Of a stretch of DNA of 64,000 nucleotides, positions 1-64,000 are shown in pieces (positions within the stretch are counted from its first letter, which is position 1; the number at the start of each line of letters is the position of its first letter). The DNA is from Jiangella alkaliphila (GTDB lineage Bacteria > Actinomycetota > Actinomycetes > Jiangellales > Jiangellaceae), in assembly GCF_900105925.1 (NCBI RefSeq), contig NZ_LT629791.1, positions 1,674,001 to 1,738,000 of the forward strand, given 5' to 3'. Both the position numbers and the translations under genes were made by a program. Under the pieces are notes generated by a model. The model did no database searches, was not told the origin of the DNA, and saw nothing but the letters and a program-made list of their open reading frames with translations.

Positions 1-1023
1 GCGCGGGTCGTCGGACGCGGCGCTCATGCCGAGCGGGAAGCCGAGTGCGGCACCGAAGCCCCAGACCACGGTGCCGATCAGCGCGACCGGCAGCGACCCG
101 CCGAACACGACCAGCAACACACCCGCGGTGGCCAGCACGGCGCTGGTGCGCAGGACCGGCAACCGGCCGAAGCGGTCGACCAGCTGGGTGCCGGCCGTCC
201 GCCCGACGGTCATGGCGGCGAGGAACACCGCGAAGCCGACCGCGCCGACGGCGTTGCTGACCTCGTAGCCGTCGACCAGGCCGAGCGCCAGCCAGTCGTT
301 GGCGATGCCCTCGATCAGCGCGGCGCACATGACCATGAGGCCGATGACCAGCGTGCGCGGCTCGCGCCAGGCGACCAGGACCGACACGCGCTCGACCGGC
401 GTGCCGTCGTCCTCGACCTCGGCGGTGCGGGGCAGGAAGCTGCGGGTGGCCACGAGGGCGACGACCATCGCGGCGACGCTGACGACGGTCAGGTGCACCA
501 CGACGGGGACGCCGACGGCCGACGCGCCCGCGCCGAGGCCGGCCCCGGCCACCGTGCCGAGACTGAACGCGGCGTGGAACCGCGGCATGACGGTGCGGCC
601 GAGCAGCCGCTCGACCGCGGCGCCCTCGACGTTCATCGCGACGTCCCAGGAGCCGGAGCCGTACCCGATGAGCACCAGCCCGGCCGCGACCGCGGGGACG
701 GCGCCGAGCGTGTCGGCGCCCATCCCGGCCAGCGTCAACCCGAGGGCGACCAGCACGGAGCCGCCGGCCACCGTCCGGGCCGCGCCGATCCGGCTGACGA
801 CCAGCCCCGACGTGGGCAGCGCGACGAGCGAGCCCGCGGCGAGCGCCAGCAGGACGCGGCCGATCTCGCCCGGCGTCAGGCCGAGCAGGTCGCGCACCTC
901 GGGGATGCGTCCCATCCAGCTCGCGATGGCCAGCCCGTTGAGGGCGAACACCATGGCCACGGCGTTGCGGGCGCGGACGACCCTGGCCTGGTCGGGCGAC
1001 TGGGCCGGAGCGGAGTGGTTCAC
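1..1023 (-). CDS. MFS transporter, partial (C-terminus beyond left edge)
   Basis: The reading frame runs leftward from a GTG at 1021-1023 and stays open for 341 codons to the window edge, so the C-terminus is missing. The product is strongly hydrophobic with many membrane-spanning stretches. It resembles the YbjJ/fucose-permease-like branch of the major facilitator superfamily, including an early RIPEVRDLLGLTPGEIG segment. A GAGGA ribosome binding site lies about 7 bases before the GTG. It diverges from the LacI-family gene across a 28-bp operator, so its expression is probably controlled by that regulator. The substrate cannot be read from sequence. Confidence 0.8.
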   Translation of the reverse strand, partial: MNHSAPAQSPDQARVVRARNAVAMVFALNGLAIASWMGRIPEVRDLLGLTPGEIGRVLLALAAGSLVALPTSGLVVSRIGAARTVAGGSVLVALGLTLAGMGADTLGAVPAVAAGLVLIGYGSGSWDVAMNVEGAAVERLLGRTVMPRFHAAFSLGTVAGAGLGAGASAVGVPVVVHLTVVSVAAMVVALVATRSFLPRTAEVEDDGTPVERVSVLVAWREPRTLVIGLMVMCAALIEGIANDWLALGLVDGYEVSNAVGAVGFAVFLAAMTVGRTAGTQLVDRFGRLPVLRTSAVLATAGVLLVVFGGSLPVALIGTVVWGFGAALGFPLGMSAASDDPR

Positions 1024-1063
1024 GGCGGATCCTCAGGTGTCAAGACAGCATCAGGTTTGGGGG

Positions 1064-1091
1064 TCGAATCGATTCGATCGAATCGATTCGA
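1064..1091. promoter_or_regulatory. Tandem palindromic operator for the LacI-family regulator
   Basis: The 14-bp palindrome TCGAATCGATTCGA occurs twice back to back (1064-1077 and 1078-1091), so the whole 28 bp is also one perfect palindrome. LacI-family dimers typically bind palindromes with a central CG or C-G step. The site lies between the divergent MFS permease and lacI-type gene, which fits autoregulation plus control of the permease. Confidence 0.75.
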
Positions 1092-1115
1092 TATTCTCCT
1101 ATGGTCGAGGATCGG

Positions 1116-2207
1116 ATGCAAGCGCGAATTTCGGGCGGGAAGGCACCTGTGGGCGAGCACCGGGCAACGCTGGCGGCGGTGGCCGCGCGGGCCGGCGTGT
1201 CGCCGTCCACGGCGTCGCTGGCGTTCAGCGGCTCCGGGCCGGTGGCCGACTCGACCCGCGAACGGGTGCTGGCCGCGGCCCGCGAGCTGAGCTACGCCGG
1301 ACCCGACCCGATGGCGCGGTCGCTGCGCCGGGGACGGTCCGGCATCGTCGGCGCCGTCGTCGGCGAGCGGCTGCTCTACGCGTTCCGCGACCCGGTGGCC
1401 GTCGCACTGCTCGACGGCATCGCCGAGGCGCTGAGCCCGTCCGGCACCGGGTTGCTGCTGCTTTCCGGCGACGCCCAGCACGGCAGCCCGACGACCGAGC
1501 AGGTGTCGCGGCTGCCGGTCGACGCCGTCGTGTTCGCCACCTGCGGCCGCGACGACGACCCGCTGCTCGACTTGTTCCTGCGCCGCGGCGTGCCGGTGGT
1601 CGCGGTCGACGGACCCGACAAGCCCGACCTCACCGTGCTCGACATCGACGACTACGGCGGCGCGGCCGAGCTGGCCCGGCATGTCGCGGCGCTGGGCCAT
1701 CGCCGGGTCGCGGTCGCCGCGCTGCCGCTGCGGCTCGACGGCGGCAGCGGCCTGATCGACGACGCCCGCCGTGCCGTCATCGGATTCGCCGACTGCCGGG
1801 CCCGGCTCGACGCCACCGAGCACGTCTTCGGCACCGTGCCGGTCGCCGAGGCGCCCAGCAACGTCGTCGAGGAGGGCGAGCGGGCCGGCCGGCTGCTGCT
1901 CGCCGGCCCGGACCGGCCGACCGCGATCATCGCGCAGAGTGACCTGCTCGCCGTCGGCGTCATCCGGGCGGCCGAGGCGCTCGGGCTGCGCGTCCCCGAC
2001 GACCTCACCGTCGTCGGCTACGACGGCATCGACACCCCCTGGCTGGGTGAGCGGGTGCTGACGACGGTCGTGCAGCCGATCGCCGAGAAGGGCCGGCTCA
2101 CCGGCCGGATGGTCACCGAGCTGCTGGCCGGGCGGCGGCCGGCCAACGTGCACCTGCCGGTGCAGCTGCGGGTGGGTACGACGTCGGCGCCGCCGCTCAG
2201 TCGCTGA
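1116..2207 (+). CDS. LacI-family transcriptional regulator
   Basis: The N-terminus carries a LacI-type helix-turn-helix (TLAAVAARAGVSPSTASLAFSG, the usual start of this family) followed by a periplasmic-binding-protein-like effector domain to the C-terminus. Length (about 363 residues) is normal for the family. The ATG at 1116 is preferred over the ATG at 1101 because GAGGA (1107-1111) sits correctly before it. The adjacent 14-bp palindrome pair is the likely operator, and the divergent MFS transporter the likely target. Its effector is unknown, probably the substrate of the permease. The last 11 bp overlap the convergent deaminase-like gene. Confidence 0.88.
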   Translation: MQARISGGKAPVGEHRATLAAVAARAGVSPSTASLAFSGSGPVADSTRERVLAAARELSYAGPDPMARSLRRGRSGIVGAVVGERLLYAFRDPVAVALLDGIAEALSPSGTGLLLLSGDAQHGSPTTEQVSRLPVDAVVFATCGRDDDPLLDLFLRRGVPVVAVDGPDKPDLTVLDIDDYGGAAELARHVAALGHRRVAVAALPLRLDGGSGLIDDARRAVIGFADCRARLDATEHVFGTVPVAEAPSNVVEEGERAGRLLLAGPDRPTAIIAQSDLLAVGVIRAAEALGLRVPDDLTVVGYDGIDTPWLGERVLTTVVQPIAEKGRLTGRMVTELLAGRRPANVHLPVQLRVGTTSAPPLSR

Positions 2208-3177
2208 GCCAGGCGTCGACGCCGGCCAGCATCGTCCGCTTCAGCGCGGCGGGGGCGGCCGACGAGGTGATCGAGCCGCGTGCGAGCGCCGCCAGCTCGC
2301 CGTCGGTCAGCCCGAGCGCGTCGCGGCACAGCGCGTATTGGCCGGCCAGCCCGACGGCGAACAGCAGTGGGTCGTCGCTGCCGATCGCCACCGGCACGCC
2401 GGCCGCCAGCAGCGTCCGTACCGGCAGCTCGTCCAGCGCGTGCACGCCGAACGGCGGGTACGACGCCGGGCACAGCTCCAGCGCCACGCCCCGCTCGGCC
2501 AGCTGCGCCAGGACGGCCGGGTCGGCCGCGGCCGACGTGCCATGCCCGACCCGGGTCGCGCCCAGCATCTCGACGCAGGCCCGCACGTGCGCCGCCCCGG
2601 TGAAGAAGCCGCCGTGCGGGGTGCGCAGCAGTCCCGCGTCGGCGGCGACGCGGAACGCCGGCGCGAAGTCCTCGACCCGCCCGAGCCGCTCGTCGTTGGA
2701 GAGCCCGAACCCGACCACGCCGTCGCCGGCGTAGCGGGCGGCGAGGCGGGCCAAGGTCGTCGCGTGCTCGCCGGACCGGGCCCAGCTGGACGCGACGATG
2801 ACGCCCATCGGCAGCGGCGCCGCGGCGGCCGCGGCCAGCACCGCCTCGACCGCCGCCTCCAGACCGCCGAACGCCGGCGCGTACGACGTCGGGTCGACCT
2901 GCAGCTCGGACCAGCCGCAACCGCCGGCGGCGTCGTCCTCGGCCGCCTCGCGGACCACCCGGGCGACGTCGTCCGGGGTGCGGATGGCGGCACGGGCGGC
3001 GTCGTAGCGGCCCTGGAAGACCGCCCACTCGTACGGGCCGCCGGTCAGCGCGGCCAGCGGCGGCACCGCGATGCCGTGCCGCGTCGCCAGCTCGTCCAGT
3101 GTGGCCGGGCGCATGGCCCCGGTGAGGTGCAGGTGCGACTGGACCTTCGGCAGCGTCTCGACGGGGCGGGGCGGCAC
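2197..3177 (-). CDS. Adenosine deaminase-like amidohydrolase with altered catalytic motifs
   Basis: The 326-residue protein has the framework of the adenosine deaminase/aminodeoxyfutalosine deaminase family. There is an N-terminal HLHLTG (H15, H17), a PHGGFF segment where HAGE is usual, GHGTS, CPASYPPFG in the CPxSN position, and a C-terminal SDDP. The metal-ligand histidines and the SDD aspartates are present. The catalytic Glu of HAGE is absent (Gly/Phe here), and the substrate-contacting Asp of HLDG is Thr. It may therefore act on another substrate, use another acid/base, or lack deaminase activity. The start is the first in-frame ATG. It is convergent with, and overlaps, the lacI-type gene. 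Confidence 0.75.
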   Translation of the reverse strand: MPPRPVETLPKVQSHLHLTGAMRPATLDELATRHGIAVPPLAALTGGPYEWAVFQGRYDAARAAIRTPDDVARVVREAAEDDAAGGCGWSELQVDPTSYAPAFGGLEAAVEAVLAAAAAAPLPMGVIVASSWARSGEHATTLARLAARYAGDGVVGFGLSNDERLGRVEDFAPAFRVAADAGLLRTPHGGFFTGAAHVRACVEMLGATRVGHGTSAAADPAVLAQLAERGVALELCPASYPPFGVHALDELPVRTLLAAGVPVAIGSDDPLLFAVGLAGQYALCRDALGLTDGELAALARGSITSSAAPAALKRTMLAGVDAWLSD

Positions 3178-3199
3178 GGACCGACCCTACCGAGAGGGC

Positions 3200-3221
3200 G
3201 CGTGCGACCTTGGTCGTACGC
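3200..3221. promoter_or_regulatory. Candidate operator (inverted repeat) upstream of the ABC transporter
   Basis: GCGTGCGAC (3200-3208) and GTCGTACGC (3213-3221) form a 9-bp inverted repeat with one G/T wobble and a 4-bp spacer. It sits between the divergent deaminase-like gene and the ABC ATPase gene. The symmetry is typical of TetR- or MarR-type sites, but no such regulator lies next to it. Confidence 0.3.
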
Positions 3222-3276
3222 CGGGTCCACTCGCAGGTCCGACGATTCGCGCCGCCGTTCTCGCGACGCTGGATCC

Positions 3277-4047
3277 GTGAGCCTGCAGACCTCTGACATC
3301 CCCGGCGCCCCTCGCGCCGTCCTCGCGCCGGCGGTCCGCGCCGTCGGCCTGACCAAACTGCACGGCAGCGGCGACACCGCCGTCCGTGCCCTCGACGCCG
3401 TCGACGTCGCGTTCGCGGCGGGGCGGTTCACCGCGATCATGGGCCCGTCCGGGTCCGGCAAGTCCACGCTGGTGCACTGCCTGGCCGGGCTGGACACCGC
3501 GACGTCGGGCCGGGTGCTGCTCGGCGACACCGACCTCACCGCGCTGAACGACACCCAGCTGACGCTGCTGCGGCGCGACCGGCTGGGCTTCGTCTTCCAG
3601 GCGTTCAACCTGCTGCCGACGCTGGACGCGGAGGCCAACGTGCTGCTGCCGCTGAAGCTGGCCGGCCGCCGGGTGGACCGGCGCTGGTTCGCCGAGGTGG
3701 TCGATGTGCTGGGCATCGGCGACCGGCTGCGGCACCGGCCGAGCGAGCTCTCCGGCGGCCAGCAGCAGCGGGTCGCCGTCGCCCGGGCGCTGATCAACCG
3801 GCCCGAGGTGATCTTCGCCGACGAGCCGACCGGCAACCTGGACTCGCGCTCCGGCGGCGAGGTGCTGGCGATCCTGCGCACCAGCGTCCGCGAGCTGGGC
3901 CGGACCGTCGTCATGGTGACGCACGACCCGGTCGCGGCGTCGTCGGCTGACCGCGTCGTGATGCTCGCCGACGGGCACGTCGCCGGCGAGATCGCCGACC
4001 CCACGCCCGACGCCGTCCTCGACGGCCTGCGCCGGCTGGGTGGCTGA
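3277..4047 (+). CDS. ABC transporter ATP-binding protein, MacB/LolD type
   Basis: A 256-residue ATPase with Walker A GPSGSGKST, Q-loop FVFQAFNLLPTL, signature LSGGQQQR, Walker B VIFADEPTGNLDS and H-loop VTHD. The PTGNLDS form and the NLLPTL segment are typical of the MacB/LolD/FtsE class that pairs with FtsX-like permeases. The GTG at 3277 is chosen because upstream sequence is the non-coding gap after the divergent gene. The permease gene starts 2 bases after the stop, so the two are certainly co-transcribed and form one complex at the membrane. Confidence 0.92.
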   Translation: MSLQTSDIPGAPRAVLAPAVRAVGLTKLHGSGDTAVRALDAVDVAFAAGRFTAIMGPSGSGKSTLVHCLAGLDTATSGRVLLGDTDLTALNDTQLTLLRRDRLGFVFQAFNLLPTLDAEANVLLPLKLAGRRVDRRWFAEVVDVLGIGDRLRHRPSELSGGQQQRVAVARALINRPEVIFADEPTGNLDSRSGGEVLAILRTSVRELGRTVVMVTHDPVAASSADRVVMLADGHVAGEIADPTPDAVLDGLRRLGG

Positions 4048-4049
4048 CG

Positions 4050-6185
4050 ATGGGATCGATCGTTCTTGCGGGGCTGCGTGCCCACCTGTTGCGGCTGGTG
4101 CTGACCGGCGTGGTCGTCGTCCTGTCGGTGGGCTTCACCGCGGCGACGCTGATCCTCACCGACTCGCTCGACGCGGGCAGCCGGCGCGAGCTGGCCGCCG
4201 ACGCCGAGGGTGTCGACCTGTCGGTGCTGGCCCCGGCCGACGCGACGCTGACACCGGACGAGGTGGCGGCCATCGCCGGTGCCGACGGGGTCGCGGCGGC
4301 CGCGCCCCGGCGCGAGCTGGAGGTGAACACCGTCGACGCCGACGGCCGGATCGACCCGTTCGGCTACGCCCGCGTGGTCGCGGCGCCGCTGGACGCCGAC
4401 GTGCCGGACGACGGCGTGCTGCTGGACCGGCGGTCGGCCGAGCGGCTCGGGCTGGCCGCCGGCGACGAGATCACGGTGGCGACGGCGGACGCGGCCGGCC
4501 TGGTCGCACTGCCGATCGCCGGGCTCGCCGATCCGTCCGCCGACGCCGGCGACGACCCGGAGCTCACCGCCGGCTGGGACGTCGTCGGCGAGTTCGCCGA
4601 CCCGCCGGGTGCGTCCCGGGTCGACCTGCGGCTGGCCGACGGCGCCGACGCGGCCGCCGTCCGGGCCGAACTGGGCGCCGAGCACGAGGTCGTGACCGGC
4701 GCGGAGCTGGGTCAGCGGCTGATCGACCAGTCGTCCAAGCAGGAGGCGCTGCGGGTCCCGCTGCTGGTGCTGGGTGCGGTGTCGCTGATCGTCGCCGCGT
4801 TCGTCATCGCCAACACGTTCCGGATCCTGGTCGCCCAGCGGACCCGCGAGCTGGCGCTGCTGCGCACCGTCGGCGCGACCCGGCGGCAGGTGCTGCGCGG
4901 CGTGCTCGCCGAGTCCGTCGCGGTCGGGCTGGCCGGCAGCCTCGCGGGTGTCGCGGCCGGTGCTTTGACGGCGCTGGTGACCGGCTCGCTGCTGGACGCG
5001 ACGCTGGTGCTGACGGTGACCGGGACGACGGTGGCGTGGTCGGTCGTGATCGGCGTGGTGATGACCGTCGGGTCGGCGTTGCAGCCGGCCCGGGCGGCGA
5101 CCCGGGTGGCGCCGCTGGCCGCGCTGCAGGCCGTGCCCGACGGTGCGGACAGCCGCCGGACCGGCCGCGCGAGGATCGTCCTCGGGCTGCTGGCGATGGT
5201 GGCCGGCACGCTGGTGCTGCTCGCCGGCGCGGCCTCCGGCACGTCCGGCGGTGGCGCCGGGCTGATCCTGGTCGTGTTCGGCGCGGCGGTGTGCTTCCTC
5301 GGCCTGCTGATCCTCGGGCCGAAGGTGGTGCCGCCGCTGGTCCGGGCGCTCGGCGCGGTGGCGGCGCGGCTGGCCGGCGGGGGCCGCTCGACGGCGGAAC
5401 TGGCGACGGCGAACGCGGTCCGCAACCCGCGCCGGGTCGCGGCCACGACAGCGGCCCTGCTGATCGGCGTCACGACGGTGGCCGGCTTCCTCACCGTCGT
5501 CGAGTCCTCGCGCGGGAGCGTCGGCCTCGTCGTCGACGGGCGGGTGCCGGCCGACTTCGCCGTGCGCACGGCCGCGTCCGAGCCGATCGCGGACGACGTC
5601 GCGCGCGCGATCGAGGAGCTGCCGGAGATCGGCTCCGTCGTCGTGGACGGCGACGATCTGCTGGCGGTGAATGCGGCCGACGGCGTCGACGGCGATGACG
5701 CGCGGGCCGCCATCGTCGCGGCGACCGAGGACCACCCGGAGCTGTCCGTGCAGAGCTTCGCCCAGCGCCGGGCCGACTTCGAGGAGGACCTGAACGAGGC
5801 CGTGAACCTGGTGCTGGCGATCTTGGCCCTGGCGCTGGTGATCGCGTTCATCGGCATCGCCAACACGCTGTCGCTGTCGGTGCACGAGCGGACCCGCGAA
5901 ATCGGGCTGCTGCGGGCGCTCGGACTGACCCGCCGGCAGACCCGGGTGATGCTCGGCCTCGAGGCGGCGCTCATGGGCGCGGTGGCGGCCGTCGTCGGCT
6001 CCGCGGCCGGCGCACTGTTCGCCTGGGCCGCCGTCGCCAGCGTCCAGGAGCTGGAGTTCGTGGTGCCGTGGTGCCTGCTGGCGGTCAGCGCCGTGGTCGC
6101 GACGCTGCTCGGCGTCGTGGCGTCGATCGCGCCCGGCCAGCGTGCGGCCCGAACGTCCCCCGTCATGGCCCTCGCCGCCGACTGA
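4050..6185 (+). CDS. ABC transporter permease with two FtsX domains
   Basis: A 711-residue membrane protein with an N-terminal membrane segment, an extracytoplasmic domain (roughly residues 35-230), and an FtsX permease domain with the characteristic RTRELALLRTVGATRRQVL loop. After a second extracytoplasmic part, a second FtsX domain follows (RTREIGLLRALGLTRRQT). This duplicated layout matches the large actinobacterial MacB-like permeases that act with the preceding ATPase, often in lipoprotein, peptide or drug export. The substrate is unknown. It ends just before a strong inverted repeat that probably terminates the operon. Confidence 0.9.
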   Translation: MGSIVLAGLRAHLLRLVLTGVVVVLSVGFTAATLILTDSLDAGSRRELAADAEGVDLSVLAPADATLTPDEVAAIAGADGVAAAAPRRELEVNTVDADGRIDPFGYARVVAAPLDADVPDDGVLLDRRSAERLGLAAGDEITVATADAAGLVALPIAGLADPSADAGDDPELTAGWDVVGEFADPPGASRVDLRLADGADAAAVRAELGAEHEVVTGAELGQRLIDQSSKQEALRVPLLVLGAVSLIVAAFVIANTFRILVAQRTRELALLRTVGATRRQVLRGVLAESVAVGLAGSLAGVAAGALTALVTGSLLDATLVLTVTGTTVAWSVVIGVVMTVGSALQPARAATRVAPLAALQAVPDGADSRRTGRARIVLGLLAMVAGTLVLLAGAASGTSGGGAGLILVVFGAAVCFLGLLILGPKVVPPLVRALGAVAARLAGGGRSTAELATANAVRNPRRVAATTAALLIGVTTVAGFLTVVESSRGSVGLVVDGRVPADFAVRTAASEPIADDVARAIEELPEIGSVVVDGDDLLAVNAADGVDGDDARAAIVAATEDHPELSVQSFAQRRADFEEDLNEAVNLVLAILALALVIAFIGIANTLSLSVHERTREIGLLRALGLTRRQTRVMLGLEAALMGAVAAVVGSAAGALFAWAAVASVQELEFVVPWCLLAVSAVVATLLGVVASIAPGQRAARTSPVMALAAD

Positions 6186-6195
6186 CCCTCCCGTC

Positions 6196-6252
6196 CCCAT
6201 GATCATGTTCCCTGGCGGTCGCTGAGGCGCCGCCAGAGAACATGATCATGGG
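6196..6252. terminator. Long imperfect inverted repeat after the FtsX permease
   Basis: Two 23-base arms (6196-6218 and 6230-6252) are complementary except for a single C/A mismatch, with an 11-base loop. The outer part of each arm is itself the palindrome ATGATCAT. There is no T-tract, as is common for high-GC terminators. The position just after the permease stop and just before the next promoter suits a terminator. The same CCCATGAT arms recur at 7157-7173. Confidence 0.55.
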
Positions 6253-6259
6253 AATGATC

Positions 6260-6265
6260 TAGCCT
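6260..6265 (+). promoter_or_regulatory. -10 element TAGCCT of a probable leaderless promoter
   Basis: TAGCCT ends 7 bases before the GTG start of the DUF2520 gene, which puts the expected transcription start at or beside the start codon. The same spacing with TAGGCT is seen before nadB and lysS in this window, which supports leaderless transcription. Confidence 0.5.
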
Positions 6266-6272
6266 GGTCGGT

Positions 6273-7163
6273 GTGACGGAGGAACGGCCGGCGCGTCTCG
6301 ACGTCGGCGTCGTCGGTACCGGGCGGGTGGGCGCGGTGCTCGGCGCGGCGCTGGCCCGGGCCGGGCACCACGTGGTCGCCGGCTACGGCGTCTCGCTCAC
6401 CAGCCGCACCCGGGCCGGCGCGCTGCTGCCTGACGTGCCGCTGGTCGACATGCCGCAGGTGTTCGCCCGCGCCGGGCTGGTGCTGCTCGCCGTCCCCGAC
6501 GACGCGCTGCCGGCGCTGGTCGAAGGGCTGGCCGCGACGAAGACCGTCCGACCGGGTCAACTGGTCGTCCACACCAGCGGCCGGTACGGCGTCGGCGTGC
6601 TGGACGCGGCGACGAAGGCGGGCGCGCTGCCGCTGGCGCTGCACCCGGCCATGACGTTCACCGGCACGTCGGTCGACCTGCAGCGGCTGTCCGGCGCCAC
6701 GTTCGGCGTCACGGCGCCGGAGCCGCTCTGGCCGGTCGCCGAGGCCCTCGTCGTCGAGATGGGGGCGGAGCCGATCCGCATCGCCGAGCAGCACCGCGCG
6801 CTCTATCACGCGGCGCTGACGCACGGGTCGAACCACCTGGTCACGCTGGTCAACGAGGCGATGGACCTGCTGCGCTCCACCGGCGTGGCCGAGCCCGACA
6901 AGATACTGGCGCCGCTGCTCTCCGCCGCGCTGGACAACAGCCTGCGCCAGGGCGACGACGCGCTCACCGGGCCGGTCTCGCGCGGCGACGCCGGCACCGT
7001 CGCCAGCCATCTCACCGAGATCGCCGCGGCCCGGCCCGAGTCGGTGAGCACCTACGTGGCGCTGGCCCGGCGCACGGCCGGGCGGGCACTGGCCGCCGGG
7101 CGGCTCAAGGCCAGCGACGCCGAGGCGCTGCTCGACGTGCTCGCCGAGCCACCCACCCCATGA
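6273..7163 (+). CDS. Rossmann-like/DUF2520 domain protein
   Basis: A 296-residue protein with an N-terminal nucleotide-binding fold (VGVVGTGRVGAVLGAAL, a GxGxxG motif) and a C-terminal DUF2520 helical domain (HPAMTFTG ... YHAALTHGSNHLVTLVNEA). In mycobacteria and relatives the gene stands directly before panC. Here about 4.5 kb of transporter and lipoprotein genes separate the two. By family it is a putative NAD(P)-dependent oxidoreductase related to ketopantoate reductase-like folds, but no reaction is proven. The GTG at 6273 follows a leaderless-type -10 box. Confidence 0.82.
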   Translation: MTEERPARLDVGVVGTGRVGAVLGAALARAGHHVVAGYGVSLTSRTRAGALLPDVPLVDMPQVFARAGLVLLAVPDDALPALVEGLAATKTVRPGQLVVHTSGRYGVGVLDAATKAGALPLALHPAMTFTGTSVDLQRLSGATFGVTAPEPLWPVAEALVVEMGAEPIRIAEQHRALYHAALTHGSNHLVTLVNEAMDLLRSTGVAEPDKILAPLLSAALDNSLRQGDDALTGPVSRGDAGTVASHLTEIAAARPESVSTYVALARRTAGRALAAGRLKASDAEALLDVLAEPPTP

Positions 7164-7173
7164 TGATCATGGG
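7157..7173. terminator. Short perfect palindrome between convergent genes
   Basis: CCCATGAT (7157-7164) and ATCATGGG (7166-7173) flank a single G. It spans the stop of the DUF2520 gene and reaches into the end of the convergent ABC ATPase gene, so it could serve as a compact bidirectional terminator. The arms repeat those of the inverted repeat at 6196-6252. Confidence 0.4.
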
Positions 7174-8153
7174 CCGTCGCCGCTGACCTGAGCCAAATAG
7201 AGGCGGCGGACGACGTCCTCGATGTCGGGCTCCTCGATGGCGAGGTCGCGCACCTGGCCGCGCCGCCCGACCGCCTCCAGCACGGCCCCCGCCGTCGTCG
7301 TCTCCGGGGTGAACGCCAGCCGGTGCCGCAGGCCGTCGGACTCGACGGCGACGCTGCGGGTGCCGTCGACGGCGCCGAGGTCGGGCACCGGCTCGACCAG
7401 GTCGATCACCATGACGCGTTCCGCGCCCACCTGCGCGCTCAGGCCGGGCAGCGTCCCGTCGTACACCAGGTGCCCGTGGTCGACCACCAGGATGCGGTCG
7501 GTGAGCCGCTGCACGTCGTCCATGTCGTGCGTGGTGAGCAGCAGCGTCGTGCCGTGCAGCGCGCGCTGCTCGGCGAGGAAGACGCGCAGCCGCTCCTTGC
7601 TCAGCACGTCCAGCCCGATGGTCGGCTCGTCGAGGATGAGCAGCCGCGGCGAGTGCAGCAGGGCGGCCGCGATCTCGCCCCGGATCCGCTGGCCGAGCGA
7701 GAGCTGGCGCACCGGCGTGGCGAGGAACGTGGCGAGGTCCAGCCGGTCGACCAGCTCGTCGCGGCGGGTCCGCCAGGTCGCCTCCGGCAGCCGGTGGATC
7801 GCGGCCAGCGCGCGGAACGACTCGGCCAGCGGCAGGTCCCACCAGAGCTGGCTGCGCTGGCCGAACACGACACCGATCTGCCGGGCCAGGTCGCGGCGCC
7901 GGCGCACCGGGTCCAGTCCGCAGGTGCGCACCGTCCCCGCCGTCGGTACCAGGATCCCGGTGAGCATCTTGATGGTGGTCGACTTCCCGGCTCCGTTCGC
8001 GCCGATGTACCCGACGGCGGCGCCGTCGTCGAGGTCGAAGGTCAGGTCGTCGACGGCGGCGACGACGGTGCGCGCGCGGCGCAGCCGGCCGGCCGGGCTG
8101 CGGACGACGAACTCGCGGCGCAGGTCGCGCACCTGGATGATCGGCTCGGTCAT
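7167..8153 (-). CDS. ABC-2 type exporter ATP-binding protein (COG4586-like)
   Basis: A 328-residue ATPase with Walker A GANGAGKST, Q-loop VVFGQRSQLWWDLP, signature LSLGQRIRGE, Walker B LLILDEPTIGLD and H-loop TTHDM. The QRSQLWWDLP segment and LSLGQR signature are hallmarks of the COG4586 group, which works with two small ABC-2 permeases (COG4587 and COG3694). Those permeases are encoded immediately upstream with overlapping ends, so the three genes form one operon reading leftward. The ATG at 8151-8153 overlaps the preceding stop by 4 bases. The exported substrate is unknown. Confidence 0.9.
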   Translation of the reverse strand: MTEPIIQVRDLRREFVVRSPAGRLRRARTVVAAVDDLTFDLDDGAAVGYIGANGAGKSTTIKMLTGILVPTAGTVRTCGLDPVRRRRDLARQIGVVFGQRSQLWWDLPLAESFRALAAIHRLPEATWRTRRDELVDRLDLATFLATPVRQLSLGQRIRGEIAAALLHSPRLLILDEPTIGLDVLSKERLRVFLAEQRALHGTTLLLTTHDMDDVQRLTDRILVVDHGHLVYDGTLPGLSAQVGAERVMVIDLVEPVPDLGAVDGTRSVAVESDGLRHRLAFTPETTTAGAVLEAVGRRGQVRDLAIEEPDIEDVVRRLYLAQVSGDGP

Positions 8154-8953
8154 GATCCCGTCCCGGTGTAGTGGCGAAGGCCGGCCCGCCAGCCCAGCAG
8201 GGCAACGGCCCAGACGGCCCCGGCGGCCAGCGGCGTGCACCAGCCCAGCCAGTGCGGCGTGCCCGCGGGTCCCGGCAGGTCCAGCAGCACCAGCACCGGC
8301 AGGTACGCCACGAACGTGGCCGGCACGACGAACGTGAACAGCACCCGCATCGGCAGGCTGAAGATGCTGGCCGGATAGCCCGAGGCGTAGGCGCCGCCGT
8401 AGGTGAAGGCGTTCGAGAACTCCGAGCCTTCGACCAGCCAGAACTGCACGGCCGACGCGCAGACGAACAGCCCGGCGAAGACGGCGGTCCCGGTCAGCGG
8501 CGTCAGCACGACCAGCGTGACCTTGCCTGCCGTCCAGTCGATGTCGTTGAGCGGCAGCGCGACCGCGAGCAGCACGACGGATACGGCCACTCGCCCGAGC
8601 CGGCGCAGCGACACGTCGCTGGTGATCAGCTGGGCCAGCACCGGCAGCGGCCGGAGCAGGAACGCGTCCAGCGTTCCCGTACGCAGGTAGACCGGCAGGT
8701 TGTCGACGTGCCCGACCAGCAGGTCGGCCAGGCTGAAGGCGACGTTGGCCAGCGCGAACAGCAGCACCGCGGCGGCGAAGTCCAGCTCGCCGAGCAGGTC
8801 GACGTTGGCGAACAGGATGTACACCTCGGCGAACTCCATCAGCCCGATGCTGACGCTGCCCAGCAGGTCGGACACGAACGAGCGCCGGTACGCCGTCTGC
8901 GACCGCATCCGCGACCCGACCAGCACCCGGTAGGGCCGCCACCGCTCAGCCAC
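8150..8953 (-). CDS. ABC-2 type permease (COG3694-like)
   Basis: A 267-residue protein with about six hydrophobic segments. It has the features of the COG3694 permease family, including YLRTGTLDAFLLRPLPVLAQ, the loop typical of these ABC-2 subunits. It overlaps its neighbours on both sides (8 bp with the upstream permease, 4 bp with the ATPase), so translation is coupled. It presumably forms the membrane channel as a heterodimer with the product of the next gene upstream. Confidence 0.87.
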   Translation of the reverse strand: MAERWRPYRVLVGSRMRSQTAYRRSFVSDLLGSVSIGLMEFAEVYILFANVDLLGELDFAAAVLLFALANVAFSLADLLVGHVDNLPVYLRTGTLDAFLLRPLPVLAQLITSDVSLRRLGRVAVSVVLLAVALPLNDIDWTAGKVTLVVLTPLTGTAVFAGLFVCASAVQFWLVEGSEFSNAFTYGGAYASGYPASIFSLPMRVLFTFVVPATFVAYLPVLVLLDLPGPAGTPHWLGWCTPLAAGAVWAVALLGWRAGLRHYTGTGS

Positions 8954-9740
8954 CCTGCACCACCAGCTTCCGCGCGCCGCGGGCGAACACCAGCCGGCCC
9001 AGCAGCAGGACGCCGGTCAGCCAGGCCGCTTGCACGGCGAGCACGCCGAGCGCCGCCGTCCCCTCCGCACGCGCCGTGATGACGTCGACCGGCGCCTGCA
9101 GGATCGACGGGTACGGCGTCAGCGCGGCCACCGTGGCCAGCCAGCCGGGGAACCAGTGCACCGGGATGACCAGGCCGGACAGGATGCCCATGGCCACGAC
9201 ATTCAGGGTGAGCACGCCGCGCAATTCGATCAGCCAGAACGCCGTCAGGTTCACCAGCCACCAGACCGAGAACGACACCGAGACCCCCAGCACGATGCTG
9301 ACCACCCCGAGCGCATAGGGCAGCGGCGTCGCCGGCAGCGCCAGCCCGGTGACCAGCGCGCCGGCCAGCAGCGGCGGCGCGCCGCGCGGGATGAACTGGT
9401 GGATCGCCCGGCCGAGGAACCCGGCGAGGTAGGCGAACTGCGGGTCGAGCGGCCGCGCGAGGTCGACGGCGACGTCGCCGTCGCGGATGCGCAGCGCCAG
9501 CTCGTTCCAGTTGAACACGTTGACCGGCGCGACGAGGGCCTGCACGATCCACGCGTACGTGGCGCCGGTGAGGGCGTCGTAGCCGGCCAGCTCACCGCCG
9601 GCCGCGCCGATGGCGCCCATGGTGATGGACGCCTTGATCAGGCCGAAGACTGTGTTCGTGAACGCGCCCGCCGCGGTCGCCAGCCGGTACGTCGACCACC
9701 GGCGGAAACCGAGGACGACGAGCGTTGCGAACAGGCGCAC
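8946..9740 (-). CDS. ABC-2 type permease (COG4587-like)
   Basis: A 264-residue multi-spanning membrane protein, first gene of the leftward three-gene exporter operon. The segment IRDGDVAVDLARPLDPQF is the counterpart of the RPL loop in the partner permease and is typical of COG4587. The start at 9738-9740 is the first available in the frame. A 111-bp gap separates it from the divergent lipoprotein gene and must contain the operon promoter. Confidence 0.87.
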   Translation of the reverse strand: MRLFATLVVLGFRRWSTYRLATAAGAFTNTVFGLIKASITMGAIGAAGGELAGYDALTGATYAWIVQALVAPVNVFNWNELALRIRDGDVAVDLARPLDPQFAYLAGFLGRAIHQFIPRGAPPLLAGALVTGLALPATPLPYALGVVSIVLGVSVSFSVWWLVNLTAFWLIELRGVLTLNVVAMGILSGLVIPVHWFPGWLATVAALTPYPSILQAPVDVITARAEGTAALGVLAVQAAWLTGVLLLGRLVFARGARKLVVQGG

Positions 9741-9851
9741 AGTCGCCGTACGCTACCCGGCCCGCGTACCACTGTCACCGGCTTTTGTGTTACTTTGCGG
9801 CAGGGCACACGCAAGGCCGTCCGGTACCCGTTTCGCGAGGAGCGACAGCGC

Positions 9852-10505
9852 GTGATTGCCCATCCGCCGCGCCGTTCTCGCGTTGCCCTCGTCACGTTCT
9901 GCGCCGGGGTGCTGGCGCTGGCCGGCTGCGGCGAGACCGGCGGCGAGGAGCCCGCCGGCCTCGACGACCCGACCACGACGGCGCCCACCTCCGAGCCATC
10001 GGAGGACCCCACGGCCGATCCAACGACGACGCCGACGGAGGAAGCCGCGCCGGTCGAGCACGCGTTCCCCGACGCCGGCGTGACGATCGTGACGCCGCCA
10101 CCGGCCGGCCCCGCCGAGGAGGCCGCGCTGGCCACGTACGTCGAGTTCGCCCGCGAGTGGCGGTGGTCGCTGGGCGAGGTGACGCTCAGCGAGCAGCTCG
10201 CCGGGCTCACCGTCGCGCCGATCCTCGACGAGGTCGAGCGCTCGCTGGAGTACCAGGTCGACAACGGCATCCGTTACGGCGGCCTGATGGTCATCACGCC
10301 GGTCGTGGAGGAGAGCAGCGACACCCTGGTGGTGCTCGGCGGCTGCGTCGACGGCTCCGACATGCTGCTGATCGACGACGGCGAGGAGCGGGCGCCGGAC
10401 GGCATCGAAGAGAACCCGGTCATCCCCCTGCGCGCCGTGCTGGCCAACGACGGCAGCGGCTGGCGGGTCAACGAGAACACACTCGACGAGGACGCCTCAT
10501 GCTGA
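9852..10505 (+). CDS. Secreted lipoprotein with Thr/Pro-rich linker
   Basis: A 217-residue protein with a signal peptide ending in the lipobox LALAGC, so it is predicted to be lipidated at that Cys and anchored outside the membrane. Residues of about 30-65 are a Thr/Pro/Glu-rich flexible linker, followed by a globular domain of unknown fold. The GTG at 9852 is preceded by GAGGAG about 9 bases upstream. The stop overlaps the next ORF by 7 bases, so the two secreted proteins are made together and may interact. I do not recognise a function. Confidence 0.75.
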   Translation: MIAHPPRRSRVALVTFCAGVLALAGCGETGGEEPAGLDDPTTTAPTSEPSEDPTADPTTTPTEEAAPVEHAFPDAGVTIVTPPPAGPAEEAALATYVEFAREWRWSLGEVTLSEQLAGLTVAPILDEVERSLEYQVDNGIRYGGLMVITPVVEESSDTLVVLGGCVDGSDMLLIDDGEERAPDGIEENPVIPLRAVLANDGSGWRVNENTLDEDASC

Positions 10506-11524
10506 ACCGACACCCGATGATCCGGCGCGCCGCTCTCGGCCTGGCGCCCGCCCTGCTCGTCGCCACCGGCCTGACGGCGGCCGCGATCCCGCCGGCGGCG
10601 GCCGACCCCGAGCCGCGCTGCAGCATCGGCAGCTGCGACGACGATGACGGCGGCTCCGAGGCCGAGTCCGGCGACGGCTCCGTCACGATCTTCGTGTGGG
10701 GCTCCGGCACGACCGGCGGCGGCGAGGGCTACGAGATCCCCGGCGAGTCGGTCACCGTGCTGCCGCCGTGCCGGTACTTCAACACGACATGGAGCGGCAA
10801 GCAGTACTACGACATGGTCCAGAGCGGTGAGTGGGTCGGCGGCCGCGACGAGGACGGCAACCCCATCCCGCCGTACCCGGGCTACGAGGCGTACAAGGAC
10901 GACACCGAGGGCCGGTGGTGGTCCGGCATGTGCTCGAGCGCGGACTACGACGGCCCCATCGAGGACTTCATCGAGTTCTCCAACGACTGGTTCGACAACG
11001 AGTTCGAGCCGCTCTACGTCGAGCCCGGCGAGCCCGTCCCGGTTCCGCCCATCCCGCCGGAGGTCCTGGTCCAGGTCGCCTACGACGCGATGACGCTGCC
11101 CGACCCGCAGATCGGCTGGAACCCGCGGCGCGAGGGCGACGGCGCCACGTTCGTCAACCTGCCCACGTGGATGTGGCTCGAGGACGGTCCCGTCACGCTC
11201 GAGGTGCACGCCGAGGCCGGCGCCAACGAGGCCCGGGTCGAGGCGACGATGACCTCGATGAACTTCTCCGCCAGCAACGCCGCCCCGGTGTCCTGCGACG
11301 GCCATGGGGTCGCCTGGACGTCCGGCGCCACGTCCGACTGCGCGCTGACGTTCACCCGGTCCAGCGCGCACCTGCCGGGCGGCATCACGAACGTGCTGGC
11401 GGAGAGCGAGTGGGCGATCGAGTGGTTCGCCAACGGGGTGCCGGAGGGCCCGCTCGACCCGCAGACGACGTCGGCGACGTTCGGCCTGCCGATCGCGGAG
11501 GTGCAGACGATCGTCACGCGGTAG
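10499..11524 (+). CDS. Secreted hypothetical protein paired with the lipoprotein
   Basis: A 341-residue protein with a classical signal peptide (MLNRHPMIRRAALGLAPALL, processing near AAAD), an acidic Asp/Glu/Gly-rich region right after it, and a C-terminal beta-rich part with several paired Cys. The ATG lies inside the end of the lipoprotein gene (7-bp overlap), which indicates translational coupling. Similar lipoprotein/secreted-protein pairs occur in other actinomycetes, usually without assigned function. The structured repeat (copy 1) begins 19 bp after the stop. Confidence 0.72.
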   Translation: MLNRHPMIRRAALGLAPALLVATGLTAAAIPPAAADPEPRCSIGSCDDDDGGSEAESGDGSVTIFVWGSGTTGGGEGYEIPGESVTVLPPCRYFNTTWSGKQYYDMVQSGEWVGGRDEDGNPIPPYPGYEAYKDDTEGRWWSGMCSSADYDGPIEDFIEFSNDWFDNEFEPLYVEPGEPVPVPPIPPEVLVQVAYDAMTLPDPQIGWNPRREGDGATFVNLPTWMWLEDGPVTLEVHAEAGANEARVEATMTSMNFSASNAAPVSCDGHGVAWTSGATSDCALTFTRSSAHLPGGITNVLAESEWAIEWFANGVPEGPLDPQTTSATFGLPIAEVQTIVTR

Positions 11525-11543
11525 TCCCGGTACGGTGTCGCCT

Positions 11544-11660
11544 GTGGAGGGCCGCGCATACCGGCGGCGACTGGGGGCCGGAGGCCTCCACGAGTCGTCG
11601 GTCGGGTGTGACGAGAGCGGCACACCACCGACTGGCGCATGCGCGGCCCGACACGTCAGA
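11544..11660 (+). repeat. Structured intergenic repeat, copy 1 (before panC)
   Basis: The element is closed by a perfect 11-bp stem, GGGCCGCGCAT (11549-11559) with ATGCGCGGCCC (11639-11649). Inside, a hairpin (11566-11599) has the stem TGGGGGCC/GGCCTCCA, a GGA loop, and outer pairs GGCGACT/AGTCGTC. A second inner stem (GTCGG/CCGAC) follows. After the closing stem comes CCCGACACG. Copies 2-4 at 15.9, 18.4 and 23.2 kb share these parts. The panC start codon lies 20 bases after the closing stem. Whether it acts as RNA or as DNA is unknown. Confidence 0.75.
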
Positions 11661-11668
11661 GTGTCATC

Positions 11669-12505
11669 GTGACCGATCCGATCGTCGCCCGCACCAGGGA
11701 CGACCTCGCCGAGGCGTTGTCGCGCGGCGAGAACGAGAGCGCCGTCGTCATGACGATGGGCGCGCTGCACGAGGGCCACCGTGCCCTCATGCGCGCCGCC
11801 CGCGAGGAGGCCGGTGACGCCGGCACCGTGATCGTGACGATCTTCGTGAACCCGCTGCAGTTCGGGCCGGGCGAGGACTTCGACCGCTACCCGCGCGCGT
11901 TCGACGCCGACCTCGCGGCCTGCGCCGACGAGGGCGTCGACATCGTGTTCGCGCCGGCGACGGAGGAGCTGTACCCGTACGGGACGCCGCAGGTCACCGT
12001 CGCGCCCGGGCCGCTGGGCGAACAGCTGGAGGGCGCGGTGCGGCCCGGCCATTTCGCCGGCGTGCTGACGGTGGTCGCGAAACTGCTCAACCTCACCGTG
12101 CCGAGCTACGCGCTGTTCGGCGAGAAGGACTACCAGCAGCTGGTGCTGATCCGTCGCATGGTGGCCGACCTCGAGCTGCCGTACGAGATCGTCGGCGTGC
12201 CCACGGTGCGCGAGGCCGACGGGCTGGCGCTGTCCAGCCGCAACCGCTACCTCTCCGACGCCGAGCGGGCCGCCGCGCCGGCACTCGCCCGCGCGCTGCG
12301 GGCCGGCGCCGACGCCGCCGCGGGCGGGCCGGACGCCGTCGTCGCCGCCGCCCGGGCCGAGCTGGCCGGCGTCGACGTCGACTACTTGGAGCTGCGCGCC
12401 GCCGACCTCGCGTCCGGCCCCGGCTCCGGGCCGGCCCGGCTGCTGGTCGCCGCCCGTGCGGGCACCACCCGGCTGATCGACAACATCGGCGTCGACCTGC
12501 CCTGA
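11669..12505 (+). CDS. panC: Pantoate-beta-alanine ligase (pantothenate synthetase)
   Basis: PanC condenses pantoate with beta-alanine, using ATP, to make pantothenate for CoA synthesis. The protein (278 residues, normal length) shows the ATP-binding [15 protein letters not shown], the FVNPLQF segment, GEKDYQQL and the [10 protein letters not shown] motif. The GTG at 11669 gives the standard N-terminus. In-frame codons upstream run into the repeat element. Adjacent nadB, nadC and coaX make this an NAD/CoA cofactor cluster. No panD lies beside it, unlike in mycobacteria. Confidence 0.95.
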
Positions 12506-12517
12506 CGCGCCCAGGCG

Positions 12518-12523
12518 TAGGCT
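12518..12523 (+). promoter_or_regulatory. -10 element TAGGCT before nadB
   Basis: TAGGCT ends 8 bases before the GTG at 12532. This is the spacing expected when transcription begins at the start codon (leaderless mRNA). It suggests nadB-nadC-coaX have their own promoter in addition to read-through from panC. Confidence 0.45.
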
Positions 12524-12531
12524 TGTGGCGC

Positions 12532-14187
12532 GTGACTGGAGTTCGCATACCCCGCCGCATGCGCACAGAAGACCCGGGCTGGACGGTGTCCGCCGACGTC
12601 GTGGTGGTCGGCAGCGGCATCGCCGGGCTGACCACGGCGCTCGAGGCGCGCAAGGCCGGCCGGGTCCTGCTCGTGACGAAGACCCAGCTGTCCGACAGCG
12701 CGACGGCGTGGGCGCAGGGCGGCATCGCGGCGGCCCTCGGGCCGGAGGACAGCCCCGAACAGCACCTGCGCGACACCCTCGTCGCCGGCGTCGGGCTGTG
12801 CGACGAGGCCGCCGTCCGCACGCTGGTCACCGAGGGCCCGCGGCGGGTGCGTGAGCTGGTCGAGCTGGGCGCCGAGTTCGAGCGCACCCCCAACGGTGAC
12901 ATCGCGCTGACCCGCGAGGGTGGCCACCATCGCAACCGCATCGCGCACTCCGGCGGCGACCAGACCGGCAAGGAGATCTCCCGGGCGCTGCTCGACGCGC
13001 TGGCCGCCGTCCGCGAGGACCCGCAGATCGAGGTCGTCGAGCACGCGCTGGTCACCGACATCCTCACCGACGCCGCCGGCCGGGCCTGCGGCGTCACCCT
13101 GCACGTCATCGGCGCCGGGCGGCAGAGCGGCGTCGGCGCGGCGCTGGGCCGGGCGGTCGTGCTGGCCACCGGCGGGCTCGGCCAGGTCTACGCGTCCACC
13201 ACCAACCCGCCGGTCTCCACCGGCGACGGCGTCGCGGCGGCGCTGCGGGCGGGTGCGCAGGTGGCCGACCTCGAGTTCGTCCAGTTCCACCCGACGGTGC
13301 TGTGGCTCGGCCGGTCCGCGAAGGGGCAGCAGCCGCTGATCTCCGAGGCGGTCCGCGGCGAGGGCGCCGTGCTGCGCGACGTCGAGGGTCGCCGGTTCAT
13401 GAAGGGCCGGCACGAGCTGGCCGAGCTGGCGCCGCGCGACGTCGTCGCCAAGGGCGTCATGACGGCGATGGCCGAGACCGGCGCGGAGCACGTCTGGCTC
13501 GACGCCCGGCACCTCGGCGGGACGTTCCTGGAGGAGCGGTTCCCCACCATCGTCGCCCGCTGCCGCTCGTACGGCATCGACCCCGCCACCGACCTCGTCC
13601 CCGTAGCGCCCGCCCAGCACTACGCCAGCGGCGGCGTGCGCACCGACCGCCGCGGCCGCACCAGCGTCCCCGGCCTCTACGCGTGCGGCGAGGTGTCCTG
13701 CACCGGCGTCCACGGCGCCAACCGGCTCGCGTCGAACTCGCTGCTCGAAGGGCTGGTCTGGGGGCACCGCATCGCCGAGCACCTCGCGTCGTCGCTGGAC
13801 GACGCGCACCCCGGCGACCCGGTCGAGCGCAGCGGCCCGGTCGGCCTGCTCGCCGCCGACGCCCAGCCGTTCGTCCAGTCCGCCATGACGGCCGGCGCCG
13901 GCGTGCTGCGCTCGGAGTCGTCGCTGACGACGCTCTCCGCCCGGCTCGCGAGCCTCGCCGCCGACCCCGTCAGCGAGCGAATGACGCCTGATTCCTGGGA
14001 GACGACCAATCTCCACACGGTGGCCGTTACGCTCGGTCGGCATGCCGCCATGCGGGAAGAGACTCGTGGCGGCCATTGGCGTGAGGACTTCCCGGATCGG
14101 GATGACCCCCGCTGGCGCGGCCACCTGGTCAGCGTCGTGGACCCGGACGGTGTGCTCACGACGACATATGAGCCCATGAAGGAGTAA
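12532..14187 (+). CDS. nadB: L-aspartate oxidase
   Basis: NadB oxidises L-aspartate to iminoaspartate with FAD, the first step of de novo NAD synthesis. The protein (about 551 residues) has the FAD-binding VVVGSGIAGLTTALEA near the N-terminus, the substrate-loop motif SDSATAWAQGGIAAAL, HRNRIAHSGGDQTGKEISRAL and the capping-domain ASGGVRTDRRGRTSVPGLYA. The GTG at 12532 is preferred because it follows a leaderless -10 box. An ATG at 12559 is an alternative. The nadC gene starts 5 bases after the stop. No nadA is in the window. Confidence 0.95.
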   Translation: MTGVRIPRRMRTEDPGWTVSADVVVVGSGIAGLTTALEARKAGRVLLVTKTQLSDSATAWAQGGIAAALGPEDSPEQHLRDTLVAGVGLCDEAAVRTLVTEGPRRVRELVELGAEFERTPNGDIALTREGGHHRNRIAHSGGDQTGKEISRALLDALAAVREDPQIEVVEHALVTDILTDAAGRACGVTLHVIGAGRQSGVGAALGRAVVLATGGLGQVYASTTNPPVSTGDGVAAALRAGAQVADLEFVQFHPTVLWLGRSAKGQQPLISEAVRGEGAVLRDVEGRRFMKGRHELAELAPRDVVAKGVMTAMAETGAEHVWLDARHLGGTFLEERFPTIVARCRSYGIDPATDLVPVAPAQHYASGGVRTDRRGRTSVPGLYACGEVSCTGVHGANRLASNSLLEGLVWGHRIAEHLASSLDDAHPGDPVERSGPVGLLAADAQPFVQSAMTAGAGVLRSESSLTTLSARLASLAADPVSERMTPDSWETTNLHTVAVTLGRHAAMREETRGGHWREDFPDRDDPRWRGHLVSVVDPDGVLTTTYEPMKE

Positions 14188-14191
14188 CCGC

Positions 14192-15082
14192 ATGAGTTTG
14201 CCCGAGCCCGTGACACTCGCGCTGAGCGAGACGGGTCTCGATCCCCGATACGTCGAGGACCTCGTCCGCGCCACGCTGGAGGAGGACCTCGGCGGCGGCG
14301 AGGACGTCACCACCACCGCGACGGTGCCCGCGGACCAGCGAGCGGTCGCCGTGCTCGGCTCCCGCGAGACCGGCGTGCTCGCCGGCCTGCCGGTGGCCGA
14401 GGCGGTCTTCGCGGTCACCGACCCCGGCGTCGAGATCGAGCGGCACGCCGCCGACGGTACGCAGATCCAGGCCGGCTCCAAGGTGCTGACGGTGCACGGC
14501 CGCACCCGCCAGCTGCTGCTGGCCGAGCGGACCGCGCTGAACCTGGCCAGCCGGCTGTCCGGCATCGCCACCGCCACCCGGGCCTGGGTCGAGGCGCTGG
14601 CCGGCTCGCCCGCCGCCGTCCGCGACACCCGTAAGACCACGCCGCTGCTGCGCCCGCTGGAGAAGTACGCGGTGCGCATGGGCGGCGGGGTCAACCACCG
14701 CTCGACGCTGTCCGAGTCGGCGCTGATCAAGGACAACCACATCGCCGCGGCCGGTGGCATCACGGCGGCCTTCCAGGCGGTCCGGCGGGCCTACCCGGAC
14801 CTCGCCGTCGAGATCGAGGTCGACACCGTCGACGGCGCCCGCGAGGCGGTCGAGGCCGGCGCCGGCCTCGTGCTGCTCGACAACTTCGGCGTCGACGACG
14901 TCCTCGAGGCCGTGAAGGTCGTCGACGGACGGGCCCGGCTCGAGGTCAGCGGCGGTCTGACGCTGGCGCAGGCCGGCGCCTACGCCGCCACCGGCGTCGA
15001 CTACTTGTCCACCGGCGCCCTGACCCACTCGGTCCAGGCGTTGGACCTCGGCCTCGACGTGATCGCGGTGGAGGGACACTAG
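14192..15082 (+). CDS. nadC: Nicotinate-nucleotide pyrophosphorylase (quinolinate phosphoribosyltransferase)
   Basis: NadC converts quinolinate and PRPP to nicotinate mononucleotide in de novo NAD synthesis. The 296-residue protein carries the family motifs RDTRKTTPLLRPLEKYAVRM GGG (phosphate-binding Arg/Lys), SALIKDNHIA, EIEVDTVDGA and a C-terminal SGG/STGALTHS phosphate-binding end. The start overlaps a good context 4 bases after nadB. The coaX gene begins 5 bases after the stop, so these genes form an operon. Confidence 0.96.
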   Translation: MSLPEPVTLALSETGLDPRYVEDLVRATLEEDLGGGEDVTTTATVPADQRAVAVLGSRETGVLAGLPVAEAVFAVTDPGVEIERHAADGTQIQAGSKVLTVHGRTRQLLLAERTALNLASRLSGIATATRAWVEALAGSPAAVRDTRKTTPLLRPLEKYAVRMGGGVNHRSTLSESALIKDNHIAAAGGITAAFQAVRRAYPDLAVEIEVDTVDGAREAVEAGAGLVLLDNFGVDDVLEAVKVVDGRARLEVSGGLTLAQAGAYAATGVDYLSTGALTHSVQALDLGLDVIAVEGH

Positions 15083-15087
15083 CCAGC

Positions 15088-15867
15088 ATGTTGTTGGCCA
15101 TCGACGTCGGTAACACCGAGACCGTCATCGGGCTGCTCGACGGCCTCGAGGTGCGGCACCACTGGCGCGTGGCCACCGTGGCCACCCGCACCACCGACGA
15201 GCTGATGGCGCTGCTGCGCGGCCTGTTCGCGGGGACCGACGAGCCGATCGACGGCATCGCCATCTGCTCGACGGTCCCCGTGGTGCAGCGCGAGATGCGC
15301 TGGCTCACGCAGCGCTACTTCGCCGACGTGCCGGCGTTGCTGGTCGAGCCCGGTGTGAAGACCGGCGTGCCGATCCTCATGGACAACCCGCGCGAGGTCG
15401 GCACCGACCGCATCGTCAACGCGCTGGCCGCCATGCACAAGTACGGCACCGGGCGGCCGTGCATCATCGTCGACTTCGGCACAGCCACGACGTTCGACGT
15501 CGTCTCGGCGCGCGGCGAGTACATCGGCGGCGCGATCGCCCCCGGCATCGACGTGTCGCTGGAGGCACTGCGCAACGCCGCGGCCCAGCTGCGCCGGGTC
15601 GAGCTGGTCCGGCCCCGGTCGGTCATCGCCAAGAACACGGTCGAGGCGCTGCAGTCCGGCGCACTGTACGGCTTCAGCGCCCAGGTCGACGGCGTGGTCA
15701 CCCGCATGGCGACGGAGCTGGGGGTGGGGCTCGACGGTGTCACGGTGATCGGGACGGGCGGGCTGGCGCCGTTGGTGCTGGACGAGTCGGCGACGATCCA
15801 GCACCACGAGCCCTGGCTCACGCTGATGGGCCTGCGGCTGGTCTTCGACCGCAACCATCCGGCCTAG
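15088..15867 (+). CDS. coaX: Type III pantothenate kinase
   Basis: CoaX phosphorylates pantothenate, the first step of CoA synthesis and the direct follow-on to PanC. The 259-residue protein has the ASKHA phosphate motif LLAIDVGNTETVIGLL, the GTDRIVNALAA motif with the catalytic Asp, IIVDFGTATTFDVV and GGAIAPGIDVSLEAL. These are the diagnostic type III features that distinguish it from CoaA. Length and spacing are normal. The stop codon abuts copy 2 of the structured repeat. Confidence 0.95.
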   Translation: MLLAIDVGNTETVIGLLDGLEVRHHWRVATVATRTTDELMALLRGLFAGTDEPIDGIAICSTVPVVQREMRWLTQRYFADVPALLVEPGVKTGVPILMDNPREVGTDRIVNALAAMHKYGTGRPCIIVDFGTATTFDVVSARGEYIGGAIAPGIDVSLEALRNAAAQLRRVELVRPRSVIAKNTVEALQSGALYGFSAQVDGVVTRMATELGVGLDGVTVIGTGGLAPLVLDESATIQHHEPWLTLMGLRLVFDRNHPA

Positions 15868-15976
15868 GAGGGGCGGGCAAGACCGGCGGTGAGAGGGGGC
15901 CGGAGGCCTCCTCGAAATCGTCGGTGCGAGGCGCAGGAATGGGCGGCTGTACAGAGGCTTGCCCGGCCCGACGACT
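15868..15976 (+). repeat. Structured intergenic repeat, copy 2 (between coaX and the ECF41 gene)
   Basis: The closing stem is GGGGCGGGCAAG (15870-15881) with CTTGCCCGGCCC (15958-15969), 11 of 12 positions pairing. The sequence differs from copy 1 on both sides while pairing is kept. The inner hairpin AGGGGGCC-GGA-GGCCTCCT (15894-15912) and the tail CCCGACGAC match the other copies. It lies between convergent genes, so in this orientation no coding sequence follows it on the same strand. That argues against a simple riboswitch role for all copies. Confidence 0.7.
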
Positions 15977-15989
15977 CCGGGGTCCTGAG

Positions 15990-16901
15990 TCAGCCGCGCC
16001 GGTCCAGCAGCGCGTTGAGGTCGCCGACCGGGCCGAGGTGCTGCAGCTTGTCGGGGTTGATCTGGTTGTGCACGCCGATGACCCGGCCGTCGGCGATGGT
16101 CAACGACAGCACGCCCAGCACGGCGCCGGCGGCGTCGCAGACGCGGGCACCCGGCTGGCCGTTCACCGTCACCGGCTCCAGGACGGTGCCGAGCTGCACG
16201 CCGGTGCGGCCCAGGTTGGCCAGGAACCGGGCCACCTGCAGCCCGCCGGTCAGCGGCCTGCGCACCGCCGCGGTCTTGCCGCCGCCGTCGCCGTGGAAGA
16301 CGGCGTCCTCGGCCAGCAGGTGCTCCAGCGCGGCGACGTCGCCGCCGTTCAGCGCCGCGAAGAACGTGCGGGCCAGCGCGTCGCGGCGGTCGCGCGACGC
16401 CTCGAACCGGGGCCGCCGCTCCTCGATGTGCTTGCGGGCGCGGGTCAGCAGCTGCCGGCAGTTGGCCTCGCTGCGCTCCACGATCGTGGCGATCTCGTCG
16501 TAGCCGTAGCCGAACACCTCGCGCAGCAGGAACACCGCCCGCTCCACCGGCGTCAGCGTCTCGAGCACCACGAGGAACGCCGTCGACAGCGTCTCGGTCT
16601 CCTCGACCCGCCGGGCCGGGTCGTCGTCGCTGACCAGCAGCGGCTCCGGCAGCCACTCGCCGACGTACTGCTCGCGCCGGTACCGGGCCGAGCGCAGCGC
16701 GTCGATGGCCAGCCGGGTGGTGACGGTCGTGGCGTACGCCTCGGGGTTGTCCGCCCTCGTGCCCGACTCCGCCGCGCGGTGCATGCGCAGGAACGCCTCC
16801 TGCACGACGTCCTCGGCCTCGCTGACGCTGCCCAGCATGCGGTAGGCCACCGAGAACATCAGTGGCCGCAGGTCGTCGTGGGCGACCGCGACATCGGTCA
16901 C
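15990..16901 (-). CDS. ECF41-family RNA polymerase sigma factor (SigJ-like)
   Basis: The 303-residue protein has sigma-2 (SVAYRMLGSVSEAEDVVQEAFLR), a sigma-4 region (FLLREVFGYGYDEIATIVERSEANCRQ) and a C-terminal SnoaL-like extension. The three ECF41 signatures are present: WLPEP, DGGGK and NPDKL. In this group the fused C-terminal domain replaces a separate anti-sigma factor and regulates activity. The GTG at 16899-16901 gives the standard N-terminus. The divergent epimerase gene is preceded by a perfect ECF41-type promoter, so it is the likely target. Confidence 0.92.
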   Translation of the reverse strand: MTDVAVAHDDLRPLMFSVAYRMLGSVSEAEDVVQEAFLRMHRAAESGTRADNPEAYATTVTTRLAIDALRSARYRREQYVGEWLPEPLLVSDDDPARRVEETETLSTAFLVVLETLTPVERAVFLLREVFGYGYDEIATIVERSEANCRQLLTRARKHIEERRPRFEASRDRRDALARTFFAALNGGDVAALEHLLAEDAVFHGDGGGKTAAVRRPLTGGLQVARFLANLGRTGVQLGTVLEPVTVNGQPGARVCDAAGAVLGVLSLTIADGRVIGVHNQINPDKLQHLGPVGDLNALLDRRG

Positions 16902-16912
16902 GGCGACGATCC

Positions 16913-16939
16913 TGTCACAGAACGGCGGGTGCCCTCGTC
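16913..16939 (+). promoter_or_regulatory. ECF41-type promoter of the epimerase gene
   Basis: TGTCACA (16913-16919) and CGTC (16936-16939) are separated by 16 bases. This is the published form of promoters recognised by ECF41 sigma factors. It lies in the gap between the ECF41 gene and the divergent epimerase gene, about 34 bp before the epimerase start. Confidence 0.8.
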
Positions 16940-16972
16940 GAAGGGGGCGGGACACGAGAAGAGGAGATGGAC

Positions 16973-17905
16973 ATGCGAGTCTTCCTGGCCGGTGCGACCG
17001 GCGCCGTGGGACGGTCACTGGTGCCGCTGCTGGTGCAGGCCGGACACGAGGTGACCGGCAGCACCCGATCGGAGTCCAAGCTGGCCGGTCTGCGTGCCGC
17101 CGGCGCCGAGGGCGTCCTCATGGACGGGCTCGACGCCGCGGGCGTCCTGGCCGCGGTCCGCGCCGCCCGCCCGGATGTCATCGTGCATCAGCAGAGCGCG
17201 CTGATCGCCCAGACGGGCAACCCGAAGCGGTTCGACCGCGACTTCGCCACCACCAACCGGCTGCGTATCGAGGGCACCGACCACCTGCTGGCGGCCGCCC
17301 GCGAGACCGGCGTGACCCGGTTCGTCGCGCAGAGCTACACCGGCTGGACCAATGCCCGCAGCGGCGGCCCGGTGAAGACCGAGGACGACCCGTTCGAGCC
17401 GAACCCGGAGTCCGACTGCCGCGAGACCATGCGCGGCATCCAGCACGTGGAACGGGTCACCACCGGCACCCCCGGCATCGACGGGCTCGCGCTGCGCTAC
17501 GGCAATTTCTACGGCCGCGGCACCGGCATGACCGGCACCATCGCCGAGGTGCTGCGCAAGCGGAAGCTACCGATCGTCGGCGGCGGCACCGCGGTGTGGT
17601 CGGTCGTCCACATCGACGACGCCGCCCGGGCCACACTGGCCGCGATCGAGGGCGGCGCGCCGGCCGTCTACAACATCGTCGACGACGACCCCGCCCCGGC
17701 GGGGGACATGCTGACCACGCTGGCCGCCGCGGTCGGCGCGAAACCGCCGCGACGCCTGCCGACCTGGCTGGCCCGGCCACTGATCGGCGACTTCGGCATA
17801 GCGTTCATGACGACCTTGCGCGGCTCGTCGAACGCCAAGGCCAAGCGCGAGCTCGGCTGGAAGCCCGACCACGCCAGCTGGCGGCAGGGCTTCTACGAGC
17901 GGTAG
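16973..17905 (+). CDS. NAD(P)-dependent epimerase/dehydratase family protein
   Basis: A 310-residue extended short-chain dehydrogenase/reductase with the Rossmann motif GATGAVGRSL at the N-terminus, and the region RFVAQSYTGW where the catalytic Tyr of the YxxxK motif would lie. The canonical YxxxK is not obvious here, so the reaction is uncertain. GAGGAG stands 6 bases before the ATG at 16973 (another ATG is at 16967). ECF41 sigma factors are typically linked to carboxymuconolactone decarboxylases, oxidoreductases or epimerases, and this gene fills that place. The 3' end overlaps the convergent STAS gene by 13 bp. Confidence 0.85.
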   Translation: MRVFLAGATGAVGRSLVPLLVQAGHEVTGSTRSESKLAGLRAAGAEGVLMDGLDAAGVLAAVRAARPDVIVHQQSALIAQTGNPKRFDRDFATTNRLRIEGTDHLLAAARETGVTRFVAQSYTGWTNARSGGPVKTEDDPFEPNPESDCRETMRGIQHVERVTTGTPGIDGLALRYGNFYGRGTGMTGTIAEVLRKRKLPIVGGGTAVWSVVHIDDAARATLAAIEGGAPAVYNIVDDDPAPAGDMLTTLAAAVGAKPPRRLPTWLARPLIGDFGIAFMTTLRGSSNAKAKRELGWKPDHASWRQGFYER

Positions 17906-18246
17906 CCGCGGCGTCCGGCCGGCAGATCGGGACTGTGCTCGACGAACGACCAGCCGTTCGCCTCGATCGCCCGGTGTGCCGGCCCGCTCAGGGCGGCGAA
18001 CGACACCTCGAACCCCGACGACCGGCCGCGGACGGACAGCTCGCGCAGGAACCCGATCGCGGCGTCGGTCATGCCGGTGACCCGGTGCATGTCGACGACC
18101 ACGTGGTCGAGCGCGTTCAGCTGCTCCAGGCGGTCGACCTCGTCGATGGCCGGGCCGAACGCGTCGTCGGGGTCGGTGCCGACCTCTCCGGAGAGGAACA
18201 CGACGATCTCGCGGCCACCACGGTCGACGACTTCCACAGTGCTCAT
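17893..18246 (-). CDS. STAS-domain protein
   Basis: A 117-residue protein that is essentially a single STAS domain (IVVFLSGEV ... HVVVDMHRVTGMTDAAIGFLREL). Classical anti-sigma antagonists have a phosphorylatable Ser in a D-S-S/G context. Here the position reads TDAAIG, so the usual phosphorylation switch is missing. GGAGGTGAGG before the ATG at 18244-18246 supports the start. Copy 4 of the structured repeat, on the same strand, ends about 65 bp upstream. Confidence 0.75.
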   Translation of the reverse strand: MSTVEVVDRGGREIVVFLSGEVGTDPDDAFGPAIDEVDRLEQLNALDHVVVDMHRVTGMTDAAIGFLRELSVRGRSSGFEVSFAALSGPAHRAIEANGWSFVEHSPDLPAGRRGYRS

Positions 18247-18310
18247 CGACCTCACCTCCGCACCCAGCGTGGCAGTTCCGCGGTATCGGCGGCAAGCATT
18301 CCGCCATCCC

Positions 18311-18430
18311 ACTCAGATGTCGGGGTCATGCAAAGATCAGGAACGCTCTCCAGTCGACATGCGCACTGGACCGAGGACTCAGGGGGACCTCCGGCCCCCC
18401 ATCGTCCGTCGGTTTTGCATGACCCCTCCA
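18311..18430 (-). repeat. Structured intergenic repeat, copy 4 (minus strand, before the STAS gene)
   Basis: Read on the minus strand, this copy has GGAGGGG, then a perfect 13-bp closing stem (GGGGTCATGCAAA at 18322-18334 pairs with 18414-18426). It then has the hairpin GGGGGGCC-GGA-GGTCCCCC (18382-18400) and the tail CCCCGACATCTGAG. The closing stem has a third sequence compared with copies 1 and 2, yet pairs perfectly. The G/U pair in the inner stem is at the same place as in copy 1. This is the only copy on the minus strand. Confidence 0.7.
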
Positions 18431-18465
18431 GGCTTACCCATGAGCGGACGAGAACGCGCACCGCC

Positions 18466-18471
18466 TAGGCT
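18466..18471 (+). promoter_or_regulatory. -10 element TAGGCT before lysS
   Basis: TAGGCT ends 8 bases before the ATG of lysS, the same arrangement as before nadB, indicating a leaderless mRNA. No ribosome binding site is present between the box and the ATG. Confidence 0.55.
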
Positions 18472-18479
18472 TGTCCCCC

Positions 18480-19976
18480 ATGAGTGGACTGCCCCCGAGC
18501 GACGATCAGGATTTGCCCGAGCAGATGCGCATCCGGCGCGAGAAGCGCGCCGAGCTGCTGACCTCCGGGCAGCCGCCCTATCGTCTCGGATTCCCGCGCA
18601 GCCACACCTTCACCGCACTCCGGGCGGCTTATCCCGACTTGCCCCCCGGCACCGAAACCGGCGACCCCGCCTCCGTCGCCGGTCGGGTGATCTTCCTGCG
18701 CAACACCGGCAAACTCTGTTTTGCCCGGCTGCGCGAAGGCGACGGCACCGAACTCCAGGTCATGCTCTCGCTCGATCGTGTCGGCGAGGAGAGCCTGGCG
18801 TCCTGGAAGCACCTGGTCGACATCGGCGATCACGTGGGCGTCGAGGGCGAGGTCATCGTCAGTAAGCGGGGCGAGCTGTCGGTGTCGGCCGACCGCTGGA
18901 CCATGCTTTCCAAGGCGCTGCGCCCGCTGCCGGTCGCGCACAAGGATTTGAATGAGGAAACCCGGGTCCGGCAGCGTTACGTCGACCTGATCGTCAATCC
19001 GGACGCCCGGACCATGGTGCGAACTCGCGCCGTCGTCACGCGGTCGGTGCGCGAAACGTTGCATCGGCTCGGCTACATCGAGGTCGAGACGCCGGTTCTG
19101 CAGCTCGTCCACGGCGGCGCGACGGCGCGTCCATTCCAGACGCACCTCAATGCGTTCGACATTCCGATGACGTTGCGTATCGCCATCGAGCTGTACCTCA
19201 AGCGCGCCATCGTCGGCGGCGTCGACAAGGTGTACGAGATCGGCCGCGTTTTTCGAAACGAGGGTATCGATTCCACGCACAGCCCCGAGTTCACCATGCT
19301 CGAGTCCTATGAGGCCTACGGCGACTACGACACCCAGGCCGCGCTCACCCGCGAGATCGTCGTCGACGCCGCCCACGCCGTCGGCCGGACGGTGGTGCCC
19401 GACGGCCGCGGCGGCGAGATCGACCTCGAGGCGCCCTGGCAGCACGTCACCCTGCACGAGGCCGTCTCGCGGGCCGTCGGCGAGCAGGTCACCATCGACA
19501 CCCCGGTCGAGCGGCTGCGCGAGCTGGCCGAGAAGCACGAGGTCGGACTGGACGCGTCGTGGGGCCACGGCGAGGTCGTGCTCGAGCTGTTCGAGAAGCT
19601 GGCCGAGCACACCTTCATGACGCCCACGTTCATCCGCGACTATCCGGAGGAGGTCCGGCCGCTGGCCCGGCCGCACCGCGACGACCCGCGCCTCGCCGAG
19701 GCGTGGGACCTCATCATCCGCGGTGTCGAGATGGGCGTCGCCTACTCCGAACTGGTCGACCCCGTGGTGCAGCGCGAGCGGCTGACCGCGCAGTCGCTCA
19801 GGGCGGCCGCCGGCGACCCCGAGGCCATGCAGCTGGACGAGGACTTCCTGCGCGCGCTCGAATACGGCATGCCGCCCACCGGTGGCATGGGACTGGGAAT
19901 CGACCGGCTGATGATCCTGCTCACCGACTCGGGCATTCGCGAGACGATCTTGTTCCCGCTGGTGAAGCCGGAATGA
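18480..19976 (+). CDS. lysS: Lysine-tRNA ligase, class II
   Basis: Charges tRNA(Lys) with lysine. The 498-residue protein has the N-terminal OB-fold anticodon-binding domain (about residues 60-145) and the class II catalytic domain. Motif 2 is FRNEGIDSTHSPEFTMLE and motif 3 is GMGLGIDRLMILL. The core is somewhat divergent from the commonest LysS (AFDIPMTLRIAIELYLKR where ALDIDLYLRIAPELYLKR is usual), so it could be one of two lysyl-tRNA synthetase paralogues. It lacks the extra membrane domain of LysX. The acetyltransferase gene overlaps its stop (ATGA). Confidence 0.93.
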   Translation: MSGLPPSDDQDLPEQMRIRREKRAELLTSGQPPYRLGFPRSHTFTALRAAYPDLPPGTETGDPASVAGRVIFLRNTGKLCFARLREGDGTELQVMLSLDRVGEESLASWKHLVDIGDHVGVEGEVIVSKRGELSVSADRWTMLSKALRPLPVAHKDLNEETRVRQRYVDLIVNPDARTMVRTRAVVTRSVRETLHRLGYIEVETPVLQLVHGGATARPFQTHLNAFDIPMTLRIAIELYLKRAIVGGVDKVYEIGRVFRNEGIDSTHSPEFTMLESYEAYGDYDTQAALTREIVVDAAHAVGRTVVPDGRGGEIDLEAPWQHVTLHEAVSRAVGEQVTIDTPVERLRELAEKHEVGLDASWGHGEVVLELFEKLAEHTFMTPTFIRDYPEEVRPLARPHRDDPRLAEAWDLIIRGVEMGVAYSELVDPVVQRERLTAQSLRAAAGDPEAMQLDEDFLRALEYGMPPTGGMGLGIDRLMILLTDSGIRETILFPLVKPE

Positions 19977-20560
19977 TGGCACCGGCCGAAATCGAGCCGG
20001 ATCAGCGCTATCGGGTGCGGCGGGCACGTACCGCCGATGTACGGTACATCCGCGGCCTGCTCGACGGTTACGCTGCGCAGCGGATCCTGCTATCCAAAGA
20101 GACGGTCACCCTATATGAGGACATCCAGGAGTTCTGGGTGGCCGAAACCGTCTCGCCCAGTGGTCCGGGCACTGTCGTCGGTTGTGGCGCGTTGCATGTC
20201 ATGTGGGAGGATCTGGCCGAGGTCCGCACCCTCGCCGTCGCCCCGGAATGGCGCCGGCACGGTGTCGGTCACGCCCTGCTCTCCCGATTGCTGCACGTGG
20301 CCGAGGAACTCGGCGTCGTGCGAGTGTTCTGCCTCACGTTCGAGGTCGACTTCTTCGTCCGGCACGGTTTCCAGCGAGTGGAAGGCGCGCCGGTAGACAC
20401 CGACGTCTACGCACAGTTGTTGCGGTCGGCCGACGAAGGCGTAGCCGAGTTCCTCGACCTCGACCGAGTGAAGCCGAATACTCTGGGTAACGTGCGGATG
20501 CTTCGTCGAATGGGTACCACGTCACAAATCGACCTGGACGACTCGCGCCAGACGAATTGA
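19973..20560 (+). CDS. argA: Amino-acid (glutamate) N-acetyltransferase, GNAT family
   Basis: A 195-residue GNAT acetyltransferase with the acetyl-CoA-binding segment EVRTLAVAPEWRRHGVGHAL, followed by FCLTFEVDFFVRHGFQRVEG and GVAEFLDLDRVKPNTLGNVRML. These regions match the short actinobacterial ArgA (the Rv2747 type), which makes N-acetylglutamate for arginine synthesis. This assignment rests on sequence resemblance only. The ATG overlaps the lysS stop, so the genes are translationally coupled. Confidence 0.75.
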   Translation: MMAPAEIEPDQRYRVRRARTADVRYIRGLLDGYAAQRILLSKETVTLYEDIQEFWVAETVSPSGPGTVVGCGALHVMWEDLAEVRTLAVAPEWRRHGVGHALLSRLLHVAEELGVVRVFCLTFEVDFFVRHGFQRVEGAPVDTDVYAQLLRSADEGVAEFLDLDRVKPNTLGNVRMLRRMGTTSQIDLDDSRQTN

Positions 20561-20562
20561 AA

Positions 20563-20591
20563 TTCAGTGTTCTAGGGCGTAACAATAGCCT
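20563..20591 (+). promoter_or_regulatory. Candidate lsr2 promoter
   Basis: TTCAGT (20563-20568) and TAGCCT (20586-20591) are 17 bases apart in an unusually AT-rich stretch, giving a leader of about 40 bases that ends with AGGAAGGA and the lsr2 ATG. The alternative TAGGGC at 20573 cannot be excluded. Confidence 0.4.
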
Positions 20592-20636
20592 TGTCACACT
20601 AATCTTCGACTGCACCCCCAGCAGGAAGGATCAACG

Positions 20637-20972
20637 ATGGCGCAAAAGGTTCAGGTGATTCTGCTCGACGATCTCGACGGTGGTGAAGCCACCGAGACCG
20701 TGAGCTTCGCCTTGGACGGAGCCTCGTACGAGATCGATCTGTCGGCCAAGAACGCCGGCAAGCTCCGTGATGCCCTGTCGCCGTACGTCGGCTCGGCCCG
20801 CCGTGCGTCGGCCAGGCGGGGGCGTGGACGAGCCGCCGCGACCGGTGGGCGGGCCAGCCGCACCGACACCACGGCCATCCGGGAATGGGCCCGCGACCAG
20901 GGCCTGAAGGTGTCCGACCGGGGACGCATCCCGTCCGACATCCTCGCGAAGTACGAGACCGCTCACGGGTGA
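20637..20972 (+). CDS. lsr2: Nucleoid-associated protein Lsr2
   Basis: A 111-residue Lsr2. The N-terminal dimerisation domain (MAQKVQVILLDDLDGGEATE) is followed by a basic Arg/Gly linker and the C-terminal DNA-binding domain with IREWARDQGLKVSDRGRIPSD. Its RGR loop inserts into the minor groove of AT-rich DNA. Lsr2 is the actinobacterial H-NS analogue that bridges DNA and silences horizontally acquired genes. A prophage protein at 46.5 kb carries a related C-terminal domain. AGGAAGGA precedes the ATG. The lysS-argA-lsr2 order is conserved, but clpC does not follow here. Confidence 0.96.
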   Translation: MAQKVQVILLDDLDGGEATETVSFALDGASYEIDLSAKNAGKLRDALSPYVGSARRASARRGRGRAAATGGRASRTDTTAIREWARDQGLKVSDRGRIPSDILAKYETAHG

Positions 20973-21026
20973 CGGCGTGGTGTCATCGCATCACCGCGGA
21001 GCTGCACGGGGGTTTTGACGCGGGAA

Positions 21027-21058
21027 GGGGCCGGCGCCTGGTTCAGGCGGCCGGCCCC
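21027..21058. terminator. Hairpin between lsr2 and the convergent hydrolase gene
   Basis: GGGGCCGGCGCCTG and CAGGCGGCCGGCCCC pair across a 3-base loop with one bulged G. It lies between the two convergent stop codons, so it probably ends both transcripts. Confidence 0.7.
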
Positions 21059-21090
21059 TCGCGTGTCCGGGGAACGGGAACGGTGACGGG

Positions 21091-21939
21091 TCAGGCGTCG
21101 GCGAAGACCTGGCGCTGCCGGCCGAGCCCGTCGATCTCCAGCTCCACGACGTCGCCGGCCCGCAGATAGGGCTGGCCCGGCATGCCCATCGCCACGCCGG
21201 CCGGGGTGCCGGTGTTCACCAGGTCGCCCGGCTCGAGCACCATGAACTGGCTCAGGTACCAGACGACGTGCCCGATGCCGAAGATGAGGTCGGCCGTGGT
21301 GCCGTCCTGCCGCTGCTCGCCGTTCACCCACAGCCGGAGCCCCAGCTTGCCGGCGTCGTCCACCTCGTCGGCCGGCACCAGCCACGGCCCGAGCGGGTTG
21401 AACGTCTCGCACGACTTGCCCTTGTCCCACTGGCCGCCGCGCTCGAGCTGGAACTCCCGCTCCGAGACGTCGTTCGAGACGACGTAGCCGGCGATGACGC
21501 CCAGCGCGTCGTCGGGGGAGTCCAGGTAGCGGGCCTCCTTGCCGATGACGACGCCCAGCTCGACCTCCCAGTCGGTCTTCACGCTGCCCCGCGGCACCAG
21601 CACGGTGTCGTTCGGGCCGACGACGGTGTTCGCCGCCTTCATGAAGATGATCGGCTCGTCAGGCAGCGCCGCGCCGGTCTCGGCGGCGTGGTCGCGGTAG
21701 TTCAGCCCGATGCACACGACCTTGCCGGGCCGGGCGATCGGCGCGCCGACCCGGGCGCCGTCCGGAAGCGCCGGCAGCCCGCCCCCGGCCAGCGCGGCGC
21801 GGGCCCGCGCGATGCCGTCGCCGGCCAGGAACGCGCCGTCGATGTCGCCGGTGACCGCGCTCAGGTCGTAGACCGTGCCGTCGTCGGCGCGGACGGCGGG
21901 ACGTTCCGCGCCCCGGTCACCGATGCGCATCAGTTGCAT
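21091..21939 (-). CDS. Fumarylacetoacetate hydrolase family protein
   Basis: A 282-residue FAH-family enzyme. After an N-terminal lid region come GKVVCIGLNYRDHAAETG, PIIFMKAANTVVGP and the metal-binding DWEVELGVVIGKEARYL, then GYVVSNDVSEREFQ and NTGTPAGVAMG. Members cleave or hydrate beta-diketo or 2-keto acids (fumarylpyruvate, 2,4-diketo-3-deoxy sugar acids, ureidoglycolate-type annotations). The pairing with a 2-hydroxyacid oxidase and an FCD regulator suggests catabolism of a hydroxy or sugar acid, but the substrate is open. The ATG is at 21937-21939. Confidence 0.88.
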   Translation of the reverse strand: MQLMRIGDRGAERPAVRADDGTVYDLSAVTGDIDGAFLAGDGIARARAALAGGGLPALPDGARVGAPIARPGKVVCIGLNYRDHAAETGAALPDEPIIFMKAANTVVGPNDTVLVPRGSVKTDWEVELGVVIGKEARYLDSPDDALGVIAGYVVSNDVSEREFQLERGGQWDKGKSCETFNPLGPWLVPADEVDDAGKLGLRLWVNGEQRQDGTTADLIFGIGHVVWYLSQFMVLEPGDLVNTGTPAGVAMGMPGQPYLRAGDVVELEIDGLGRQRQVFADA

Positions 21940-21968
21940 GTCGTCTCCTCGTCGTGAGTGGGTGCGGG

Positions 21969-23180
21969 TCAGGGGAGCCGGACGTGGCCAGGATTCAGCT
22001 CGTCCACGGTACGGGCACCGAGCAGCTGCATGGTGCGCCGGACCTCGGTGGTCAGGATCTCGGCGGCGCGGGCGACGCCGCGCTCGCCACCGGCCATCAG
22101 GCCGTACAGGTAGGCGCGGCCGACCAGGCAGGCGTCGGCGCCCAGCGCCTTGGCCGCGACGATGTCGGCGCCGCTGGTGATGCCGGTGTCGAGGTAGATC
22201 TCGGCGCGCTCGCCGACCGCCGCGGCCACCTCGGGCAGCAGCCGCAGCGGCACGGGTGCGCGGTCCAGCTGGCGGCCGCCGTGGTTGGACAGCACGATCG
22301 CGTCGGCGCCGGCGTCGACCACCCGCCGGGCGTCGTCGACGGTCTGGATGCCTTTGACGATGAGCGGCCCGGTCCAGATCGAGCGCAGCCACGCGAGGTC
22401 GTCGACGGTCATCGACGGGTCGAAGAGCAGGTCCAGCAGCTCCGCGATGGTGCCCTTCCACGACGTCAGCGACGCGAACTGCAGCGGCTTCGTGGTCAGC
22501 AGGTTCATCCACCACGCCGGGTGCACGGCCGCGTCGAGCACCGTCTTCGCCGTCAGCGTCGGCGGGATGGTGAAGCCGTTGCGGACGTCGCGCAGCCGGG
22601 CGCCCGCCACGGGCACGTCGACGGTGAGCATCAGCGCCTCGAAGCCGGCGTTCGCGGCCCGCTTCACCAGGTCCTCGCCGGCCGAGCGGTCCTTCCACAC
22701 GTACAGCTGGAACCACTTGCGCGCCCGCGGCGCCGCGGCGGCGACGTCCTCGATGGACGTCGTGCCCATGGTGGACAGCGAGTAGGGGATGCCGGCCCGT
22801 TCGGCGACCCGGGCCACGGCGCTCTCGCCCTGGTAGTTCATCATCCGGGTGAAGCCGGTGGGCGCGAACGCGTACGGCTGGGCGGCTGGCGTCCCCAGCA
22901 TGGTCGTCGTGGTGTCGACCTCGGAGACGTCCCGCAGGATCGACGGCCGGAACTCCAGCTGCGCGAACAGCGACCTGGCCCGGCGCAGGCTGATCTCGGC
23001 CTCGGCCGCGCCGTCGGTGTAGTCGAACACCGAGCGCGGCGTGCGCATGCGCGCGATGCGACGCAGGTCGGCGATGGTCAGCGCGCTCGCGAGCCGGCGG
23101 TCGGTCGGGTTCAGCGTGGGCCGTTTCGTGCGCAGCAGTGGCTTGAGCTCGGACCAGCGGGGGAGTTGTCGGTCGGTCAT
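21969..23180 (-). CDS. FMN-dependent alpha-hydroxy acid oxidase/dehydrogenase (LldD-like)
   Basis: The 403-residue protein has the FMN-binding TIM barrel of the lactate/glycolate/mandelate oxidase family: [16 protein letters not shown] near the N-terminus, [49 protein letters not shown] and the catalytic-His motif SNHGGRQLD. It oxidises an L-2-hydroxy acid to the 2-keto acid. The FAH-family gene follows on the same strand. The divergent FCD regulator binds LldR/PdhR-like sites, and a perfect one lies 25 bp before this start. L-lactate is possible, but so is a sugar-acid intermediate. Confidence 0.9.
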
Positions 23181-23205
23181 GGAGCGGCTCCGTGGACGTC
23201 AGCCA

Positions 23206-23220
23206 TGTGGTCAGACCACA
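23206..23220. promoter_or_regulatory. Operator of the FCD-type GntR regulator
   Basis: TGTGGTC and GACCACA flank a central A, giving a perfect 15-bp palindrome. It contains the TGGTCnGACCA core that FadR/LldR/PdhR-type regulators recognise. It lies 25 bp before the oxidase start and between it and the divergent regulator gene, so it should repress the catabolic pair and perhaps the regulator itself. Confidence 0.8.
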
Positions 23221-23241
23221 AGATATCAGTAGGGTCTGTCC

Positions 23242-23362
23242 GTGGAGGGGCGTGCATACCGGCGACGACTGGGGGCCGGAGGCTCCCACGAGTCGTCGGT
23301 CGGAGGACAGATGGCAGGCGGAGGGCGCATGCGGCGGTAAGGCGCGTGTGCGACCCGACACG
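23242..23362 (+). repeat. Structured intergenic repeat, copy 3 (before the gntR gene)
   Basis: The closing stem pairs GGGGCGTGCAT (23247-23257) with GTGTGCGACCC (23346-23356) through several G/U pairs and one mismatch. The inner hairpin is the longest of the four copies: CGACGACT (23263-23270) pairs with AGTCGTCG (23291-23298) around TGGGGGCC-GGA-GGCTCCCA. The tail CCCGACACG is identical to copy 1. The regulator GTG lies 21 bases after the closing stem, nearly the same offset as panC from copy 1. Confidence 0.72.
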
Positions 23363-23376
23363 TAGAGGATGGTTGC

Positions 23377-24066
23377 GTGAGGACCCATGAGCTGGTGCTC
23401 CGCCAGGTGGAGGCCGACCTGTCGGCGGGGAAGCTGCGGCTGGGCGATCGCCTGCCCGGCGAACGCGCGCTGGCCGGCCAGCTCGGCGTCAGCCGTCCAT
23501 CCGTCCGCGAGGCGATCCGGGTCCTCGAGGCCATGGGGGTCGTGCGGACCGCGGTCGGCTCCGGCCCCGACGCCGGCGCCGTCATCGTCGCCGACCCCGG
23601 CTCGCCGCTGACCGCCACGCTGCGGCTGCACCTGGCCACCAGCCACCTGCCGATGGGCGACATCGTCCAGACCCGCGTGCTGCTCGAGTCGTGGGCGGTG
23701 CGCGAGGCGGCCGACCGTGCCACACCGGAGCAGGTCGCCGCGGCGCGGCAGCTGCTCGACGCGATGGACGAGCCCGATCTGCCGCGCGAGCGGTTCCACC
23801 TGCTCGACGCCGAGTTCCACGTGGCGCTCGCGACGCTGGCCGGGAACGTGCTGGTCTCGACCATCATGGCGTCGCTGCGCGAGGCGATCCACGGCTACGT
23901 CATCGCCGCCGCGCCCAACGTGCCCGACTGGGCGCCGGTCGCGACCCTGCTCCGCGCCCAGCACCGCGCCGTCCTGGCCGCCGTCGCCGACGGTGACGGC
24001 GACGGCGCGGCCCGGCTCGTGGCCGAGCACATCGAGGGCTTCTACAAGGCGTCCCGCCTGGGCTGA
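23377..24066 (+). CDS. FCD-domain GntR-family transcriptional regulator
   Basis: A 229-residue FadR-type regulator. The N-terminal winged helix-turn-helix (LRLGDRLPGERALAGQLGVS RPSVREAIRVLEAMG) is followed by an FCD ligand-binding domain with metal-binding His/Asp positions (LDAEFHVALATLAGN; LLRAQHRAVLAAVADGD; AEHIEGF). It diverges from the 2-hydroxyacid oxidase/FAH pair and most likely represses them through the palindrome at 23206-23220, released by a hydroxy or keto acid. The GTG start is at 23377. A possible -10 (TAGAGG) ends 8 bases before it. Confidence 0.9.
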   Translation: MRTHELVLRQVEADLSAGKLRLGDRLPGERALAGQLGVSRPSVREAIRVLEAMGVVRTAVGSGPDAGAVIVADPGSPLTATLRLHLATSHLPMGDIVQTRVLLESWAVREAADRATPEQVAAARQLLDAMDEPDLPRERFHLLDAEFHVALATLAGNVLVSTIMASLREAIHGYVIAAAPNVPDWAPVATLLRAQHRAVLAAVADGDGDGAARLVAEHIEGFYKASRLG

Positions 24067-24096
24067 CCCGCGGCCGGCGCCGTCGCGGCCGGGCGG

Positions 24097-24468
24097 TCAG
24101 ATGTCGGGGAAGGGGTCCTCGGGCAGCAGGCCGGCCAGCTCGGCGTCGGCCGCGTGGACGGCCGCGACGTACTCGTCCTCGATCTCGTAGCTGCGCTTGC
24201 CGAGCCGGAACGTCGGCGTCGGGGCGAAATCGACCGGGCCGAGTCGCGTGGTGCGCGGGTACTGCAGGTTCACCTCGGTCGGTCCGCCGCGACGCACCGG
24301 GCTGCCGGTGAGCACGGCGATGCGCCGGTCGGTGACCGCGACGTAGCAGTCGATGCCGGCCATCACGGCGCCGAGCCAGACGGCCGTGACCGGGATGAGG
24401 TAGCCGAGCTGCTCGCCCGGCTCGAGGAGGTCCTGGCAGCGGCGGCGGATGGGCGCGGGCACCGGCAT
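24097..24468 (-). CDS. Hypothetical protein
   Basis: A 123-residue protein without signal peptide. The pattern VAVTDRRIAVLTGSP followed by short beta-like stretches resembles bacterial PH-like domains, where such a line marks the core strands, but the similarity is weak. The first ATG at 24466-24468 is used. It converges with the GntR gene (30 bp gap) and diverges from the Tat-exported protein gene. I can assign no function. Confidence 0.6.
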   Translation of the reverse strand: MPVPAPIRRRCQDLLEPGEQLGYLIPVTAVWLGAVMAGIDCYVAVTDRRIAVLTGSPVRRGGPTEVNLQYPRTTRLGPVDFAPTPTFRLGKRSYEIEDEYVAAVHAADAELAGLLPEDPFPDI

Positions 24469-24608
24469 GCCTCACTCTGGCACAGCGATCGGCCGTCACC
24501 GCTAGGCCATGGCGCAAATCGGACAATATCGATCTAGATGGGTCGAAGTTACGGGTAGATGCCGCTAGTGTTTCCCCAACATCGGGGCGGCTTTCCACAC
24601 CTCTCGTA

Positions 24609-24672
24609 GAAAGTGCCGGTCGCAGCCGGCTCCCGGTGCAACAAGCATCTCGAGCAACGGTCCCGCACTTTC
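24609..24672 (+). promoter_or_regulatory. Hairpin-closed 5' leader of the Tat-exported protein gene
   Basis: GAAAGTGC (24609-24616) and GCACTTTC (24665-24672) could close a 64-nt fold just before the ribosome binding site GAGGAG (24681-24686). Inside, GCCGG and CCGGC can pair. A TAGTGT box at about 24568 could be the -10. The leader is long for this window, where several genes are leaderless. Confidence 0.35.
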
Positions 24673-24692
24673 GACGGAGCGAGGAGACGACC

Positions 24693-25979
24693 ATGGCTCA
24701 GGACCACAGGTTGAGCCGGCGCCGGCTGCTGACGATCAGCGCCGGCACGCTCGCCGCAGCCACCATCGTGCCGGCCGTGCCGGCACTGGCCGGTCCGCTG
24801 GCGAGCAACGTGCCCAACCCACTGCTGCCTCCGGGCAAGCGCGGCACCATCCTCTACACCCAGCGCGACGCCACGGCGCGGCGCGGCATCTGGAACAACC
24901 CCGCACCCACCATGGGCCAGCTCGGCGGCCCGAACTTCCCGGCCGACCCGAACGACCTCGGCCCGACGGTGCCGCTGCCGGGCGGCTTCCGCGAGGTCTT
25001 CCTGTTCCTCGCGAACGCCGGCTTCAAGCAGGTCGAGTTCGCCGGGTACAGCCAGCATGCCGAGAACCAGGGCGGCAACGTCCCGCCGCTCACCCAGGGC
25101 AGCACGCTGCTGCGGCAGAACTTCCCGGCCTACCTGAACTACGCCCGGACGCTGCGCGGCTTCCTCGACGAGGCCGGCCTCGAGGCGATCGGCAACCACG
25201 GCTTCATCCCGAACAGCTACCCGGGCGGCCCGAACGGCGGCATGACGGCCGACGACTACGACCGCTTCCAGATCGAGCTCGAGTTCGCCTCGATCATGGG
25301 CATGCCGTACATGGGCACCGGTGGCGACCCGACCGGCAGCTCGGCCAAGGAGTCGTGGGACGTCGCCGGGCAGAAGTGGGAGGCGCTCAACGACCTCGGC
25401 CGCCCGTGGCGCATCTCGATCTACCCGCACAACCACGCCGACGCCTACGGCTTCCTGCAGGACGGCCCGATGGTGCAGGTGACGGTCGACCGGGTGACCG
25501 GCAACCCGCTGCCGCAGCCGCAGATGGTGCGCGGCGAGTCCGGCATCCGCAAGATGCAGTACTACTTGGACATCACCCCCAGCACGAAGTGCTTCTGCGA
25601 GATCGACATCTACTGGGCGACCTCGGCGCAGCACCGGTTCCGCTGGTACTACGACTGGGACGGCCAGCGCCGCGAGAACATCTTCAGCCCGATCGACCAG
25701 ATCGCGGCGCAGCCGCTGCGGTACCCGCTGTACCACGCCAAGGACGGCGAACGCCGTGAGGAGCAGCCGCCCGGCGTCGGCGAGGGCTACCGGATGATCC
25801 CGTTCGGCGACCCGCGCAGCGACATCGACTACGACGCGATCTTCCGCCGGCACCGCCCGCGCGGCTACCACAACCCCAACTACGAGGACGACACCGCTCC
25901 CGGTGGCGCGGCCGACCAGGGCCGGTCGCTGCGGCACGCCGTCATCAGCGGCACCAACATGTCGAACATGGCGCGCTGA
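24693..25979 (+). CDS. Tat-exported sugar phosphate isomerase/AP-endonuclease-like TIM-barrel protein
   Basis: The N-terminus LSRRRLLTISAGTLAAATIV is a twin-arginine signal, so the 428-residue protein is exported folded. The mature part shows the xylose isomerase-like TIM-barrel pattern: FLANAGFKQVEFAGYS, FLDEAGLEAIGNHGF, GMPYMGTGGDPTG, ISIYPHNHADAYGF and CFCEIDIYWAT, with His and Glu/Asp at the strand ends for metal binding. It probably isomerises or epimerises a sugar or polyol outside the membrane. The start has GAGGAG upstream. It is monocistronic and is followed by strong terminator hairpins. Confidence 0.82.
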   Translation: MAQDHRLSRRRLLTISAGTLAAATIVPAVPALAGPLASNVPNPLLPPGKRGTILYTQRDATARRGIWNNPAPTMGQLGGPNFPADPNDLGPTVPLPGGFREVFLFLANAGFKQVEFAGYSQHAENQGGNVPPLTQGSTLLRQNFPAYLNYARTLRGFLDEAGLEAIGNHGFIPNSYPGGPNGGMTADDYDRFQIELEFASIMGMPYMGTGGDPTGSSAKESWDVAGQKWEALNDLGRPWRISIYPHNHADAYGFLQDGPMVQVTVDRVTGNPLPQPQMVRGESGIRKMQYYLDITPSTKCFCEIDIYWATSAQHRFRWYYDWDGQRRENIFSPIDQIAAQPLRYPLYHAKDGERREEQPPGVGEGYRMIPFGDPRSDIDYDAIFRRHRPRGYHNPNYEDDTAPGGAADQGRSLRHAVISGTNMSNMAR

Positions 25980-25984
25980 GACTC

Positions 25985-26077
25985 CCCGGCCGGCCGGGTG
26001 TCCCCCGGCCGGCCGGGTGATCAGCCCCGTTGGTGGGGCGGTGGCTGCTGCGCCGGCTCCGCAGCCACCGCCCCACC
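25985..26077. terminator. Triple hairpin between convergent genes
   Basis: Two copies of the palindrome CCCGGCCGGCCGGG (25985-25998 and 26004-26017) are followed by a perfect 17-bp stem, GGTGGGGCGGTGGCTGC (26032-26048) with GCAGCCACCGCCCCACC (26061-26077), loop 12 bases. This occupies almost the whole gap between the convergent stops at 25979 and 26087. Confidence 0.8.
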
Positions 26078-26086
26078 CCAACGTGC

Positions 26087-29000
26087 TCAGCTCGCCCGGC
26101 TCAGGACCCGTTCGACGTAGGTCGGGGCGGGCTCGTCGGTGGCGATGCGCCCGTCCGCCACTTCGACGACGCGGTCGACCCAGTGCAGCGACTGCGGCCG
26201 GTGCGTGACGACGATCGTCGTGCGGCCGGCCGACGCCACGCGCATGGCCTGGTTGACCTTGCGTTCGCTGGCGAGGTCGAGGTTCGACGTCGCCTCGTCG
26301 AGGATGAGGATGGACGGGTCGCCGAGCAGCGCCCGGGCCAGGCACACCAGCTGCCGTTGACCGGCCGACAGCGACCGGCCCCGTTCGGCCACCACGTGGT
26401 GGTAGCCGCCCGGCAGCCGGGTGATGAACTCGTGCGCCCCGACGGCGCGGGCGGCGGCCTCGACCTCGGCGTCGCTGGCGTCGGGCCGGGCGTAGGCGAT
26501 GTTGTCGCGGATGGTGCGTGAGAACAGGAACGGCTCCTGCGGCACGTACCCGAGGTGCCGCCGATAGCTGGTGACGTCCAGGTCGTCGAGCGGCCGGCCG
26601 TCGACCAGCACGCGGCCGTCGGTGGGGTCGTAGAACCGGGCGACCAGCTTCGACAGCGTGGACTTGCCGGCGCCGGTCCGCCCGACGAACGCGACCCGCT
26701 GGCCGGCCGGCACGTGCAGGTCGACGTCGCGGACGGCGTCGGTGGCGGCGCTGGCGTAGCGCAGCCGGACCTGCTCGAACCGGAGGTCACCGGCGATCGC
26801 GTCGACCGGGACGGCGTCGGGCCGCACCGGCGTCGACGTCTCCAGCGCCAGCAGCGCACGGACCCGGACCAGCCCCGTCCGCGCCCGCTGGTACACGTCG
26901 AACACCGACGACAGCTGCTGGATCGGGGCGAACACCTGGGCGAGGTAGAGCAGGAACGCAATCAGCGTGCCGAGCGCCAGGGTGCCGGCCTCGATGCGCT
27001 GCGCACCGACCCAGAGCACCGCCGCGATGGCCAGCACCGACAGCAGCTCGATCGCGGCCACGTAGACCGAGGTCGCGTACAGCCCGCGCAGGCTGGCCGC
27101 GACGTACTGGCGGCCGAGCACGGCGAACCGCTCGAGGTTCACGGCCTCGCGGCGGAACGCGTGGGTGACGCGGATGCCGGCCATGCTCTCCTGCACGTCG
27201 GCGTTGATCGTCGACAGCAGCTCGCGGGCGTCGTCGTAGGCGACCGAGGCGCGCCGCCGGTACCACCAGGTGACGGCGCCGGCGAACGGCACGACCCCCA
27301 GCACGACCAGTGCCAGCATCGGATCGAGCGCGACGACGACCATCGTCATGCCGGCGAAGGTGGCCACGCTGACGACGGCGTTGATCAGCCCGACCTGGAA
27401 CAGCTGGGCGATCGCGTCGACGTCGGACGTCATGCGGGTCATCACCCGGCCGGCCTGGGTGCGGTCGTAGTAGTCGATGCCCAGCCGTTGCAGCTGACCG
27501 AAGATGCGCACCCGCATCGCCAGCAGCAGCCGCTCGGTGCTGCGCGTCGTCCACAGGTAACCGGTGCGCTGGTCGGCCCAGAGCAGCCCGACCAGCACCG
27601 CCGCGGCGAGGCACACCCACAGCAGCACCGACGTCGAGCCCGCGCGCATGCCGTCGTCGACCGCCTCCTGCACCAGCATCGGGTTGACCAGCGTGATCGC
27701 CGCCTCCAGGACGACCAGCGCGAGGCCGACCAGCAGGCCGCCGACGTACGGGCGCAGGAACGACGCCAGCCGCAGGACGCCTCGGGTGCCGCCCTCACGG
27801 TCGAGGTCGACGTTGGGCGGGTCCTGCGGCGGCGGCAGTGCGGCGATGCGTTCGGCCACCTCGGCCGGTACCGCGAGCTGCAGGCCGGGCAGCGAGCCGG
27901 TGGCGTCCTGCCGCGACTCCCAGGCCGACGCCGTCGCCTCGAACCGTCCTGCCTGGGCGTGCGACATCAGGTCGTCGGGACGCTCGTCGCTGCCCGGGCC
28001 GTCGCCGAACAGGTCGCGGTAGAGGGCGTTGCGTTCCAGCAGTTCGGCGTGGCCGCCCTGGTCGACGACCCGGCCGTCGTCGACGAGGACGACGCGGTCG
28101 GCCAGGCGCAGGGTGGACTCGCGGTAGGCGACCAGCAGGACGGTGCGGCTGGCGAGGAACGGTTCGAGGTTGGCGTGGATGCGTTCCTCGACCTTGACGT
28201 CGACCGAGGAGGTGGCGTCGTCGAGCAGCAGGATGTCGGGCTCGGCCAGCAGCGCCCGGGCCAGCGCGACACGTTGGCGTTGCCCGCCGGACAGGGTGAT
28301 GCCCTGCTCGCCGACCACGGTCTGGTAGCCGTCGGGGAGTGTGTCGATGAACTCGTCGGCCATCGCGGCGCGGGCGGCGGCCTGGATCTGGTCGGGGGTG
28401 GCGTCGGGTTTGCCGTAGGCGATGTTGGCGGCGATGGTGTCGGAGAACAGGAAGCTGTTCTCGAACACCACCCCGATGCGGCGGCGCAGCTCCGGCAGCG
28501 ACCAGCGGCGCACGTCGATGCCGTCGACGGTGACGGTGCCGGCGTCGGCGTCGAAGAAGCGCGGCAGCATCGACAGGGCTGTGGACTTGCCGCAGCCGGA
28601 CGGTCCGACCAGCGCGACGGTCTCGCCGGGCTGGACGTCGAGGGTGAAGCCGCGCAGCACCTGGTGGCCGTCGCCGTCGGCGTAGGCGAAGCGGAGCCGG
28701 TGGAACGACACCGCGCCGCCGCGCTCGTCGGCGGGGATCGGGCGCAGCGGCTCGGTGATCTCCGCCTGCAGGTCGAGCAGTTCGCCGACCCGCTCGGTGG
28801 CGGCCTTGCACAGGGGTGCGTTGGTGAGGACCATGCCGGCGACCCGGGCGGCGCCGATCAGTTCGGCGAGGTAGCCGGTGCAGGCCAGGAACACGCCGAT
28901 GGTGAGCTGGCCCTGGATGACCAGCAGCCCACCGGCCAGCAGCACCAGCACCTGCCCGAACAGCGGCGCGCCCTGCAACGACGCGATGAACGGCGCCCGC

Positions 29001-29839
29001 AGCCGGACCGCCCGGACCCGGGCGCGGAACATGTCGAGCAGGGCGCCGTGCAGCCGCGCGGTCTCGGCCGGCTGCTGCCCGAACGCGCGGACCACCCGGA
29101 CCCCGGTGACGGCCTCTTCGACCCGTGAGGTCATCTCGGCTTCGCGGTCCTGCGCGTCCCAGCCGGCGGCGTAGACCTGCCGGCGTTGCCGGTTGGTGAC
29201 GGCGAACACGACGGCGATGACGGCGACCACGAGGGCGGCGATGAGCGGGGACAGGGTGAACATGACGATGACGGCCAGCAGCGAGGACAGCAGGGTCGCG
29301 GCGACCTGCGGGATCCAGGACAGCAGCATGTGCACGTAGCGCAGGTCGCCGCTGATGCGCGACACCAGCTGCCCGCTCTGCAGCTGGGCGTGGCCGGTGA
29401 AGTCCAGACGCTGCAACGTGTCGTAGACGTCGCGGCGCAGGTCGTCCTGGATGCGGAATGCGGTGGTGCCACCGATGTGGCGCCACCAGGCGGACAGGAA
29501 GAAGCGGGCCACCGCCAGCCCGATGAGCAGCACGATCATCGGCAGCAGCGGCGCGGACCGGGTGTCGATGGCGTCGTCGACCACCCGGCCCTGGGTGACC
29601 GGGACGGCGGCGACGGTGACCGCCCAGGCCAAGGCCACGACGACGGAGACGATCAGGGTGCCGCGGTGGCGGAGGAGGTACGGAGCGAGCCGACGGAACG
29701 TGCCGGGCGGCTGTGAGGGTTCGGCTGACGCGACGGCGGCCGAGGGCGTTGACGGTGTGGCGGTCTGGGCTGAGGGGCGCGCGGACGCGGTGCGGCTGGG
29801 CACAGGGATCTCCCGTAGCAGCGGGTTGGATGTGAACAC
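26087..29839 (-). CDS. Fused heterodimeric ABC exporter (TMD-NBD-TMD-NBD) with one degenerate ATPase site
   Basis: One 1250-residue chain holds two full ABC exporter halves. Half 1 has membrane segments at about residues 55-330 and NBD1 with Walker A 412-420, signature LSGGQ 516-520 and Walker B LLLDD ending at D541. The catalytic Glu is Asp, the H-loop His is Tyr (Y572) and the Q-loop Gln is Glu (FENSF). Half 2 has membrane segments at about 695-970 and NBD2 with Walker A 1053-1061, Q1101, LSAGQ 1157-1161, E1182 and H1213, which looks normal. This is the asymmetry of TM287/288- or BmrCD-type multidrug exporters, which are normally two genes. The start codon is uncertain (GTG at 29839). Confidence 0.93.
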   Translation of the reverse strand: MFTSNPLLREIPVPSRTASARPSAQTATPSTPSAAVASAEPSQPPGTFRRLAPYLLRHRGTLIVSVVVALAWAVTVAAVPVTQGRVVDDAIDTRSAPLLPMIVLLIGLAVARFFLSAWWRHIGGTTAFRIQDDLRRDVYDTLQRLDFTGHAQLQSGQLVSRISGDLRYVHMLLSWIPQVAATLLSSLLAVIVMFTLSPLIAALVVAVIAVVFAVTNRQRRQVYAAGWDAQDREAEMTSRVEEAVTGVRVVRAFGQQPAETARLHGALLDMFRARVRAVRLRAPFIASLQGAPLFGQVLVLLAGGLLVIQGQLTIGVFLACTGYLAELIGAARVAGMVLTNAPLCKAATERVGELLDLQAEITEPLRPIPADERGGAVSFHRLRFAYADGDGHQVLRGFTLDVQPGETVALVGPSGCGKSTALSMLPRFFDADAGTVTVDGIDVRRWSLPELRRRIGVVFENSFLFSDTIAANIAYGKPDATPDQIQAAARAAMADEFIDTLPDGYQTVVGEQGITLSGGQRQRVALARALLAEPDILLLDDATSSVDVKVEERIHANLEPFLASRTVLLVAYRESTLRLADRVVLVDDGRVVDQGGHAELLERNALYRDLFGDGPGSDERPDDLMSHAQAGRFEATASAWESRQDATGSLPGLQLAVPAEVAERIAALPPPQDPPNVDLDREGGTRGVLRLASFLRPYVGGLLVGLALVVLEAAITLVNPMLVQEAVDDGMRAGSTSVLLWVCLAAAVLVGLLWADQRTGYLWTTRSTERLLLAMRVRIFGQLQRLGIDYYDRTQAGRVMTRMTSDVDAIAQLFQVGLINAVVSVATFAGMTMVVVALDPMLALVVLGVVPFAGAVTWWYRRRASVAYDDARELLSTINADVQESMAGIRVTHAFRREAVNLERFAVLGRQYVAASLRGLYATSVYVAAIELLSVLAIAAVLWVGAQRIEAGTLALGTLIAFLLYLAQVFAPIQQLSSVFDVYQRARTGLVRVRALLALETSTPVRPDAVPVDAIAGDLRFEQVRLRYASAATDAVRDVDLHVPAGQRVAFVGRTGAGKSTLSKLVARFYDPTDGRVLVDGRPLDDLDVTSYRRHLGYVPQEPFLFSRTIRDNIAYARPDASDAEVEAAARAVGAHEFITRLPGGYHHVVAERGRSLSAGQRQLVCLARALLGDPSILILDEATSNLDLASERKVNQAMRVASAGRTTIVVTHRPQSLHWVDRVVEVADGRIATDEPAPTYVERVLSRAS

Positions 29840-29885
29840 CCCGACTGGGGCCGCAGAAATGCCTACGCCCGGTTGGCCGGGCGGA

Positions 29886-30482
29886 TCAACGGTCCGGCGC
29901 CAACTCCGCGACGTCGATGTCGACCCGGAACGGCGCCCTGATCGTCGCCGTCTGACCGGCCGTCCACGTGCCCGCTTCGGTGTATGCGTCGCCGCCGTGG
30001 GGCAGCGCGTAGGCGGTCAGGCTGAGCTCGGGCTGGAACTCGACCCGCCAGAAGTGTGGGATGCCGGCTTCGGCGTACTTGGCGGGCTTGAGGAACCGGT
30101 CGGTCGACTTCGACCCCGGCGACACCACCTCGACTACGAGCAACAGCTCGGACGGATGGGCGAGGCGGCGACCCCGCCGGACGGCATCGCGTCGCACGAC
30201 CGTGACGTCTGGGATCAGGTAACTGGGATCCATGTCGATGCCCGGCGATCCGAGGACCAGATGATCGGCGGGCACGGCGTCCTTGATGAGATCACGCAGC
30301 TTCAGCCAGAGACCTTCGTGGTAGAGCCCAGGCGGCGGTGTCATGAGCAGGCCGCCGTCGATGATCTCGAACCGCCAGTCTGACTCGGGCAGTGCGAGCA
30401 GATCGTCGAAAGTCCATCGCCCAGGCCCGATCGGAACCTCGAGCTTCGCCCTTTCGACCGCCGGCATGTCGACCACCACCAT
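29886..30482 (-). CDS. Uma2 family endonuclease-like protein (DUF820)
   Basis: A 198-residue Uma2/DUF820 protein with WTFDDLLALPESDWRFEIIDGGLLM at the front, then YLIPDVTVVRRD and LLVVEVVSPGSKSTDR. The D...EVxS pattern is the PD-(D/E)xK nuclease-like core. The cellular role of these abundant proteins in actinomycetes and cyanobacteria is not established. The ATG at 30480-30482 follows a GAGGAG. It is leftward and followed 46 bp later by the ABC exporter gene, so the two may share a transcript. Confidence 0.85.
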   Translation of the reverse strand: MVVVDMPAVERAKLEVPIGPGRWTFDDLLALPESDWRFEIIDGGLLMTPPPGLYHEGLWLKLRDLIKDAVPADHLVLGSPGIDMDPSYLIPDVTVVRRDAVRRGRRLAHPSELLLVVEVVSPGSKSTDRFLKPAKYAEAGIPHFWRVEFQPELSLTAYALPHGGDAYTEAGTWTAGQTATIRAPFRVDIDVAELAPDR

Positions 30483-30664
30483 CTGGGTTCTTCTCCTCTC
30501 GTCAGTCTCGCACTGCTGTTCGGCATGTCGCCACTCTTGCGCCGGCCGCGGCCGGGATCCACCGGCGAATCGCGAAATGTGGACAACTCGGCGAACCGGC
30601 CGGGCCTGTGGACAACGGGCCGAACGGCTGATTCCTCGGATCGCACCAATCCGCGGCGTGGACC

Positions 30665-32275
30665 GTGTCGAACACGGGGCATGATCGCGACGACGCACCG
30701 GTGGGGACCCGCGGCCTGGCCGCGCTGGCCGGGATCGCGGCCGGCGGCCTCACCCTGGGCGTCGGCGAGCTGGTCGCGGCGCTGGTGGTGGAGCCGGCGG
30801 CGGCGCCGTTCCTGGCGGTCGGCAACACCTTCGTCGACCTGACACCGGAGTGGTTGAAGAGCTTCGCCATCCGGACGTTCGGCGAGAACGACAAGCAGGT
30901 CCTGCTGGGCGGGATGGCCGGGGTGCTGCTGGTGCTGTCGGCGATCGGCGGTGTGCTGGAGCGGTGGCGGCGCCGGGCCGGGGTGGCGGTGCTGCTGCTG
31001 CTGGGCGGGGTGGCGGTCGCCGCCGCGCTCGGCCGGCCTACGGCCACGGCCGCCTGGGCGCTGCCGAGCCTCGCCGGCGTCGTCGCGGGCGCCGCCGCGC
31101 TCACGTTGATGGTGGGCCGGCTCCGCGACCGCGCTCCGGCGGCCGACCAGACTCGCGCGGTGGATGCGGACCCGAGCACGTCGGGGGAGTCCGCATCTGC
31201 CGCGCGGCCGCCGCGGCGGCAGGTGCTGCTGCTCACCGCGGCCGTGGCCGGGATGGCGGTCCTGACGGCGATCGGCGGGCGGCGGTTCGGGCGGACGCTG
31301 GCCGAGGTGCGCGAGGCGAGGGACGCGCTGCGACTGCCGGCGCCGGCCGACACGGCGGCACCGGTCCCGGCCGGCGCCGAGCTCGACGTCGCCGGGATGA
31401 CGCCGTTCACGACCCCGAACCGCGACTTCTACCGCGTCGACACCGCGCTCGACCTGCCGCGAGTGGTGCCGGAGGAGTGGCGGCTGCGGATCCACGGCAT
31501 GGTCGGCCAGGAGGTGGAGCTGGACTTCGAGGACCTCCTCGGGTTGGACCTGGTGGAGCGGATGATCACGCTCACCTGCGTCTCCAACGAGGTCGGTGGC
31601 GAGCTGGCCGGCAACGCGGTCTGGCTCGGCTACCCCTTGAACGACCTGCTGGACCGCGCCGACCCGAGCCCCGACGCCGACATGCTGCTGTCGACCAGCG
31701 TCGACGGGTTCACGGCGGGCACACCGCTGGACGTCGTCAGGGACGGGCGCGACGCGCTGCTGGCGGTCGGCATGAACGGCGAGCCGCTGCCGATCGCGCA
31801 CGGGTTCCCGGCCCGGCTGGTCGTCCCCGGCCTCTACGGCTACGTCTCGGCCACCAAGTGGGTGACGGAGCTGGAGCTGACCCGGTTCGACCGCGCCTCC
31901 GCCTACTGGACCGACCGTGGCTGGGCCGCCGAGGCGCCGATCAAGACGGCCTCGCGCATCGACGTCCCGGGGTCGTTCGCCGAGGTGGCGGCCGGCCGCA
32001 CCGTCGTCGCCGGTGTCGCGTGGGCGCAGCACCGCGGCGTCACCGGTGTCGAGGTGCAGGTGGACGACGGCGACTGGCGGGCCGCGCGGCTCGCCGACGA
32101 GGCGTCGGTGGACACCTGGCGGCAGTGGTCGTGGGAGTGGGACGCCGAGCCGGGCAACCACACCCTCCGGGTCCGCGCCACCGACGGCGCGGGCGACCGG
32201 CAGACCGACGAGCAGGCGCCGCCGTTCCCGGAGGGGTCCAGCGGCTGGCATTCGGTGGTGGTGCGCGTGACCTGA
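30665..32275 (+). CDS. Membrane-anchored sulfite oxidase-type molybdopterin oxidoreductase
   Basis: The 536-residue protein starts with about five membrane segments (residues 10-210), followed by an extracytoplasmic catalytic domain of the sulfite oxidase/YedY class. The Mo-ligand Cys sits in MITLTCVSNEVGG, and substrate/cofactor-site regions include PARLVVPGLYGYVSATKWV. The C-terminal Mo-co dimerisation domain (VEVQVDDGDWR ... WSWEWDAEPGNHTLRVRATDG) is complete. It oxidises or reduces an unknown small substrate outside the membrane. The GTG at 30665 is used. A fasciclin lipoprotein follows 54 bp later. Confidence 0.9.
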   Translation: MSNTGHDRDDAPVGTRGLAALAGIAAGGLTLGVGELVAALVVEPAAAPFLAVGNTFVDLTPEWLKSFAIRTFGENDKQVLLGGMAGVLLVLSAIGGVLERWRRRAGVAVLLLLGGVAVAAALGRPTATAAWALPSLAGVVAGAAALTLMVGRLRDRAPAADQTRAVDADPSTSGESASAARPPRRQVLLLTAAVAGMAVLTAIGGRRFGRTLAEVREARDALRLPAPADTAAPVPAGAELDVAGMTPFTTPNRDFYRVDTALDLPRVVPEEWRLRIHGMVGQEVELDFEDLLGLDLVERMITLTCVSNEVGGELAGNAVWLGYPLNDLLDRADPSPDADMLLSTSVDGFTAGTPLDVVRDGRDALLAVGMNGEPLPIAHGFPARLVVPGLYGYVSATKWVTELELTRFDRASAYWTDRGWAAEAPIKTASRIDVPGSFAEVAAGRTVVAGVAWAQHRGVTGVEVQVDDGDWRAARLADEASVDTWRQWSWEWDAEPGNHTLRVRATDGAGDRQTDEQAPPFPEGSSGWHSVVVRVT

Positions 32276-32329
32276 CTCCAGGGCACCACCAGCACAGCAC
32301 ACCGAACCGACACCACGAAAGGAACCACC

Positions 32330-33016
32330 ATGAAGCTCCTGACCAGGCGAGTCCCCGTCCTGCTGGCGACGGCGGCCGCACTCACCCTGACCCTGTCCGC
32401 CTGTAGCGACGACGACGGAGACGACTCGACGGCGAGCGGCAACGGCGACAGCACCTCCGCACCCGAGGAGGAGACCACCGAACCGGCCGACGAGCCGGCC
32501 GACGAGATGACGGAGGAGCCGATGGCCGGCCCGGTCGGTCCGGGCTGCGCCGACTACGCCTCCCAGGTCCCCGACGGCGAGGGCTCGGTCGAGGGCATGT
32601 CCGACGACCCGGTCGCCGTGGCCGCGTCGAACAACCCGATCCTCACGACGCTGGTCTCCGCGGTGTCCGGCCAGCTGAACCCGCAGGTCAACCTGGTCGA
32701 CACGCTCAACGGCGCCGAGTTCACCGTCTTCGCGCCGGTGGACGACGCGTTCGCCGCGGTCGACCAGGGCACGCTGGACACCCTCGCCACCGACGCGGAC
32801 CTGCTGACGACGGTGCTGACGTACCACGTGGTGCCCGGCCAGCTCTCGCCCGACCAGGTGGTCGGCGAGCAGGCCACGGTCCAGGGTGCACCGGTCACCG
32901 TCGCCGGCACGGCGGACGCGCTGACGGTCAACGGCGCCAACGTCATCTGCGGCGGCGTCACGACGGCCAACGCGACCGTCTATCTGATCGACGGCGTGCT
33001 CATGCCGCCGATGTGA
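32330..33016 (+). CDS. Fasciclin (FAS1) domain lipoprotein
   Basis: A 228-residue lipoprotein with a signal peptide ending in LTLSAC, then an acidic Asp/Glu/Ser/Thr-rich spacer (about residues 25-70) and one FAS1 domain. The domain shows [38 protein letters not shown] and [25 protein letters not shown]. In mycobacteria the FAS1 proteins MPT70/MPT83 are the main SigK targets, and a sigK-rskA pair lies 1.5 kb downstream here. GAAAGGA precedes the ATG. Confidence 0.92.
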
Positions 33017-33030
33017 TCCACGCTGGAGCC

Positions 33031-34356
33031 ATGACGGAGGATCGCCACACCGCGGTGGTGCTGTTCACCCGCGACCTGCGCGTGCACGACCACCCGGCGC
33101 TGGCCGCCGCCGTCGAGCAGGCCGGCCGGGTGGTGCCGCTGTTCGTGCTCGACGACGCGATCCTCACCGGCCGGAACGCCGCGCCCAACCGCGCGGCGTT
33201 CCTCGCCGGTGCGCTGGCCGACCTGCGTGAGCAGCTGCGCCGCCGGGGCGGCGACCTGGTGTTGCGCCGCGGCGACGTGGTCGCCGAGACGATGGCGGTG
33301 GTGACCGCGACCGGCGCGACGTCACTCCTGTGCAGCGCCGACGTCAGCGGCTACGCACAGCGCCGCGAGCACCGGCTGGCCGCCGCCTGTGCGCAGCGGC
33401 GGGTCCGGTTCCGTGCCTACCCCGGCGTGACGGTGGTGCCGCCCGGCGAGCTGGTCCCCGCCGGCGGCGACCATTACCGCGTGTTCACCCCGTTCTGGCG
33501 CGCCTGGGACAAGGCCGCCTGGCGCGACCAGCTGCCGGCGCCGCGGGCCGTCCCCGCCGCCGGCCTCGACCGGATCGGCCGGCTCCCGTCGGTGGACGAG
33601 CTGGTAGCCGACGGCGCCACCTCGCCCGACCTGCCCGCGGGTGGGGAGACGGCCGGACGGAGCCTGCTGGACGCCGCCGCCGAGCGGGCCGGCGCAGGCG
33701 GGCCGGATCTCGACGACCTGGCCGGCGACCACACGTCGCGGCTGAGCCCGTACCTGCACTTCGGCTGCGTGTCGCCGCTGGAGGTGGCGAACCGGCTGGC
33801 CGACCGAGCGCCGGAGCAGGTCAGGCAGCTGGCCTGGCGCGACTTCCACCATCAGGTGACGGCGGCGGTCCCCGCGATCGCCCACCGCGACTACCGCGAC
33901 CGCGACATCGTCTGGCGCGACGACCCGGACGCCCTCGACGCCTGGCGGCGCGGCCAGACCGGCGTGCCGATCGTCGACGCCGGGATGCGGCAGCTGCTGC
34001 GCGAGGGCTGGATGCACAACCGCGCCCGGCTGGTCACGGCGTCGTTCCTCACCAAAACGCTGCGGATCGACTGGCGGGCCGGCGCCGCGCACTTCTTCGG
34101 CTGGCTGGTCGACGGCGACGTCGCGAACAACGCGGGCAACTGGCAGTGGGTGGCCGGCACCGGCAACGACACCCGGCCCAACCGGGTGCTCAACCCGCTG
34201 CGCCAGGCCAGGCGGTTCGATCCCGGCGGCGCCTACGTGCGCCGCCACATTCCCGAACTGGCCGGGCTCGACGGACCGGCAGTGCACACGCCGTGGACGC
34301 TGCCGGACGACCGCCGCAAGGAGCTGGACTATCCGGACCCGCTGATCGACCTCTGA
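33031..34356 (+). CDS. phr: Deoxyribodipyrimidine photolyase
   Basis: Repairs cyclobutane pyrimidine dimers in light. The 441-residue protein has the N-terminal antenna domain (VVLFTRDLRVHDHPAL) and the FAD-binding domain with SPYLHFGCVSP, WRDFHHQV, GVPIVDAGMRQL, MHNRARLVTASFL and NAGNWQWVAGTGNDTRPNR. These identify a class I CPD photolyase. The ATG at 33031 is preferred over a GTG overlapping the previous stop. It is tightly linked to the fasciclin gene. Photolyases also occur near SigK-type loci, pointing to light/redox stress. Confidence 0.93.
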   Translation: MTEDRHTAVVLFTRDLRVHDHPALAAAVEQAGRVVPLFVLDDAILTGRNAAPNRAAFLAGALADLREQLRRRGGDLVLRRGDVVAETMAVVTATGATSLLCSADVSGYAQRREHRLAAACAQRRVRFRAYPGVTVVPPGELVPAGGDHYRVFTPFWRAWDKAAWRDQLPAPRAVPAAGLDRIGRLPSVDELVADGATSPDLPAGGETAGRSLLDAAAERAGAGGPDLDDLAGDHTSRLSPYLHFGCVSPLEVANRLADRAPEQVRQLAWRDFHHQVTAAVPAIAHRDYRDRDIVWRDDPDALDAWRRGQTGVPIVDAGMRQLLREGWMHNRARLVTASFLTKTLRIDWRAGAAHFFGWLVDGDVANNAGNWQWVAGTGNDTRPNRVLNPLRQARRFDPGGAYVRRHIPELAGLDGPAVHTPWTLPDDRRKELDYPDPLIDL

Positions 34357-34407
34357 CGCCGTCGGCACAGGTATACCCAGCTGGAGGTGCGCCGTTTCCC
34401 GTCGGAC

Positions 34408-34434
34408 CAATCCGCTCGCCCCGCGGCGCCGAAC
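34408..34434 (+). promoter_or_regulatory. Candidate SigK-type promoter before sigK
   Basis: CAATCC (34408-34413) and CCGAAC (34429-34434) resemble the mycobacterial SigK consensus CCATCC...CCGAAT, with a slightly short 15-base spacer. It lies 42 bp before the sigK ATG, so it would give autoregulation. The match is partial. Confidence 0.3.
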
Positions 34435-34475
34435 ACTCCATAGTCAGGGTGCACGATGACGGTGGAGGATGCTCG

Positions 34476-35069
34476 ATGGTGACGCTGCGATCGGTGCCGG
34501 CCGGTGAGCCGGAGCCCGAGCCGGGGGACCGGCTCGGCCGGCTGCTCGACCACTGCGCCCGCGGCGACGCCGTCGCGTTCGAGCAGGTCTACGACGCCAT
34601 GGCCGGGCCGGTGCTGGGCATCGCCACGGCCGTGGTCCGCAACCGGGCGCTGGCCGAGGAGGTCGCGCAGGAGGTGCTGGTCGAGGTGTGGCGGACGTCG
34701 TCGCGGTTCCGGCCGGAGCGGGGCACCGCCCGCGGCTGGATCCTGACCATCGCGCACCGCCGCGCCGTCGACCGCGTACGCCGCGAGCAGGCCGACACCG
34801 ACCGCGACGACCGGGTGGCCCGCCGCGACGACGAGCGGCCGTACGACCGCGTGGCCGAGGAGGTCGAGGCGAACGTCGAGCGCGAGCAGGTGCGCCGCTG
34901 CCTCGACTCGCTGACCGACCTGCAGCGCGAGTCGATCGCGCTGGCCTACTACGACGGCTACACCTATCGCGAGGTCGCGCAGCTGCTGCATGCTCCCCTC
35001 GGTACGGTCAAGACACGGCTGCGCGACGGTCTGGTCCGGCTGCGCGACTGCATGGGGGTGGGGCGATGA
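34476..35069 (+). CDS. sigK: ECF sigma factor SigK
   Basis: A 197-residue ECF sigma factor with region 2 (FEQVYDAMAGPVLGIATAVV RNRALAEEVAQEVLVEVW) and region 4 (LTDLQRESIALAYYDGYTYREVAQLLHAPLGTVKTRLRDGL). The order sigK-rskA with ATGA overlap and the region 4 wording match the SigK group. GGAGGA stands 7 bases before the ATG at 34476. By analogy it controls fasciclin and other envelope proteins in response to redox conditions sensed through RskA. Confidence 0.9.
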   Translation: MVTLRSVPAGEPEPEPGDRLGRLLDHCARGDAVAFEQVYDAMAGPVLGIATAVVRNRALAEEVAQEVLVEVWRTSSRFRPERGTARGWILTIAHRRAVDRVRREQADTDRDDRVARRDDERPYDRVAEEVEANVEREQVRRCLDSLTDLQRESIALAYYDGYTYREVAQLLHAPLGTVKTRLRDGLVRLRDCMGVGR

Positions 35070-35806
35070 ACAAGCCCGTGGACGCCGGCATCCACACGCT
35101 GGCCGCGCCGTACGCGCTGCACGCACTGCCGCCGGACGAGGCGCGCCGGTTCGAGGAGCACCTGGAGCGGTGCGCCGACTGCCGCATCGAGGTCGACGAG
35201 CTGCGCGAGACCGCCGCCCGGCTGGGCGCGGCCACCGCCGTCACCCCGCCGCCGCGCCTGCGCGAAGCTGTGCTGACGCGGGTCGCCGAAGTGCGGCCGC
35301 TGCCGCCGCGGGTGGCCGCCGGCCGGGCGCCGGTGCTGCGCCGCTGGTGGCCGCGGGTATCGACGGGCCTGGTCGCGGCGCTGGTGGCCGGCATCGTCGT
35401 ACTGGGGATCCGGCTCGACGACACGCAGGGCGAGCTGGACCGGTCGCAGCAGATCGGCGCCCAGATGCGGCAGCTGGTCGAGGCCGACGACATGGAGCTG
35501 GTGCGGGTCGGAGCGGGCGACAGCCAGGGCACGGTGCTGGTCGCGCGGTCGCTGGACGTCGCGGTGTTCATCGGCGACGGCATGGAGCCGGCGCCGGAGG
35601 GGCACGAGTACCAGCTGTGGCTCATGCACGCCGACGGCGGCATGGTGGCCGCGGGCCTGCTGGGCAGTCCGCCGGACGGCCACGTCGGCCCGCATACCGC
35701 CCGCGGACTGGCCGGCGTCGACCGGCTCGGCATCACCGTCGAACCCGACGGCGGGTCGCCGCAGCCGACCACGGACCCCGTCATGGTGATCGAACTGCCG
35801 GCTTGA
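35066..35806 (+). CDS. rskA: Anti-sigma-K factor RskA
   Basis: A 246-residue membrane anti-sigma factor. The N-terminal zinc-binding anti-sigma domain has the HxxxCxxC motif (HLERCADC), one membrane segment lies at about residues 105-125, and the extracytoplasmic RskA C-terminal domain follows (VFIGDGMEPAPEGHEYQLWLM). It sequesters SigK at the membrane until regulated proteolysis. The ATG overlaps the sigK stop by 4 bases. The RskA domain has few Cys, so any redox sensing must differ from the CC pair of mycobacteria. Confidence 0.9.
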   Translation: MNKPVDAGIHTLAAPYALHALPPDEARRFEEHLERCADCRIEVDELRETAARLGAATAVTPPPRLREAVLTRVAEVRPLPPRVAAGRAPVLRRWWPRVSTGLVAALVAGIVVLGIRLDDTQGELDRSQQIGAQMRQLVEADDMELVRVGAGDSQGTVLVARSLDVAVFIGDGMEPAPEGHEYQLWLMHADGGMVAAGLLGSPPDGHVGPHTARGLAGVDRLGITVEPDGGSPQPTTDPVMVIELPA

Positions 35807-35832
35807 TCATTCCCCGTTCTCGGAATGGATCA
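35804..35832 (+). terminator. Hairpin overlapping the rskA stop
   Basis: TGATCATTCC (35804-35813) and GGAATGGATCA (35822-35832) pair with one bulge around an 8-base loop, beginning at the rskA stop codon. It probably terminates the sigK-rskA transcript. The AT-rich stretch to 35870 after it may hold the next promoter, but no convincing -35/-10 pair at normal spacing is visible. Confidence 0.5.
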
Positions 35833-35995
35833 TGACAATTCGGTTCACTTAGTCATATTTCGGTATACACTCCCGCCGAAGACTGATGGTCAGGAAACCG
35901 CGAGCCTGACCTGCCTGGCGATCATGGTTCGGCGTCATGCCTGACCATGGGCCGGCGCGCAGGTCTGTGCGACACCTCGGGGGGAGGCGTCGGCG

Positions 35996-37924
35996 TTGCG
36001 CGACACCGTGTCCACACTTCCTGCGTTGCCGCGGGACCTCGACGAGCTGCGGCTGCCGATCCCGGTGCAGCCGCGCCCGCCGCGGCCCCGCCCGGTGCGC
36101 GAGTGGTTCCGCCGCAACGGGCCGGACTTCGCCTGGCTGGCCCCGCTACTGACGCTGACCGGCTTCGTGCACGCCGCCGGTATGGCCCGCGCACCCGCGT
36201 TCGCCGAGGTCGAGGGCGAGGCGGTGGCCCGGATCGCCGACGGCGCCTGGTCGTTCTCCGGCGACCTCGGCCTGGCCCAGCTGGCCGCCTGGATCGGCCC
36301 GTCCGGCGCGCTGGACCGGGCGTCGCAGGCCGTCGCCGGCGGGCGTGAGGCGATGCTGGTCGTGCTGCTGCTGGGCGTGGTCCTGCTCTGGATACTGGCC
36401 CGCCGGCTGGGTGTGGCACGGCCGGCCGCCGCGGTCGCCGTCGTCCTCTTCGCCGTCTCGCCGCTCGCGCTGCACCTGCACCGGATGGTGCTGGCCGAGA
36501 ACGTCGCCGTGCTGTGGACGCTGCTCGCGTTCGCGCTCGCGACGGCGCGCCGCCGGCAGCCGGTCGCGTTCCCTGCCGCCGCGGCCGCGATGGTCGTCGC
36601 CGCGCTGACACAGACCACCTTCCTCGTGGTCGCGCCGTTCGTCGTGTGGATGATGTGGCAGCAGGTGACGGCCCGGGCGTGGCGGCTGGTGCTGGCCGGC
36701 GTGGCCACCGCCGCGGGCGCCGGCGGGTACGCGTACGTCCTGATGTCGCTGGGCGATCTCGGCGGCGGCACGCCGGAGCGGTGGTGGACGCTGGACCCGG
36801 TGCTGCTCGTCGTCGGGCCGGTCGCGGCGGGAGCGGCACTGCTGTTCCGGCCGCTGCGCCCCGTGGCGGGCGCGCTGCTCACGCTGGTGCTGCTGATCGT
36901 CGTGCCGGGCGGGTCGGCGCCGGTCGCCCTGCTGATCGCGGCGGTGCCGCTGGCGGCGTTGTTGGTGCCCGCGGCCGCGCACCGCCTGGTCGTCCGGATG
37001 CTGTCGATGCGTGGCCGGCCGGAGGCGACGCCGCTCGCGATCATGTCGACGACCGCGGCCGCCGCGCTGGTCGTCGCGGTGGCCGCGACCTGGCCGGGCG
37101 AGCTGCGGCCGCTGCTGCGCGAGGACCCGGTCGCGCCGGTCGAGCAGGCCGAGCGCTGGCTCGAGGCGAACGTGCCCCGCGAGGGCCGGCTCGTGGTCGA
37201 CCACACCATCCGGGCCGATCTGCTGCGGTCCGGGTTCTCCGCCGGCGGCGTGCTGCCGTTCACCAGCTACCCGGCGGCCGAGTCGCCGGGCGAGCTGCTG
37301 CCGCTCGGTGCCACCGTCGCGGCGCCGCCGGCCTTCGATCCGCGGCCGCCGGGCTGGACCCACTACGACTACATCGTGTCGACGGCAGCGCTGCGCGACG
37401 ACGACACCGACCGCCCCGACGTCCGGGCCGCGCTGGCCGAGTCGACCGTCGTCGCGGAGTTCGGCAGCGGCGACGGCCGGGTCGAGATCCGCGCGATCCA
37501 CCCGCTCGGCCGCGACGTCGCCGAGGCCGTCGCCGCCGACGACCGGCGCACCGTCGGCTACGCGACCGGGCAGCTGCTGCGCAACGACGCGCTGAGGTTC
37601 GACGCCGACGCGCGCGCCGTGGCGGAGGCCGGGCGGGTCGACCCGCGGCTGGTGATCATCCTGGGCAAGCTGTCCGGCACGCACGAGGTGGACGTCGCGC
37701 TGCCGGCGCTGCCGGGCGAGGACGCCGGGGTGCGCCGCCAGGTGGTCCTCAGCGGGCTGCCTACGGAGGACGAAGCCGCCCGGGTCGCGCTCTGGCTGCT
37801 GGGCCAGCCGCCGCCGTTCACGCCGTCGCAGGTCGACACCGACGGGACCACCGTCACCGCCACGTACTCGCTGACCGCGCCGCGCGGTCTGCTCCCCGAT
37901 CCACCGCAGCACGACAGTCCCTAG
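35996..37924 (+). CDS. Multi-spanning membrane protein, glycosyltransferase-like
   Basis: A 642-residue protein with roughly ten membrane segments in the first 370 residues and a soluble extracytoplasmic C-terminal domain. The early acidic loop (EVEGEAVARIADGAW) and the HRMVLAEN segment resemble the ArnT/PMT-like GT39/GT83 mannosyltransferases, which use polyprenyl-linked sugars. This is a family-level guess. The only start with a good ribosome binding site (GGGGGGAGG, 8 bases upstream) is the TTG at 35996. It is followed 9 bp later by the DUF4397 gene. Confidence 0.7.
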   Translation: MRDTVSTLPALPRDLDELRLPIPVQPRPPRPRPVREWFRRNGPDFAWLAPLLTLTGFVHAAGMARAPAFAEVEGEAVARIADGAWSFSGDLGLAQLAAWIGPSGALDRASQAVAGGREAMLVVLLLGVVLLWILARRLGVARPAAAVAVVLFAVSPLALHLHRMVLAENVAVLWTLLAFALATARRRQPVAFPAAAAAMVVAALTQTTFLVVAPFVVWMMWQQVTARAWRLVLAGVATAAGAGGYAYVLMSLGDLGGGTPERWWTLDPVLLVVGPVAAGAALLFRPLRPVAGALLTLVLLIVVPGGSAPVALLIAAVPLAALLVPAAAHRLVVRMLSMRGRPEATPLAIMSTTAAAALVVAVAATWPGELRPLLREDPVAPVEQAERWLEANVPREGRLVVDHTIRADLLRSGFSAGGVLPFTSYPAAESPGELLPLGATVAAPPAFDPRPPGWTHYDYIVSTAALRDDDTDRPDVRAALAESTVVAEFGSGDGRVEIRAIHPLGRDVAEAVAADDRRTVGYATGQLLRNDALRFDADARAVAEAGRVDPRLVIILGKLSGTHEVDVALPALPGEDAGVRRQVVLSGLPTEDEAARVALWLLGQPPPFTPSQVDTDGTTVTATYSLTAPRGLLPDPPQHDSP

Positions 37925-37933
37925 GAGATCCTT

Positions 37934-38758
37934 ATGAAGCGCATCATGATGTCCCTGGCCACGGCCGCAGGAGTGGTCGCGCTGGTCGCCGGTACAGCCG
38001 TCGGCGCCGAGGCGCCGGCGGCCGAGGGCTGGGCCCGGCTCGCGCACCTGTCGCCCGACACCCCTGAGGTCGACGTCAGCCTGACCGGCCTCGACGGCGC
38101 GTCCGTGCTGGAGTTGCAGGACGTCGGCTACGGCGACGTGTCCAACTACGCGCGGCTGCCCGCCGGGACGTACACCGCGGCGATGCGTCCGGCCGGCGCT
38201 CCGGCCGAGTCCGAGCCGGTGATCACCGCGGCCGTCGAGATCGAGGACGGCGTCGCTATCACCGTGGCCGCCGTCGGCATGAACGCCGACCTCTCCGGCC
38301 GCATCCTCGTCGACGACCTGACGGCGCCTGCGGCCGGCCAGGCGCGGGTACGGCTGATCTCGGCCGCCGTCTCGTCGCCGGCGGTGTCCGTCACCACCGA
38401 CACCGGCACGGTGCTGGCCGACAACGCCGAGTTCGGGACGGCGACCGGCTACACCGAGGTGCCCGGCGGCCGCTGGACCCTGAACCTCGCCAGCGATGCC
38501 GGGACCGGCAGCACCGACGTCGACCTCGCCGCCGGCAGCGTCGACACCCTCTTCGTCCTCGACGTCGACGGTGAGCTGGAGGTCGTCGGCGTCGTGGACA
38601 GCACCGGCACGCCGGAGTCGCCGGCCGGCGGCGTGGAGACCGGCGGCCGCGGCCTGGCCGACGAGCCGGGCTGGTCGACGCCGCTCGGAGCGGTGGCGCT
38701 GGTCGCCGGGCTGACCGTCGTCACCGCAGTCCTGGCGCGCCGCCGACGGGTGGCATGA
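37934..38758 (+). CDS. DUF4397 surface protein
   Basis: A 274-residue protein with a signal peptide (MKRIMMSLATAAGVVALVAG), two DUF4397 repeats (ARLAHLSPDTPEVDVSLTG and RVRLISAAVSSPAVSVTT), a Gly-rich linker, a C-terminal membrane segment and a basic tail (RRRR). The C-terminal layout is that of a wall- or membrane-anchored surface protein, and a sortase gene overlaps its end (ATGA). No clear LPxTG is present before the membrane segment, so it need not be the sortase substrate. Confidence 0.85.
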   Translation: MKRIMMSLATAAGVVALVAGTAVGAEAPAAEGWARLAHLSPDTPEVDVSLTGLDGASVLELQDVGYGDVSNYARLPAGTYTAAMRPAGAPAESEPVITAAVEIEDGVAITVAAVGMNADLSGRILVDDLTAPAAGQARVRLISAAVSSPAVSVTTDTGTVLADNAEFGTATGYTEVPGGRWTLNLASDAGTGSTDVDLAAGSVDTLFVLDVDGELEVVGVVDSTGTPESPAGGVETGGRGLADEPGWSTPLGAVALVAGLTVVTAVLARRRRVA

Positions 38759-39396
38759 GGCGGATCACGACGGCGCTGGTGATCCTCGCCGTCGCGGTCG
38801 CCGGCGGGTGCGCGGGCGACGAGGCGACGGTGTCCGCCGCAGGCGGCGGCGCCGGGGTGACGCAGCCCCCCGGCGCCGCGACCGCCGCACCCGCACAGGC
38901 CGGCCAGACGCCGTCGCCGGACGCGACGACCGGGCCGCGGCCGATACCCGTCGACGACACCGTGCCGGTGCGGGTGCGGATCCCGGCGATCGGCATCGAC
39001 AGCGCCCTGGAGACCCTGTACCGCGAGGACGACGGCCGGCTGGCCGCGCCTGCGGACTGGCAGTCGGCCGGGTGGTTCGCCGGCGGACCGGTGCCCGGCG
39101 CGCCCGGCCCGGCCGTCATCGCCGGCCATGTGGACTCGCCGAGCGGCGCCGCGGTCTTCGCCGGCCTGGCCCGGCTGCGCCCCGGCGACCAGGTCGAGGT
39201 CGAGCTCAGCGACGGCTCGGTCAGCGTGTTCGAGGTGGACGGCAGCCGCACGGTGCCGCAGGCGGACTTCCCGACCGACGAGGTCTACGGGCCGGTGCCG
39301 GACCGGCAGCTGCGGCTGATCACCTGCCACACGTTCGACGAGGCCGCCGGCCACTACACGGACAACCTGGTGGTCTTCGCCACCGCGACCGGCTGA
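38755..39396 (+). CDS. Class E/F-type sortase, lipoprotein-like N-terminus
   Basis: A 213-residue sortase with a lipobox-like AVAGGC near residue 19 and a Pro/Thr-rich linker. The catalytic domain runs from RVRIPAIGIDS through AGHVDS (catalytic His) to RQLRLITCHTF (catalytic Cys). The sequence after the Cys (GHYTDNLVVFATATG) has no Arg, which is the third catalytic residue in most sortases. It attaches surface proteins to the wall or trims them. The ATGA overlap with the DUF4397 gene points to a shared pathway. Confidence 0.82.
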   Translation: MRRITTALVILAVAVAGGCAGDEATVSAAGGGAGVTQPPGAATAAPAQAGQTPSPDATTGPRPIPVDDTVPVRVRIPAIGIDSALETLYREDDGRLAAPADWQSAGWFAGGPVPGAPGPAVIAGHVDSPSGAAVFAGLARLRPGDQVEVELSDGSVSVFEVDGSRTVPQADFPTDEVYGPVPDRQLRLITCHTFDEAAGHYTDNLVVFATATG

Positions 39397-39443
39397 CCCG
39401 CCCGCGGAACCGCGGCCCGGCGCGTGGTGGTGTTCCCGCTGGG

Positions 39444-39562
39444 GCTCTGCCATCGGAAAGACTGCAGAGCGCCATCGCGCGCGATCGAGCTCTGCCATCG
39501 GACAGGACTGCAGAGCGCCATCGCGCGCGATCGAGCTCTGCCATCGGATGCGACGGCAGAGC
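39444..39562. repeat. Three tandem hairpin repeats between sortase and L,D-transpeptidase genes
   Basis: Units of 45 and 46 bp start at 39444 and 39489, with a partial third at 39535. Each begins GCTCTGCCATCGGA and contains GCAGAGC, so each folds into a stem GCTCTGC/GCAGAGC (8 bp in the third). A palindromic ATCGCGCGCGAT lies between units 1-2 and 2-3. It lies in a gap between convergent genes, where it may terminate the rightward transcript. Confidence 0.75.
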
Positions 39563-39625
39563 TCCAACGGCGCGGACGGATCGGCCGGGGGCAAGGGGCC
39601 GGGGCCGGGGCCGGGGCCGGCCCAG

Positions 39626-39651
39626 CGTCCCCGCCCGAGCGGGCGGGGACG
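39626..39651. terminator. Terminator hairpin of the L,D-transpeptidase gene
   Basis: CGTCCCCGCCC (39626-39636) and GGGCGGGGACG (39641-39651) form a perfect 11-bp stem with a 4-base loop just after the leftward stop codon. It is preceded by a short GGGGCC tandem run (about 39595-39618). Confidence 0.8.
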
Positions 39652-39658
39652 GCGCCGA

Positions 39659-40798
39659 TCACGACCAGTAGACGATGACCTTGTCGCCGATGTTGACCTG
39701 GTCGAACAGCGACTCGATGGCGTCGCGGTCGCGGACGTTGACGCAGCCGTGCGACCCGCCGTTGTAGCCGTTGGCGGCGAAGTCGGGCGAGTAGTGCACC
39801 GCCTGGCCGCGGCTGAAGAACATCGCGAACGGCATCGGCGTGTCGTACAGCGACGACACGTGGTCGCGGGACTTCGAGTTGACCTGGAACTCGCCCTCGC
39901 GGGTCGGCGTCTCGTCGGTGCCGAACCGGACGTCGAAGGACATGCGCACCTCGCCGTCGACGACCCATCGCAGCGAGTTGTTCGACTTGTCGATGCACAG
40001 CACCCGGCCGGTGAGGCAGCGTTCGTCGAGGCCGGCGGTGTCGCCGCCGTTGTTCTCGGGCTCGCGGTTGTGCAGCTCGTCGTCGGTGGGCGTGCTGGTC
40101 ATCTCGACGATCTTGTCCCAGGTGCGCTGGTCGACCTCGCCGGTGGTGGGGAACTCGCGCCGTTCCTGGAAGCCCTTGACCGCGGCGGTGGTGGTGTCGC
40201 CGTAGGTGTCGGTGACGTCGCCGCTGTACCAGTCGATCTGCTTGAGCCGGGCCTGCAGCTCGCGGACCTGGTCGCCGGTGTCGCCGGGGCCGAGGATCGT
40301 CGGGCCGGGCGTCAGGACGTTGTTCAGTTCGTCCTCGGTCGGTGTCTCGGTCATCCCGACGAGGGTGTCCCAGGTGACCTGGTCGACCTCGCCGGTGACC
40401 GGCAGCTCGCGCTTCTCCTGGAACCCGGTGACGGCGGCGATCGTGACGTCGTCGAACTCGCCGTTGATGTCGGGTGCGTACCACTGCAGCTGCTTGAGCC
40501 GCGCCTGCAGCTCACGCACCTGGTCGCCGGTGGCGCCGGCGGCCATCAGCGCCGGTGGTGTGGTGGGAGTCGGCGTCGGGGTGGCCGTCGGGGTGGGGGT
40601 GGGTGTCGCCGTCGGGGTCGGGGTGTCCGAAGGCGTCTCCTCGGCCGGCTGCGTCGCGGTCTGGCCGGACGTCTGTGGGCTGGCCGACGCCGGCTCGTCG
40701 CCGCCGAACTGGTTCAGGCCGATGAGCACGGCCGACACCACGGCGACGGCGAGCACGGCGATGAGCGCGCCCATGCCGGCCTTCCTACGACGCGTCAC
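39659..40798 (-). CDS. L,D-transpeptidase with two peptidoglycan-binding domains
   Basis: A 379-residue envelope protein. It has an N-terminal membrane anchor (about residues 8-28), a long Thr/Pro repeat linker (about 45-82), and two PG_binding_1 domains (each with TGDQVRELQARLKQ and AAVxGFQExRExPxTGEVD). A C-terminal YkuD catalytic domain ends with HYSPDF ... SHGCVNVRDRDA. It forms 3-3 cross-links in peptidoglycan or attaches proteins to it. The first ATG is used. It is the last chromosomal gene before the prophage. Confidence 0.92.
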   Translation of the reverse strand: MTRRRKAGMGALIAVLAVAVVSAVLIGLNQFGGDEPASASPQTSGQTATQPAEETPSDTPTPTATPTPTPTATPTPTPTTPPALMAAGATGDQVRELQARLKQLQWYAPDINGEFDDVTIAAVTGFQEKRELPVTGEVDQVTWDTLVGMTETPTEDELNNVLTPGPTILGPGDTGDQVRELQARLKQIDWYSGDVTDTYGDTTTAAVKGFQERREFPTTGEVDQRTWDKIVEMTSTPTDDELHNREPENNGGDTAGLDERCLTGRVLCIDKSNNSLRWVVDGEVRMSFDVRFGTDETPTREGEFQVNSKSRDHVSSLYDTPMPFAMFFSRGQAVHYSPDFAANGYNGGSHGCVNVRDRDAIESLFDQVNIGDKVIVYWS

Positions 40799-40874
40799 GT
40801 TGGTTCCTCCCCCATCTGACGGCGTCCCCGCGACGCCGCTCCCACCTTCAAAGACTCATCAAACAGGGACCAGG

Positions 40875-40894
40875 TTGCCGTAGTGACACGGCAA
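40875..40894. terminator. Small hairpin after the phage repressor gene
   Basis: TTGCCGT (40875-40881) and ACGGCAA (40888-40894) pair around a 6-base loop, 7 bp beyond the repressor stop. It may end the leftward repressor transcript and lies near the chromosome/prophage border. Confidence 0.45.
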
Positions 40895-40900
40895 TCTCCA

Positions 40901-41191
40901 TTACGACTCGGTTACACGCTTCAGAGAAGGCGCGTCGTGGTCGTGTCCGGGGTGGATTCCGTGGGCCAGCCACTCGTAGGGGACGCCGCAGCGCATCGCC
41001 CACAACCGGACCGCAGTGGCCGGCGGCTTGGTGCGCCCGCTCGTCCAGTTGGTCACGGTGTTGCGGGAGACCTCGAGGTAGGCGGCCATCTCGCCGGGCC
41101 CGATGCCGGCGTGGCGTAGCGCCTTGAGCATGCGGTCGGTGAAGTCCCACACAGGGACTGTCGCCTGACCAGTCGTCGTCGCTTCGCTCAT
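40901..41191 (-). CDS. XRE-family phage repressor-like protein
   Basis: A 96-residue helix-turn-helix protein (MLKALRHAGIGPGEMAAYLEVSRNTVTNWTSGRTKPPATAVRLWA). It resembles the small immunity repressors of actinophages. It is the only leftward gene at the start of the prophage and diverges from the early operon, the classic position for a lysogeny repressor. The gap up to 41291 contains an inverted pair GCACGGAT that could be its operator. Confidence 0.8.
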   Translation of the reverse strand: MSEATTTGQATVPVWDFTDRMLKALRHAGIGPGEMAAYLEVSRNTVTNWTSGRTKPPATAVRLWAMRCGVPYEWLAHGIHPGHDHDAPSLKRVTES

Positions 41192-41204
41192 GCACCGACC
41201 TTAC

Positions 41205-41261
41205 GCACAGATCCGTGCACGGCGCAAGAGGTTGCAGGAACTTCAGCACGGATGCTTGACA
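41205..41261 (+). promoter_or_regulatory. Early promoter/operator region of the prophage
   Basis: ATCCGTGC (41211-41218) and GCACGGAT (41246-41253) are an 8-bp inverted pair. The left copy is itself within the near-palindrome GCACAGATCCGTGC (41205-41218). TTGACA (41256-41261) is a good -35 for the rightward early operon, partly covered by the right half-site, though no strong -10 is visible. This fits repression by the adjacent XRE protein. Confidence 0.5.
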
Positions 41262-41291
41262 ACAGCTTGTGCATCGACAAATCTTCTCCGC

Positions 41292-41534
41292 ATGGGAAGC
41301 GATGACCTCATCACCAGCACGCAGGCCGCCGAGATTCTCGGCGTCGACCGCGCGACGGTGTCCCGCTGGTCTGACGACCGCCTCAAGCCGGAGGCGCGCA
41401 AGCTCCACGTCGCCAAGCAGCTGCCCGGGCAGTCCGGCGCCAGGCTCTTCGACGTCAACGACGTGCACGCCCTGCGCGCCCGGCTCGACGCCGAGAAGGC
41501 CGCGGCGGCGGCCGCGAAGGCGGCCGGCCGATGA
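41292..41534 (+). CDS. Helix-turn-helix/excisionase-like protein
   Basis: An 80-residue protein with an N-terminal winged-helix-like DNA-binding pattern (LITSTQAAEILGVDRATVSRW) and a short helical Ala/Lys-rich tail. It is the first gene of the rightward early operon, facing the XRE repressor, so it could be a Cro-type regulator or an excisionase. The ATG at 41292 fits the promoter. It overlaps the next gene by ATGA. Confidence 0.75.
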   Translation: MGSDDLITSTQAAEILGVDRATVSRWSDDRLKPEARKLHVAKQLPGQSGARLFDVNDVHALRARLDAEKAAAAAAKAAGR

Positions 41535-41845
41535 GCAGGGCGGAGAAGGGCCTGGACTACGGCCCGACCGACGGCTGCTTCAACTTGATCGCACGGGCCG
41601 CCCTGGCGCTCGTCGTCCTCGCCCTGGTGCTGGCGGGCTGCCAGTCGTCGTCGAGTAGCGGCGGCGGTGGTGGCGGCATGAACGGCACGCCGCACCACAT
41701 CGGCGAGGCGTGGAAGAAGCCCCTCGACTTCGCCGTCGACGCCGCGCCGTGGGCCTTCGCCGCCTTCGTGCTGCTGGCGTTCGCCGGTGCTCTCGTGCAC
41801 GCCCATCGTCGCCCGCGTCACGGGCGTCACCGAGCCGCTGGGTGA
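41531..41845 (+). CDS. Small prophage membrane protein
   Basis: A 104-residue protein with a hydrophobic segment at about residues 20-36 ending in a lipobox-like LVLAGC, a Ser/Gly run, and a second hydrophobic segment at about 70-90 followed by a His/Arg-rich tail. It is ATGA-coupled to the upstream gene. No function recognised. Confidence 0.6.
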   Translation: MSRAEKGLDYGPTDGCFNLIARAALALVVLALVLAGCQSSSSSGGGGGGMNGTPHHIGEAWKKPLDFAVDAAPWAFAAFVLLAFAGALVHAHRRPRHGRHRAAG

Positions 41846-42019
41846 GGTGTGCGGCGGACCTTCGCCCCCGGGGGAACCCCGCACACCCCACCCAGCTCCA
41901 GCCTGCGAGCCCCCGGACATCAACGACGTCGCCGCGGGCAGCCAGCCCGCAAATGGACGGGCCCCGGTCACGCCGAATGTGACCGGGACCCGCTGACCAC
42001 CGAGAAGGAGATCCTACCG

Positions 42020-42514
42020 ATGGACACCGACACCCTGTGGCAGATCCTCGCCGTGGCGGGCTTCGCGGCCGCCCTGCTCGCGTTCGGCGCGTTGTGCGGC
42101 TGGGCCCTGTACCGCAACGGCCGCCGCGACGAGGCCATCGCCCGCGACGAGGACGAGGCGTGGTGGGACACCACGGTGCGCCGCGCCCCGGACGTCGAGC
42201 CGACCCCGCCGGACCTGGCCGTCGTGGCCGGCGTGACCCCGCTGCCGCGCCGCGAGCCCGGCGCGACCCGGGTGGGCGGCTGGCTGCCTCCGCTCGACGA
42301 CCCGCGGGTGACCCGGTACCCCGACCAGCCCGCCGCGCAGGTGAAGAAGCGCAGCTGCCGCGAGTGCGGCTGCACTGACGATGACGCCTGTGAGGGCGGC
42401 TGCAGCTGGGTGGAGCCGGACCTGTGCTCGACCTGCGGCGGCCCGGCGGACCGCGACGAGACCGACGTGAAGACGGCCAGCGTGAAGACGCTGAAGGTGA
42501 CGGTGCCCCGATGA
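42020..42514 (+). CDS. Prophage membrane protein with C-terminal Cys-rich zinc motif
   Basis: A 164-residue protein with one N-terminal membrane segment (LWQILAVAGFAAALLAFGAL) and a C-terminal Cys cluster (CRECGCTDDDACEGGCSWV then CSTCGG). The cluster probably binds zinc and matches the small zinc-finger segments common in actinophage early proteins. AAGGAG (42005-42010) supports the ATG at 42020. The 174 bp before it (41846-42019) contains no convincing gene. Confidence 0.65.
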   Translation: MDTDTLWQILAVAGFAAALLAFGALCGWALYRNGRRDEAIARDEDEAWWDTTVRRAPDVEPTPPDLAVVAGVTPLPRREPGATRVGGWLPPLDDPRVTRYPDQPAAQVKKRSCRECGCTDDDACEGGCSWVEPDLCSTCGGPADRDETDVKTASVKTLKVTVPR

Positions 42515-42648
42515 TCAACACCGTCCTCACGATCGTGTTCACCGCCTTCTTCGCGGGGTGCTCGGTGATGCTGGCCGCCGGCCCGTACTACAAGGCGAAG
42601 CGGCAGCAGCGGATGTGGCTGCACTCGCACGAACGGGGCGACCGGTGA
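42511..42648 (+). CDS. Small prophage membrane protein
   Basis: A 45-residue protein with a single membrane segment (TVLTIVFTAFFAGCSVMLAA) and a basic cytoplasmic tail. The ATG overlaps the previous stop (ATGA), and its own stop overlaps the next start (GTGA). This coupling is the main support for its being real. Confidence 0.55.
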   Translation: MINTVLTIVFTAFFAGCSVMLAAGPYYKAKRQQRMWLHSHERGDR

Positions 42649-42866
42649 GCGCCGGCACCCGGTACAAGCGGCCCCGGCGGCGCCCGATCACCGGCCTCAC
42701 CGTGCTGACGGTGCAGGGCGAGGGCGGCGACCGCCTCACCCACGAGCAGGCGATCGACACGCACCCGGTGACGGGGAAGACGACGCAGCTGGGGCACTGC
42801 TGCTACTGCGGCGGCTGCTGGCCGTGCTCGACCGTCCGCGTCTACGCCGGACCGGAGGCACCATGA
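42645..42866 (+). CDS. Small Cys-rich prophage protein
   Basis: A 73-residue basic protein with HCCYCGGCWPC near the C-terminus, a likely metal-binding knuckle. The GTG overlaps the previous stop and its end overlaps the next ATG, continuing the run of coupled genes. Function unknown. Confidence 0.55.
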   Translation: MSAGTRYKRPRRRPITGLTVLTVQGEGGDRLTHEQAIDTHPVTGKTTQLGHCCYCGGCWPCSTVRVYAGPEAP

Positions 42867-43417
42867 CGACGCCGGTGGAGCAGACGCCGTCGATCGAGGC
42901 CGTCGTCGCGGCAGTCCTGGTGGCGCACCAGCGCAACACCGCGGGCTCGTGCTTGTGCGGCTGGTCCGAGCTCGGCCACTCGCACGCCGGGCACGTGACC
43001 GAGGTCCTGGCGAGCGCGCGCCTGCTCGCCGCGGCGCCGGTGGTGCGCGACGGCTTCACGATCGAGGCGCCGCCGGTCACCCCTGGCGCGCGGCCGAAGG
43101 ACCTCGAGGTCCTGCTGACCCGGGCCGCGCAGGTGGTCCGCCGGCGCGCCGCGAAGGTGTCGTACTGGTACCCAGACGCCCAGATCGACGTGCTCGCCTG
43201 CGTCGTGGTCGAGGGCCGCGACACCGTCGTCGCCAGCGACCTCCACCCTGACCTGGCGTCGTACTGGTCGACGTGGGACCCGGCGACCGCCGTCGCCGTC
43301 GCGGCACTGCTCGAGCACGCCGCCCGGTGCATCCGCCTGGACGGCAAGGTCGGCGACCACCAGCACGCGATCGCGCTGGCCCGCTCGATCATGCGCCGGG
43401 CGGGTGACGCGCCATGA
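42863..43417 (+). CDS. Prophage hypothetical protein
   Basis: A 184-residue protein. The N-terminal third contains SCLCGWSELGHSHAGHV, a possible Cys/His metal site resembling short phage zinc fingers. The rest (VVVEGRDTVVASDLHPDLASYW and following helix) matches no family that I recognise. It is coupled to both neighbours by ATGA overlaps. Confidence 0.6.
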   Translation: MTTPVEQTPSIEAVVAAVLVAHQRNTAGSCLCGWSELGHSHAGHVTEVLASARLLAAAPVVRDGFTIEAPPVTPGARPKDLEVLLTRAAQVVRRRAAKVSYWYPDAQIDVLACVVVEGRDTVVASDLHPDLASYWSTWDPATAVAVAALLEHAARCIRLDGKVGDHQHAIALARSIMRRAGDAP

Positions 43418-43611
43418 CCGAAGAGCAGCTCGCGCGGTGGCGGCAGGCCGAGCTGATCCGCCGCAAGCGGGCCCGACGCGGTGGCCGTCGCCGTGCCGGC
43501 GGGTTCGGCCGCTACCTCGGCATGCAGGTGCTGCCGCCCGCGCTGCCGGCCCGGCCCGCAGCGGCAATCACTCCCCCGGAACAGCCCGATCAGGAAGGCA
43601 CCACACCGTGA
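43414..43611 (+). CDS. Small basic prophage protein
   Basis: A 65-residue protein with an Arg-rich middle (RRKRARRGGRRRAGG) and a Pro-rich tail. It may bind nucleic acid. ATGA-coupled upstream, GTGA-coupled to the ParB-like gene downstream. Confidence 0.5.
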   Translation: MTEEQLARWRQAELIRRKRARRGGRRRAGGFGRYLGMQVLPPALPARPAAAITPPEQPDQEGTTP

Positions 43612-45089
43612 CCAGGACACCGACAACCACCACGCCACCGTGGCAGGCGCGGACCGCGCTGCGCATCAGCGCCGACACCGGGCAGGCCTGGGTCGACCTC
43701 GAACTCATCGCACCGCACGAGGCGAACGTGCGCCGCGAGCTCGGCGACCTCACCGACCTCGTCGCCTCGATCCTCGAGCAGGGCATCATCGAGCCGCTGA
43801 TCGTCGCGCCCCACCCCGACGGTGACCCGGGCTTCGTGGTCGTCGCCGGGCATCGCCGCCTCGCCGCCGCCCAGCAGGCCGTTGAGGCCGAGGTGCCGGT
43901 GATCGTGCGGCCCGACCTCGACACCGAGGCCAAGGTCATCGAGGCGATGCTGACCGAGAACCTGCACCGCGACCAGCTGACCCCGGTGGAGGAGGCCGAC
44001 GGCTACCAGCGGCTCGCCCTGTTCGACTACACGCCGGTCCAGATCGCGAAGAAGGTCGGCCGGTCCGAGACGACGGTGCGGCGCCGACTGCAGCTCGCCG
44101 CGCTGCCCGACGGCGCCCGCGATGCCCTGCACGCCGGCCAGATCACCCTGCACCAAGCCGACGAGATCGCCCAGGTCGTCAAGCCCGACGACGACGAGGC
44201 GGTGAAGCAGCTGACGAAGGCGGTCGGGAAGGGCGACAACGAGCTGAAGCTCGAGCTGGACCGGCTCCGCCGCCGCGCCGAGTTCGAGGGGAGGCTGCAG
44301 GAGCAGATCGACGTGCTCGGCGGCTACGGCGTGGCGACGGTGCTGCGGGTCAGCTCCGGCCAGCGGGCGGAGGGGTGGGAGAGGGGCCGGTTCCTCGGCC
44401 CCGAGATCGACGAGTTCCTCGCCAAGGTCGACGCCGGCGACGAGGAAACGCCTGAGGCGATGATCGTAGAGACCTGGCAGTACAGCACCCCGTACTGGTA
44501 CACGGCGACCCCGACGCCGGCGGAGCCTACGGGTGACGGCACGCCCGCGGTGTCCAGCGACGGCGACGTGCTGCCGGGGCAACGGTCCGTGGACGACGAG
44601 CTCGCTGCGCAGCGCGAGGCGCGCGAGCGTGCCGAGCGCGAGCAGCGCATGGCCGACCTCGAGGCCGCGTCCGAGATCCGCGACGACTGGTTGGAGAAGC
44701 TGCTGACCAAGCGGGTCACGCCGGTCCAGGTCGCGACGATGCTGCGGCAGTGCGTCGCCGACCTCGCTTCGTCGGGGTCGGTCAACGATGAGGATGCAGC
44801 GCTGGCGGGTCTGGACCCTGACGTCGACTGGGGCGACCCGGCGCGGCTGCGCGCGCACGCCGACACGTTGTCCACGCCGGCGCTCGTGCAGCTGCTCTGG
44901 GGCCTGTTCCTGTACCGGCCGTCGCTGATCGGGCCGGGCTCGAACGTGGAGACCCAGGCCGCCTGGTACCTGCCGCGGCTCCAGGAGCTCGGCTACGAGC
45001 TCACCTCGGTCGAGGCCGCCCTGATCGAGCCCATCGTCCCCGACGACCAGACGACCGACGCCGACGCCGGCGAGGACGCCGGCACCTGA
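43608..45089 (+). CDS. ParB/RepB/Spo0J nuclease-domain protein
   Basis: A 493-residue protein. The N-terminal ParB-like domain (about residues 30-125) has IAPHEANVRRELGDLTDLVASI, VVAGHRRLAAAQ (the CTP/nuclease-type GxRR loop) and MLTENLHRDQLTPVEEADGYQRL. It is followed by a KorB-type helix-turn-helix (PVQIAKKVGRSETTVRRRLQLA). The middle is a charged coiled-coil-like stretch and the C-terminal third is unrecognised. In phages such proteins act in partition or as regulators and nucleases. No ParA gene is nearby. A long hairpin element follows directly. Confidence 0.85.
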   Translation: MTRTPTTTTPPWQARTALRISADTGQAWVDLELIAPHEANVRRELGDLTDLVASILEQGIIEPLIVAPHPDGDPGFVVVAGHRRLAAAQQAVEAEVPVIVRPDLDTEAKVIEAMLTENLHRDQLTPVEEADGYQRLALFDYTPVQIAKKVGRSETTVRRRLQLAALPDGARDALHAGQITLHQADEIAQVVKPDDDEAVKQLTKAVGKGDNELKLELDRLRRRAEFEGRLQEQIDVLGGYGVATVLRVSSGQRAEGWERGRFLGPEIDEFLAKVDAGDEETPEAMIVETWQYSTPYWYTATPTPAEPTGDGTPAVSSDGDVLPGQRSVDDELAAQREARERAEREQRMADLEAASEIRDDWLEKLLTKRVTPVQVATMLRQCVADLASSGSVNDEDAALAGLDPDVDWGDPARLRAHADTLSTPALVQLLWGLFLYRPSLIGPGSNVETQAAWYLPRLQELGYELTSVEAALIEPIVPDDQTTDADAGEDAGT

Positions 45090-45092
45090 GCC

Positions 45093-45172
45093 GGTGGGGC
45101 GCGGCTGCGGGACGACTCCGTCGCATGGTGACGGCCGCCTGTCGTTTCTCGGGGAAGCTGCCGCGCCCCACC
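45093..45172 (+). ncRNA. 80-nt hairpin-closed element after the ParB-like gene
   Basis: GGTGGGGCGCGGC (45093-45105) pairs perfectly with GCCGCGCCCCACC (45160-45172) over 13 bp. The 54-nt interior holds a second perfect hairpin CCGTC-GCATGGT-GACGG (45118-45134). It fills the gap between two early genes and ends 23 bp before the next ATG. It could be a small RNA, a processing or terminator structure, or a DNA site such as a ParB target. No ORF explains it. Confidence 0.5.
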
Positions 45173-45195
45173 ACCCCACCGGGAGGTGACCGACC

Positions 45196-45549
45196 ATGAG
45201 CTCGACGATCCGCCGCGCTGACGGCACGAAGCCGTGCGACTCGTGCGGCGAGCTGGTGCTGTGGGCGGTCACTGCGGCATCGGGTAAGGCGATCCCGCTG
45301 AACCCGTCGCCGGTCGACCCGGCCACCCACGGGCGCGCTTTCGTTCTGATCGGTGGCGTCGCGTTCGGCTTCGTCGCCGCGGTCGCCCGCGTCGCGGCCA
45401 TGTTCGACGAGCCGGAGGCCGCCGCCGCGATCCGCATCACCCAGGGCGACTACAGCGGCGCCCACCATGACGCCCACTTCGCCACCTGCCCCAAGGCCGC
45501 CCAGCACCGGCGGCGCCGCCCGACGGACCCCGCGAGGACGAGCCGATGA
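45196..45549 (+). CDS. Prophage zinc-finger protein
   Basis: A 117-residue protein with an N-terminal CDSCGELVLWAVT zinc ribbon half and a C-terminal HHDAHFATCPKA, which together can bind one zinc ion. This pattern is common in small actinophage early proteins. GGGAGG before the ATG (45196) supports the start, and the end overlaps the next gene. Confidence 0.65.
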   Translation: MSSTIRRADGTKPCDSCGELVLWAVTAASGKAIPLNPSPVDPATHGRAFVLIGGVAFGFVAAVARVAAMFDEPEAAAAIRITQGDYSGAHHDAHFATCPKAAQHRRRRPTDPARTSR

Positions 45550-46121
45550 AGATGACGTTCCGCCCGCTGGTCTGGACCGACCCGGTCACGCACGCTGATG
45601 CCCGCCGGTCCCGGGCCACCTTCAAGGCGTCGTGGCAGAGCACGCTCACCCTGCTCGACCGCGAGCTGTGGGAGCTGGGCGCCGAGGCGCTGATCGTCGA
45701 GGCCGATTTCACCGAGCGGGACATCCGCCTGGACGGCCTGCCGAAGGGCAACGCCCGCCAGCCGGTGTTCCCCGGTGTCCGGCTGTCGTTCGATAGCCGG
45801 CACGGGCCGCTGCAGTACGCCACCGACTCGTGCGCGTTCTGGCAGCACAACGTCCGGTCCATCGCCCTCGGCCTCGAGTCGCTGCGCGCCGTCGACCGGT
45901 ACGGCATCACGCGCCGGAGCCAGCAATACACCGGCTTCCGCGCCATCACCGGCGGCAACGGCGTGTCCACGGTGGCCGAGGCGAAGGCCGTCATCGACCA
46001 GTACGGCGGCACGGTGCGCGCCGCGATGCGCGCGACCCACCCGGACACCGGCGGCGACGCAGACGCGTTCAGGCGCGTCGCCGCGGCCGCCAAGGTCCTC
46101 CGCGAGAACGGAGATCGCTGA
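45546..46121 (+). CDS. Prophage J-domain-like protein
   Basis: A 191-residue protein whose C-terminal 60 residues carry AMRATHPDTGGDADAFRRVAAAA, the HPD motif and following helix of a DnaJ (J) domain. The N-terminal part is unrecognised. Such phage J-proteins may recruit host DnaK for replication or assembly. It overlaps the upstream and downstream genes (ATGA, TGATG). Confidence 0.72.
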   Translation: MKMTFRPLVWTDPVTHADARRSRATFKASWQSTLTLLDRELWELGAEALIVEADFTERDIRLDGLPKGNARQPVFPGVRLSFDSRHGPLQYATDSCAFWQHNVRSIALGLESLRAVDRYGITRRSQQYTGFRAITGGNGVSTVAEAKAVIDQYGGTVRAAMRATHPDTGGDADAFRRVAAAAKVLRENGDR

Positions 46122-46522
46122 TGGCCGGGACCACGTACTGGCGGGCACCGGAGGTCGAGGAGATCGCCGAGCTGCTGATCCCCGAGCACCACCAGGACCT
46201 CACCGACATGCGGATCCACTATCTGTTCCGCGCGCCGGCGGCGAGACGGTCCGGGAAGGTCAAGTACTGGGAGCTGCTGAACGAGAAGCAGCGTGTCGCA
46301 CTGGTGGATCACGAGCTGTGCCACTTCGAGGTCATCGAGGACGACGAGGTCGACGGTGGCCGCCGCCTGGCAACGCGCGGCCACGACCTTGAGGAGTTCA
46401 CCGCCGTGGTCGAGCGGCACGGCCTGTGGCGCCCGGAGGTCGAGGCCTTCGCCGGCGCCGCGATCGGCGCGCAGCTGGAGCTGTCCCTGACCGACGTGCG
46501 GGACGGCAGCGATGCGGGCTGA
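46121..46522 (+). CDS. Putative prophage metallopeptidase-like protein
   Basis: A 133-residue protein with an HExxH-type motif, DHELCHFEV, followed by a second His region (ATRGHDLEEF). It resembles the short putative metallopeptidase domain encoded in many phage early regions. The zinc site looks intact, but the substrate is unknown. The ATG at 46121 overlaps the previous stop. Confidence 0.68.
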   Translation: MAGTTYWRAPEVEEIAELLIPEHHQDLTDMRIHYLFRAPAARRSGKVKYWELLNEKQRVALVDHELCHFEVIEDDEVDGGRRLATRGHDLEEFTAVVERHGLWRPEVEAFAGAAIGAQLELSLTDVRDGSDAG

Positions 46523-47144
46523 GGGGTCCGCGGTCGGCGGCGGCGTGTACGGCGACGCCGGCCCAGATCTGCCGCGCGAGTCCGCGGGCCGCGACCCGCG
46601 CACGGAGCGGCCGCGGTTCCAGTGGCCGAAGCCGAACCCGGACGGGCCACCGCCGGGCGCGCCCCTCCGCGCCAGGGAACTCTTCACTCGCCGCCACATC
46701 ACCTTCGTGGAAGCTGTCGATGCCGGCATCCCCGTCGACGACGAGGCGCGCGCCTTGGCGAACGACCTCGCGCCATCGGCCGATGTGGTCGCCGCGACGC
46801 CGCGTGCGAACCCGGCGTCGTCCGCCGCTGAGCGGCTGCGCAAGCTCGGCGGCACGCCCCGCATCGTGCGGGCGTGGGCCCGCGCGAACGGCATCCCGGT
46901 CACCAGCCGCGGCACCATCGCCTACCACGTCGTCGACGCCTGGGCGGCCTCCCGCGAGGGGGCCGTCGCGCGGCCGCGGATCCGCGTCAGGAGCCGCCCT
47001 GACGGCTTCTGGCGCTGGGCATGCCTCACCGGCGACTGCACCGAGTACGGCTTCAAGACGACGTGGGAGGCCGCGCTGCAGGTCGGCCTGGACCATCTGG
47101 CCGAGGACCACGCCCAGGCCGCGGTGGAGGTGCCGGACGGGTGA
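46512..47144 (+). CDS. Prophage protein with an Lsr2-type DNA-binding domain
   Basis: A 210-residue protein. Residues of about 115-145 read IVRAWARANGIPVTSRGTIAYHVVDAW, the same pattern as the C-terminal domain of host Lsr2 (IREWARDQGLKVSDRGRIPSD). The RGR loop is changed to RGT, and the Lsr2 dimerisation domain is lacking. The N-terminal half has RARELFTRRHITFVEAVDAGI, unrecognised. It could compete with host Lsr2 on AT-rich DNA or regulate phage genes. It overlaps the metallopeptidase-like gene by 11 bp. Confidence 0.7.
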   Translation: MRAEGSAVGGGVYGDAGPDLPRESAGRDPRTERPRFQWPKPNPDGPPPGAPLRARELFTRRHITFVEAVDAGIPVDDEARALANDLAPSADVVAATPRANPASSAAERLRKLGGTPRIVRAWARANGIPVTSRGTIAYHVVDAWAASREGAVARPRIRVRSRPDGFWRWACLTGDCTEYGFKTTWEAALQVGLDHLAEDHAQAAVEVPDG

Positions 47145-47149
47145 GACCC

Positions 47150-48340
47150 ATGACGCCGCCGACCGCTGCCTGCCGGGGCCCGCCCACGGCCTACATGATC
47201 CACGGGGGTCTGACGTTGCCGTTCTTCCAGGTCGACGACCGTCTTCACGTCAACCGCAAGGCCATGCGGTTGGCGGAGCTGGCGTTGTCGAACGACCCGA
47301 TGGGCTTCGCTGCCCTGGGCGTGTGGACCTTGGCCGGGTCCAAGTGCCAGGACAGCGGAACGGACGGCGTGGTCACCCGCGCCGGCCTGCTCCAGATCGT
47401 GCTGAACCCACCTCTCGCCGACGCGCTCGCCCACCTGCTGGTGGACGCTGGGCTGTGGCACCCCGCTGGGCATGACTGCTCGCGGTGCCCCGCTGTCGAC
47501 GCTGGGACGTGGCTGTTCCACGACTGGTTCGCCCTCGGGTACGACCCCGCGGCGACGGTCCGGATCACCCGTGCGCAGCGGAAGGAGCTGCAGAGCCCCC
47601 GGATCCGCAACGCGGTGTGGGCGCGCGACTGCCTCGACCCGGCCGAGCCGAACATCGGCGCGTGCCGGTACTGCGGCCGCCGCCTGAACCGCAACGACCG
47701 CAAGGGCGACACCCAGCCGACGATCGACCACGTCGACCCGACGCTGGCGCTCGGCCCTCGCAACCTGGTGCTGTGCTGCAAGCCGTGCAACCAGCGCAAG
47801 GGCCGCCGCACGCCGGAGCAGGCCGAAATGGACCTGAGACCGGCCCCACGCGCCCTGGTGGACGACACGCCGGTCGTGGCCGCCGCTGAACCCTCTCAGG
47901 GGCGTTCGCCGGCCACGACCGACGCTGTGCCGCCCACCGGCGCCGGATCCAACAGATATCCGCCGGATATCCAGCACTCCGGCGCTGTCCTCGTGCACGC
48001 GTACGGGGCCGCGGGCGTGCCCGCGGGCTGGTCAGGGTCAGGGCGGGGTAAGCCCGTAGAACAGGGCCAGCCGCCGCCTGCCGCCCGCCGGCGCCGCCGC
48101 CGTGGCCGCGGTGGCCGTGCGGACCCGGACAGCGATGAAGGACCACAGCGGCCCGCACAGCCCCGCTGGGATGCCGGGCCCGCACCGGAGGTCCCCACAC
48201 CAGGCAGGTTCGGCTCCCCATGGCATGGCTGGACCGGGCCAGCCTCCACCGTCGACGACGAGGCCACCTGCACAGAGCACGGCCTCCCCGACCCATGCCG
48301 CAAGTGCACACCACTCACCGAAGGAGCCAACGATGGATGA
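47150..48340 (+). CDS. Replication initiator-like protein fused to an HNH nuclease domain
   Basis: A 396-residue protein. Residues of about 25-135 (LPFFQVDDRLHVNRKAMRLA, ALGVWTLAGSKC, LLVDAGLWH, GTWLFHDWFALGYDP) match the winged-helix replisome-organiser proteins of actinophages. Residues of about 150-225 form an HNH domain with two Cys pairs (CRYCGRRL; CCKPCNQRKGR) and the TIDHVDP catalytic His region. The C-terminal 170 residues are Arg/Pro-rich and end in a Cys/His cluster (CTEHGLPDPCRKC). The initiator normally lacks HNH. Confidence 0.72.
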   Translation: MTPPTAACRGPPTAYMIHGGLTLPFFQVDDRLHVNRKAMRLAELALSNDPMGFAALGVWTLAGSKCQDSGTDGVVTRAGLLQIVLNPPLADALAHLLVDAGLWHPAGHDCSRCPAVDAGTWLFHDWFALGYDPAATVRITRAQRKELQSPRIRNAVWARDCLDPAEPNIGACRYCGRRLNRNDRKGDTQPTIDHVDPTLALGPRNLVLCCKPCNQRKGRRTPEQAEMDLRPAPRALVDDTPVVAAAEPSQGRSPATTDAVPPTGAGSNRYPPDIQHSGAVLVHAYGAAGVPAGWSGSGRGKPVEQGQPPPAARRRRRRGRGGRADPDSDEGPQRPAQPRWDAGPAPEVPTPGRFGSPWHGWTGPASTVDDEATCTEHGLPDPCRKCTPLTEGANDG

Positions 48341-48542
48341 CGCCGAGATCCGCACCGACAACGACTTCGCGATCGCCTACAACGCCGGCCACGGGCTGGT
48401 GCCGCTGCTACCGGTCCAGGTCACGACCAAGCAGCAGGCGTACCGGGTCGCGGCCTACATCAAGATCATGGGTGACCTGCTGCCCGACGAGCCGGTCGCG
48501 TCGACCTACGACGAGGTCGAGCGCGCGATCAGCAACACCTGA
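48333..48542 (+). CDS. Prophage hypothetical protein
   Basis: A 69-residue acidic protein (MDDAEIRTDNDFAIAYNAGH) with AAG GAG correctly placed before the ATG. It is coupled to the next gene (TGATG overlap). No recognisable domain. Confidence 0.55.
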   Translation: MDDAEIRTDNDFAIAYNAGHGLVPLLPVQVTTKQQAYRVAAYIKIMGDLLPDEPVASTYDEVERAISNT

Positions 48543-48802
48543 TGGCGGGCACGGAGCTCAGCGAGTACGCCCGTCGACGGGCAGAGGAGAACCACGCGCT
48601 GCGCAAGCTCACCGATGTCCTGGAGCGGACGCGGAAGGCGCTGAGGGGTCTGCCGCGGTCGTGCCCGGTGCATGGCCGGGAGTTCGCCGCCGCCGGGCTG
48701 GAGCCGTGGGGTGAGCCGCGCTGCGAACAGTGCAAGGTGCCGGCCCAGCTGACTCGAATTCTCGGACACCTCGACCACGCCATGGAGGACGCACGATCAT
48801 GA
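48542..48802 (+). CDS. Prophage hypothetical protein with a Cys pair
   Basis: An 86-residue protein that starts with a charged helix (YARRRAEENHALRKLTDVLE) and contains CPVHGREF and CEQCKV, a likely zinc ribbon. ATGA-coupled to the next gene. Function unknown. Confidence 0.55.
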   Translation: MAGTELSEYARRRAEENHALRKLTDVLERTRKALRGLPRSCPVHGREFAAAGLEPWGEPRCEQCKVPAQLTRILGHLDHAMEDARS

Positions 48803-49257
48803 GCACTGACGAGTTCGACCTGGGCACCGTGTTCCACGAGGTGTGGGCCGCGGCTGCCGATCCCGATCCGGGCGTGGTCGCTGCTGCGCTCCTGGCTCGC
48901 ATCCCGAAACGCCATTACGCTGACGCGCTCGCCCAGGCCCTACGCGGTTACACACGGGTGCAGATCGGCGCCCAGCGCCGCCCGGGCCACGGCGGCCCGG
49001 TGTCTCGGAAGGTGTCCGGGATCCGTGAGCAGTACGCGATGGGGTTCCCGCTGTCGGGCGGGTGGGAGACGCCGGACGGGTGGAAGCGGTTGCGCGACTG
49101 CACGCGCGACGATCTGTTGTTCGCTGCGTCCCGTAGGCGGTCGATGGCGGCCGCCAACGTCGCCGTCGCAGAGCGGCTGGAGCAGCTCGCTGCCCTCGTA
49201 CCTGCCGATGGTGTGGTCGCCAGCATCGATCCGGAGGTGCTCGACGCCGCGGCATGA
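48799..49257 (+). CDS. Prophage hypothetical protein
   Basis: A 152-residue protein, helical by composition, with ARIPKRHYADALAQALRGYTR and GWKRLRDCTRDDLLFAASRRR. Similar short proteins are common in actinophage early regions without known role. ATGA-coupled upstream. The non-coding double-hairpin region follows. Confidence 0.55.
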   Translation: MSTDEFDLGTVFHEVWAAAADPDPGVVAAALLARIPKRHYADALAQALRGYTRVQIGAQRRPGHGGPVSRKVSGIREQYAMGFPLSGGWETPDGWKRLRDCTRDDLLFAASRRRSMAAANVAVAERLEQLAALVPADGVVASIDPEVLDAAA

Positions 49258-49331
49258 CCCATGACGACCGGGCGTCGGCCATCTGGGCGTCGCAACCCAA
49301 TGAACGTGCGCCGGCGCCCGGTCCAAGGACT

Positions 49332-49389
49332 CCCCTCGCACCAGCCAGATCGTCGATGCAGCCCAACTTGCAATCGCTGGTGCGAGGGG
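49332..49389 (+). ncRNA. Twin hairpin A (30-nt loop with CCCAACTT)
   Basis: CCCCTCGCACCAGC (49332-49345) pairs perfectly with GCTGGTGCGAGGGG (49376-49389). The loop is exactly 30 nt and contains a small palindrome ATCGTCGAT (49349-49357), then CCCAACTT at loop positions 17-24 (49362-49369). Hairpin B, 68 bp further on, has the same layout with unrelated stem sequence. Confidence 0.6.
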
Positions 49390-49457
49390 GACCACAGGCA
49401 CGGCAGCGGCCACGGCCAGAGCGAAGCCCAGGACAGACACGCTGCTGCCGCTCAACC

Positions 49458-49515
49458 GCTCCCCCGCCGGCCAACGGGATCCCGATACCCAACTTCTCCG
49501 CGCCGGCGGGGGAGC
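49458..49515 (+). ncRNA. Twin hairpin B (30-nt loop with CCCAACTT)
   Basis: GCTCCCCCGCCGGC (49458-49471) pairs perfectly with GCCGGCGGGGGAGC (49502-49515). The loop is exactly 30 nt, with a palindrome CGGGATCCCG (49475-49484) and CCCAACTT at loop positions 17-24 (49488-49495), as in hairpin A. It ends 21 bp before the start of the IS110-domain-like gene. Confidence 0.6.
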
Positions 49516-49536
49516 ACGAACGATCTGGAGACGAGC

Positions 49537-50253
49537 ATGGTTGATCTGGCGGATCGGACGCTGCAGTTGCTGGCGGACGTCCTCGACGATCTGGAACGGA
49601 CCCGGGTGGCCAACGAGGCGCGGTTACGGCAGCTCACCCGCACCGACGCCGACAGCGACGGTTTGGAGCGGGGGTTCGGTCTGGACCTCGCCCACCCGGA
49701 CGTGCAGCGACTCGCCGGGATCGTCGACGCGATCGCCCAGCTGGAGCACCAGGCCACTCTGAACGTGCAGCGTCAGCTGCGGACGCATCCGCTGGGGTCG
49801 TGGGCTGCGGCCCAGAGGGGTGTCGGTGAGAAGCAGGCCGCGCGGCTCCTGGCCGCGGTGGGTGACCCGTACTGGAACGATCTGCATGACCGCCCCCGGA
49901 CCGTAGGTGAGCTGTGGCAGTACTGCGGTCACGGTGACCCGGCCAGGAGCAGGAAGCGCCGCGGCTCACCGATCGAGCACTCGCCGGAGGCGAAGACGCG
50001 TGTGCACCTGGTGGCATTGTCGATGCTCAAGGCCGGCAATCGTGCCGCCTACGACGACCGCCGCGCCGTCACGTTCGACCGGACCCACCGTGAACCGTGT
50101 GTCCGGTGTGGCCCGTCGGGGAAGCCGGCGCCGGCGGGTTCGGAGTGGAGCCTGGGCCACAGGCATGCCGACGCACTCAGGGTGCTGGGCAAGCAGGGCC
50201 TGCTGCTGCCGTTGTGGCTGGCGGCCAGGGAGATCCACGACGTGGGGCCCTGA
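49537..50253 (+). CDS. Helix-hairpin-helix protein resembling the C-terminal domain of IS110 transposases
   Basis: A 238-residue protein. From about residue 85 it reads LGSWAAAQRGVGEKQAARLLAAVGD, then RTVGELWQYCGHG and RKRRGSPIEHSPEAKTRVHLVALSMLKAGN. This follows the order of the Tnp_20 (IS110/IS116/IS902) domain: GVG helix-hairpin-helix, Y-x-G strand, and a basic Gly/Ser turn before a long helix. The IS110 RuvC-like DEDD domain is absent; the N-terminus is a coiled helix instead. A Cys pair (CVRCG) follows. The ATG at 49537 is used, and an open frame continues upstream through the hairpins. Confidence 0.55.
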   Translation: MVDLADRTLQLLADVLDDLERTRVANEARLRQLTRTDADSDGLERGFGLDLAHPDVQRLAGIVDAIAQLEHQATLNVQRQLRTHPLGSWAAAQRGVGEKQAARLLAAVGDPYWNDLHDRPRTVGELWQYCGHGDPARSRKRRGSPIEHSPEAKTRVHLVALSMLKAGNRAAYDDRRAVTFDRTHREPCVRCGPSGKPAPAGSEWSLGHRHADALRVLGKQGLLLPLWLAAREIHDVGP

Positions 50254-50552
50254 TGCCGGGCGCGTGGGGTTCTGGTGGCACCTGGGCGTGGCGGAAGATC
50301 CGCGCGAAGGTGCTCGAGCGTGACGGCTGGGTGTGCCAGCTGTGCGGGGGGCTGATCGACCGCACGCTGCCGTGGGATCCGCTGAGGCCGGATCCTGGCT
50401 ACGGGTCGGTGCACCACACGCGTGGCAAGGAGTTCGGTGACGATCCGGCCCAGCTGGTGGCCGCGCACCTGGGGTGTAACAAGGACGTGGGCAAGCCGAA
50501 TGACGGGGGTGGGGATCCGGACCCGCGCCCGTGGCGAACGGCCCCGGGGTAA
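50253..50552 (+). CDS. HNH endonuclease
   Basis: A 99-residue HNH protein: AWRKIRAKVLERDGWVCQLCGGLID, YGSVHHTRGK and LVAAHLGCNKDVGK give the Cys pair, HH and N/C elements of the fold. Single-domain HNH proteins of this size, close to terminase genes, take part in phage DNA packaging. The ATG overlaps the previous stop. Four CCCGGGG runs lie at its end and just downstream (50543-50596). Confidence 0.82.
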   Translation: MPGAWGSGGTWAWRKIRAKVLERDGWVCQLCGGLIDRTLPWDPLRPDPGYGSVHHTRGKEFGDDPAQLVAAHLGCNKDVGKPNDGGGDPDPRPWRTAPG

Positions 50553-50673
50553 GCCGCACACCCGGGGTCTGGTGAACCCGGGGGTGCAGCCCGGGGGTGC
50601 CGAACGAGCGGCCCTGGCTTGAGGGGCGGCACGCTGGGCTGGTGGTCATCCGCGGTGAGGAGGAGGCGAGGAC

Positions 50674-50943
50674 GTGGGCGCGTGGGTGCTGTGGCTGCAC
50701 GGTCAGGACCTGCAGAGCAAGTACGGCTTCGGTGATGGCGACATGCCGGACGTGGTGTGGGAGGCGCTCGAGGACGAGCACGGCATCGAGCTGGCCCGCG
50801 CCGTGGACTGGCATGTGGTGCTCCAGTCCCTGGTGCGTGAGTACCTGCTGCCACTGGTCACGCCACCGATCGAGGTCCACGACGTCGACACCAACCACAA
50901 ATCCGATCCGCACCGCCGACCAGCGCGACCTCAGCGGCGCTGA
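50674..50943 (+). CDS. Prophage hypothetical protein
   Basis: An 89-residue protein (GAWVLWLHGQDLQSKYGFGD GDMPDVVWEAL) with no recognised domain. GAGGAGGAGGCGAGG just before the GTG at 50674 is a strong ribosome binding site and the main support for this gene. It is the last rightward gene before the inverted packaging module. Confidence 0.5.
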   Translation: MGAWVLWLHGQDLQSKYGFGDGDMPDVVWEALEDEHGIELARAVDWHVVLQSLVREYLLPLVTPPIEVHDVDTNHKSDPHRRPARPQRR

Positions 50944-51236
50944 CGTTGCTGTGCCGCTCGACGCCGTCGTCGCTCGGTGCATGCAGATCGAGGCCGATCG
51001 AAGATCATCAGGGGTCTGACCAGCGACGATCGATGCTGAGAACTACCTCGGATCGGCGTGCCGCCGACAGTCTCTGGCCGGGCCTCCCTCCCCCCGGACC
51101 TCTCCCCGAATGGGGTCAAGATCATCCCCCAGCGACGTTCTGACCAGCACAAACGTGGCCTGAGTCAGCTGGCGGCCACAGGCCGCTCACCAACGTGTCC
51201 AGGTGCTGAGATGGGGGTAAGGTGAGGCGCGAGGGT
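50944..51236. other. Non-coding prophage stretch with short direct repeats
   Basis: No convincing gene is seen. TCTGACCAG occurs at 51015-51023 and 51139-51147 (and again at 51349-51357 after the tRNA-like fold). AAGATCATC occurs at 51001-51009 and 51118-51126. AGCGACG follows or precedes both of the first two. The stretch lies between the rightward early genes and the leftward portal gene, so it may contain transcription-stop or binding sites. Confidence 0.4.
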
Positions 51237-51347
51237 GGGGGCACTGGTGTAAGCGGAAGCACAGGGCGAACAAGTCCCGGGCTCCAGCTCGCAGGAGCTA
51301 CTCCCGGTGGAAACCAAGGATCTCGGTTCAAGTCCGAGAGTGCCCCC
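51237..51347 (+). ncRNA. tRNA-like fold with atypical anticodon arm
   Basis: GGGGGCACT (51237-51245) and AGTGCCCCC (51339-51347) form a perfect 9-bp acceptor-like stem. The T-arm CTCGG-TTCAAGT-CCGAG (51322-51338) is canonical, and GTGTAAGCGGAAGCAC looks like a D-arm with the GG pair. The middle is not a normal anticodon arm: GGG...CCC closes a 9-base loop without T33, followed by a long extra hairpin (AGCTC/GAGCT inside CCGGG/CCCGG) and GGT-GGAA-ACC. At 111 nt and with no CCA it is a degenerate tRNA or a tRNA mimic. Confidence 0.5.
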
Positions 51348-51372
51348 CTCTGACCAGGCACGATGCCGCAGG

Positions 51373-52626
51373 TCAGAGGCCGGAATCCGGCTGGTCCGGA
51401 TTCGCCGCCGGCGCGCCGCTGTCGGGCTTGCCGACGAAGGGGATGTCCGGGAGCCCGACGGCCTGGAGCACGCCGGCGGGGTCGTAGCCGACGCCGGTGA
51501 GCAGCTGCGCGGACTGGGCCTTGGAGACGCGTTCGCGGTCGTCGGCCTCGCGGTCCTCGGGGACGATGCGGTCGTGGTCGAACTCGCGGCCTTCGGCGGT
51601 GCTGCCGAACATGGGCAGCAGCCGGTGGTTGAGCGCTTCCTTCCAGCGGCGCGCCCGCGGCCGCGCGAGCCAGCGGGCGAACTGCACCTCGCCGGCGAAG
51701 GCATTGGCCTTGTTGACGTCCTCGGAGATGCCGAGGATGTGGGCGTGCATCCCGAACGCCTCGCGCAGGAGCTCACGGGAGATGCCTCGCAGCTCGGCGA
51801 ACTGCATGTCCTTCATCGTGTACTTGCGCTCGGCCCACTTCACGCCGCCCTCAAGGACGGCGACGCGGTGGGCGTTGTGGACGCCCTGGTGCATCTCCCT
51901 CCACCGCAGCACGAGCTTCTCGAACTCACCGTCCTTGAGGTTGCCCTCGGTCTCGAGGTGGCCGCCGGGCTCGGCGCTGTTGATGAAGAAGTTGCGGTTC
52001 CACTCGGCGGCGTAGCGGGCGGAGTCCAGGTCGACCATGGCGGCCTGCACCGGCCCCATGCCGCGGTAGACGTCGAGCGGGTTCGGGTACTTGAGGTGGA
52101 TGACCTCGTCGACGCGCAGCGGGACACGCTCGCCGTTGGGCCCGGTGTAGAGGTAGCCGCGGAGGAACTCGGTGGGGTGCGGCACGGGCTGCATGCGGTC
52201 AGGCCGGACCGGCCACAGCTCGATCGGGATGTCGATGCCGGGGTAGCGGACGACGACGAGCCAGGCCTCGCCGGTGAGGTCGAGGTGCTGCTGCCCGATC
52301 TCGAACAGGTCGAACCTGGTCATGAACGGGTTCGGGTTGTTGATCAGGTTGAGCGCGGCGTGACGGACGATCTCGGTGCGCTGCGGTTCGTCGCCGGTGG
52401 CGGTGACCCGGCGGGAGTCGGTGCTCTTCTTGTACAGGTGCCACTCGACCTGGGCGACGGCGTCGGCGATGCGAGACACGATGGCGAACAGCGTCGACAC
52501 TTGGCCGTAGGAATCCATCTGCGAGCGCGCCGAGTTGTCGAGCTGACCGGCAAACGCGCTGGTCAGGGCCTTGCCGACGTACGGGACGGGTGCCTTGTTG
52601 AGAAACTTGCCGATCAGGCTGGTCAT
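51373..52626 (-). CDS. Phage portal protein, HK97 type
   Basis: A 417-residue portal protein forming the DNA entry vertex of the capsid. Typical portal regions are YGQVSTLFAIVSRIADAVA near the N-terminus, LNLINNPNPFMTRFDLFE, GEAWLVVVRYPG, EVIHLKYPNPLDVYRGMGP, AEWNRNFFINSAEPGG and RELLREAFGMHAHILGISEDVNKANA. The C-terminus is Pro/Asp-rich. It is leftward, at the end of the terS-terL-portal module, opposite to the capsid genes. The ATG at 52624-52626 overlaps the small membrane gene. Confidence 0.92.
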   Translation of the reverse strand: MTSLIGKFLNKAPVPYVGKALTSAFAGQLDNSARSQMDSYGQVSTLFAIVSRIADAVAQVEWHLYKKSTDSRRVTATGDEPQRTEIVRHAALNLINNPNPFMTRFDLFEIGQQHLDLTGEAWLVVVRYPGIDIPIELWPVRPDRMQPVPHPTEFLRGYLYTGPNGERVPLRVDEVIHLKYPNPLDVYRGMGPVQAAMVDLDSARYAAEWNRNFFINSAEPGGHLETEGNLKDGEFEKLVLRWREMHQGVHNAHRVAVLEGGVKWAERKYTMKDMQFAELRGISRELLREAFGMHAHILGISEDVNKANAFAGEVQFARWLARPRARRWKEALNHRLLPMFGSTAEGREFDHDRIVPEDREADDRERVSKAQSAQLLTGVGYDPAGVLQAVGLPDIPFVGKPDSGAPAANPDQPDSGL

Positions 52627-52769
52627 CGGTCGATCCTCCACTCGAGCAGGAGCAGGGCGGCGCCGGTGGCGGCGAGCCCTGCGGGGACGGCGAGCGTGAA
52701 CGCCGCGGCGGCGAGGCACGCCAGGCCGGCGACGGACAGCACGAAGGGGTGGGCGAGCTTGCGGATCAT
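52623..52769 (-). CDS. Small prophage membrane protein
   Basis: A 48-residue protein with two hydrophobic segments (PFVLSVAGLACLAAAAFTLA and LAATGAALLLLEW). It is overlapped at both ends by the terminase and portal genes (ATGA at each junction), which supports translation. Small membrane proteins in this position are seen in other actinophages, with unknown role. Confidence 0.65.
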   Translation of the reverse strand: MIRKLAHPFVLSVAGLACLAAAAFTLAVPAGLAATGAALLLLEWRIDR

Positions 52770-54421
52770 GAGGCCATCCTGATGTTGGGTCGGGCGATGG
52801 GTGGCAGGGTGAGCGCGACGTGGGCGGCGCCGGCCATGGCGTAGGCGGCGCTGACGTGGCCGGCGCCGCGGCGGACGAACCGCCAGCCGTCGCCGGTGGG
52901 GAGCTTCTTGGAGCCGGTGATGTGGGCGTCGAGCAGCGGGTCGGCGGGGTGGATGAGCTGGCCGGCCTTGGTGAGGCCAGCCAGCCCCATGCATGCCTCG
53001 CTGACCTTGAGCCCGGTGAGCTCGACGTACTCGCGGCCGCGGTGGAGGTGACGTCCCTTCATCTTGATCATCCCGGCCGGGCGGAGGATCGGCGCGAACT
53101 CGGCTGACGGTCCGCTGGGGAACCAGGCAACAGCTGTGGGTGCGAGGTCGTCGAGCACGTCCGCGAGTTCGGCCCGCGCGGCCGCGGCCGAGGGCCAGGA
53201 CTTGCGGATCGCCCCTCGCACGCGGCCGTCGCCGAGGTGCGCGGCGACACCCAGCGTGGCGTGCTGGCCGTCCTCGTCGACCTCGAAGCACGCGACTAGG
53301 CCGTCGGTGGGCATTCCGCCGGAGGGGTCGGCGTTGGCGTTCCAGCGGGCCAGGTCGATCGCACCGTCGAGCTGGTCGACCTTCTGGCACAGCACCTCGG
53401 TGCGGAACACGTCGGGTGGGTCCGTGCCGAGGGCGGCGAAGATCGCGCCCTCGGAGATCGTGTAGCCCAGGGCGGGGTTGGCCTGGGCGAGGGCGTCCCA
53501 GTCGTCGAGCTCGCACCCGTCGGGGCCGGACCACTCGAACAGGCCGAGCGACAGGCCGAGCGACGGGTCGCGCCCGGCGAGCGCCGCCTCGCGCAGCTGG
53601 TTGAGCACAACGGACTCGTCGTCGCCGGCGTTGCTCATGGCCCAGATCTGCGAGTAGGCCCTGGCCATGGTGGTCTTGGACAGCGCGGACCAGGCGGCCC
53701 AGTTCCGCTGTTCGCGCAGCTCGTCGATGTTGAGCTCGTCGATGGACAGGCCGCGGCCGGCCTTCCGGTTCGAGGCGGCGATCTTGTAGCGGCCGCCGCC
53801 GGCGCTCTTCGTCAGGCGGAACCACTCGTCGCCGTTTACGTTGCGGGCGACGTCGAACTCGGCCTCGAGGTCGGGGCTGGCGTGGATGGTGTCTTGGCAG
53901 TAGTTCCACTGCTCACGCGCGAGCGACACGTCCTGGGCGACGCCGAGCACCAGGCGGGCGCTGTCCATGTAGAGCCGCCACAGCGACACGATCCGCTTCA
54001 ACGACGACTTGCCGTTCTGCCTGGCCACGAGCACGAGCACGGTGCGGAACCGGTAGGTGCCGTCCTCGTTCAGCTCGAGGGCGTGCTTGACCAGCCACTG
54101 CTGCCACGGCAGCAGCGGCTCTCCGATGAGCTCGGCGAACTCGATGACCTCGAAGCCACGGGTGGTCTCGCGGGTGAGTGGCCGCAGCGGCGGCGTGTAC
54201 AGCCGCGGCTCGGTGCGGCCGAGGCGCTTCGAGCCGCGCAGCCGCGTGGCCGGGTCGAGGATCAGCTGCGGGTGGTCGGGGCAGTAGAGCTCGCCGGGGC
54301 GGGCGAGGCGTCGGCAGGACCGGTCGGCGCACTGCTGCCGGCCGCGCAGCGGCGACGGCCCCCTACGCCTGCCGTGCTTGGCGGAGGGCGGCGAGTCGGT
54401 TGGGGCCGGCAACGGGTGCAC
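52766..54421 (-). CDS. Terminase large subunit
   Basis: The packaging ATPase/nuclease, about 551 residues. A zinc-type Cys/His segment (CADRSCRRLARPGELYCPDH) is followed by the ATPase with the adenine/Walker A-like VLVLVARQNGKSSL and the Walker B-like GLSIDELNIDEL. A C-terminal RNase H-like nuclease domain has VACFEVDEDGQHATLGVAA and a late Asp (VSAAYAMAGAAH region). The GTG at 54419-54421 overlaps terS by 59 bp. The frame remains open further upstream but that part is a shadow of terS. Confidence 0.88.
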   Translation of the reverse strand: MHPLPAPTDSPPSAKHGRRRGPSPLRGRQQCADRSCRRLARPGELYCPDHPQLILDPATRLRGSKRLGRTEPRLYTPPLRPLTRETTRGFEVIEFAELIGEPLLPWQQWLVKHALELNEDGTYRFRTVLVLVARQNGKSSLKRIVSLWRLYMDSARLVLGVAQDVSLAREQWNYCQDTIHASPDLEAEFDVARNVNGDEWFRLTKSAGGGRYKIAASNRKAGRGLSIDELNIDELREQRNWAAWSALSKTTMARAYSQIWAMSNAGDDESVVLNQLREAALAGRDPSLGLSLGLFEWSGPDGCELDDWDALAQANPALGYTISEGAIFAALGTDPPDVFRTEVLCQKVDQLDGAIDLARWNANADPSGGMPTDGLVACFEVDEDGQHATLGVAAHLGDGRVRGAIRKSWPSAAAARAELADVLDDLAPTAVAWFPSGPSAEFAPILRPAGMIKMKGRHLHRGREYVELTGLKVSEACMGLAGLTKAGQLIHPADPLLDAHITGSKKLPTGDGWRFVRRGAGHVSAAYAMAGAAHVALTLPPIARPNIRMAS

Positions 54422-54758
54422 CTCCCCCGCGCAGCTTGGCCCGGGCGGCCGGGGTGGCGCCGAGCTGCTCGAGCGCGGCCAGCAGCTTCGGACCGAGCTC
54501 GGCAAGGACCGTCTGGGCCTGCACCTTCGCGCCGAGCCGGGCCACCATCTGCCCGGTGGTGAAGTCCTCGGGGTCGATGCGGTCGGCCAGGTCGTCGGCG
54601 AGCGCGGCCGCCTCGCGGGCGTCGTCGACGAGCGCGGCGTACCGGCGCGCCAGCTGCACCACGCCGGCGTCGACGTCGTCGGGTTCGAGCTTCGCGATGG
54701 TCTCGTCGATCGCCGGGGCCAGGAGGTCATCTGCCGGCGTCAGCCGCCTACTCGCCAT
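54363..54758 (-). CDS. Terminase small subunit
   Basis: A 131-residue, largely helical acidic protein (LAPAIDETIAKLEPDDVDAGVVQLARRYAALVDDA) with a helical C-terminal part (VLAELGPKLLAALEQLGATP). The size and position directly before the large subunit fit a small terminase that recognises the packaging site. GGAGGAGGT before the ATG at 54756-54758 supports the start. A GTG three bases earlier is also possible. Confidence 0.75.
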   Translation of the reverse strand: MASRRLTPADDLLAPAIDETIAKLEPDDVDAGVVQLARRYAALVDDAREAAALADDLADRIDPEDFTTGQMVARLGAKVQAQTVLAELGPKLLAALEQLGATPAARAKLRGGGAPVAGPNRLAALRQARQA

Positions 54759-54795
54759 CACCCGACCTCCTCCACGTTCGATAACCGGTGCACTC

Positions 54796-54834
54796 TGTCC
54801 GATTATCGGACACGACTGGTAATGTGTCAGTCGT
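54796..54834. promoter_or_regulatory. Palindromes between packaging and capsid operons
   Basis: TGTCCGAT (54796-54803) and ATCGGACA (54805-54812) form a 17-bp palindrome. Directly after it, ACGACTG (54812-54818) and CAGTCGT (54828-54834) form a second inverted repeat. The site lies in the only gap between the divergent late operons, so it is a strong candidate for control of late transcription in both directions, or for a packaging signal next to terS. Confidence 0.55.
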
Positions 54835-55702
54835 GGTGGACCCCGTTCTCAGTGAGAAGCGCCGCCGCGCCGGCCGTCTCGGCGCGCAGGCCCGCTGGGG
54901 AAGCCGTGCCCCCGGCGATGGCAACGAGCCACGTGGTGGCAACGGCGATGGCAACCCGCATGGCATGTCGCACCTGAAGACCACTCGGCCGCTGGCGGCG
55001 CTGCGCGCGGGCCGCAACGACTGGTATCGCATCTCGACCAGGGCCGACGCCGACGTCGCTGTCGTGGACATCTACGACGAGATCGGCTACTTCGGCATCA
55101 CGGCCCAGAGCTTCGTGCGCGACCTGCGGGCGATCAACGCGGCGGAGATCGAGCTGCACCTGAACACGCCCGGCGGGGACACGTGGGACGGCATCGCCAT
55201 CTACAACGGGCTGCGTGACCACCCCGCATCGGTGACCGTGATCGTCGACGGGCTGGCCGCGTCGGCTGGCTCGTTCATCGCTCAGGCCGGCGACCGGGTC
55301 GTGATGAACCGCAGCAGCGAGATGATGATCCACGACGCGTGGGGCTTCTGCATCGGCAACGCCGCAGACATGACCGAGATGGTCGCGCTACTCGACCGCA
55401 TCTCAGGCGACGTCGCCGGGATCTACGCCGACCGCGCCGGCGGCACGGCCGACGAGTGGCGCGCCGCCATGAAGGCCGAGACCTGGTACACGGCGGACGA
55501 GGCTGTCGCGGCCGGCCTGGCCGACGAGGTCAACGGTGCTGGCGACGGCGACGCGAAGAACAGCTTCGACCTGTCGATCTACTCCTACGCCGGCCGTGCC
55601 GGCGCTCCCGCTCCCGTCATCCCCACCTCGGCGCCGGCGCCCGCCGCTGCCGACCCGGACCTCGCTGTGATCACCAGCGGCCTGAAGGAGGCCTTCGCAT
55701 GA
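54833..55702 (+). CDS. ClpP-like prohead protease
   Basis: A 289-residue head maturation protease of the ClpP/S49-like type. It has INAAEIELHLNTPGGDTWDG, the catalytic-Ser motif GLAASAGSFIAQAG, and the catalytic-His region SSEMMIHDAWGF, then WYTADEAVAAGLADEV. An N-terminal basic segment (EKRRRAGRLGAQARWG) precedes the domain. The GTG at 54833 lies just after the regulatory palindromes (the frame is open to 54788). It cleaves scaffold and capsid sequence during assembly. The capsid gene follows with ATGA overlap. Confidence 0.9.
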   Translation: MVDPVLSEKRRRAGRLGAQARWGSRAPGDGNEPRGGNGDGNPHGMSHLKTTRPLAALRAGRNDWYRISTRADADVAVVDIYDEIGYFGITAQSFVRDLRAINAAEIELHLNTPGGDTWDGIAIYNGLRDHPASVTVIVDGLAASAGSFIAQAGDRVVMNRSSEMMIHDAWGFCIGNAADMTEMVALLDRISGDVAGIYADRAGGTADEWRAAMKAETWYTADEAVAAGLADEVNGAGDGDAKNSFDLSIYSYAGRAGAPAPVIPTSAPAPAAADPDLAVITSGLKEAFA

Positions 55703-57102
55703 GCCCCACCGCCGTGAAGCTGGAGGACATCACCGCCACCTCCAGCGTCGCCGACTTCGAGGCCGTCCTGGCCGACGACGCCAACATCAAGACCCTGATG
55801 GCGGAGAAGAAGTTCGGCGAGTTCGTCAAGGACTACGCCGACGCCAAGACCCGCACCCACCAGGAGGTCCTCACCCAGGTGCGGGAGGAGGTGCAGGCGT
55901 CGATCCAGGAGTGGGTGAAGGAGTCCGGCGGCAAGCTGGCCCGGCCGAACCTCACCCCCGACCAGGCCGACGAGGTGCGGACGAAGGCTCAGCGCGCGAA
56001 GACGTACAACGCGAAGGCGCCCGGTGCGGCGATCGACTCGAGCGAGCACGCGCCGGCGGACATGGCCGAGTTCTTCCAGGGCATCTGGCACAACCTCAAC
56101 CACCTCGACGCCAGCGAGCAGCTGCGCATGAAGCAGTCGGAGTGGAAGCGGATCCAGAACTCGTACGGGTCGGCCGTGCCGGCCGACGGCGGGTTCCTCA
56201 TCCCCGAGGTGCTGCGCTCGGAGATCCTGCAGCTGGCGCTCGAGGAGAGCATCGTCCGCCCGCGTGCGCAGATCATTCCGATGTCCAGCCTCGCGGTGCC
56301 GATCCCGACCGTCGACGAGACGTCGCGGGCGTCGACGGTGTTCGGCGGCATGGTCGCGTACTGGACCGAGGAGGGCGCCGCGGCCACGGTGTCGCAGGCC
56401 AAGTTCGGGCGCGTGCGTCTCGAGGCGAAGAAGCTCACCATCTACAGCGAGGCGCCCGACGAGCTGATCGCCGACGCGCCGGCGTTCGGTGGGTTCATCG
56501 GCGCCAACATGCCGAAGGCGATGGCGTTCGAGGAGGACGACGCCTTCATCACCGGCAACGGTGTCGGGCAGCCGAAGGGCGTTCTGCACTCGAGCAACGG
56601 CGGCCTCATCAAGGTGCCGCGGGCCACGCTGAACCTGGTCGGGTTCGCCGACGTGGTGAACATGTTCACGCGCCTGCTGCCCGGCTCCTACTCGAACGCG
56701 GTGTGGATGTGCTCGCCGGCGGTGATCGCGCAGCTGCTGCAGCTCGCGCTGACCCGGGGCACGGACGGCATCGCGTCGCCGCCGCTGTGGCTGACCGGCG
56801 GGCAGGCCATCGGCGACAAGCCGGTGACGCTGCTCGGCCGGCCGCTGATCGTGTCGGAGAAGGTGCCGAACCTCGGCTCCACCGGTGACCTCGCGCTGGT
56901 CGACTTCTCGCACTACCTGATCGGCGACCGGCAGGTCATGCAGGCGTCGAGCTCGCCGCACTTCAAGTTCAGCTCCGACGTCACCGCCTTCAAGATCGTC
57001 GAGCGGGTGGACGGCAAGCCCTGGGTGCCGACCCCGCTCACGCCCCGCAACGGCGGCCCGACCCTCTCCCCGTACGTGGCGCTCAGCGCGGCCACCAGCT
57101 GA
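55699..57102 (+). CDS. Major capsid protein, HK97 family
   Basis: A 467-residue HK97-fold coat protein. The first about 155 residues form a charged helical scaffold (delta) domain, probably removed by the preceding protease. The shell domain shows the family markers GFLIPEVLRSEIL, VETSRAS-like PTVDETSRAS, FGRVRLEAKKLTIYSEAPDELI, EEDDAFITGNGVGQPKGVL, WMCSPAVIAQL and LVDFSHYLIGDRQVM. It is ATGA-coupled to the protease. Confidence 0.94.
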   Translation: MSPTAVKLEDITATSSVADFEAVLADDANIKTLMAEKKFGEFVKDYADAKTRTHQEVLTQVREEVQASIQEWVKESGGKLARPNLTPDQADEVRTKAQRAKTYNAKAPGAAIDSSEHAPADMAEFFQGIWHNLNHLDASEQLRMKQSEWKRIQNSYGSAVPADGGFLIPEVLRSEILQLALEESIVRPRAQIIPMSSLAVPIPTVDETSRASTVFGGMVAYWTEEGAAATVSQAKFGRVRLEAKKLTIYSEAPDELIADAPAFGGFIGANMPKAMAFEEDDAFITGNGVGQPKGVLHSSNGGLIKVPRATLNLVGFADVVNMFTRLLPGSYSNAVWMCSPAVIAQLLQLALTRGTDGIASPPLWLTGGQAIGDKPVTLLGRPLIVSEKVPNLGSTGDLALVDFSHYLIGDRQVMQASSSPHFKFSSDVTAFKIVERVDGKPWVPTPLTPRNGGPTLSPYVALSAATS

Positions 57103-57115
57103 CCGACGACGCCAG

Positions 57116-57145
57116 CCGGGGCGGGCATTCACACCCCCGTCCCGG
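57116..57145 (+). terminator. Hairpin after the capsid gene
   Basis: CCGGGGCGGG (57116-57125) and CCCGTCCCGG (57136-57145) pair over 10 bp with one G/T wobble. It may be an attenuator or mRNA-stabilising end that keeps capsid mRNA more abundant than the downstream genes. Confidence 0.5.
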
Positions 57146-57187
57146 CCCGTTCCAACCGGCACTCAACCCCCGCACGGAAGGCAGATC

Positions 57188-57688
57188 ATGAAGGCTCTCG
57201 GCAGGCTCTTCGACGTCGGCGTGGCCGTCGTCCCCGTCGACCTCGGCACCGCGGCGAGCACGGGCAAGCGGCTGCACCTGACGAACTACGGCGGCGTCGC
57301 CATCGTCGGCTTCCTCAACAACGGCACCGCCGCGCAGGCGCCCGTCTTCGACGTCCAGGAGCACACCGCCGCGAGCTCCGGCACGACCCGCGACCTCGAC
57401 GTCGTGGCCACCTACTACGTCAAGTCGGCGGCGACGCTGGCGGGCACCGAGACCTGGACCGAGGTCACGCAGGCGGCCGCGTCGGAGATCACGAACGCCG
57501 ACTGGGACGACGCGAACCAGGTGCTGGTCGTCGCCGAGGTCGAGGCGACGGCGCTGTCCGCGGACTGCGAGTGGATCTCGGTCACCATCACCGACCCCGG
57601 CACGGCCCAGGTCGGCGCCGCGCTCTACATCATGTACGACCTCGCCATCCAGCGGGCGCCGCAGAACCTGGCCAACCCGCAGGCGTAG
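57188..57688 (+). CDS. Phage structural protein (possible head decoration protein)
   Basis: A 166-residue protein of beta-rich composition (VVPVDLGTAASTGKRLHLTN, TTRDLDVVATYYVKSAATLA, ADCEWISVTITDPGT) directly after the capsid gene. Position and composition suggest a capsid-decoration or head fibre-like protein. No diagnostic motif. GGAAGG precedes the ATG. Confidence 0.6.
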   Translation: MKALGRLFDVGVAVVPVDLGTAASTGKRLHLTNYGGVAIVGFLNNGTAAQAPVFDVQEHTAASSGTTRDLDVVATYYVKSAATLAGTETWTEVTQAAASEITNADWDDANQVLVVAEVEATALSADCEWISVTITDPGTAQVGAALYIMYDLAIQRAPQNLANPQA

Positions 57689-57695
57689 ACCAGCG

Positions 57696-58265
57696 ATGAC
57701 GATCTGGCTGTGCCGCCGCTGCACCGCCCGCTTCGCGGTGGGGCTGGCGGCGTGCCCGCAGTGCGGGTCGGTGATCCACCACGAGGAAGGGGCAGACATG
57801 CCCGGCAAGACCACCCGCCACGGAGGCGGCACCACCGCCAACCTCGAGGTCGTCACTGGCGACTTCACCGTCGACGAGGCCGCCGCGGCCGCGGTCGCCT
57901 CGGCCGCGCCGTCCCCGTTCGACACTCTCAGCGCCGACGAGCTGAAGTCCGCGTGCGAGGCTCGCGGCCTGGCGAAGTCGGGCTCCAAGCCGAAGCTCAT
58001 CGCCCGCCTGGTCGAGCACGACGCCCAGCACCCCGGCGACCTGGGCGCCGAGGTCACCGCCGGCGGCGACGCCGACGAGGTCGTCGACGAGCTCGCGTCC
58101 GAGTACGACGTCTTCGACGAGGACGTGCTGCGCGCCGAGTGCGCCGAGCGCGAGCTGCCGACCGACGGCGACAAGGCGCAGCTCGTCGCCCGCCTGGTCG
58201 AGCATGACGCCGCCCAGGCCGCCGAGCAGGCCGCCAAGGAGGCCGGCTCCGATGGTGATGGGTGA
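57696..58265 (+). CDS. Zinc-ribbon protein with two SAP domains
   Basis: A 189-residue protein with an N-terminal zinc ribbon (CRRCTARF, CPQCGSVI). Two copies of a SAP-type helix-extended loop-helix follow: ADELKSACEARGLAKSGSKP KLIARLVEHDA at about residues 70-105 and DVLRAECAERELPTDGDKAQ LVARLVEHDA at about 145-178. SAP domains bind DNA. It lies between head genes, where it may act at the head-neck or on packaged DNA. The tail is Ala/Glu-rich. Confidence 0.7.
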   Translation: MTIWLCRRCTARFAVGLAACPQCGSVIHHEEGADMPGKTTRHGGGTTANLEVVTGDFTVDEAAAAAVASAAPSPFDTLSADELKSACEARGLAKSGSKPKLIARLVEHDAQHPGDLGAEVTAGGDADEVVDELASEYDVFDEDVLRAECAERELPTDGDKAQLVARLVEHDAAQAAEQAAKEAGSDGDG

Positions 58266-58431
58266 GGACCTTCTCGCCATCTACGCCGAGGCCGCCGACG
58301 AGCGGCGCGCAGAGCAGGCCCAGCGCCCGGCCGCGTGCCCGAACGACGGGACTCCCCTCGAGGCCGGCCCTCGAGGGGAGCTGCACTGCCGCTTCGACGG
58401 CTGGCGGTGGCCGGACAACCGAACCGACTGA
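58252..58431 (+). CDS. Small zinc-finger protein
   Basis: A 59-residue protein with CPNDGTPL and LHCRFDGW, a simple zinc-ribbon-like pair, overlapping the previous gene by 14 bp. A perfect 12-bp hairpin lies inside its coding sequence (58352-58380). A second ATG at 58258 is possible. Function unknown. Confidence 0.55.
   Translation: MVMGEDLLAIYAEAADERRAEQAQRPAACPNDGTPLEAGPRGELHCRFDGWRWPDNRTD
58352..58380 (+). repeat. Perfect hairpin inside the zinc-finger gene
   Basis: CTCCCCTCGAGG (58352-58363) and CCTCGAGGGGAG (58369-58380) form a 12-bp stem with a 5-base loop, entirely inside the coding sequence and between its two Cys-containing segments. Such a stem in a short gene could slow ribosomes or be processed, but may be chance codon choice. 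Confidence 0.5.
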
Positions 58432-58446
58432 CCGGAGGAGGACAAG

Positions 58447-58812
58447 ATGGCGAAGTTCGCGCCCGACGCTGTGCTGGACCGGCCGATCGACGACGTCGCG
58501 TCCTCGACCCGGTACACGGTCCTGTCCGGTCAGCCGTCGAACTTCGCCGGCATCGCCGCGCTGCTGCTGGCCTCGACCACCGTCGACGCCGGCGACTTCA
58601 CCAAGAGCAACGGCACCGTGTCCGGCCGCCGCCTGACGGTGGCCGCGCAGTCCGGGTTCAACGCGTCCGCGACCGGGCAGGCGACACACGTCGCGCTCGA
58701 CGACGGCACGACGCTGAAGTACGTCACCACACTCGCCGAAGCGCAGAACGTCACCGAGGACAACCCGCTCAGCCTGGCGGCGTGGGACATCGAGTTCGAG
58801 GACCCGCAGTGA
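58447..58812 (+). CDS. Phage hypothetical head protein
   Basis: A 121-residue beta-rich protein (TRYTVLSGQPSNFAGIAALL, GRRLTVAAQSGFNASATGQA, TTLKYVTTLAEAQNV). It resembles small decoration or head-tail proteins of siphophages in size and position only. GGAGGAGG precedes the ATG. Confidence 0.6.
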   Translation: MAKFAPDAVLDRPIDDVASSTRYTVLSGQPSNFAGIAALLLASTTVDAGDFTKSNGTVSGRRLTVAAQSGFNASATGQATHVALDDGTTLKYVTTLAEAQNVTEDNPLSLAAWDIEFEDPQ

Positions 58813-58821
58813 GGTCCGCCG

Positions 58822-59604
58822 ATGGCTGAGCACACGATCTTCGGCGCCGACCCGTACCCTGGCACGCTCGCGCTGGCCACCGACGGCGACCCGAACATCG
58901 TCGTCAGCAACGGCTTCTACACGTTCACCGCCGGCGCGGACGGCTGGACGTGTGTCGGTGCCCGCCTGTACGTGCCGGGCTCGGTGAGCCTGGGCGGGCC
59001 GGTGGCGGTGGGCATGTGGGCCTACGCGGGCTCGAGCGACGGGCCTGACCTGTCGGCCGAGCCTGTCGTCGAGGGCATCATCGCCGACCCGGTCACCGGG
59101 TGGAACGAGGTCCGCTGGACGGGCGTCGAGGTGACGCCGGGTGTGCCGTGGTGGATCGGCTACGACCTGGGCGGCGGCGACTACCTGGCCGCCACCGACC
59201 TGTCGACGGGCTTCATCCAGGCGGCCGACGGCGCCACCGTGGTGCTGGGCGAACAGACCATGATCGACCTGGGGTCCCGGGCGTACTTCCGCATCGGCGC
59301 CGGCGCGACCGAGGGCGCCGGCGCCAACGGGTTCGGAGTCGACGTCATCGTCGACGACCAGGAGTCGCCGGCCGTGCTGCTCGTGCCGGTGTCGGCGCGG
59401 CACGGACACCGGGCCGGGTCGCCGGCGCTGACGCAGACGCACCTGCTGGCGCCGTCGTCGACGCGGCACGCTCACCGCGCCTCCAGCCCGGCGCTGGCGA
59501 CGCAGACGGGTGTGCCCGGCACCATCGGCGCGGGGCCGGCGGCCGCGGTCCCTGGGACCGTGCAGGCGGGCACGTCGGCGGGGATCCCGGGGGTGGTCCG
59601 GTGA
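58822..59604 (+). CDS. Phage minor structural protein with C-terminal repeats
   Basis: A 260-residue protein. The N-terminal 165 residues look like a beta-sandwich (GFYTFTAGADGWTCVGARLY VPG). The C-terminal part has two repeats of SxRHxHRAxSPAL (VSARHGHRAGSPAL and SSTRHAHRASSPAL), a repeat style known from actinophage minor tail or head fibre proteins. The stop overlaps the next GTG. Confidence 0.65.
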   Translation: MAEHTIFGADPYPGTLALATDGDPNIVVSNGFYTFTAGADGWTCVGARLYVPGSVSLGGPVAVGMWAYAGSSDGPDLSAEPVVEGIIADPVTGWNEVRWTGVEVTPGVPWWIGYDLGGGDYLAATDLSTGFIQAADGATVVLGEQTMIDLGSRAYFRIGAGATEGAGANGFGVDVIVDDQESPAVLLVPVSARHGHRAGSPALTQTHLLAPSSTRHAHRASSPALATQTGVPGTIGAGPAAAVPGTVQAGTSAGIPGVVR

Positions 59605-60641
59605 ACGCCTGGTACTGCACCCGCCAGGACGTCATGGGCGCCCTGGACGTGAAGGTGACCGCGCGCGCCGAGCGCGACGTCGACCGCGCGGCCGCGAATG
59701 CGGTGGGCGCCGTCGACGCGCTGACGCGGCGCCGGTTCCACCCGTGGACCGGCACCCGCTACTTCGACTGGCCGTCGCGTGACCAACCGACGCCGTGGCG
59801 GCTGTGGCTCGGCCAGAACCTGCTGGTGACCGCGACCACGGTGCACAGCGCCGCCGTGCTGCTGGACCCGGCCGACTACTTCCTTGAGCCGGTGAACGAC
59901 GGCCCGCCCTACGACCGGCTCGAGCTGAACCGCGCGAACAGTGTCGCGTTCGGTGGCGGCCCGACCTACCAGCGCACGGTCGAGATCGCCGGCGTGTGGG
60001 CCGGCGCCCCGGTGGTCGAGGTGCCGATCGGGGTGCTGGCCGGGGCGCTGTCGCCGGACCCGATGGCGTCGGCGAACATCACCCTGACCACGCCGCAGGT
60101 CGGTGTCGGCGACGTGCTGCGCATCGGCAGCGAGCGCGTGTCGGTGCGTGAGCTCACGATGGTCGACACCGGGCAGGACCTCGCGACGCCGCTGTCGGCG
60201 TCCGCGGCCGGCACGCTGGTGGCCGTCGCCGATGGCGACGCGTTCGCGGCCGGGCAGACGATCCTGCTCGACGCCGAGCGGATGCTGGTCGTCGACGTCG
60301 CCGGCAACAACCTCGTGGTGAAGCGGTCGTGGGACGGCACCGTGCTGGCCGCCCACACCGGCTCCAGCATCTTCTCCCGCACTGGGCTGGACCTGGTGCG
60401 CGGCCAGCTGGGCACGGCCGCGGCTGCGCACGACTCCGGCGCCACCATCTACCGGTGGGAGCCGCCGGCGCTGATCAACTCGCTGGCGATCGCCGAGTCG
60501 ATCAACCAGTTGCGTCAGGAGAACACCGGCTACACCGACACCGTCGACAACCAGAACGAGTGGAACACCAGCGCGCTGCACAAGCTGCGCGAGGACGCCG
60601 CCGCCGAGTGGGGCCGCCGCGCCAGGACGGCGGCGATCTGA
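59601..60641 (+). CDS. Head-tail connector/adaptor-like protein
   Basis: A 346-residue protein. The N-terminal part (YCTRQDVMGALDVKVTARAERDVDRA ANAVGAVDALTRRRF) is a helical segment similar in pattern to gp6-like head-tail connectors. The rest is beta-rich (VGVGDVLRIGSERVSVREL). It stands between head and tail genes, which fits an adaptor. The GTG overlaps the previous stop. Confidence 0.62.
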   Translation: MNAWYCTRQDVMGALDVKVTARAERDVDRAAANAVGAVDALTRRRFHPWTGTRYFDWPSRDQPTPWRLWLGQNLLVTATTVHSAAVLLDPADYFLEPVNDGPPYDRLELNRANSVAFGGGPTYQRTVEIAGVWAGAPVVEVPIGVLAGALSPDPMASANITLTTPQVGVGDVLRIGSERVSVRELTMVDTGQDLATPLSASAAGTLVAVADGDAFAAGQTILLDAERMLVVDVAGNNLVVKRSWDGTVLAAHTGSSIFSRTGLDLVRGQLGTAAAAHDSGATIYRWEPPALINSLAIAESINQLRQENTGYTDTVDNQNEWNTSALHKLREDAAAEWGRRARTAAI

Positions 60642-61021
60642 TGGGCGGCGTGATCGTCACCTCGAGGGGCCCGCTGTTCGACGGCCGCGCCGGGCAGGCC
60701 ATCGCGGCCGCCGTCGACAAGTCCGTCGACACCGTCGCCCGGGACGCCGTCGACGAGGTGCGGGCCATCCTCAGCGCCGACCTGCAGAACGCCACCGGCT
60801 ACTACGAGTCGCAGATCCAGACCGAACGGCAGAGCGACAGCCAGGTGGTGAGCGACGCCGGCGTCGTGTACGGGCCGTGGCTGGAGGGCGTGAGCTCGCG
60901 CAACGCGTCGACCGGGTTCGCCGGCTACGGCCAGTTCCGCCGCGCCGCCGATCGGGTGCGGCAGCAGGCCACCGAGACTGCCGAGCAGGTGGTGCGTCAG
61001 CACCTGTCGGGGGTGCGGTGA
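60641..61021 (+). CDS. Head-tail joining/tail completion-like protein
   Basis: A 126-residue protein (VDKSVDTVARDAVDEVRAIL, then YYESQIQTERQSDSQVVSDAG and VVYGPWLEG). The pattern of an amphipathic helix followed by VVYGPWLEG matches the HK97 gp10-like/minor capsid proteins of siphophages. Overlaps both neighbours. Confidence 0.62.
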   Translation: MGGVIVTSRGPLFDGRAGQAIAAAVDKSVDTVARDAVDEVRAILSADLQNATGYYESQIQTERQSDSQVVSDAGVVYGPWLEGVSSRNASTGFAGYGQFRRAADRVRQQATETAEQVVRQHLSGVR

Positions 61022-61473
61022 TGGACGTGTCCGGGATCGTCGACGGCCTGGTGTCCCACGCGGCGGCGCTGGGCCACTTCGAGCGGGTCAACACCCATGA
61101 GCCGCAGTCGCCGCCGGGGAACGGGCTGCACTGCGCGATCTGGGCCGACGACATCGGGCCGGCCCGCAACCAGTCCGGGCTGAACCGCACCAGCGTGCGG
61201 GCCGTGTTCATGGACCGGATCTACGGGCGCCAGCTCGAGCGGCCGGAGGACGAGATCGACCCGAACATGCTGCGCGCCACGGACGACCTGATGGGCGCCT
61301 ACTCCGGCGACTTCACCCTGGGCGGGCGGGTCCGCAGCATCGACCTGCTCGGCCAGAGCGGCACGCCGCTGAGCGCGAAGGCCGGCTACGTGAAGATCGC
61401 CGACGCCCAGTACCGGGTCATGACCATCACCGTGCCGATGATCATCAACGACGTCTGGGAGCAGGTGGGCTGA
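61021..61473 (+). CDS. Tail terminator-like protein
   Basis: A 150-residue protein (SGIVDGLVSHAAALGHFERVN THEP, CAIWADDIGPARNQSGLNRT). The layout resembles tail-terminator proteins that sit between the tail-completion and tail-tube genes. The assignment rests on gene order. Confidence 0.55.
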   Translation: MDVSGIVDGLVSHAAALGHFERVNTHEPQSPPGNGLHCAIWADDIGPARNQSGLNRTSVRAVFMDRIYGRQLERPEDEIDPNMLRATDDLMGAYSGDFTLGGRVRSIDLLGQSGTPLSAKAGYVKIADAQYRVMTITVPMIINDVWEQVG

Positions 61474-61474
61474 C

Positions 61475-62212
61475 ATGGCCAAGCAGACCGGCATGGGGGA
61501 CAACCTCTACGTCGACGGGTTCGACGTCTCCGGCGACACCCAGTCGCTGGGCCGCATCGCCGGCGGCCCGGCCCCGCTCGACCTGACCGGCATCGACAAG
61601 TCGGCGTTCGAGCGCAAGGGCGGGCTGCGCGACGGCGGCATCGACTGGACGGCGTTCTGGAACCCTGAGAACGCGCACCTCGCGGTGTCGACGCTGCCCC
61701 GCGCCGACCGGGTCGTCAGCTACTTCCGCGGTACCGCGCTCGGCTCGCCGGCGGCGTGCATGGTGGCGAAGCAGATCGGCTACGACCCCACCCGCAACGC
61801 CGACGGCTCGCTCACCGCGGCGCTGCAGACGCAGGCCAACCAGTTCGGCATCCAGTGGGGGCGCCAGCTCACCGTCGGCCGGGAGACGTTCACCGCGGCC
61901 GCGGACACCGACGGCCTCAACCTCGGTGCGGCGGGCGCGTTCGGGTTGCAGGCGTTCCTGCATGTGCTCGCACTCGACGGCGACGACGTCACGGTCACGC
62001 TCGAGGGGTCCAGCGACGACGGCGCCGGCGACGCCTACGCCGCGATCACCGGGGGCGCGTTCACTGAGGCGACCGATGTTGGCGCGCAGCGCATCGCGAC
62101 GGCAGCGAACCTGGCCGTCGAGCAGTGGATCCGCGCCGCGGTCACCGGCACCTTCACCTCGGTCGACCTGGCCGTGGTGGTCGTCGTGAACGAGACGGCG
62201 GTGGTGTTCTGA
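61475..62212 (+). CDS. Tail tube-like protein 1
   Basis: A 245-residue protein with LYVDGFDVSGDTQSLGRIAG and LDLTGIDKSAFERKGGLRDG near the N-terminus, then YDPTRNADGSLTAALQTQAN and a beta-rich C-terminal domain. It is likely the major tail (tube) protein. The gene at 63185 encodes a shorter relative sharing TGIDKSAFER and TRNADGSLT, and both may be tube or tail-tip subunits. Confidence 0.68.
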   Translation: MAKQTGMGDNLYVDGFDVSGDTQSLGRIAGGPAPLDLTGIDKSAFERKGGLRDGGIDWTAFWNPENAHLAVSTLPRADRVVSYFRGTALGSPAACMVAKQIGYDPTRNADGSLTAALQTQANQFGIQWGRQLTVGRETFTAAADTDGLNLGAAGAFGLQAFLHVLALDGDDVTVTLEGSSDDGAGDAYAAITGGAFTEATDVGAQRIATAANLAVEQWIRAAVTGTFTSVDLAVVVVVNETAVVF

Positions 62213-62667
62213 TGCAGCAGCGGCCCATCAACATCATCGACCCGAAGCTGCCGGCGGCCGCGATGAAGACCTACGCCGTCATCGCCAACCCGCAGACACA
62301 CTTCCGTGCGGGCACCTGCGAGGAGGCCGGGTGTCTGGCGTTCCGGCACGGCTGGGCGACGGCCGTCGACCAGCGCACCGAGCTCGGTCAGCGCCAGGCC
62401 GCCTACATCCGCACCCGGTCGGGTCGGGCGTTCACCGAGGACGTGGACGCGCTGGGCCGGGTGACGTTCACGTTCCTGCCCGGGCAGCCGTGCTTCACCG
62501 AGCACCGGGTCCGGCTGGAGCGTGAGCCGCTGTACGTCGTCCGCGGTGGCGACTTCCGAGGCAACCCGCGCGGCACCCGCCCGCGGGTGCACACGTCCGC
62601 GGCCTCGTTCGTGGACGACTTCGCCAGCCACCAGCAGGGGCTGGCCGACCGACTGGAAAGGGGCTGA
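62212..62667 (+). CDS. Prophage hypothetical tail-region protein
   Basis: A 151-residue protein with TCEEAGCLAFRHGWATAVDQ and a basic C-terminal half. The Cys pair may be structural. Located between the tail tube-like gene and an HNH gene. No family recognised. The ATG overlaps the previous stop. Confidence 0.6.
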   Translation: MQQRPINIIDPKLPAAAMKTYAVIANPQTHFRAGTCEEAGCLAFRHGWATAVDQRTELGQRQAAYIRTRSGRAFTEDVDALGRVTFTFLPGQPCFTEHRVRLEREPLYVVRGGDFRGNPRGTRPRVHTSAASFVDDFASHQQGLADRLERG

Positions 62668-62669
62668 CC

Positions 62670-63188
62670 ATGGCCAACGCCCTGACGCCCCGACTCTGCG
62701 CGTGCGGCTGCGGCGAGTACGCCGCCGTCGATCAGCGCCGCAACCGCGTCAGCCGATTCATCAGCGGCCACAACGCCCGGCTGAGTCACCCGATGTCGGG
62801 ACGCCATCACACGGAAGAGGTCAGGGCCCGGCTGGCGTCGTACACCGGTGAGCGAGCGTCGGCCTACAAGCACGGGTGGTCGCGGACGCCCACCTACAAG
62901 ACCTGGCAGTCGATGCTGGGCCGGGTCGACGACCGGCGCAACGCCAGCTATCCGCTGTACGGCGGCCGCGGCATCACGGTCTGTGACCGGTGGCGCACCT
63001 TCGAGAACTTCCTCGCCGACATGGGCGAGCGACCCGCCGGGATGACCCTCGACCGCATCGACAGCGACGGGAACTACACGCCCGGCAACTGCCGCTGGGC
63101 CACCAGGAAGGAACAGAACGCGAACCAGCGCGACCCCGGCGGCTGGAACACCCGTCGCCGCAACATGGAAAAGGAGACGGCGCAATGA
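62670..63188 (+). CDS. HNH homing endonuclease inserted among tail genes
   Basis: A 172-residue nuclease: an N-terminal zinc/DNA-binding region (CACGCGEYAAVDQ), NUMOD-like basic helices, YPLYGGRGITVCDRWRTFEN and the HNH core MTLDRIDSDGNYTPGNCRWA. This is the standard pattern of free-standing phage homing endonucleases, which copy themselves into related phages. It separates two related tail genes, and its end overlaps the start of the second (ATGA). Confidence 0.85.
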   Translation: MANALTPRLCACGCGEYAAVDQRRNRVSRFISGHNARLSHPMSGRHHTEEVRARLASYTGERASAYKHGWSRTPTYKTWQSMLGRVDDRRNASYPLYGGRGITVCDRWRTFENFLADMGERPAGMTLDRIDSDGNYTPGNCRWATRKEQNANQRDPGGWNTRRRNMEKETAQ

Positions 63189-63598
63189 AGGAAACCGGGC
63201 TGGGGTGGACCACGCTCGACGTCGACGACGCCGCCGGCACCCCGCAGGACATCCGCAACGACGTCACGAACTTCAACTTCGCCACCCCGCGGGGGGTGCA
63301 GGACGTCACCGGCATCGACAAGTCGGCGTTCGAGCGGCTGCTGCTGCTCGCCGACTTCTCGATCACCCTGAACGGGGTGTTCAACGACGCCGCCTCGGAC
63401 GCCTCGCACATGGTGCTGCGGACGGTGCCGTCGACGTCGGTGGCGCGGACGACGACCATCGTCATCTCGGGCCAGTCGCTGCCCGTCGAGGCGCTGTACA
63501 CCGACTACGCGCTGACCCGCAACGCCGACGGCTCGCTCACCTGGACCGCGCCGGGTGTGCTCGCCAACGGCGCGGTCCCGACCTGGGCGACGGCCTGA
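63185..63598 (+). CDS. Tail tube-like protein 2 (relative of the 61475 gene product)
   Basis: A 137-residue protein with VQDVTGIDKSAFERLLLLAD and TRNADGSLTWTAPG. These segments match two blocks of the 245-residue protein encoded at 61475. It is a compact tail-tube fold without the C-terminal addition. The two probably arose by duplication, with one being the main tube subunit and the other a variant or chaperone-like partner. GGAG is near the ATG. Confidence 0.7.
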   Translation: MKETGLGWTTLDVDDAAGTPQDIRNDVTNFNFATPRGVQDVTGIDKSAFERLLLLADFSITLNGVFNDAASDASHMVLRTVPSTSVARTTTIVISGQSLPVEALYTDYALTRNADGSLTWTAPGVLANGAVPTWATA

Positions 63599-63675
63599 CC
63601 CACTGACGGGCGCGGCGGCCGGCCGGGCATCCCGGCCGCCGTGACCCTGCCTGTACCTGAGAGGGGAGCCTCACC

Positions 63676-64000
63676 ATGGGCTTCGAGGTCAACCTGACCA
63701 CGCTTCGGCTGCGGTTCACCGACCCGTCGTTCGACGGTGCGCAGGTCACCGTGCGCATGGTCGACGGCGACACCCTGGCTGCGGCCGCCGAGCTGAAGGA
63801 CGTGGACATCGCCACGGTCAGCCCGGACATGCTCAAGCAGCTGCTCGACGGGTTCGCCGACGCGCTGATCGATTGGAACCTCGAGATCAAGGGTCGCCGG
63901 GTCAACCCGACCCGCGCCGGTCTTCGCAAGTTCGACGTCCTGTTCCAGCTCGAGCTGGTCAAGGCGTGGCTGTCCTCCTACGGCGAGGTGCTCGAGGCGT
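63676..64000 (+). CDS. Tail protein, partial (possible tail assembly chaperone)
   Basis: The frame is open for 108 codons to the window edge. The visible part (MGFEVNLTTLRLRFTDPSFD, MVDGDTLAAAAELKDVDIAT, LIDWNLEIKGRRVNPTRAGL) matches the start of proteins that follow the tail tube gene in actinophages, often the tail assembly chaperone made with a frameshift product. Only the N-terminus is visible. GAGGGGAG precedes the ATG. Confidence 0.62.
   Translation, partial: MGFEVNLTTLRLRFTDPSFDGAQVTVRMVDGDTLAAAAELKDVDIATVSPDMLKQLLDGFADALIDWNLEIKGRRVNPTRAGLRKFDVLFQLELVKAWLSSYGEVLEA

Follow-up and report, generated by a model that had tools for sequence, protein, structure and literature searches.

What are the regularly built hairpins that precede a small protein gene on the chromosome of Jiangella alkaliphila, and what might the two do together? 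The window that raises this question, a stretch of 64,000 nucleotides (positions 1,674,001 to 1,738,000 of contig NZ_LT629791.1, forward strand), had been described in a first-pass annotation as holding a pair of such hairpins upstream of a gene whose product recalls the IS110 recombinases. We find that the locus is almost certainly a TIGR-TasA system of the stem-loop-array type, residing on an actinobacterial provirus, and we hold the whole explanation, together with the mechanism and role set out below, at a probability of about 0.85. The window locus is taken for a provirus because a virus contig in IMG/VR carries the same TasA protein at 100% identity along with the same hairpins, and because the window lies within a 7.7-Mb contig. 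Genes for a portal, a terminase and a head protease follow downstream of the locus.

The intergenic gap at 49258-49536 holds four hairpin units rather than two, all on the + strand, the units at 49266-49323 and 49401-49450 having been missed before. Unit 1 (49266-49323) pairs 14-bp arms with one mismatch around a 30-nt loop; its two spacers lie at 49282-49290 (A) and 49300-49308 (B), with box D' (49291-49292) and box C' (49297-49299) between them and box D (49309-49310) after spacer B. Unit 2 (49332-49389) has perfect 14-bp arms (49332-49345 and 49376-49389), spacers A and B at 49348-49356 and 49366-49374, and TG as its box D'; unit 4 (49458-49515) likewise has perfect 14-bp arms (49458-49471 and 49502-49515), with spacers at 49474-49482 and 49492-49500. 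Unit 3 (49401-49450) is closed by 10-bp arms that include one G.U pair, and its loop (49411-49440), with spacers at 49413-49421 and 49431-49439, reads CA-N9-CG-N4-CCA-N9-C. This grammar of CA, nine variable nucleotides, CG (TG in unit 2), a 4-nt linker, CCA, nine variable nucleotides and C is common to all four loops, each of which is exactly 30 nt long. As RNA, units 1, 2 and 4 fold better than 200 of 200 dinucleotide shuffles (z -4.45, -6.16 and -5.25), whereas unit 3 does no better than its shuffles (z -0.26) and is counted as a unit because of its loop motif and arms. The two hairpins of the first-pass annotation, with perfect 14-bp stems, 30-nt loops and CCCAACTT at loop positions 17-24, are exactly units 2 and 4; the octamer occurs nowhere else in the window, where 0.30 copies are expected on average and at least two arose in 4 of 100 shuffles. 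An Rfam search up to E 10 returned seven matches, all far under gathering scores.

Is this architecture a property of a family? Relatives were gathered from IMG/VR (14, 15 and 68 loci), from bacterial genomes (8 loci) and from named phages (83 records with tasA matches: Mycobacterium 76, Gordonia 5, Rhodococcus 1, Arthrobacter 1). The main set comprises 76 loci (8 bacterial and 68 from IMG/VR), three of which repeat others; a set of 72 omits these repeats (L055, L085, L110) and L101, a locus that has less than half of its 31-mers in common with any other and carries the partner gene described below and four units with 30-nt loops. The loci are not independent, because phage BPBiebs31 has 11 close relatives among the 72 (L056-L066). 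When perfect stems of at least 10 bp were collected without recourse to any motif from 3.2 kb of sequence per locus (76 loci), a loop length of 30 was found in 215 cases against 1 in shuffled sequence, and lengths of 31-34 in 9 to 15 cases each, so the earlier claim of a loop design beyond chance holds. Units with 30-nt loops, sought in 78 loci by a search that imposed the edge C-CA and the closing G and so preset the conservation of these letters, lie on the tas strand in 423 cases and on the opposite strand in 18. The 389 distinct loops among them consist of nine open positions, C (.89) and G (.96), four loose positions, C (.98), C (.97) and A (.93), nine open positions and C (.91). Selection by the loop motif alone yields 321 distinct units on the tas strand and 10 on the other; the flanks of these units pair at 7.01 of 8 positions, compared with 3.33 (sd 0.07) once arms have been exchanged among units, and the stems are therefore maintained through compensatory change. 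The 264 well-paired units have 201 distinct left arms.

Homologues of the protein have hairpins too, which bears out the earlier assignment of the hairpins to the adjoining gene. Among these homologues the stems change, and what stays constant is the loop motif rather than CCCAACTT: the ACTT of the supposedly constant octamer falls largely in variable spacers and is near random among the 389 distinct loops. The short palindromes proposed as a shared loop feature also fall largely in variable spacers, the actual design being CA...CG....CCA...C. Stem-loop TIGR arrays have been described as possessing two 8-12-nt spacers, box C, box D and variable palindromes that replace edge repeats (PMC12045711), and variable palindromic arms stand in place of edge repeats here as well. 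The first letter of box D covaries between loop and edge (odds ratio 6.0, p 9e-5, over 372 units of which many come from related loci), a covariation of box motifs that is also reported for TIGR arrays (PMC12045711). At least one single-loop unit occurs in 71 of the 72 loci, usually with several in tandem. Spacers A and B have the same odd composition: across all loci about two thirds have A or T at position 1, and about 65-73% have G or C at positions 3 and 6. The idea that codon phase underlies the GC-rich positions 3 and 6 was dropped, because no one frame shows a consistent shortage of stop codons. Half units are tandemly duplicated in an array from Mycobacterium sp. (L042:3795-3940), with about 50 bp repeated twice, a possible trace of array growth.

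The gene that follows the array, tasA (49537-50253, + strand), encodes a solo Nop-domain Tas protein of 238 residues that matches phrog_4285 ('transposase') at E 1.1e-77. A profile built from 16 sequences identified TasR (9mty, E 1e-27) and TasH (21kl, E 3.8e-14) in the PDB, with no other match below E 1 and two further, unrelated ones up to E 10. Consistently, the AlphaFold2 model (pLDDT 91, pTM 0.83) gave ten Foldseek matches at E <= 0.001, all of them TasH or TasR, and VIA-align placed it at Z 15.5-17.8 to TasR/TasH, at 12.7-13.1 to IS621/ISCro4 and at 8.4 to archaeal Nop5 (3pla), the last no higher than unrelated rows. Model residues 5 to 237 align with the Nop parts. The RuvC or HNH nuclease of TasR and TasH has no counterpart in the 238-residue protein, and we class it as TasA because no nuclease family matches.

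Could the locus instead be a reduced IS110 element, its hairpins the remnant of a bridge RNA and its protein a domesticated recombinase half? The fold is indeed that of the RNA-binding half of IS110, the likeness to IS621 and ISCro4 extending over nearly the whole protein, and names point the same way: phrog_4285 is labelled a transposase, and the depositors named the 9mty chain 'Transposase IS116/IS110/IS902 C-terminal domain-containing protein' in an entry entitled TIGR-TasR. The first-pass annotation, which had noted a likeness to the Tnp_20 domain of IS110, was thus right about the fold, but the closer kin are TasR and TasH by both profile and fold, and Pfam Transposase_20 does not match TasA (nothing at E 0.1) and matches 3 of the 16 relatives, at best with E 0.018. 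IS110 entries are absent from the sequence profile search of the PDB, with which kinship nevertheless remains compatible. The part of IS621 to which the model (residues 5-234) aligns is confined to residues 127-314, and the DEDD RuvC-like domain, already reported missing from the sequence, is absent from the model. Bridge RNAs, which the annotation had invoked, carry two loops per RNA, in contrast to the single-loop units found in 71 of 72 loci, usually in tandem. We consider a reduced IS110 element very improbable on these grounds. Slightly less credible still is the notion that the hairpins are DNA sites for recombination or packaging, or transposon ends, rather than RNA guides: variable palindromic arms would suit DNA hairpins just as well, but the orientation of the units is fixed relative to tasA (423 against 18 by loop length, 321 against 10 by motif), box C/D motifs occur in the loop, and TasA folds like the Tas proteins that bind RNA. 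The best reading is an RNA-protein system, and the RNA-binding link to IS110 that had been suggested for it was right in kind.

The TIGR-TasA locus includes a second protein gene. Immediately upstream of the array, at 48799-49257 on the + strand, lies a gene for a 152-residue protein of phrog_4604 (E 3.5e-13), a family of unknown function. By phmmer this partner was found in 29 of the 76 loci, the window's own provirus among them; a profile made from those 29 recovered it in 43 of the 47 held-out loci at E <= 2.7e-16, matched L107 (1.4e-4) and L109 with its repeat L110 (1.5e-3) weakly, missed L105, and matched none of the reversed proteins. An iterated profile locates the partner in 76 of 76 loci, always upstream of tas and on the same strand, at a median of 360 and a maximum of 1469 bases from the tas match (72 loci). 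All aligned members of the family match phrog_4604 (22 of 22), and the gene is also present in six named phages outside the profile (BPBiebs31, prophiFSAT01-1, LonelyBoi, Spooky, Morrissey and Rich; E 2e-18 or better), of which LonelyBoi was found through its partner gene and has tasA. The BPBiebs31 partner, used as query, matched 76 phage records, and tasA matched 83; such partner queries are insensitive, because the window's own partner matches none of the named phages by tblastn. Two of the 393 genomes of this class have phrog_4604, the same two that alone have a strong tasA match: the window's own and G159, which is no independent case since its provirus is that of locus L037. Another 49 genomes have weak phrog_4285 matches (3e-12 or worse), mostly in ORFs about 300-560 codons long, the pattern to be expected of IS110 transposases.

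The predicted fold of the partner (pLDDT 87, pTM 0.50) has no PDB match at E 0.001, a profile search of the PDB gave nothing below E 0.7, and the family has no Pfam family in common; against BFVD there were four matches, two unnamed, one in phage Omega and one in phage Rich, which carries tasA, and locus L097 carries both genes. TIGR systems are generally composed of one protein plus the array (PMC12045711). Nine other window genes were tested in the 76 loci and do not occur beside tas except in the same provirus. An HNH-like gene directly after tasA (50253-50552; phrog_1271, E 1.2e-9) was rejected as a part of the system, since relatives occur in 1 of 76 loci and that one is the same provirus; it is probably a packaging-type HNH. 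A ParB-like gene 4.4 kb before tasA (43404-45089; Pfam ParB_N, E 3e-12) was rejected as well: no relative of it turned up in the other loci, although these extend only about 4 kb upstream and so barely permit the test, and the tasParB association belongs to dual-repeat arrays (PMC12045711).

Guide units are not confined to the intergenic gap. Although the window's tasA contains none, 30 of 72 loci have at least one unit within the tas reading frame, in 27 of them in the loop after ELWxYxG (residues about 118-195) and in the remaining loci further on. Mostly one to three units follow ELWxYxG, and some lie also in the C-terminal tail (L003, L007, L012, L047, L070, L075 and L093 are among the loci with in-frame units); in L003, two units amount to an in-frame insert of about 35 residues relative to the window. 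Of 376 units, 238 separate the partner gene from tas, 64 are embedded in the tas frame and 17 in that of the partner, 35 precede the partner and 22 follow tas; in 64 of the 72 loci the interval from partner to tas holds a unit. Units downstream of tas are seen, for example, at L003:3840, L013:3744 and L045:4718 and 4777. The deposited annotations of LonelyBoi gp46 (L135) and Spooky gp50 (L269) read several guide units as protein, giving about 400 residues, and the true tas start probably lies inside the annotated protein. Units inside the tas coding region are not mentioned in the main text of PMC12045711. Conceivably, the processing of a tas message with embedded guides destroys that message and could thereby limit TasA.

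How do the spacers evolve within this conserved frame? Among 12 loci close to BPBiebs31, whose tasA is on average 97.2% identical over 690 nt, the stems of unit 1 are 98.0% identical, whereas identity drops to 33.3% in spacer A and 38.6% in spacer B; a second unit, found in 11 of the 12, has stems that are 100% identical and spacers that are 42.4% (A) and 31.9% (B) identical. Spacer A TATCTCCGG is retained with three different spacers B in L057, L060 and L063, and the two spacers can therefore turn over separately. Other pairs of loci have retained their spacers: a homologous unit in two diverged loci (L042:3897 and L071:1265) shows two spacer differences in 18 and a stem changed on both sides.

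The last positions of the two spacers are related. A9 and B9 are Watson-Crick complementary in 167 of 372 distinct spacer pairs, with 94.5 expected, or 102.7 (sd 7.7, maximum 132 in 2000 shuffles) when the B spacers are permuted inside each locus. In a 9 by 9 table of positions this cell stands at z 8.6 and the other 80 at 2.6 at most. The signal is present in both halves of the loci (88 against 49.1 and 79 against 46.0 expected) and with one random unit per locus (30.7 of 71 on average, where 31 of 71 has p 6e-4). It varies between loci (p 0.02), is weak where the linker is other than 4 nt (12 of 39, 9.5 expected), is absent from 43 units of bacterial genomes (11 against 10.3 expected), and in 27 units of four later phages is chance-like (9 of 27) and gives no confirmation. 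Within the window, only units 2 and 4 have the complementarity. The pattern suggests that the 3' ends of the two spacers would meet at one site. Both spacers may read this site from opposite strands and have its central base pair in common, a reading that we regard as close to an even bet, if somewhat short of one.

A search for such sites turned up no natural target. The window holds no spacer-pair match at up to 2 mismatches and gaps 0-2, the J. alkaliphila genome no exact match for any of the four units at gaps 0-2 and no 17-bp overlapping site of units 2 and 4 at up to one mismatch. Comparison of all spacer pairs with 0.94 Mb of collected loci gave scattered matches at up to 1 mismatch, and outside the arrays themselves none of the gaps or orientations was prominent. 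Exact scans of IMG/VR, which covered gaps of 0-2 or 0-3, the overlapping geometry having been deduced afterwards, found three stretches for unit 4 and none for unit 2, six for the BPBiebs31 pair that represent one homologous site in related contigs, none for the L061 pair, and 15 for the degenerate L042/L071 pair, with none in six records; we read these exact matches as chance, for the 15 provisionally. A two-mismatch match of the L061 pair in the tail assembly chaperone gene of BPBiebs31 is by estimate within chance and was set aside. Across 27 phage contigs (1.85 Mb), 94 two-mismatch matches fall at a one-base overlap against about 60 elsewhere, an excess that is expected because covarying pairs make a shorter query; otherwise no gap or orientation rises above the rest. 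We infer targeting from the studied relatives because no natural target was found.

How, then, might the system work? The anatomy, the homology, the constraint on stems and boxes, the variability of the spacers and the conservation of the partner are established at the level of sequence, and on its operation we envision the following scenario. The array would be transcribed in the direction of tasA, as in the studied relatives, and a host nuclease would cut between the hairpins. A TasA dimer would then bind each hairpin at its two box C/D pairs, whereupon each spacer would pair with a different strand of a single DNA site, the two 3' ends meeting in the middle. Such a site would span about 17 bp, the central base pair probably being common to both spacers. 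RNA-guided DNA binding by TasA is probable by analogy, and TasA, which has no nuclease, should block or bend its target and not cut it. The phrog_4604 partner would be an effector or an assembly factor. As the most likely role we picture RNA-guided interference between competing phages or other mobile elements, itself a guess that we advance tentatively.

Two alternatives bear on parts of this scenario. The A9-B9 covariation might stem from A9 pairing directly with B9 as RNA once the guide has folded, or from a different constraint, instead of from a target base pair read by both spacers. Judging from the TasR structure (PMC12045711), the pseudo-twofold symmetry of the guide relates A9 to B9, and contact between them thus appears possible; a pair within RNA sits less well with the lack of any excess of G.U (G-T 23 against 27.8 expected, T-G 21 against 20.7) and with complementarity in just 45% of units, when stem positions pair at 7 of 8. 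We take this alternative seriously without favouring it. The array might also be a self-targeting repressor of the phage's own genes, a role for which a TasA without nuclease domain would be suited and with which the position of the module in early regions near Cro or repressor genes (LonelyBoi, Spooky, BPBiebs31) agrees. However, the window contains no match at up to 2 mismatches (gaps 0-2), and a test of the 27 phage contigs (1.85 Mb, three control orientations) at gaps -3 to 5 and up to 1 mismatch gave a single self match, at gap 3, with 0, 1 and 2 in the controls. Because self matches do not exceed controls, self-regulation through near-full complementarity is disfavoured; moreover, near-identical phages carry different spacers, which would not be expected of regulators of conserved genes. 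Self-targeting is in our judgement unlikely.

Taken jointly, the pieces of the preferred TIGR-TasA reading could describe a two-protein TIGR subtype of actinobacteriophages, in which phrog_4604 would be the obligate partner of TasA, a 17-bp site would have its central base pair read twice, guide units in the tasA message would limit TasA, and the separate exchange of spacers A and B would arm phages against each other; that all of this is correct at once is rather doubtful. The natural targets of TIGR systems have been hard to find since most loci are metagenomic, and the function of the nuclease-free TasA is less apparent (PMC12045711). Here the system occurs in cultured phages (83 named records), the majority of which infect Mycobacterium smegmatis and some Gordonia. 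Among them are close relatives with tasA genes that are about 97% identical and spacers that differ, so that deletion, swap and co-infection tests are straightforward. The second protein, present at every locus examined, offers a handle on the action of TasA, a useful one because TasA lacks a nuclease of its own.

How does the locus compare with known systems? With IS110/IS621 it has in common the RNA-binding half, yet it lacks the DEDD domain and has an array of single hairpins in the place of one two-loop bridge RNA. It resembles the box C/D snoRNP protein Nop5 in its box C/D logic and Nop fold, except that the target here is expected to be DNA, not RNA. TasR (9mty) and TasH (21kl, 9vzx, 9w02-9w04) likewise have a Nop domain and dual spacers, and TasR also resembles the present system in its 9-nt spacers and its CCA box C. 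They differ in their own RuvC or HNH nuclease domains, dual-repeat arrays and 36-nt RNAs, and box D is UG in TasR and CG here. TasR uses abutting 9-nt sites, tolerates gaps of 1-2 bp and has no obvious covariation of spacers A and B according to the main text of PMC12045711, in contrast to the A9-B9 covariation described above. The closest counterpart is the TIGR-TasA of a Peromyscus leucopus gut contig (Faure et al., 2025, PMC12045711), which also combines a solo Nop TasA with tandem hairpins and variable palindromic stems. That contig has 13 units in three subarrays and the window four units before the gene; by the main text, the 9-nt spacers in 30-nt loops, the conserved second gene and the in-frame units of many relatives set the present loci apart. 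Beyond PMC12045711 and the review PMC12385481, as far as we consulted them, we found nothing in the literature on TIGR in phages. Stem-loop loci in the supplement of PMC12045711 may have the partner or in-frame features too, and the supplement may include these very phages, because the paper cites a mycobacteriophage review for its tailed-phage loci. Relative to its main text, what the actinobacteriophage loci add is a partner gene in 76 of 76 loci, in-frame guide units in 30 of 72, and the covariation of A9 with B9.
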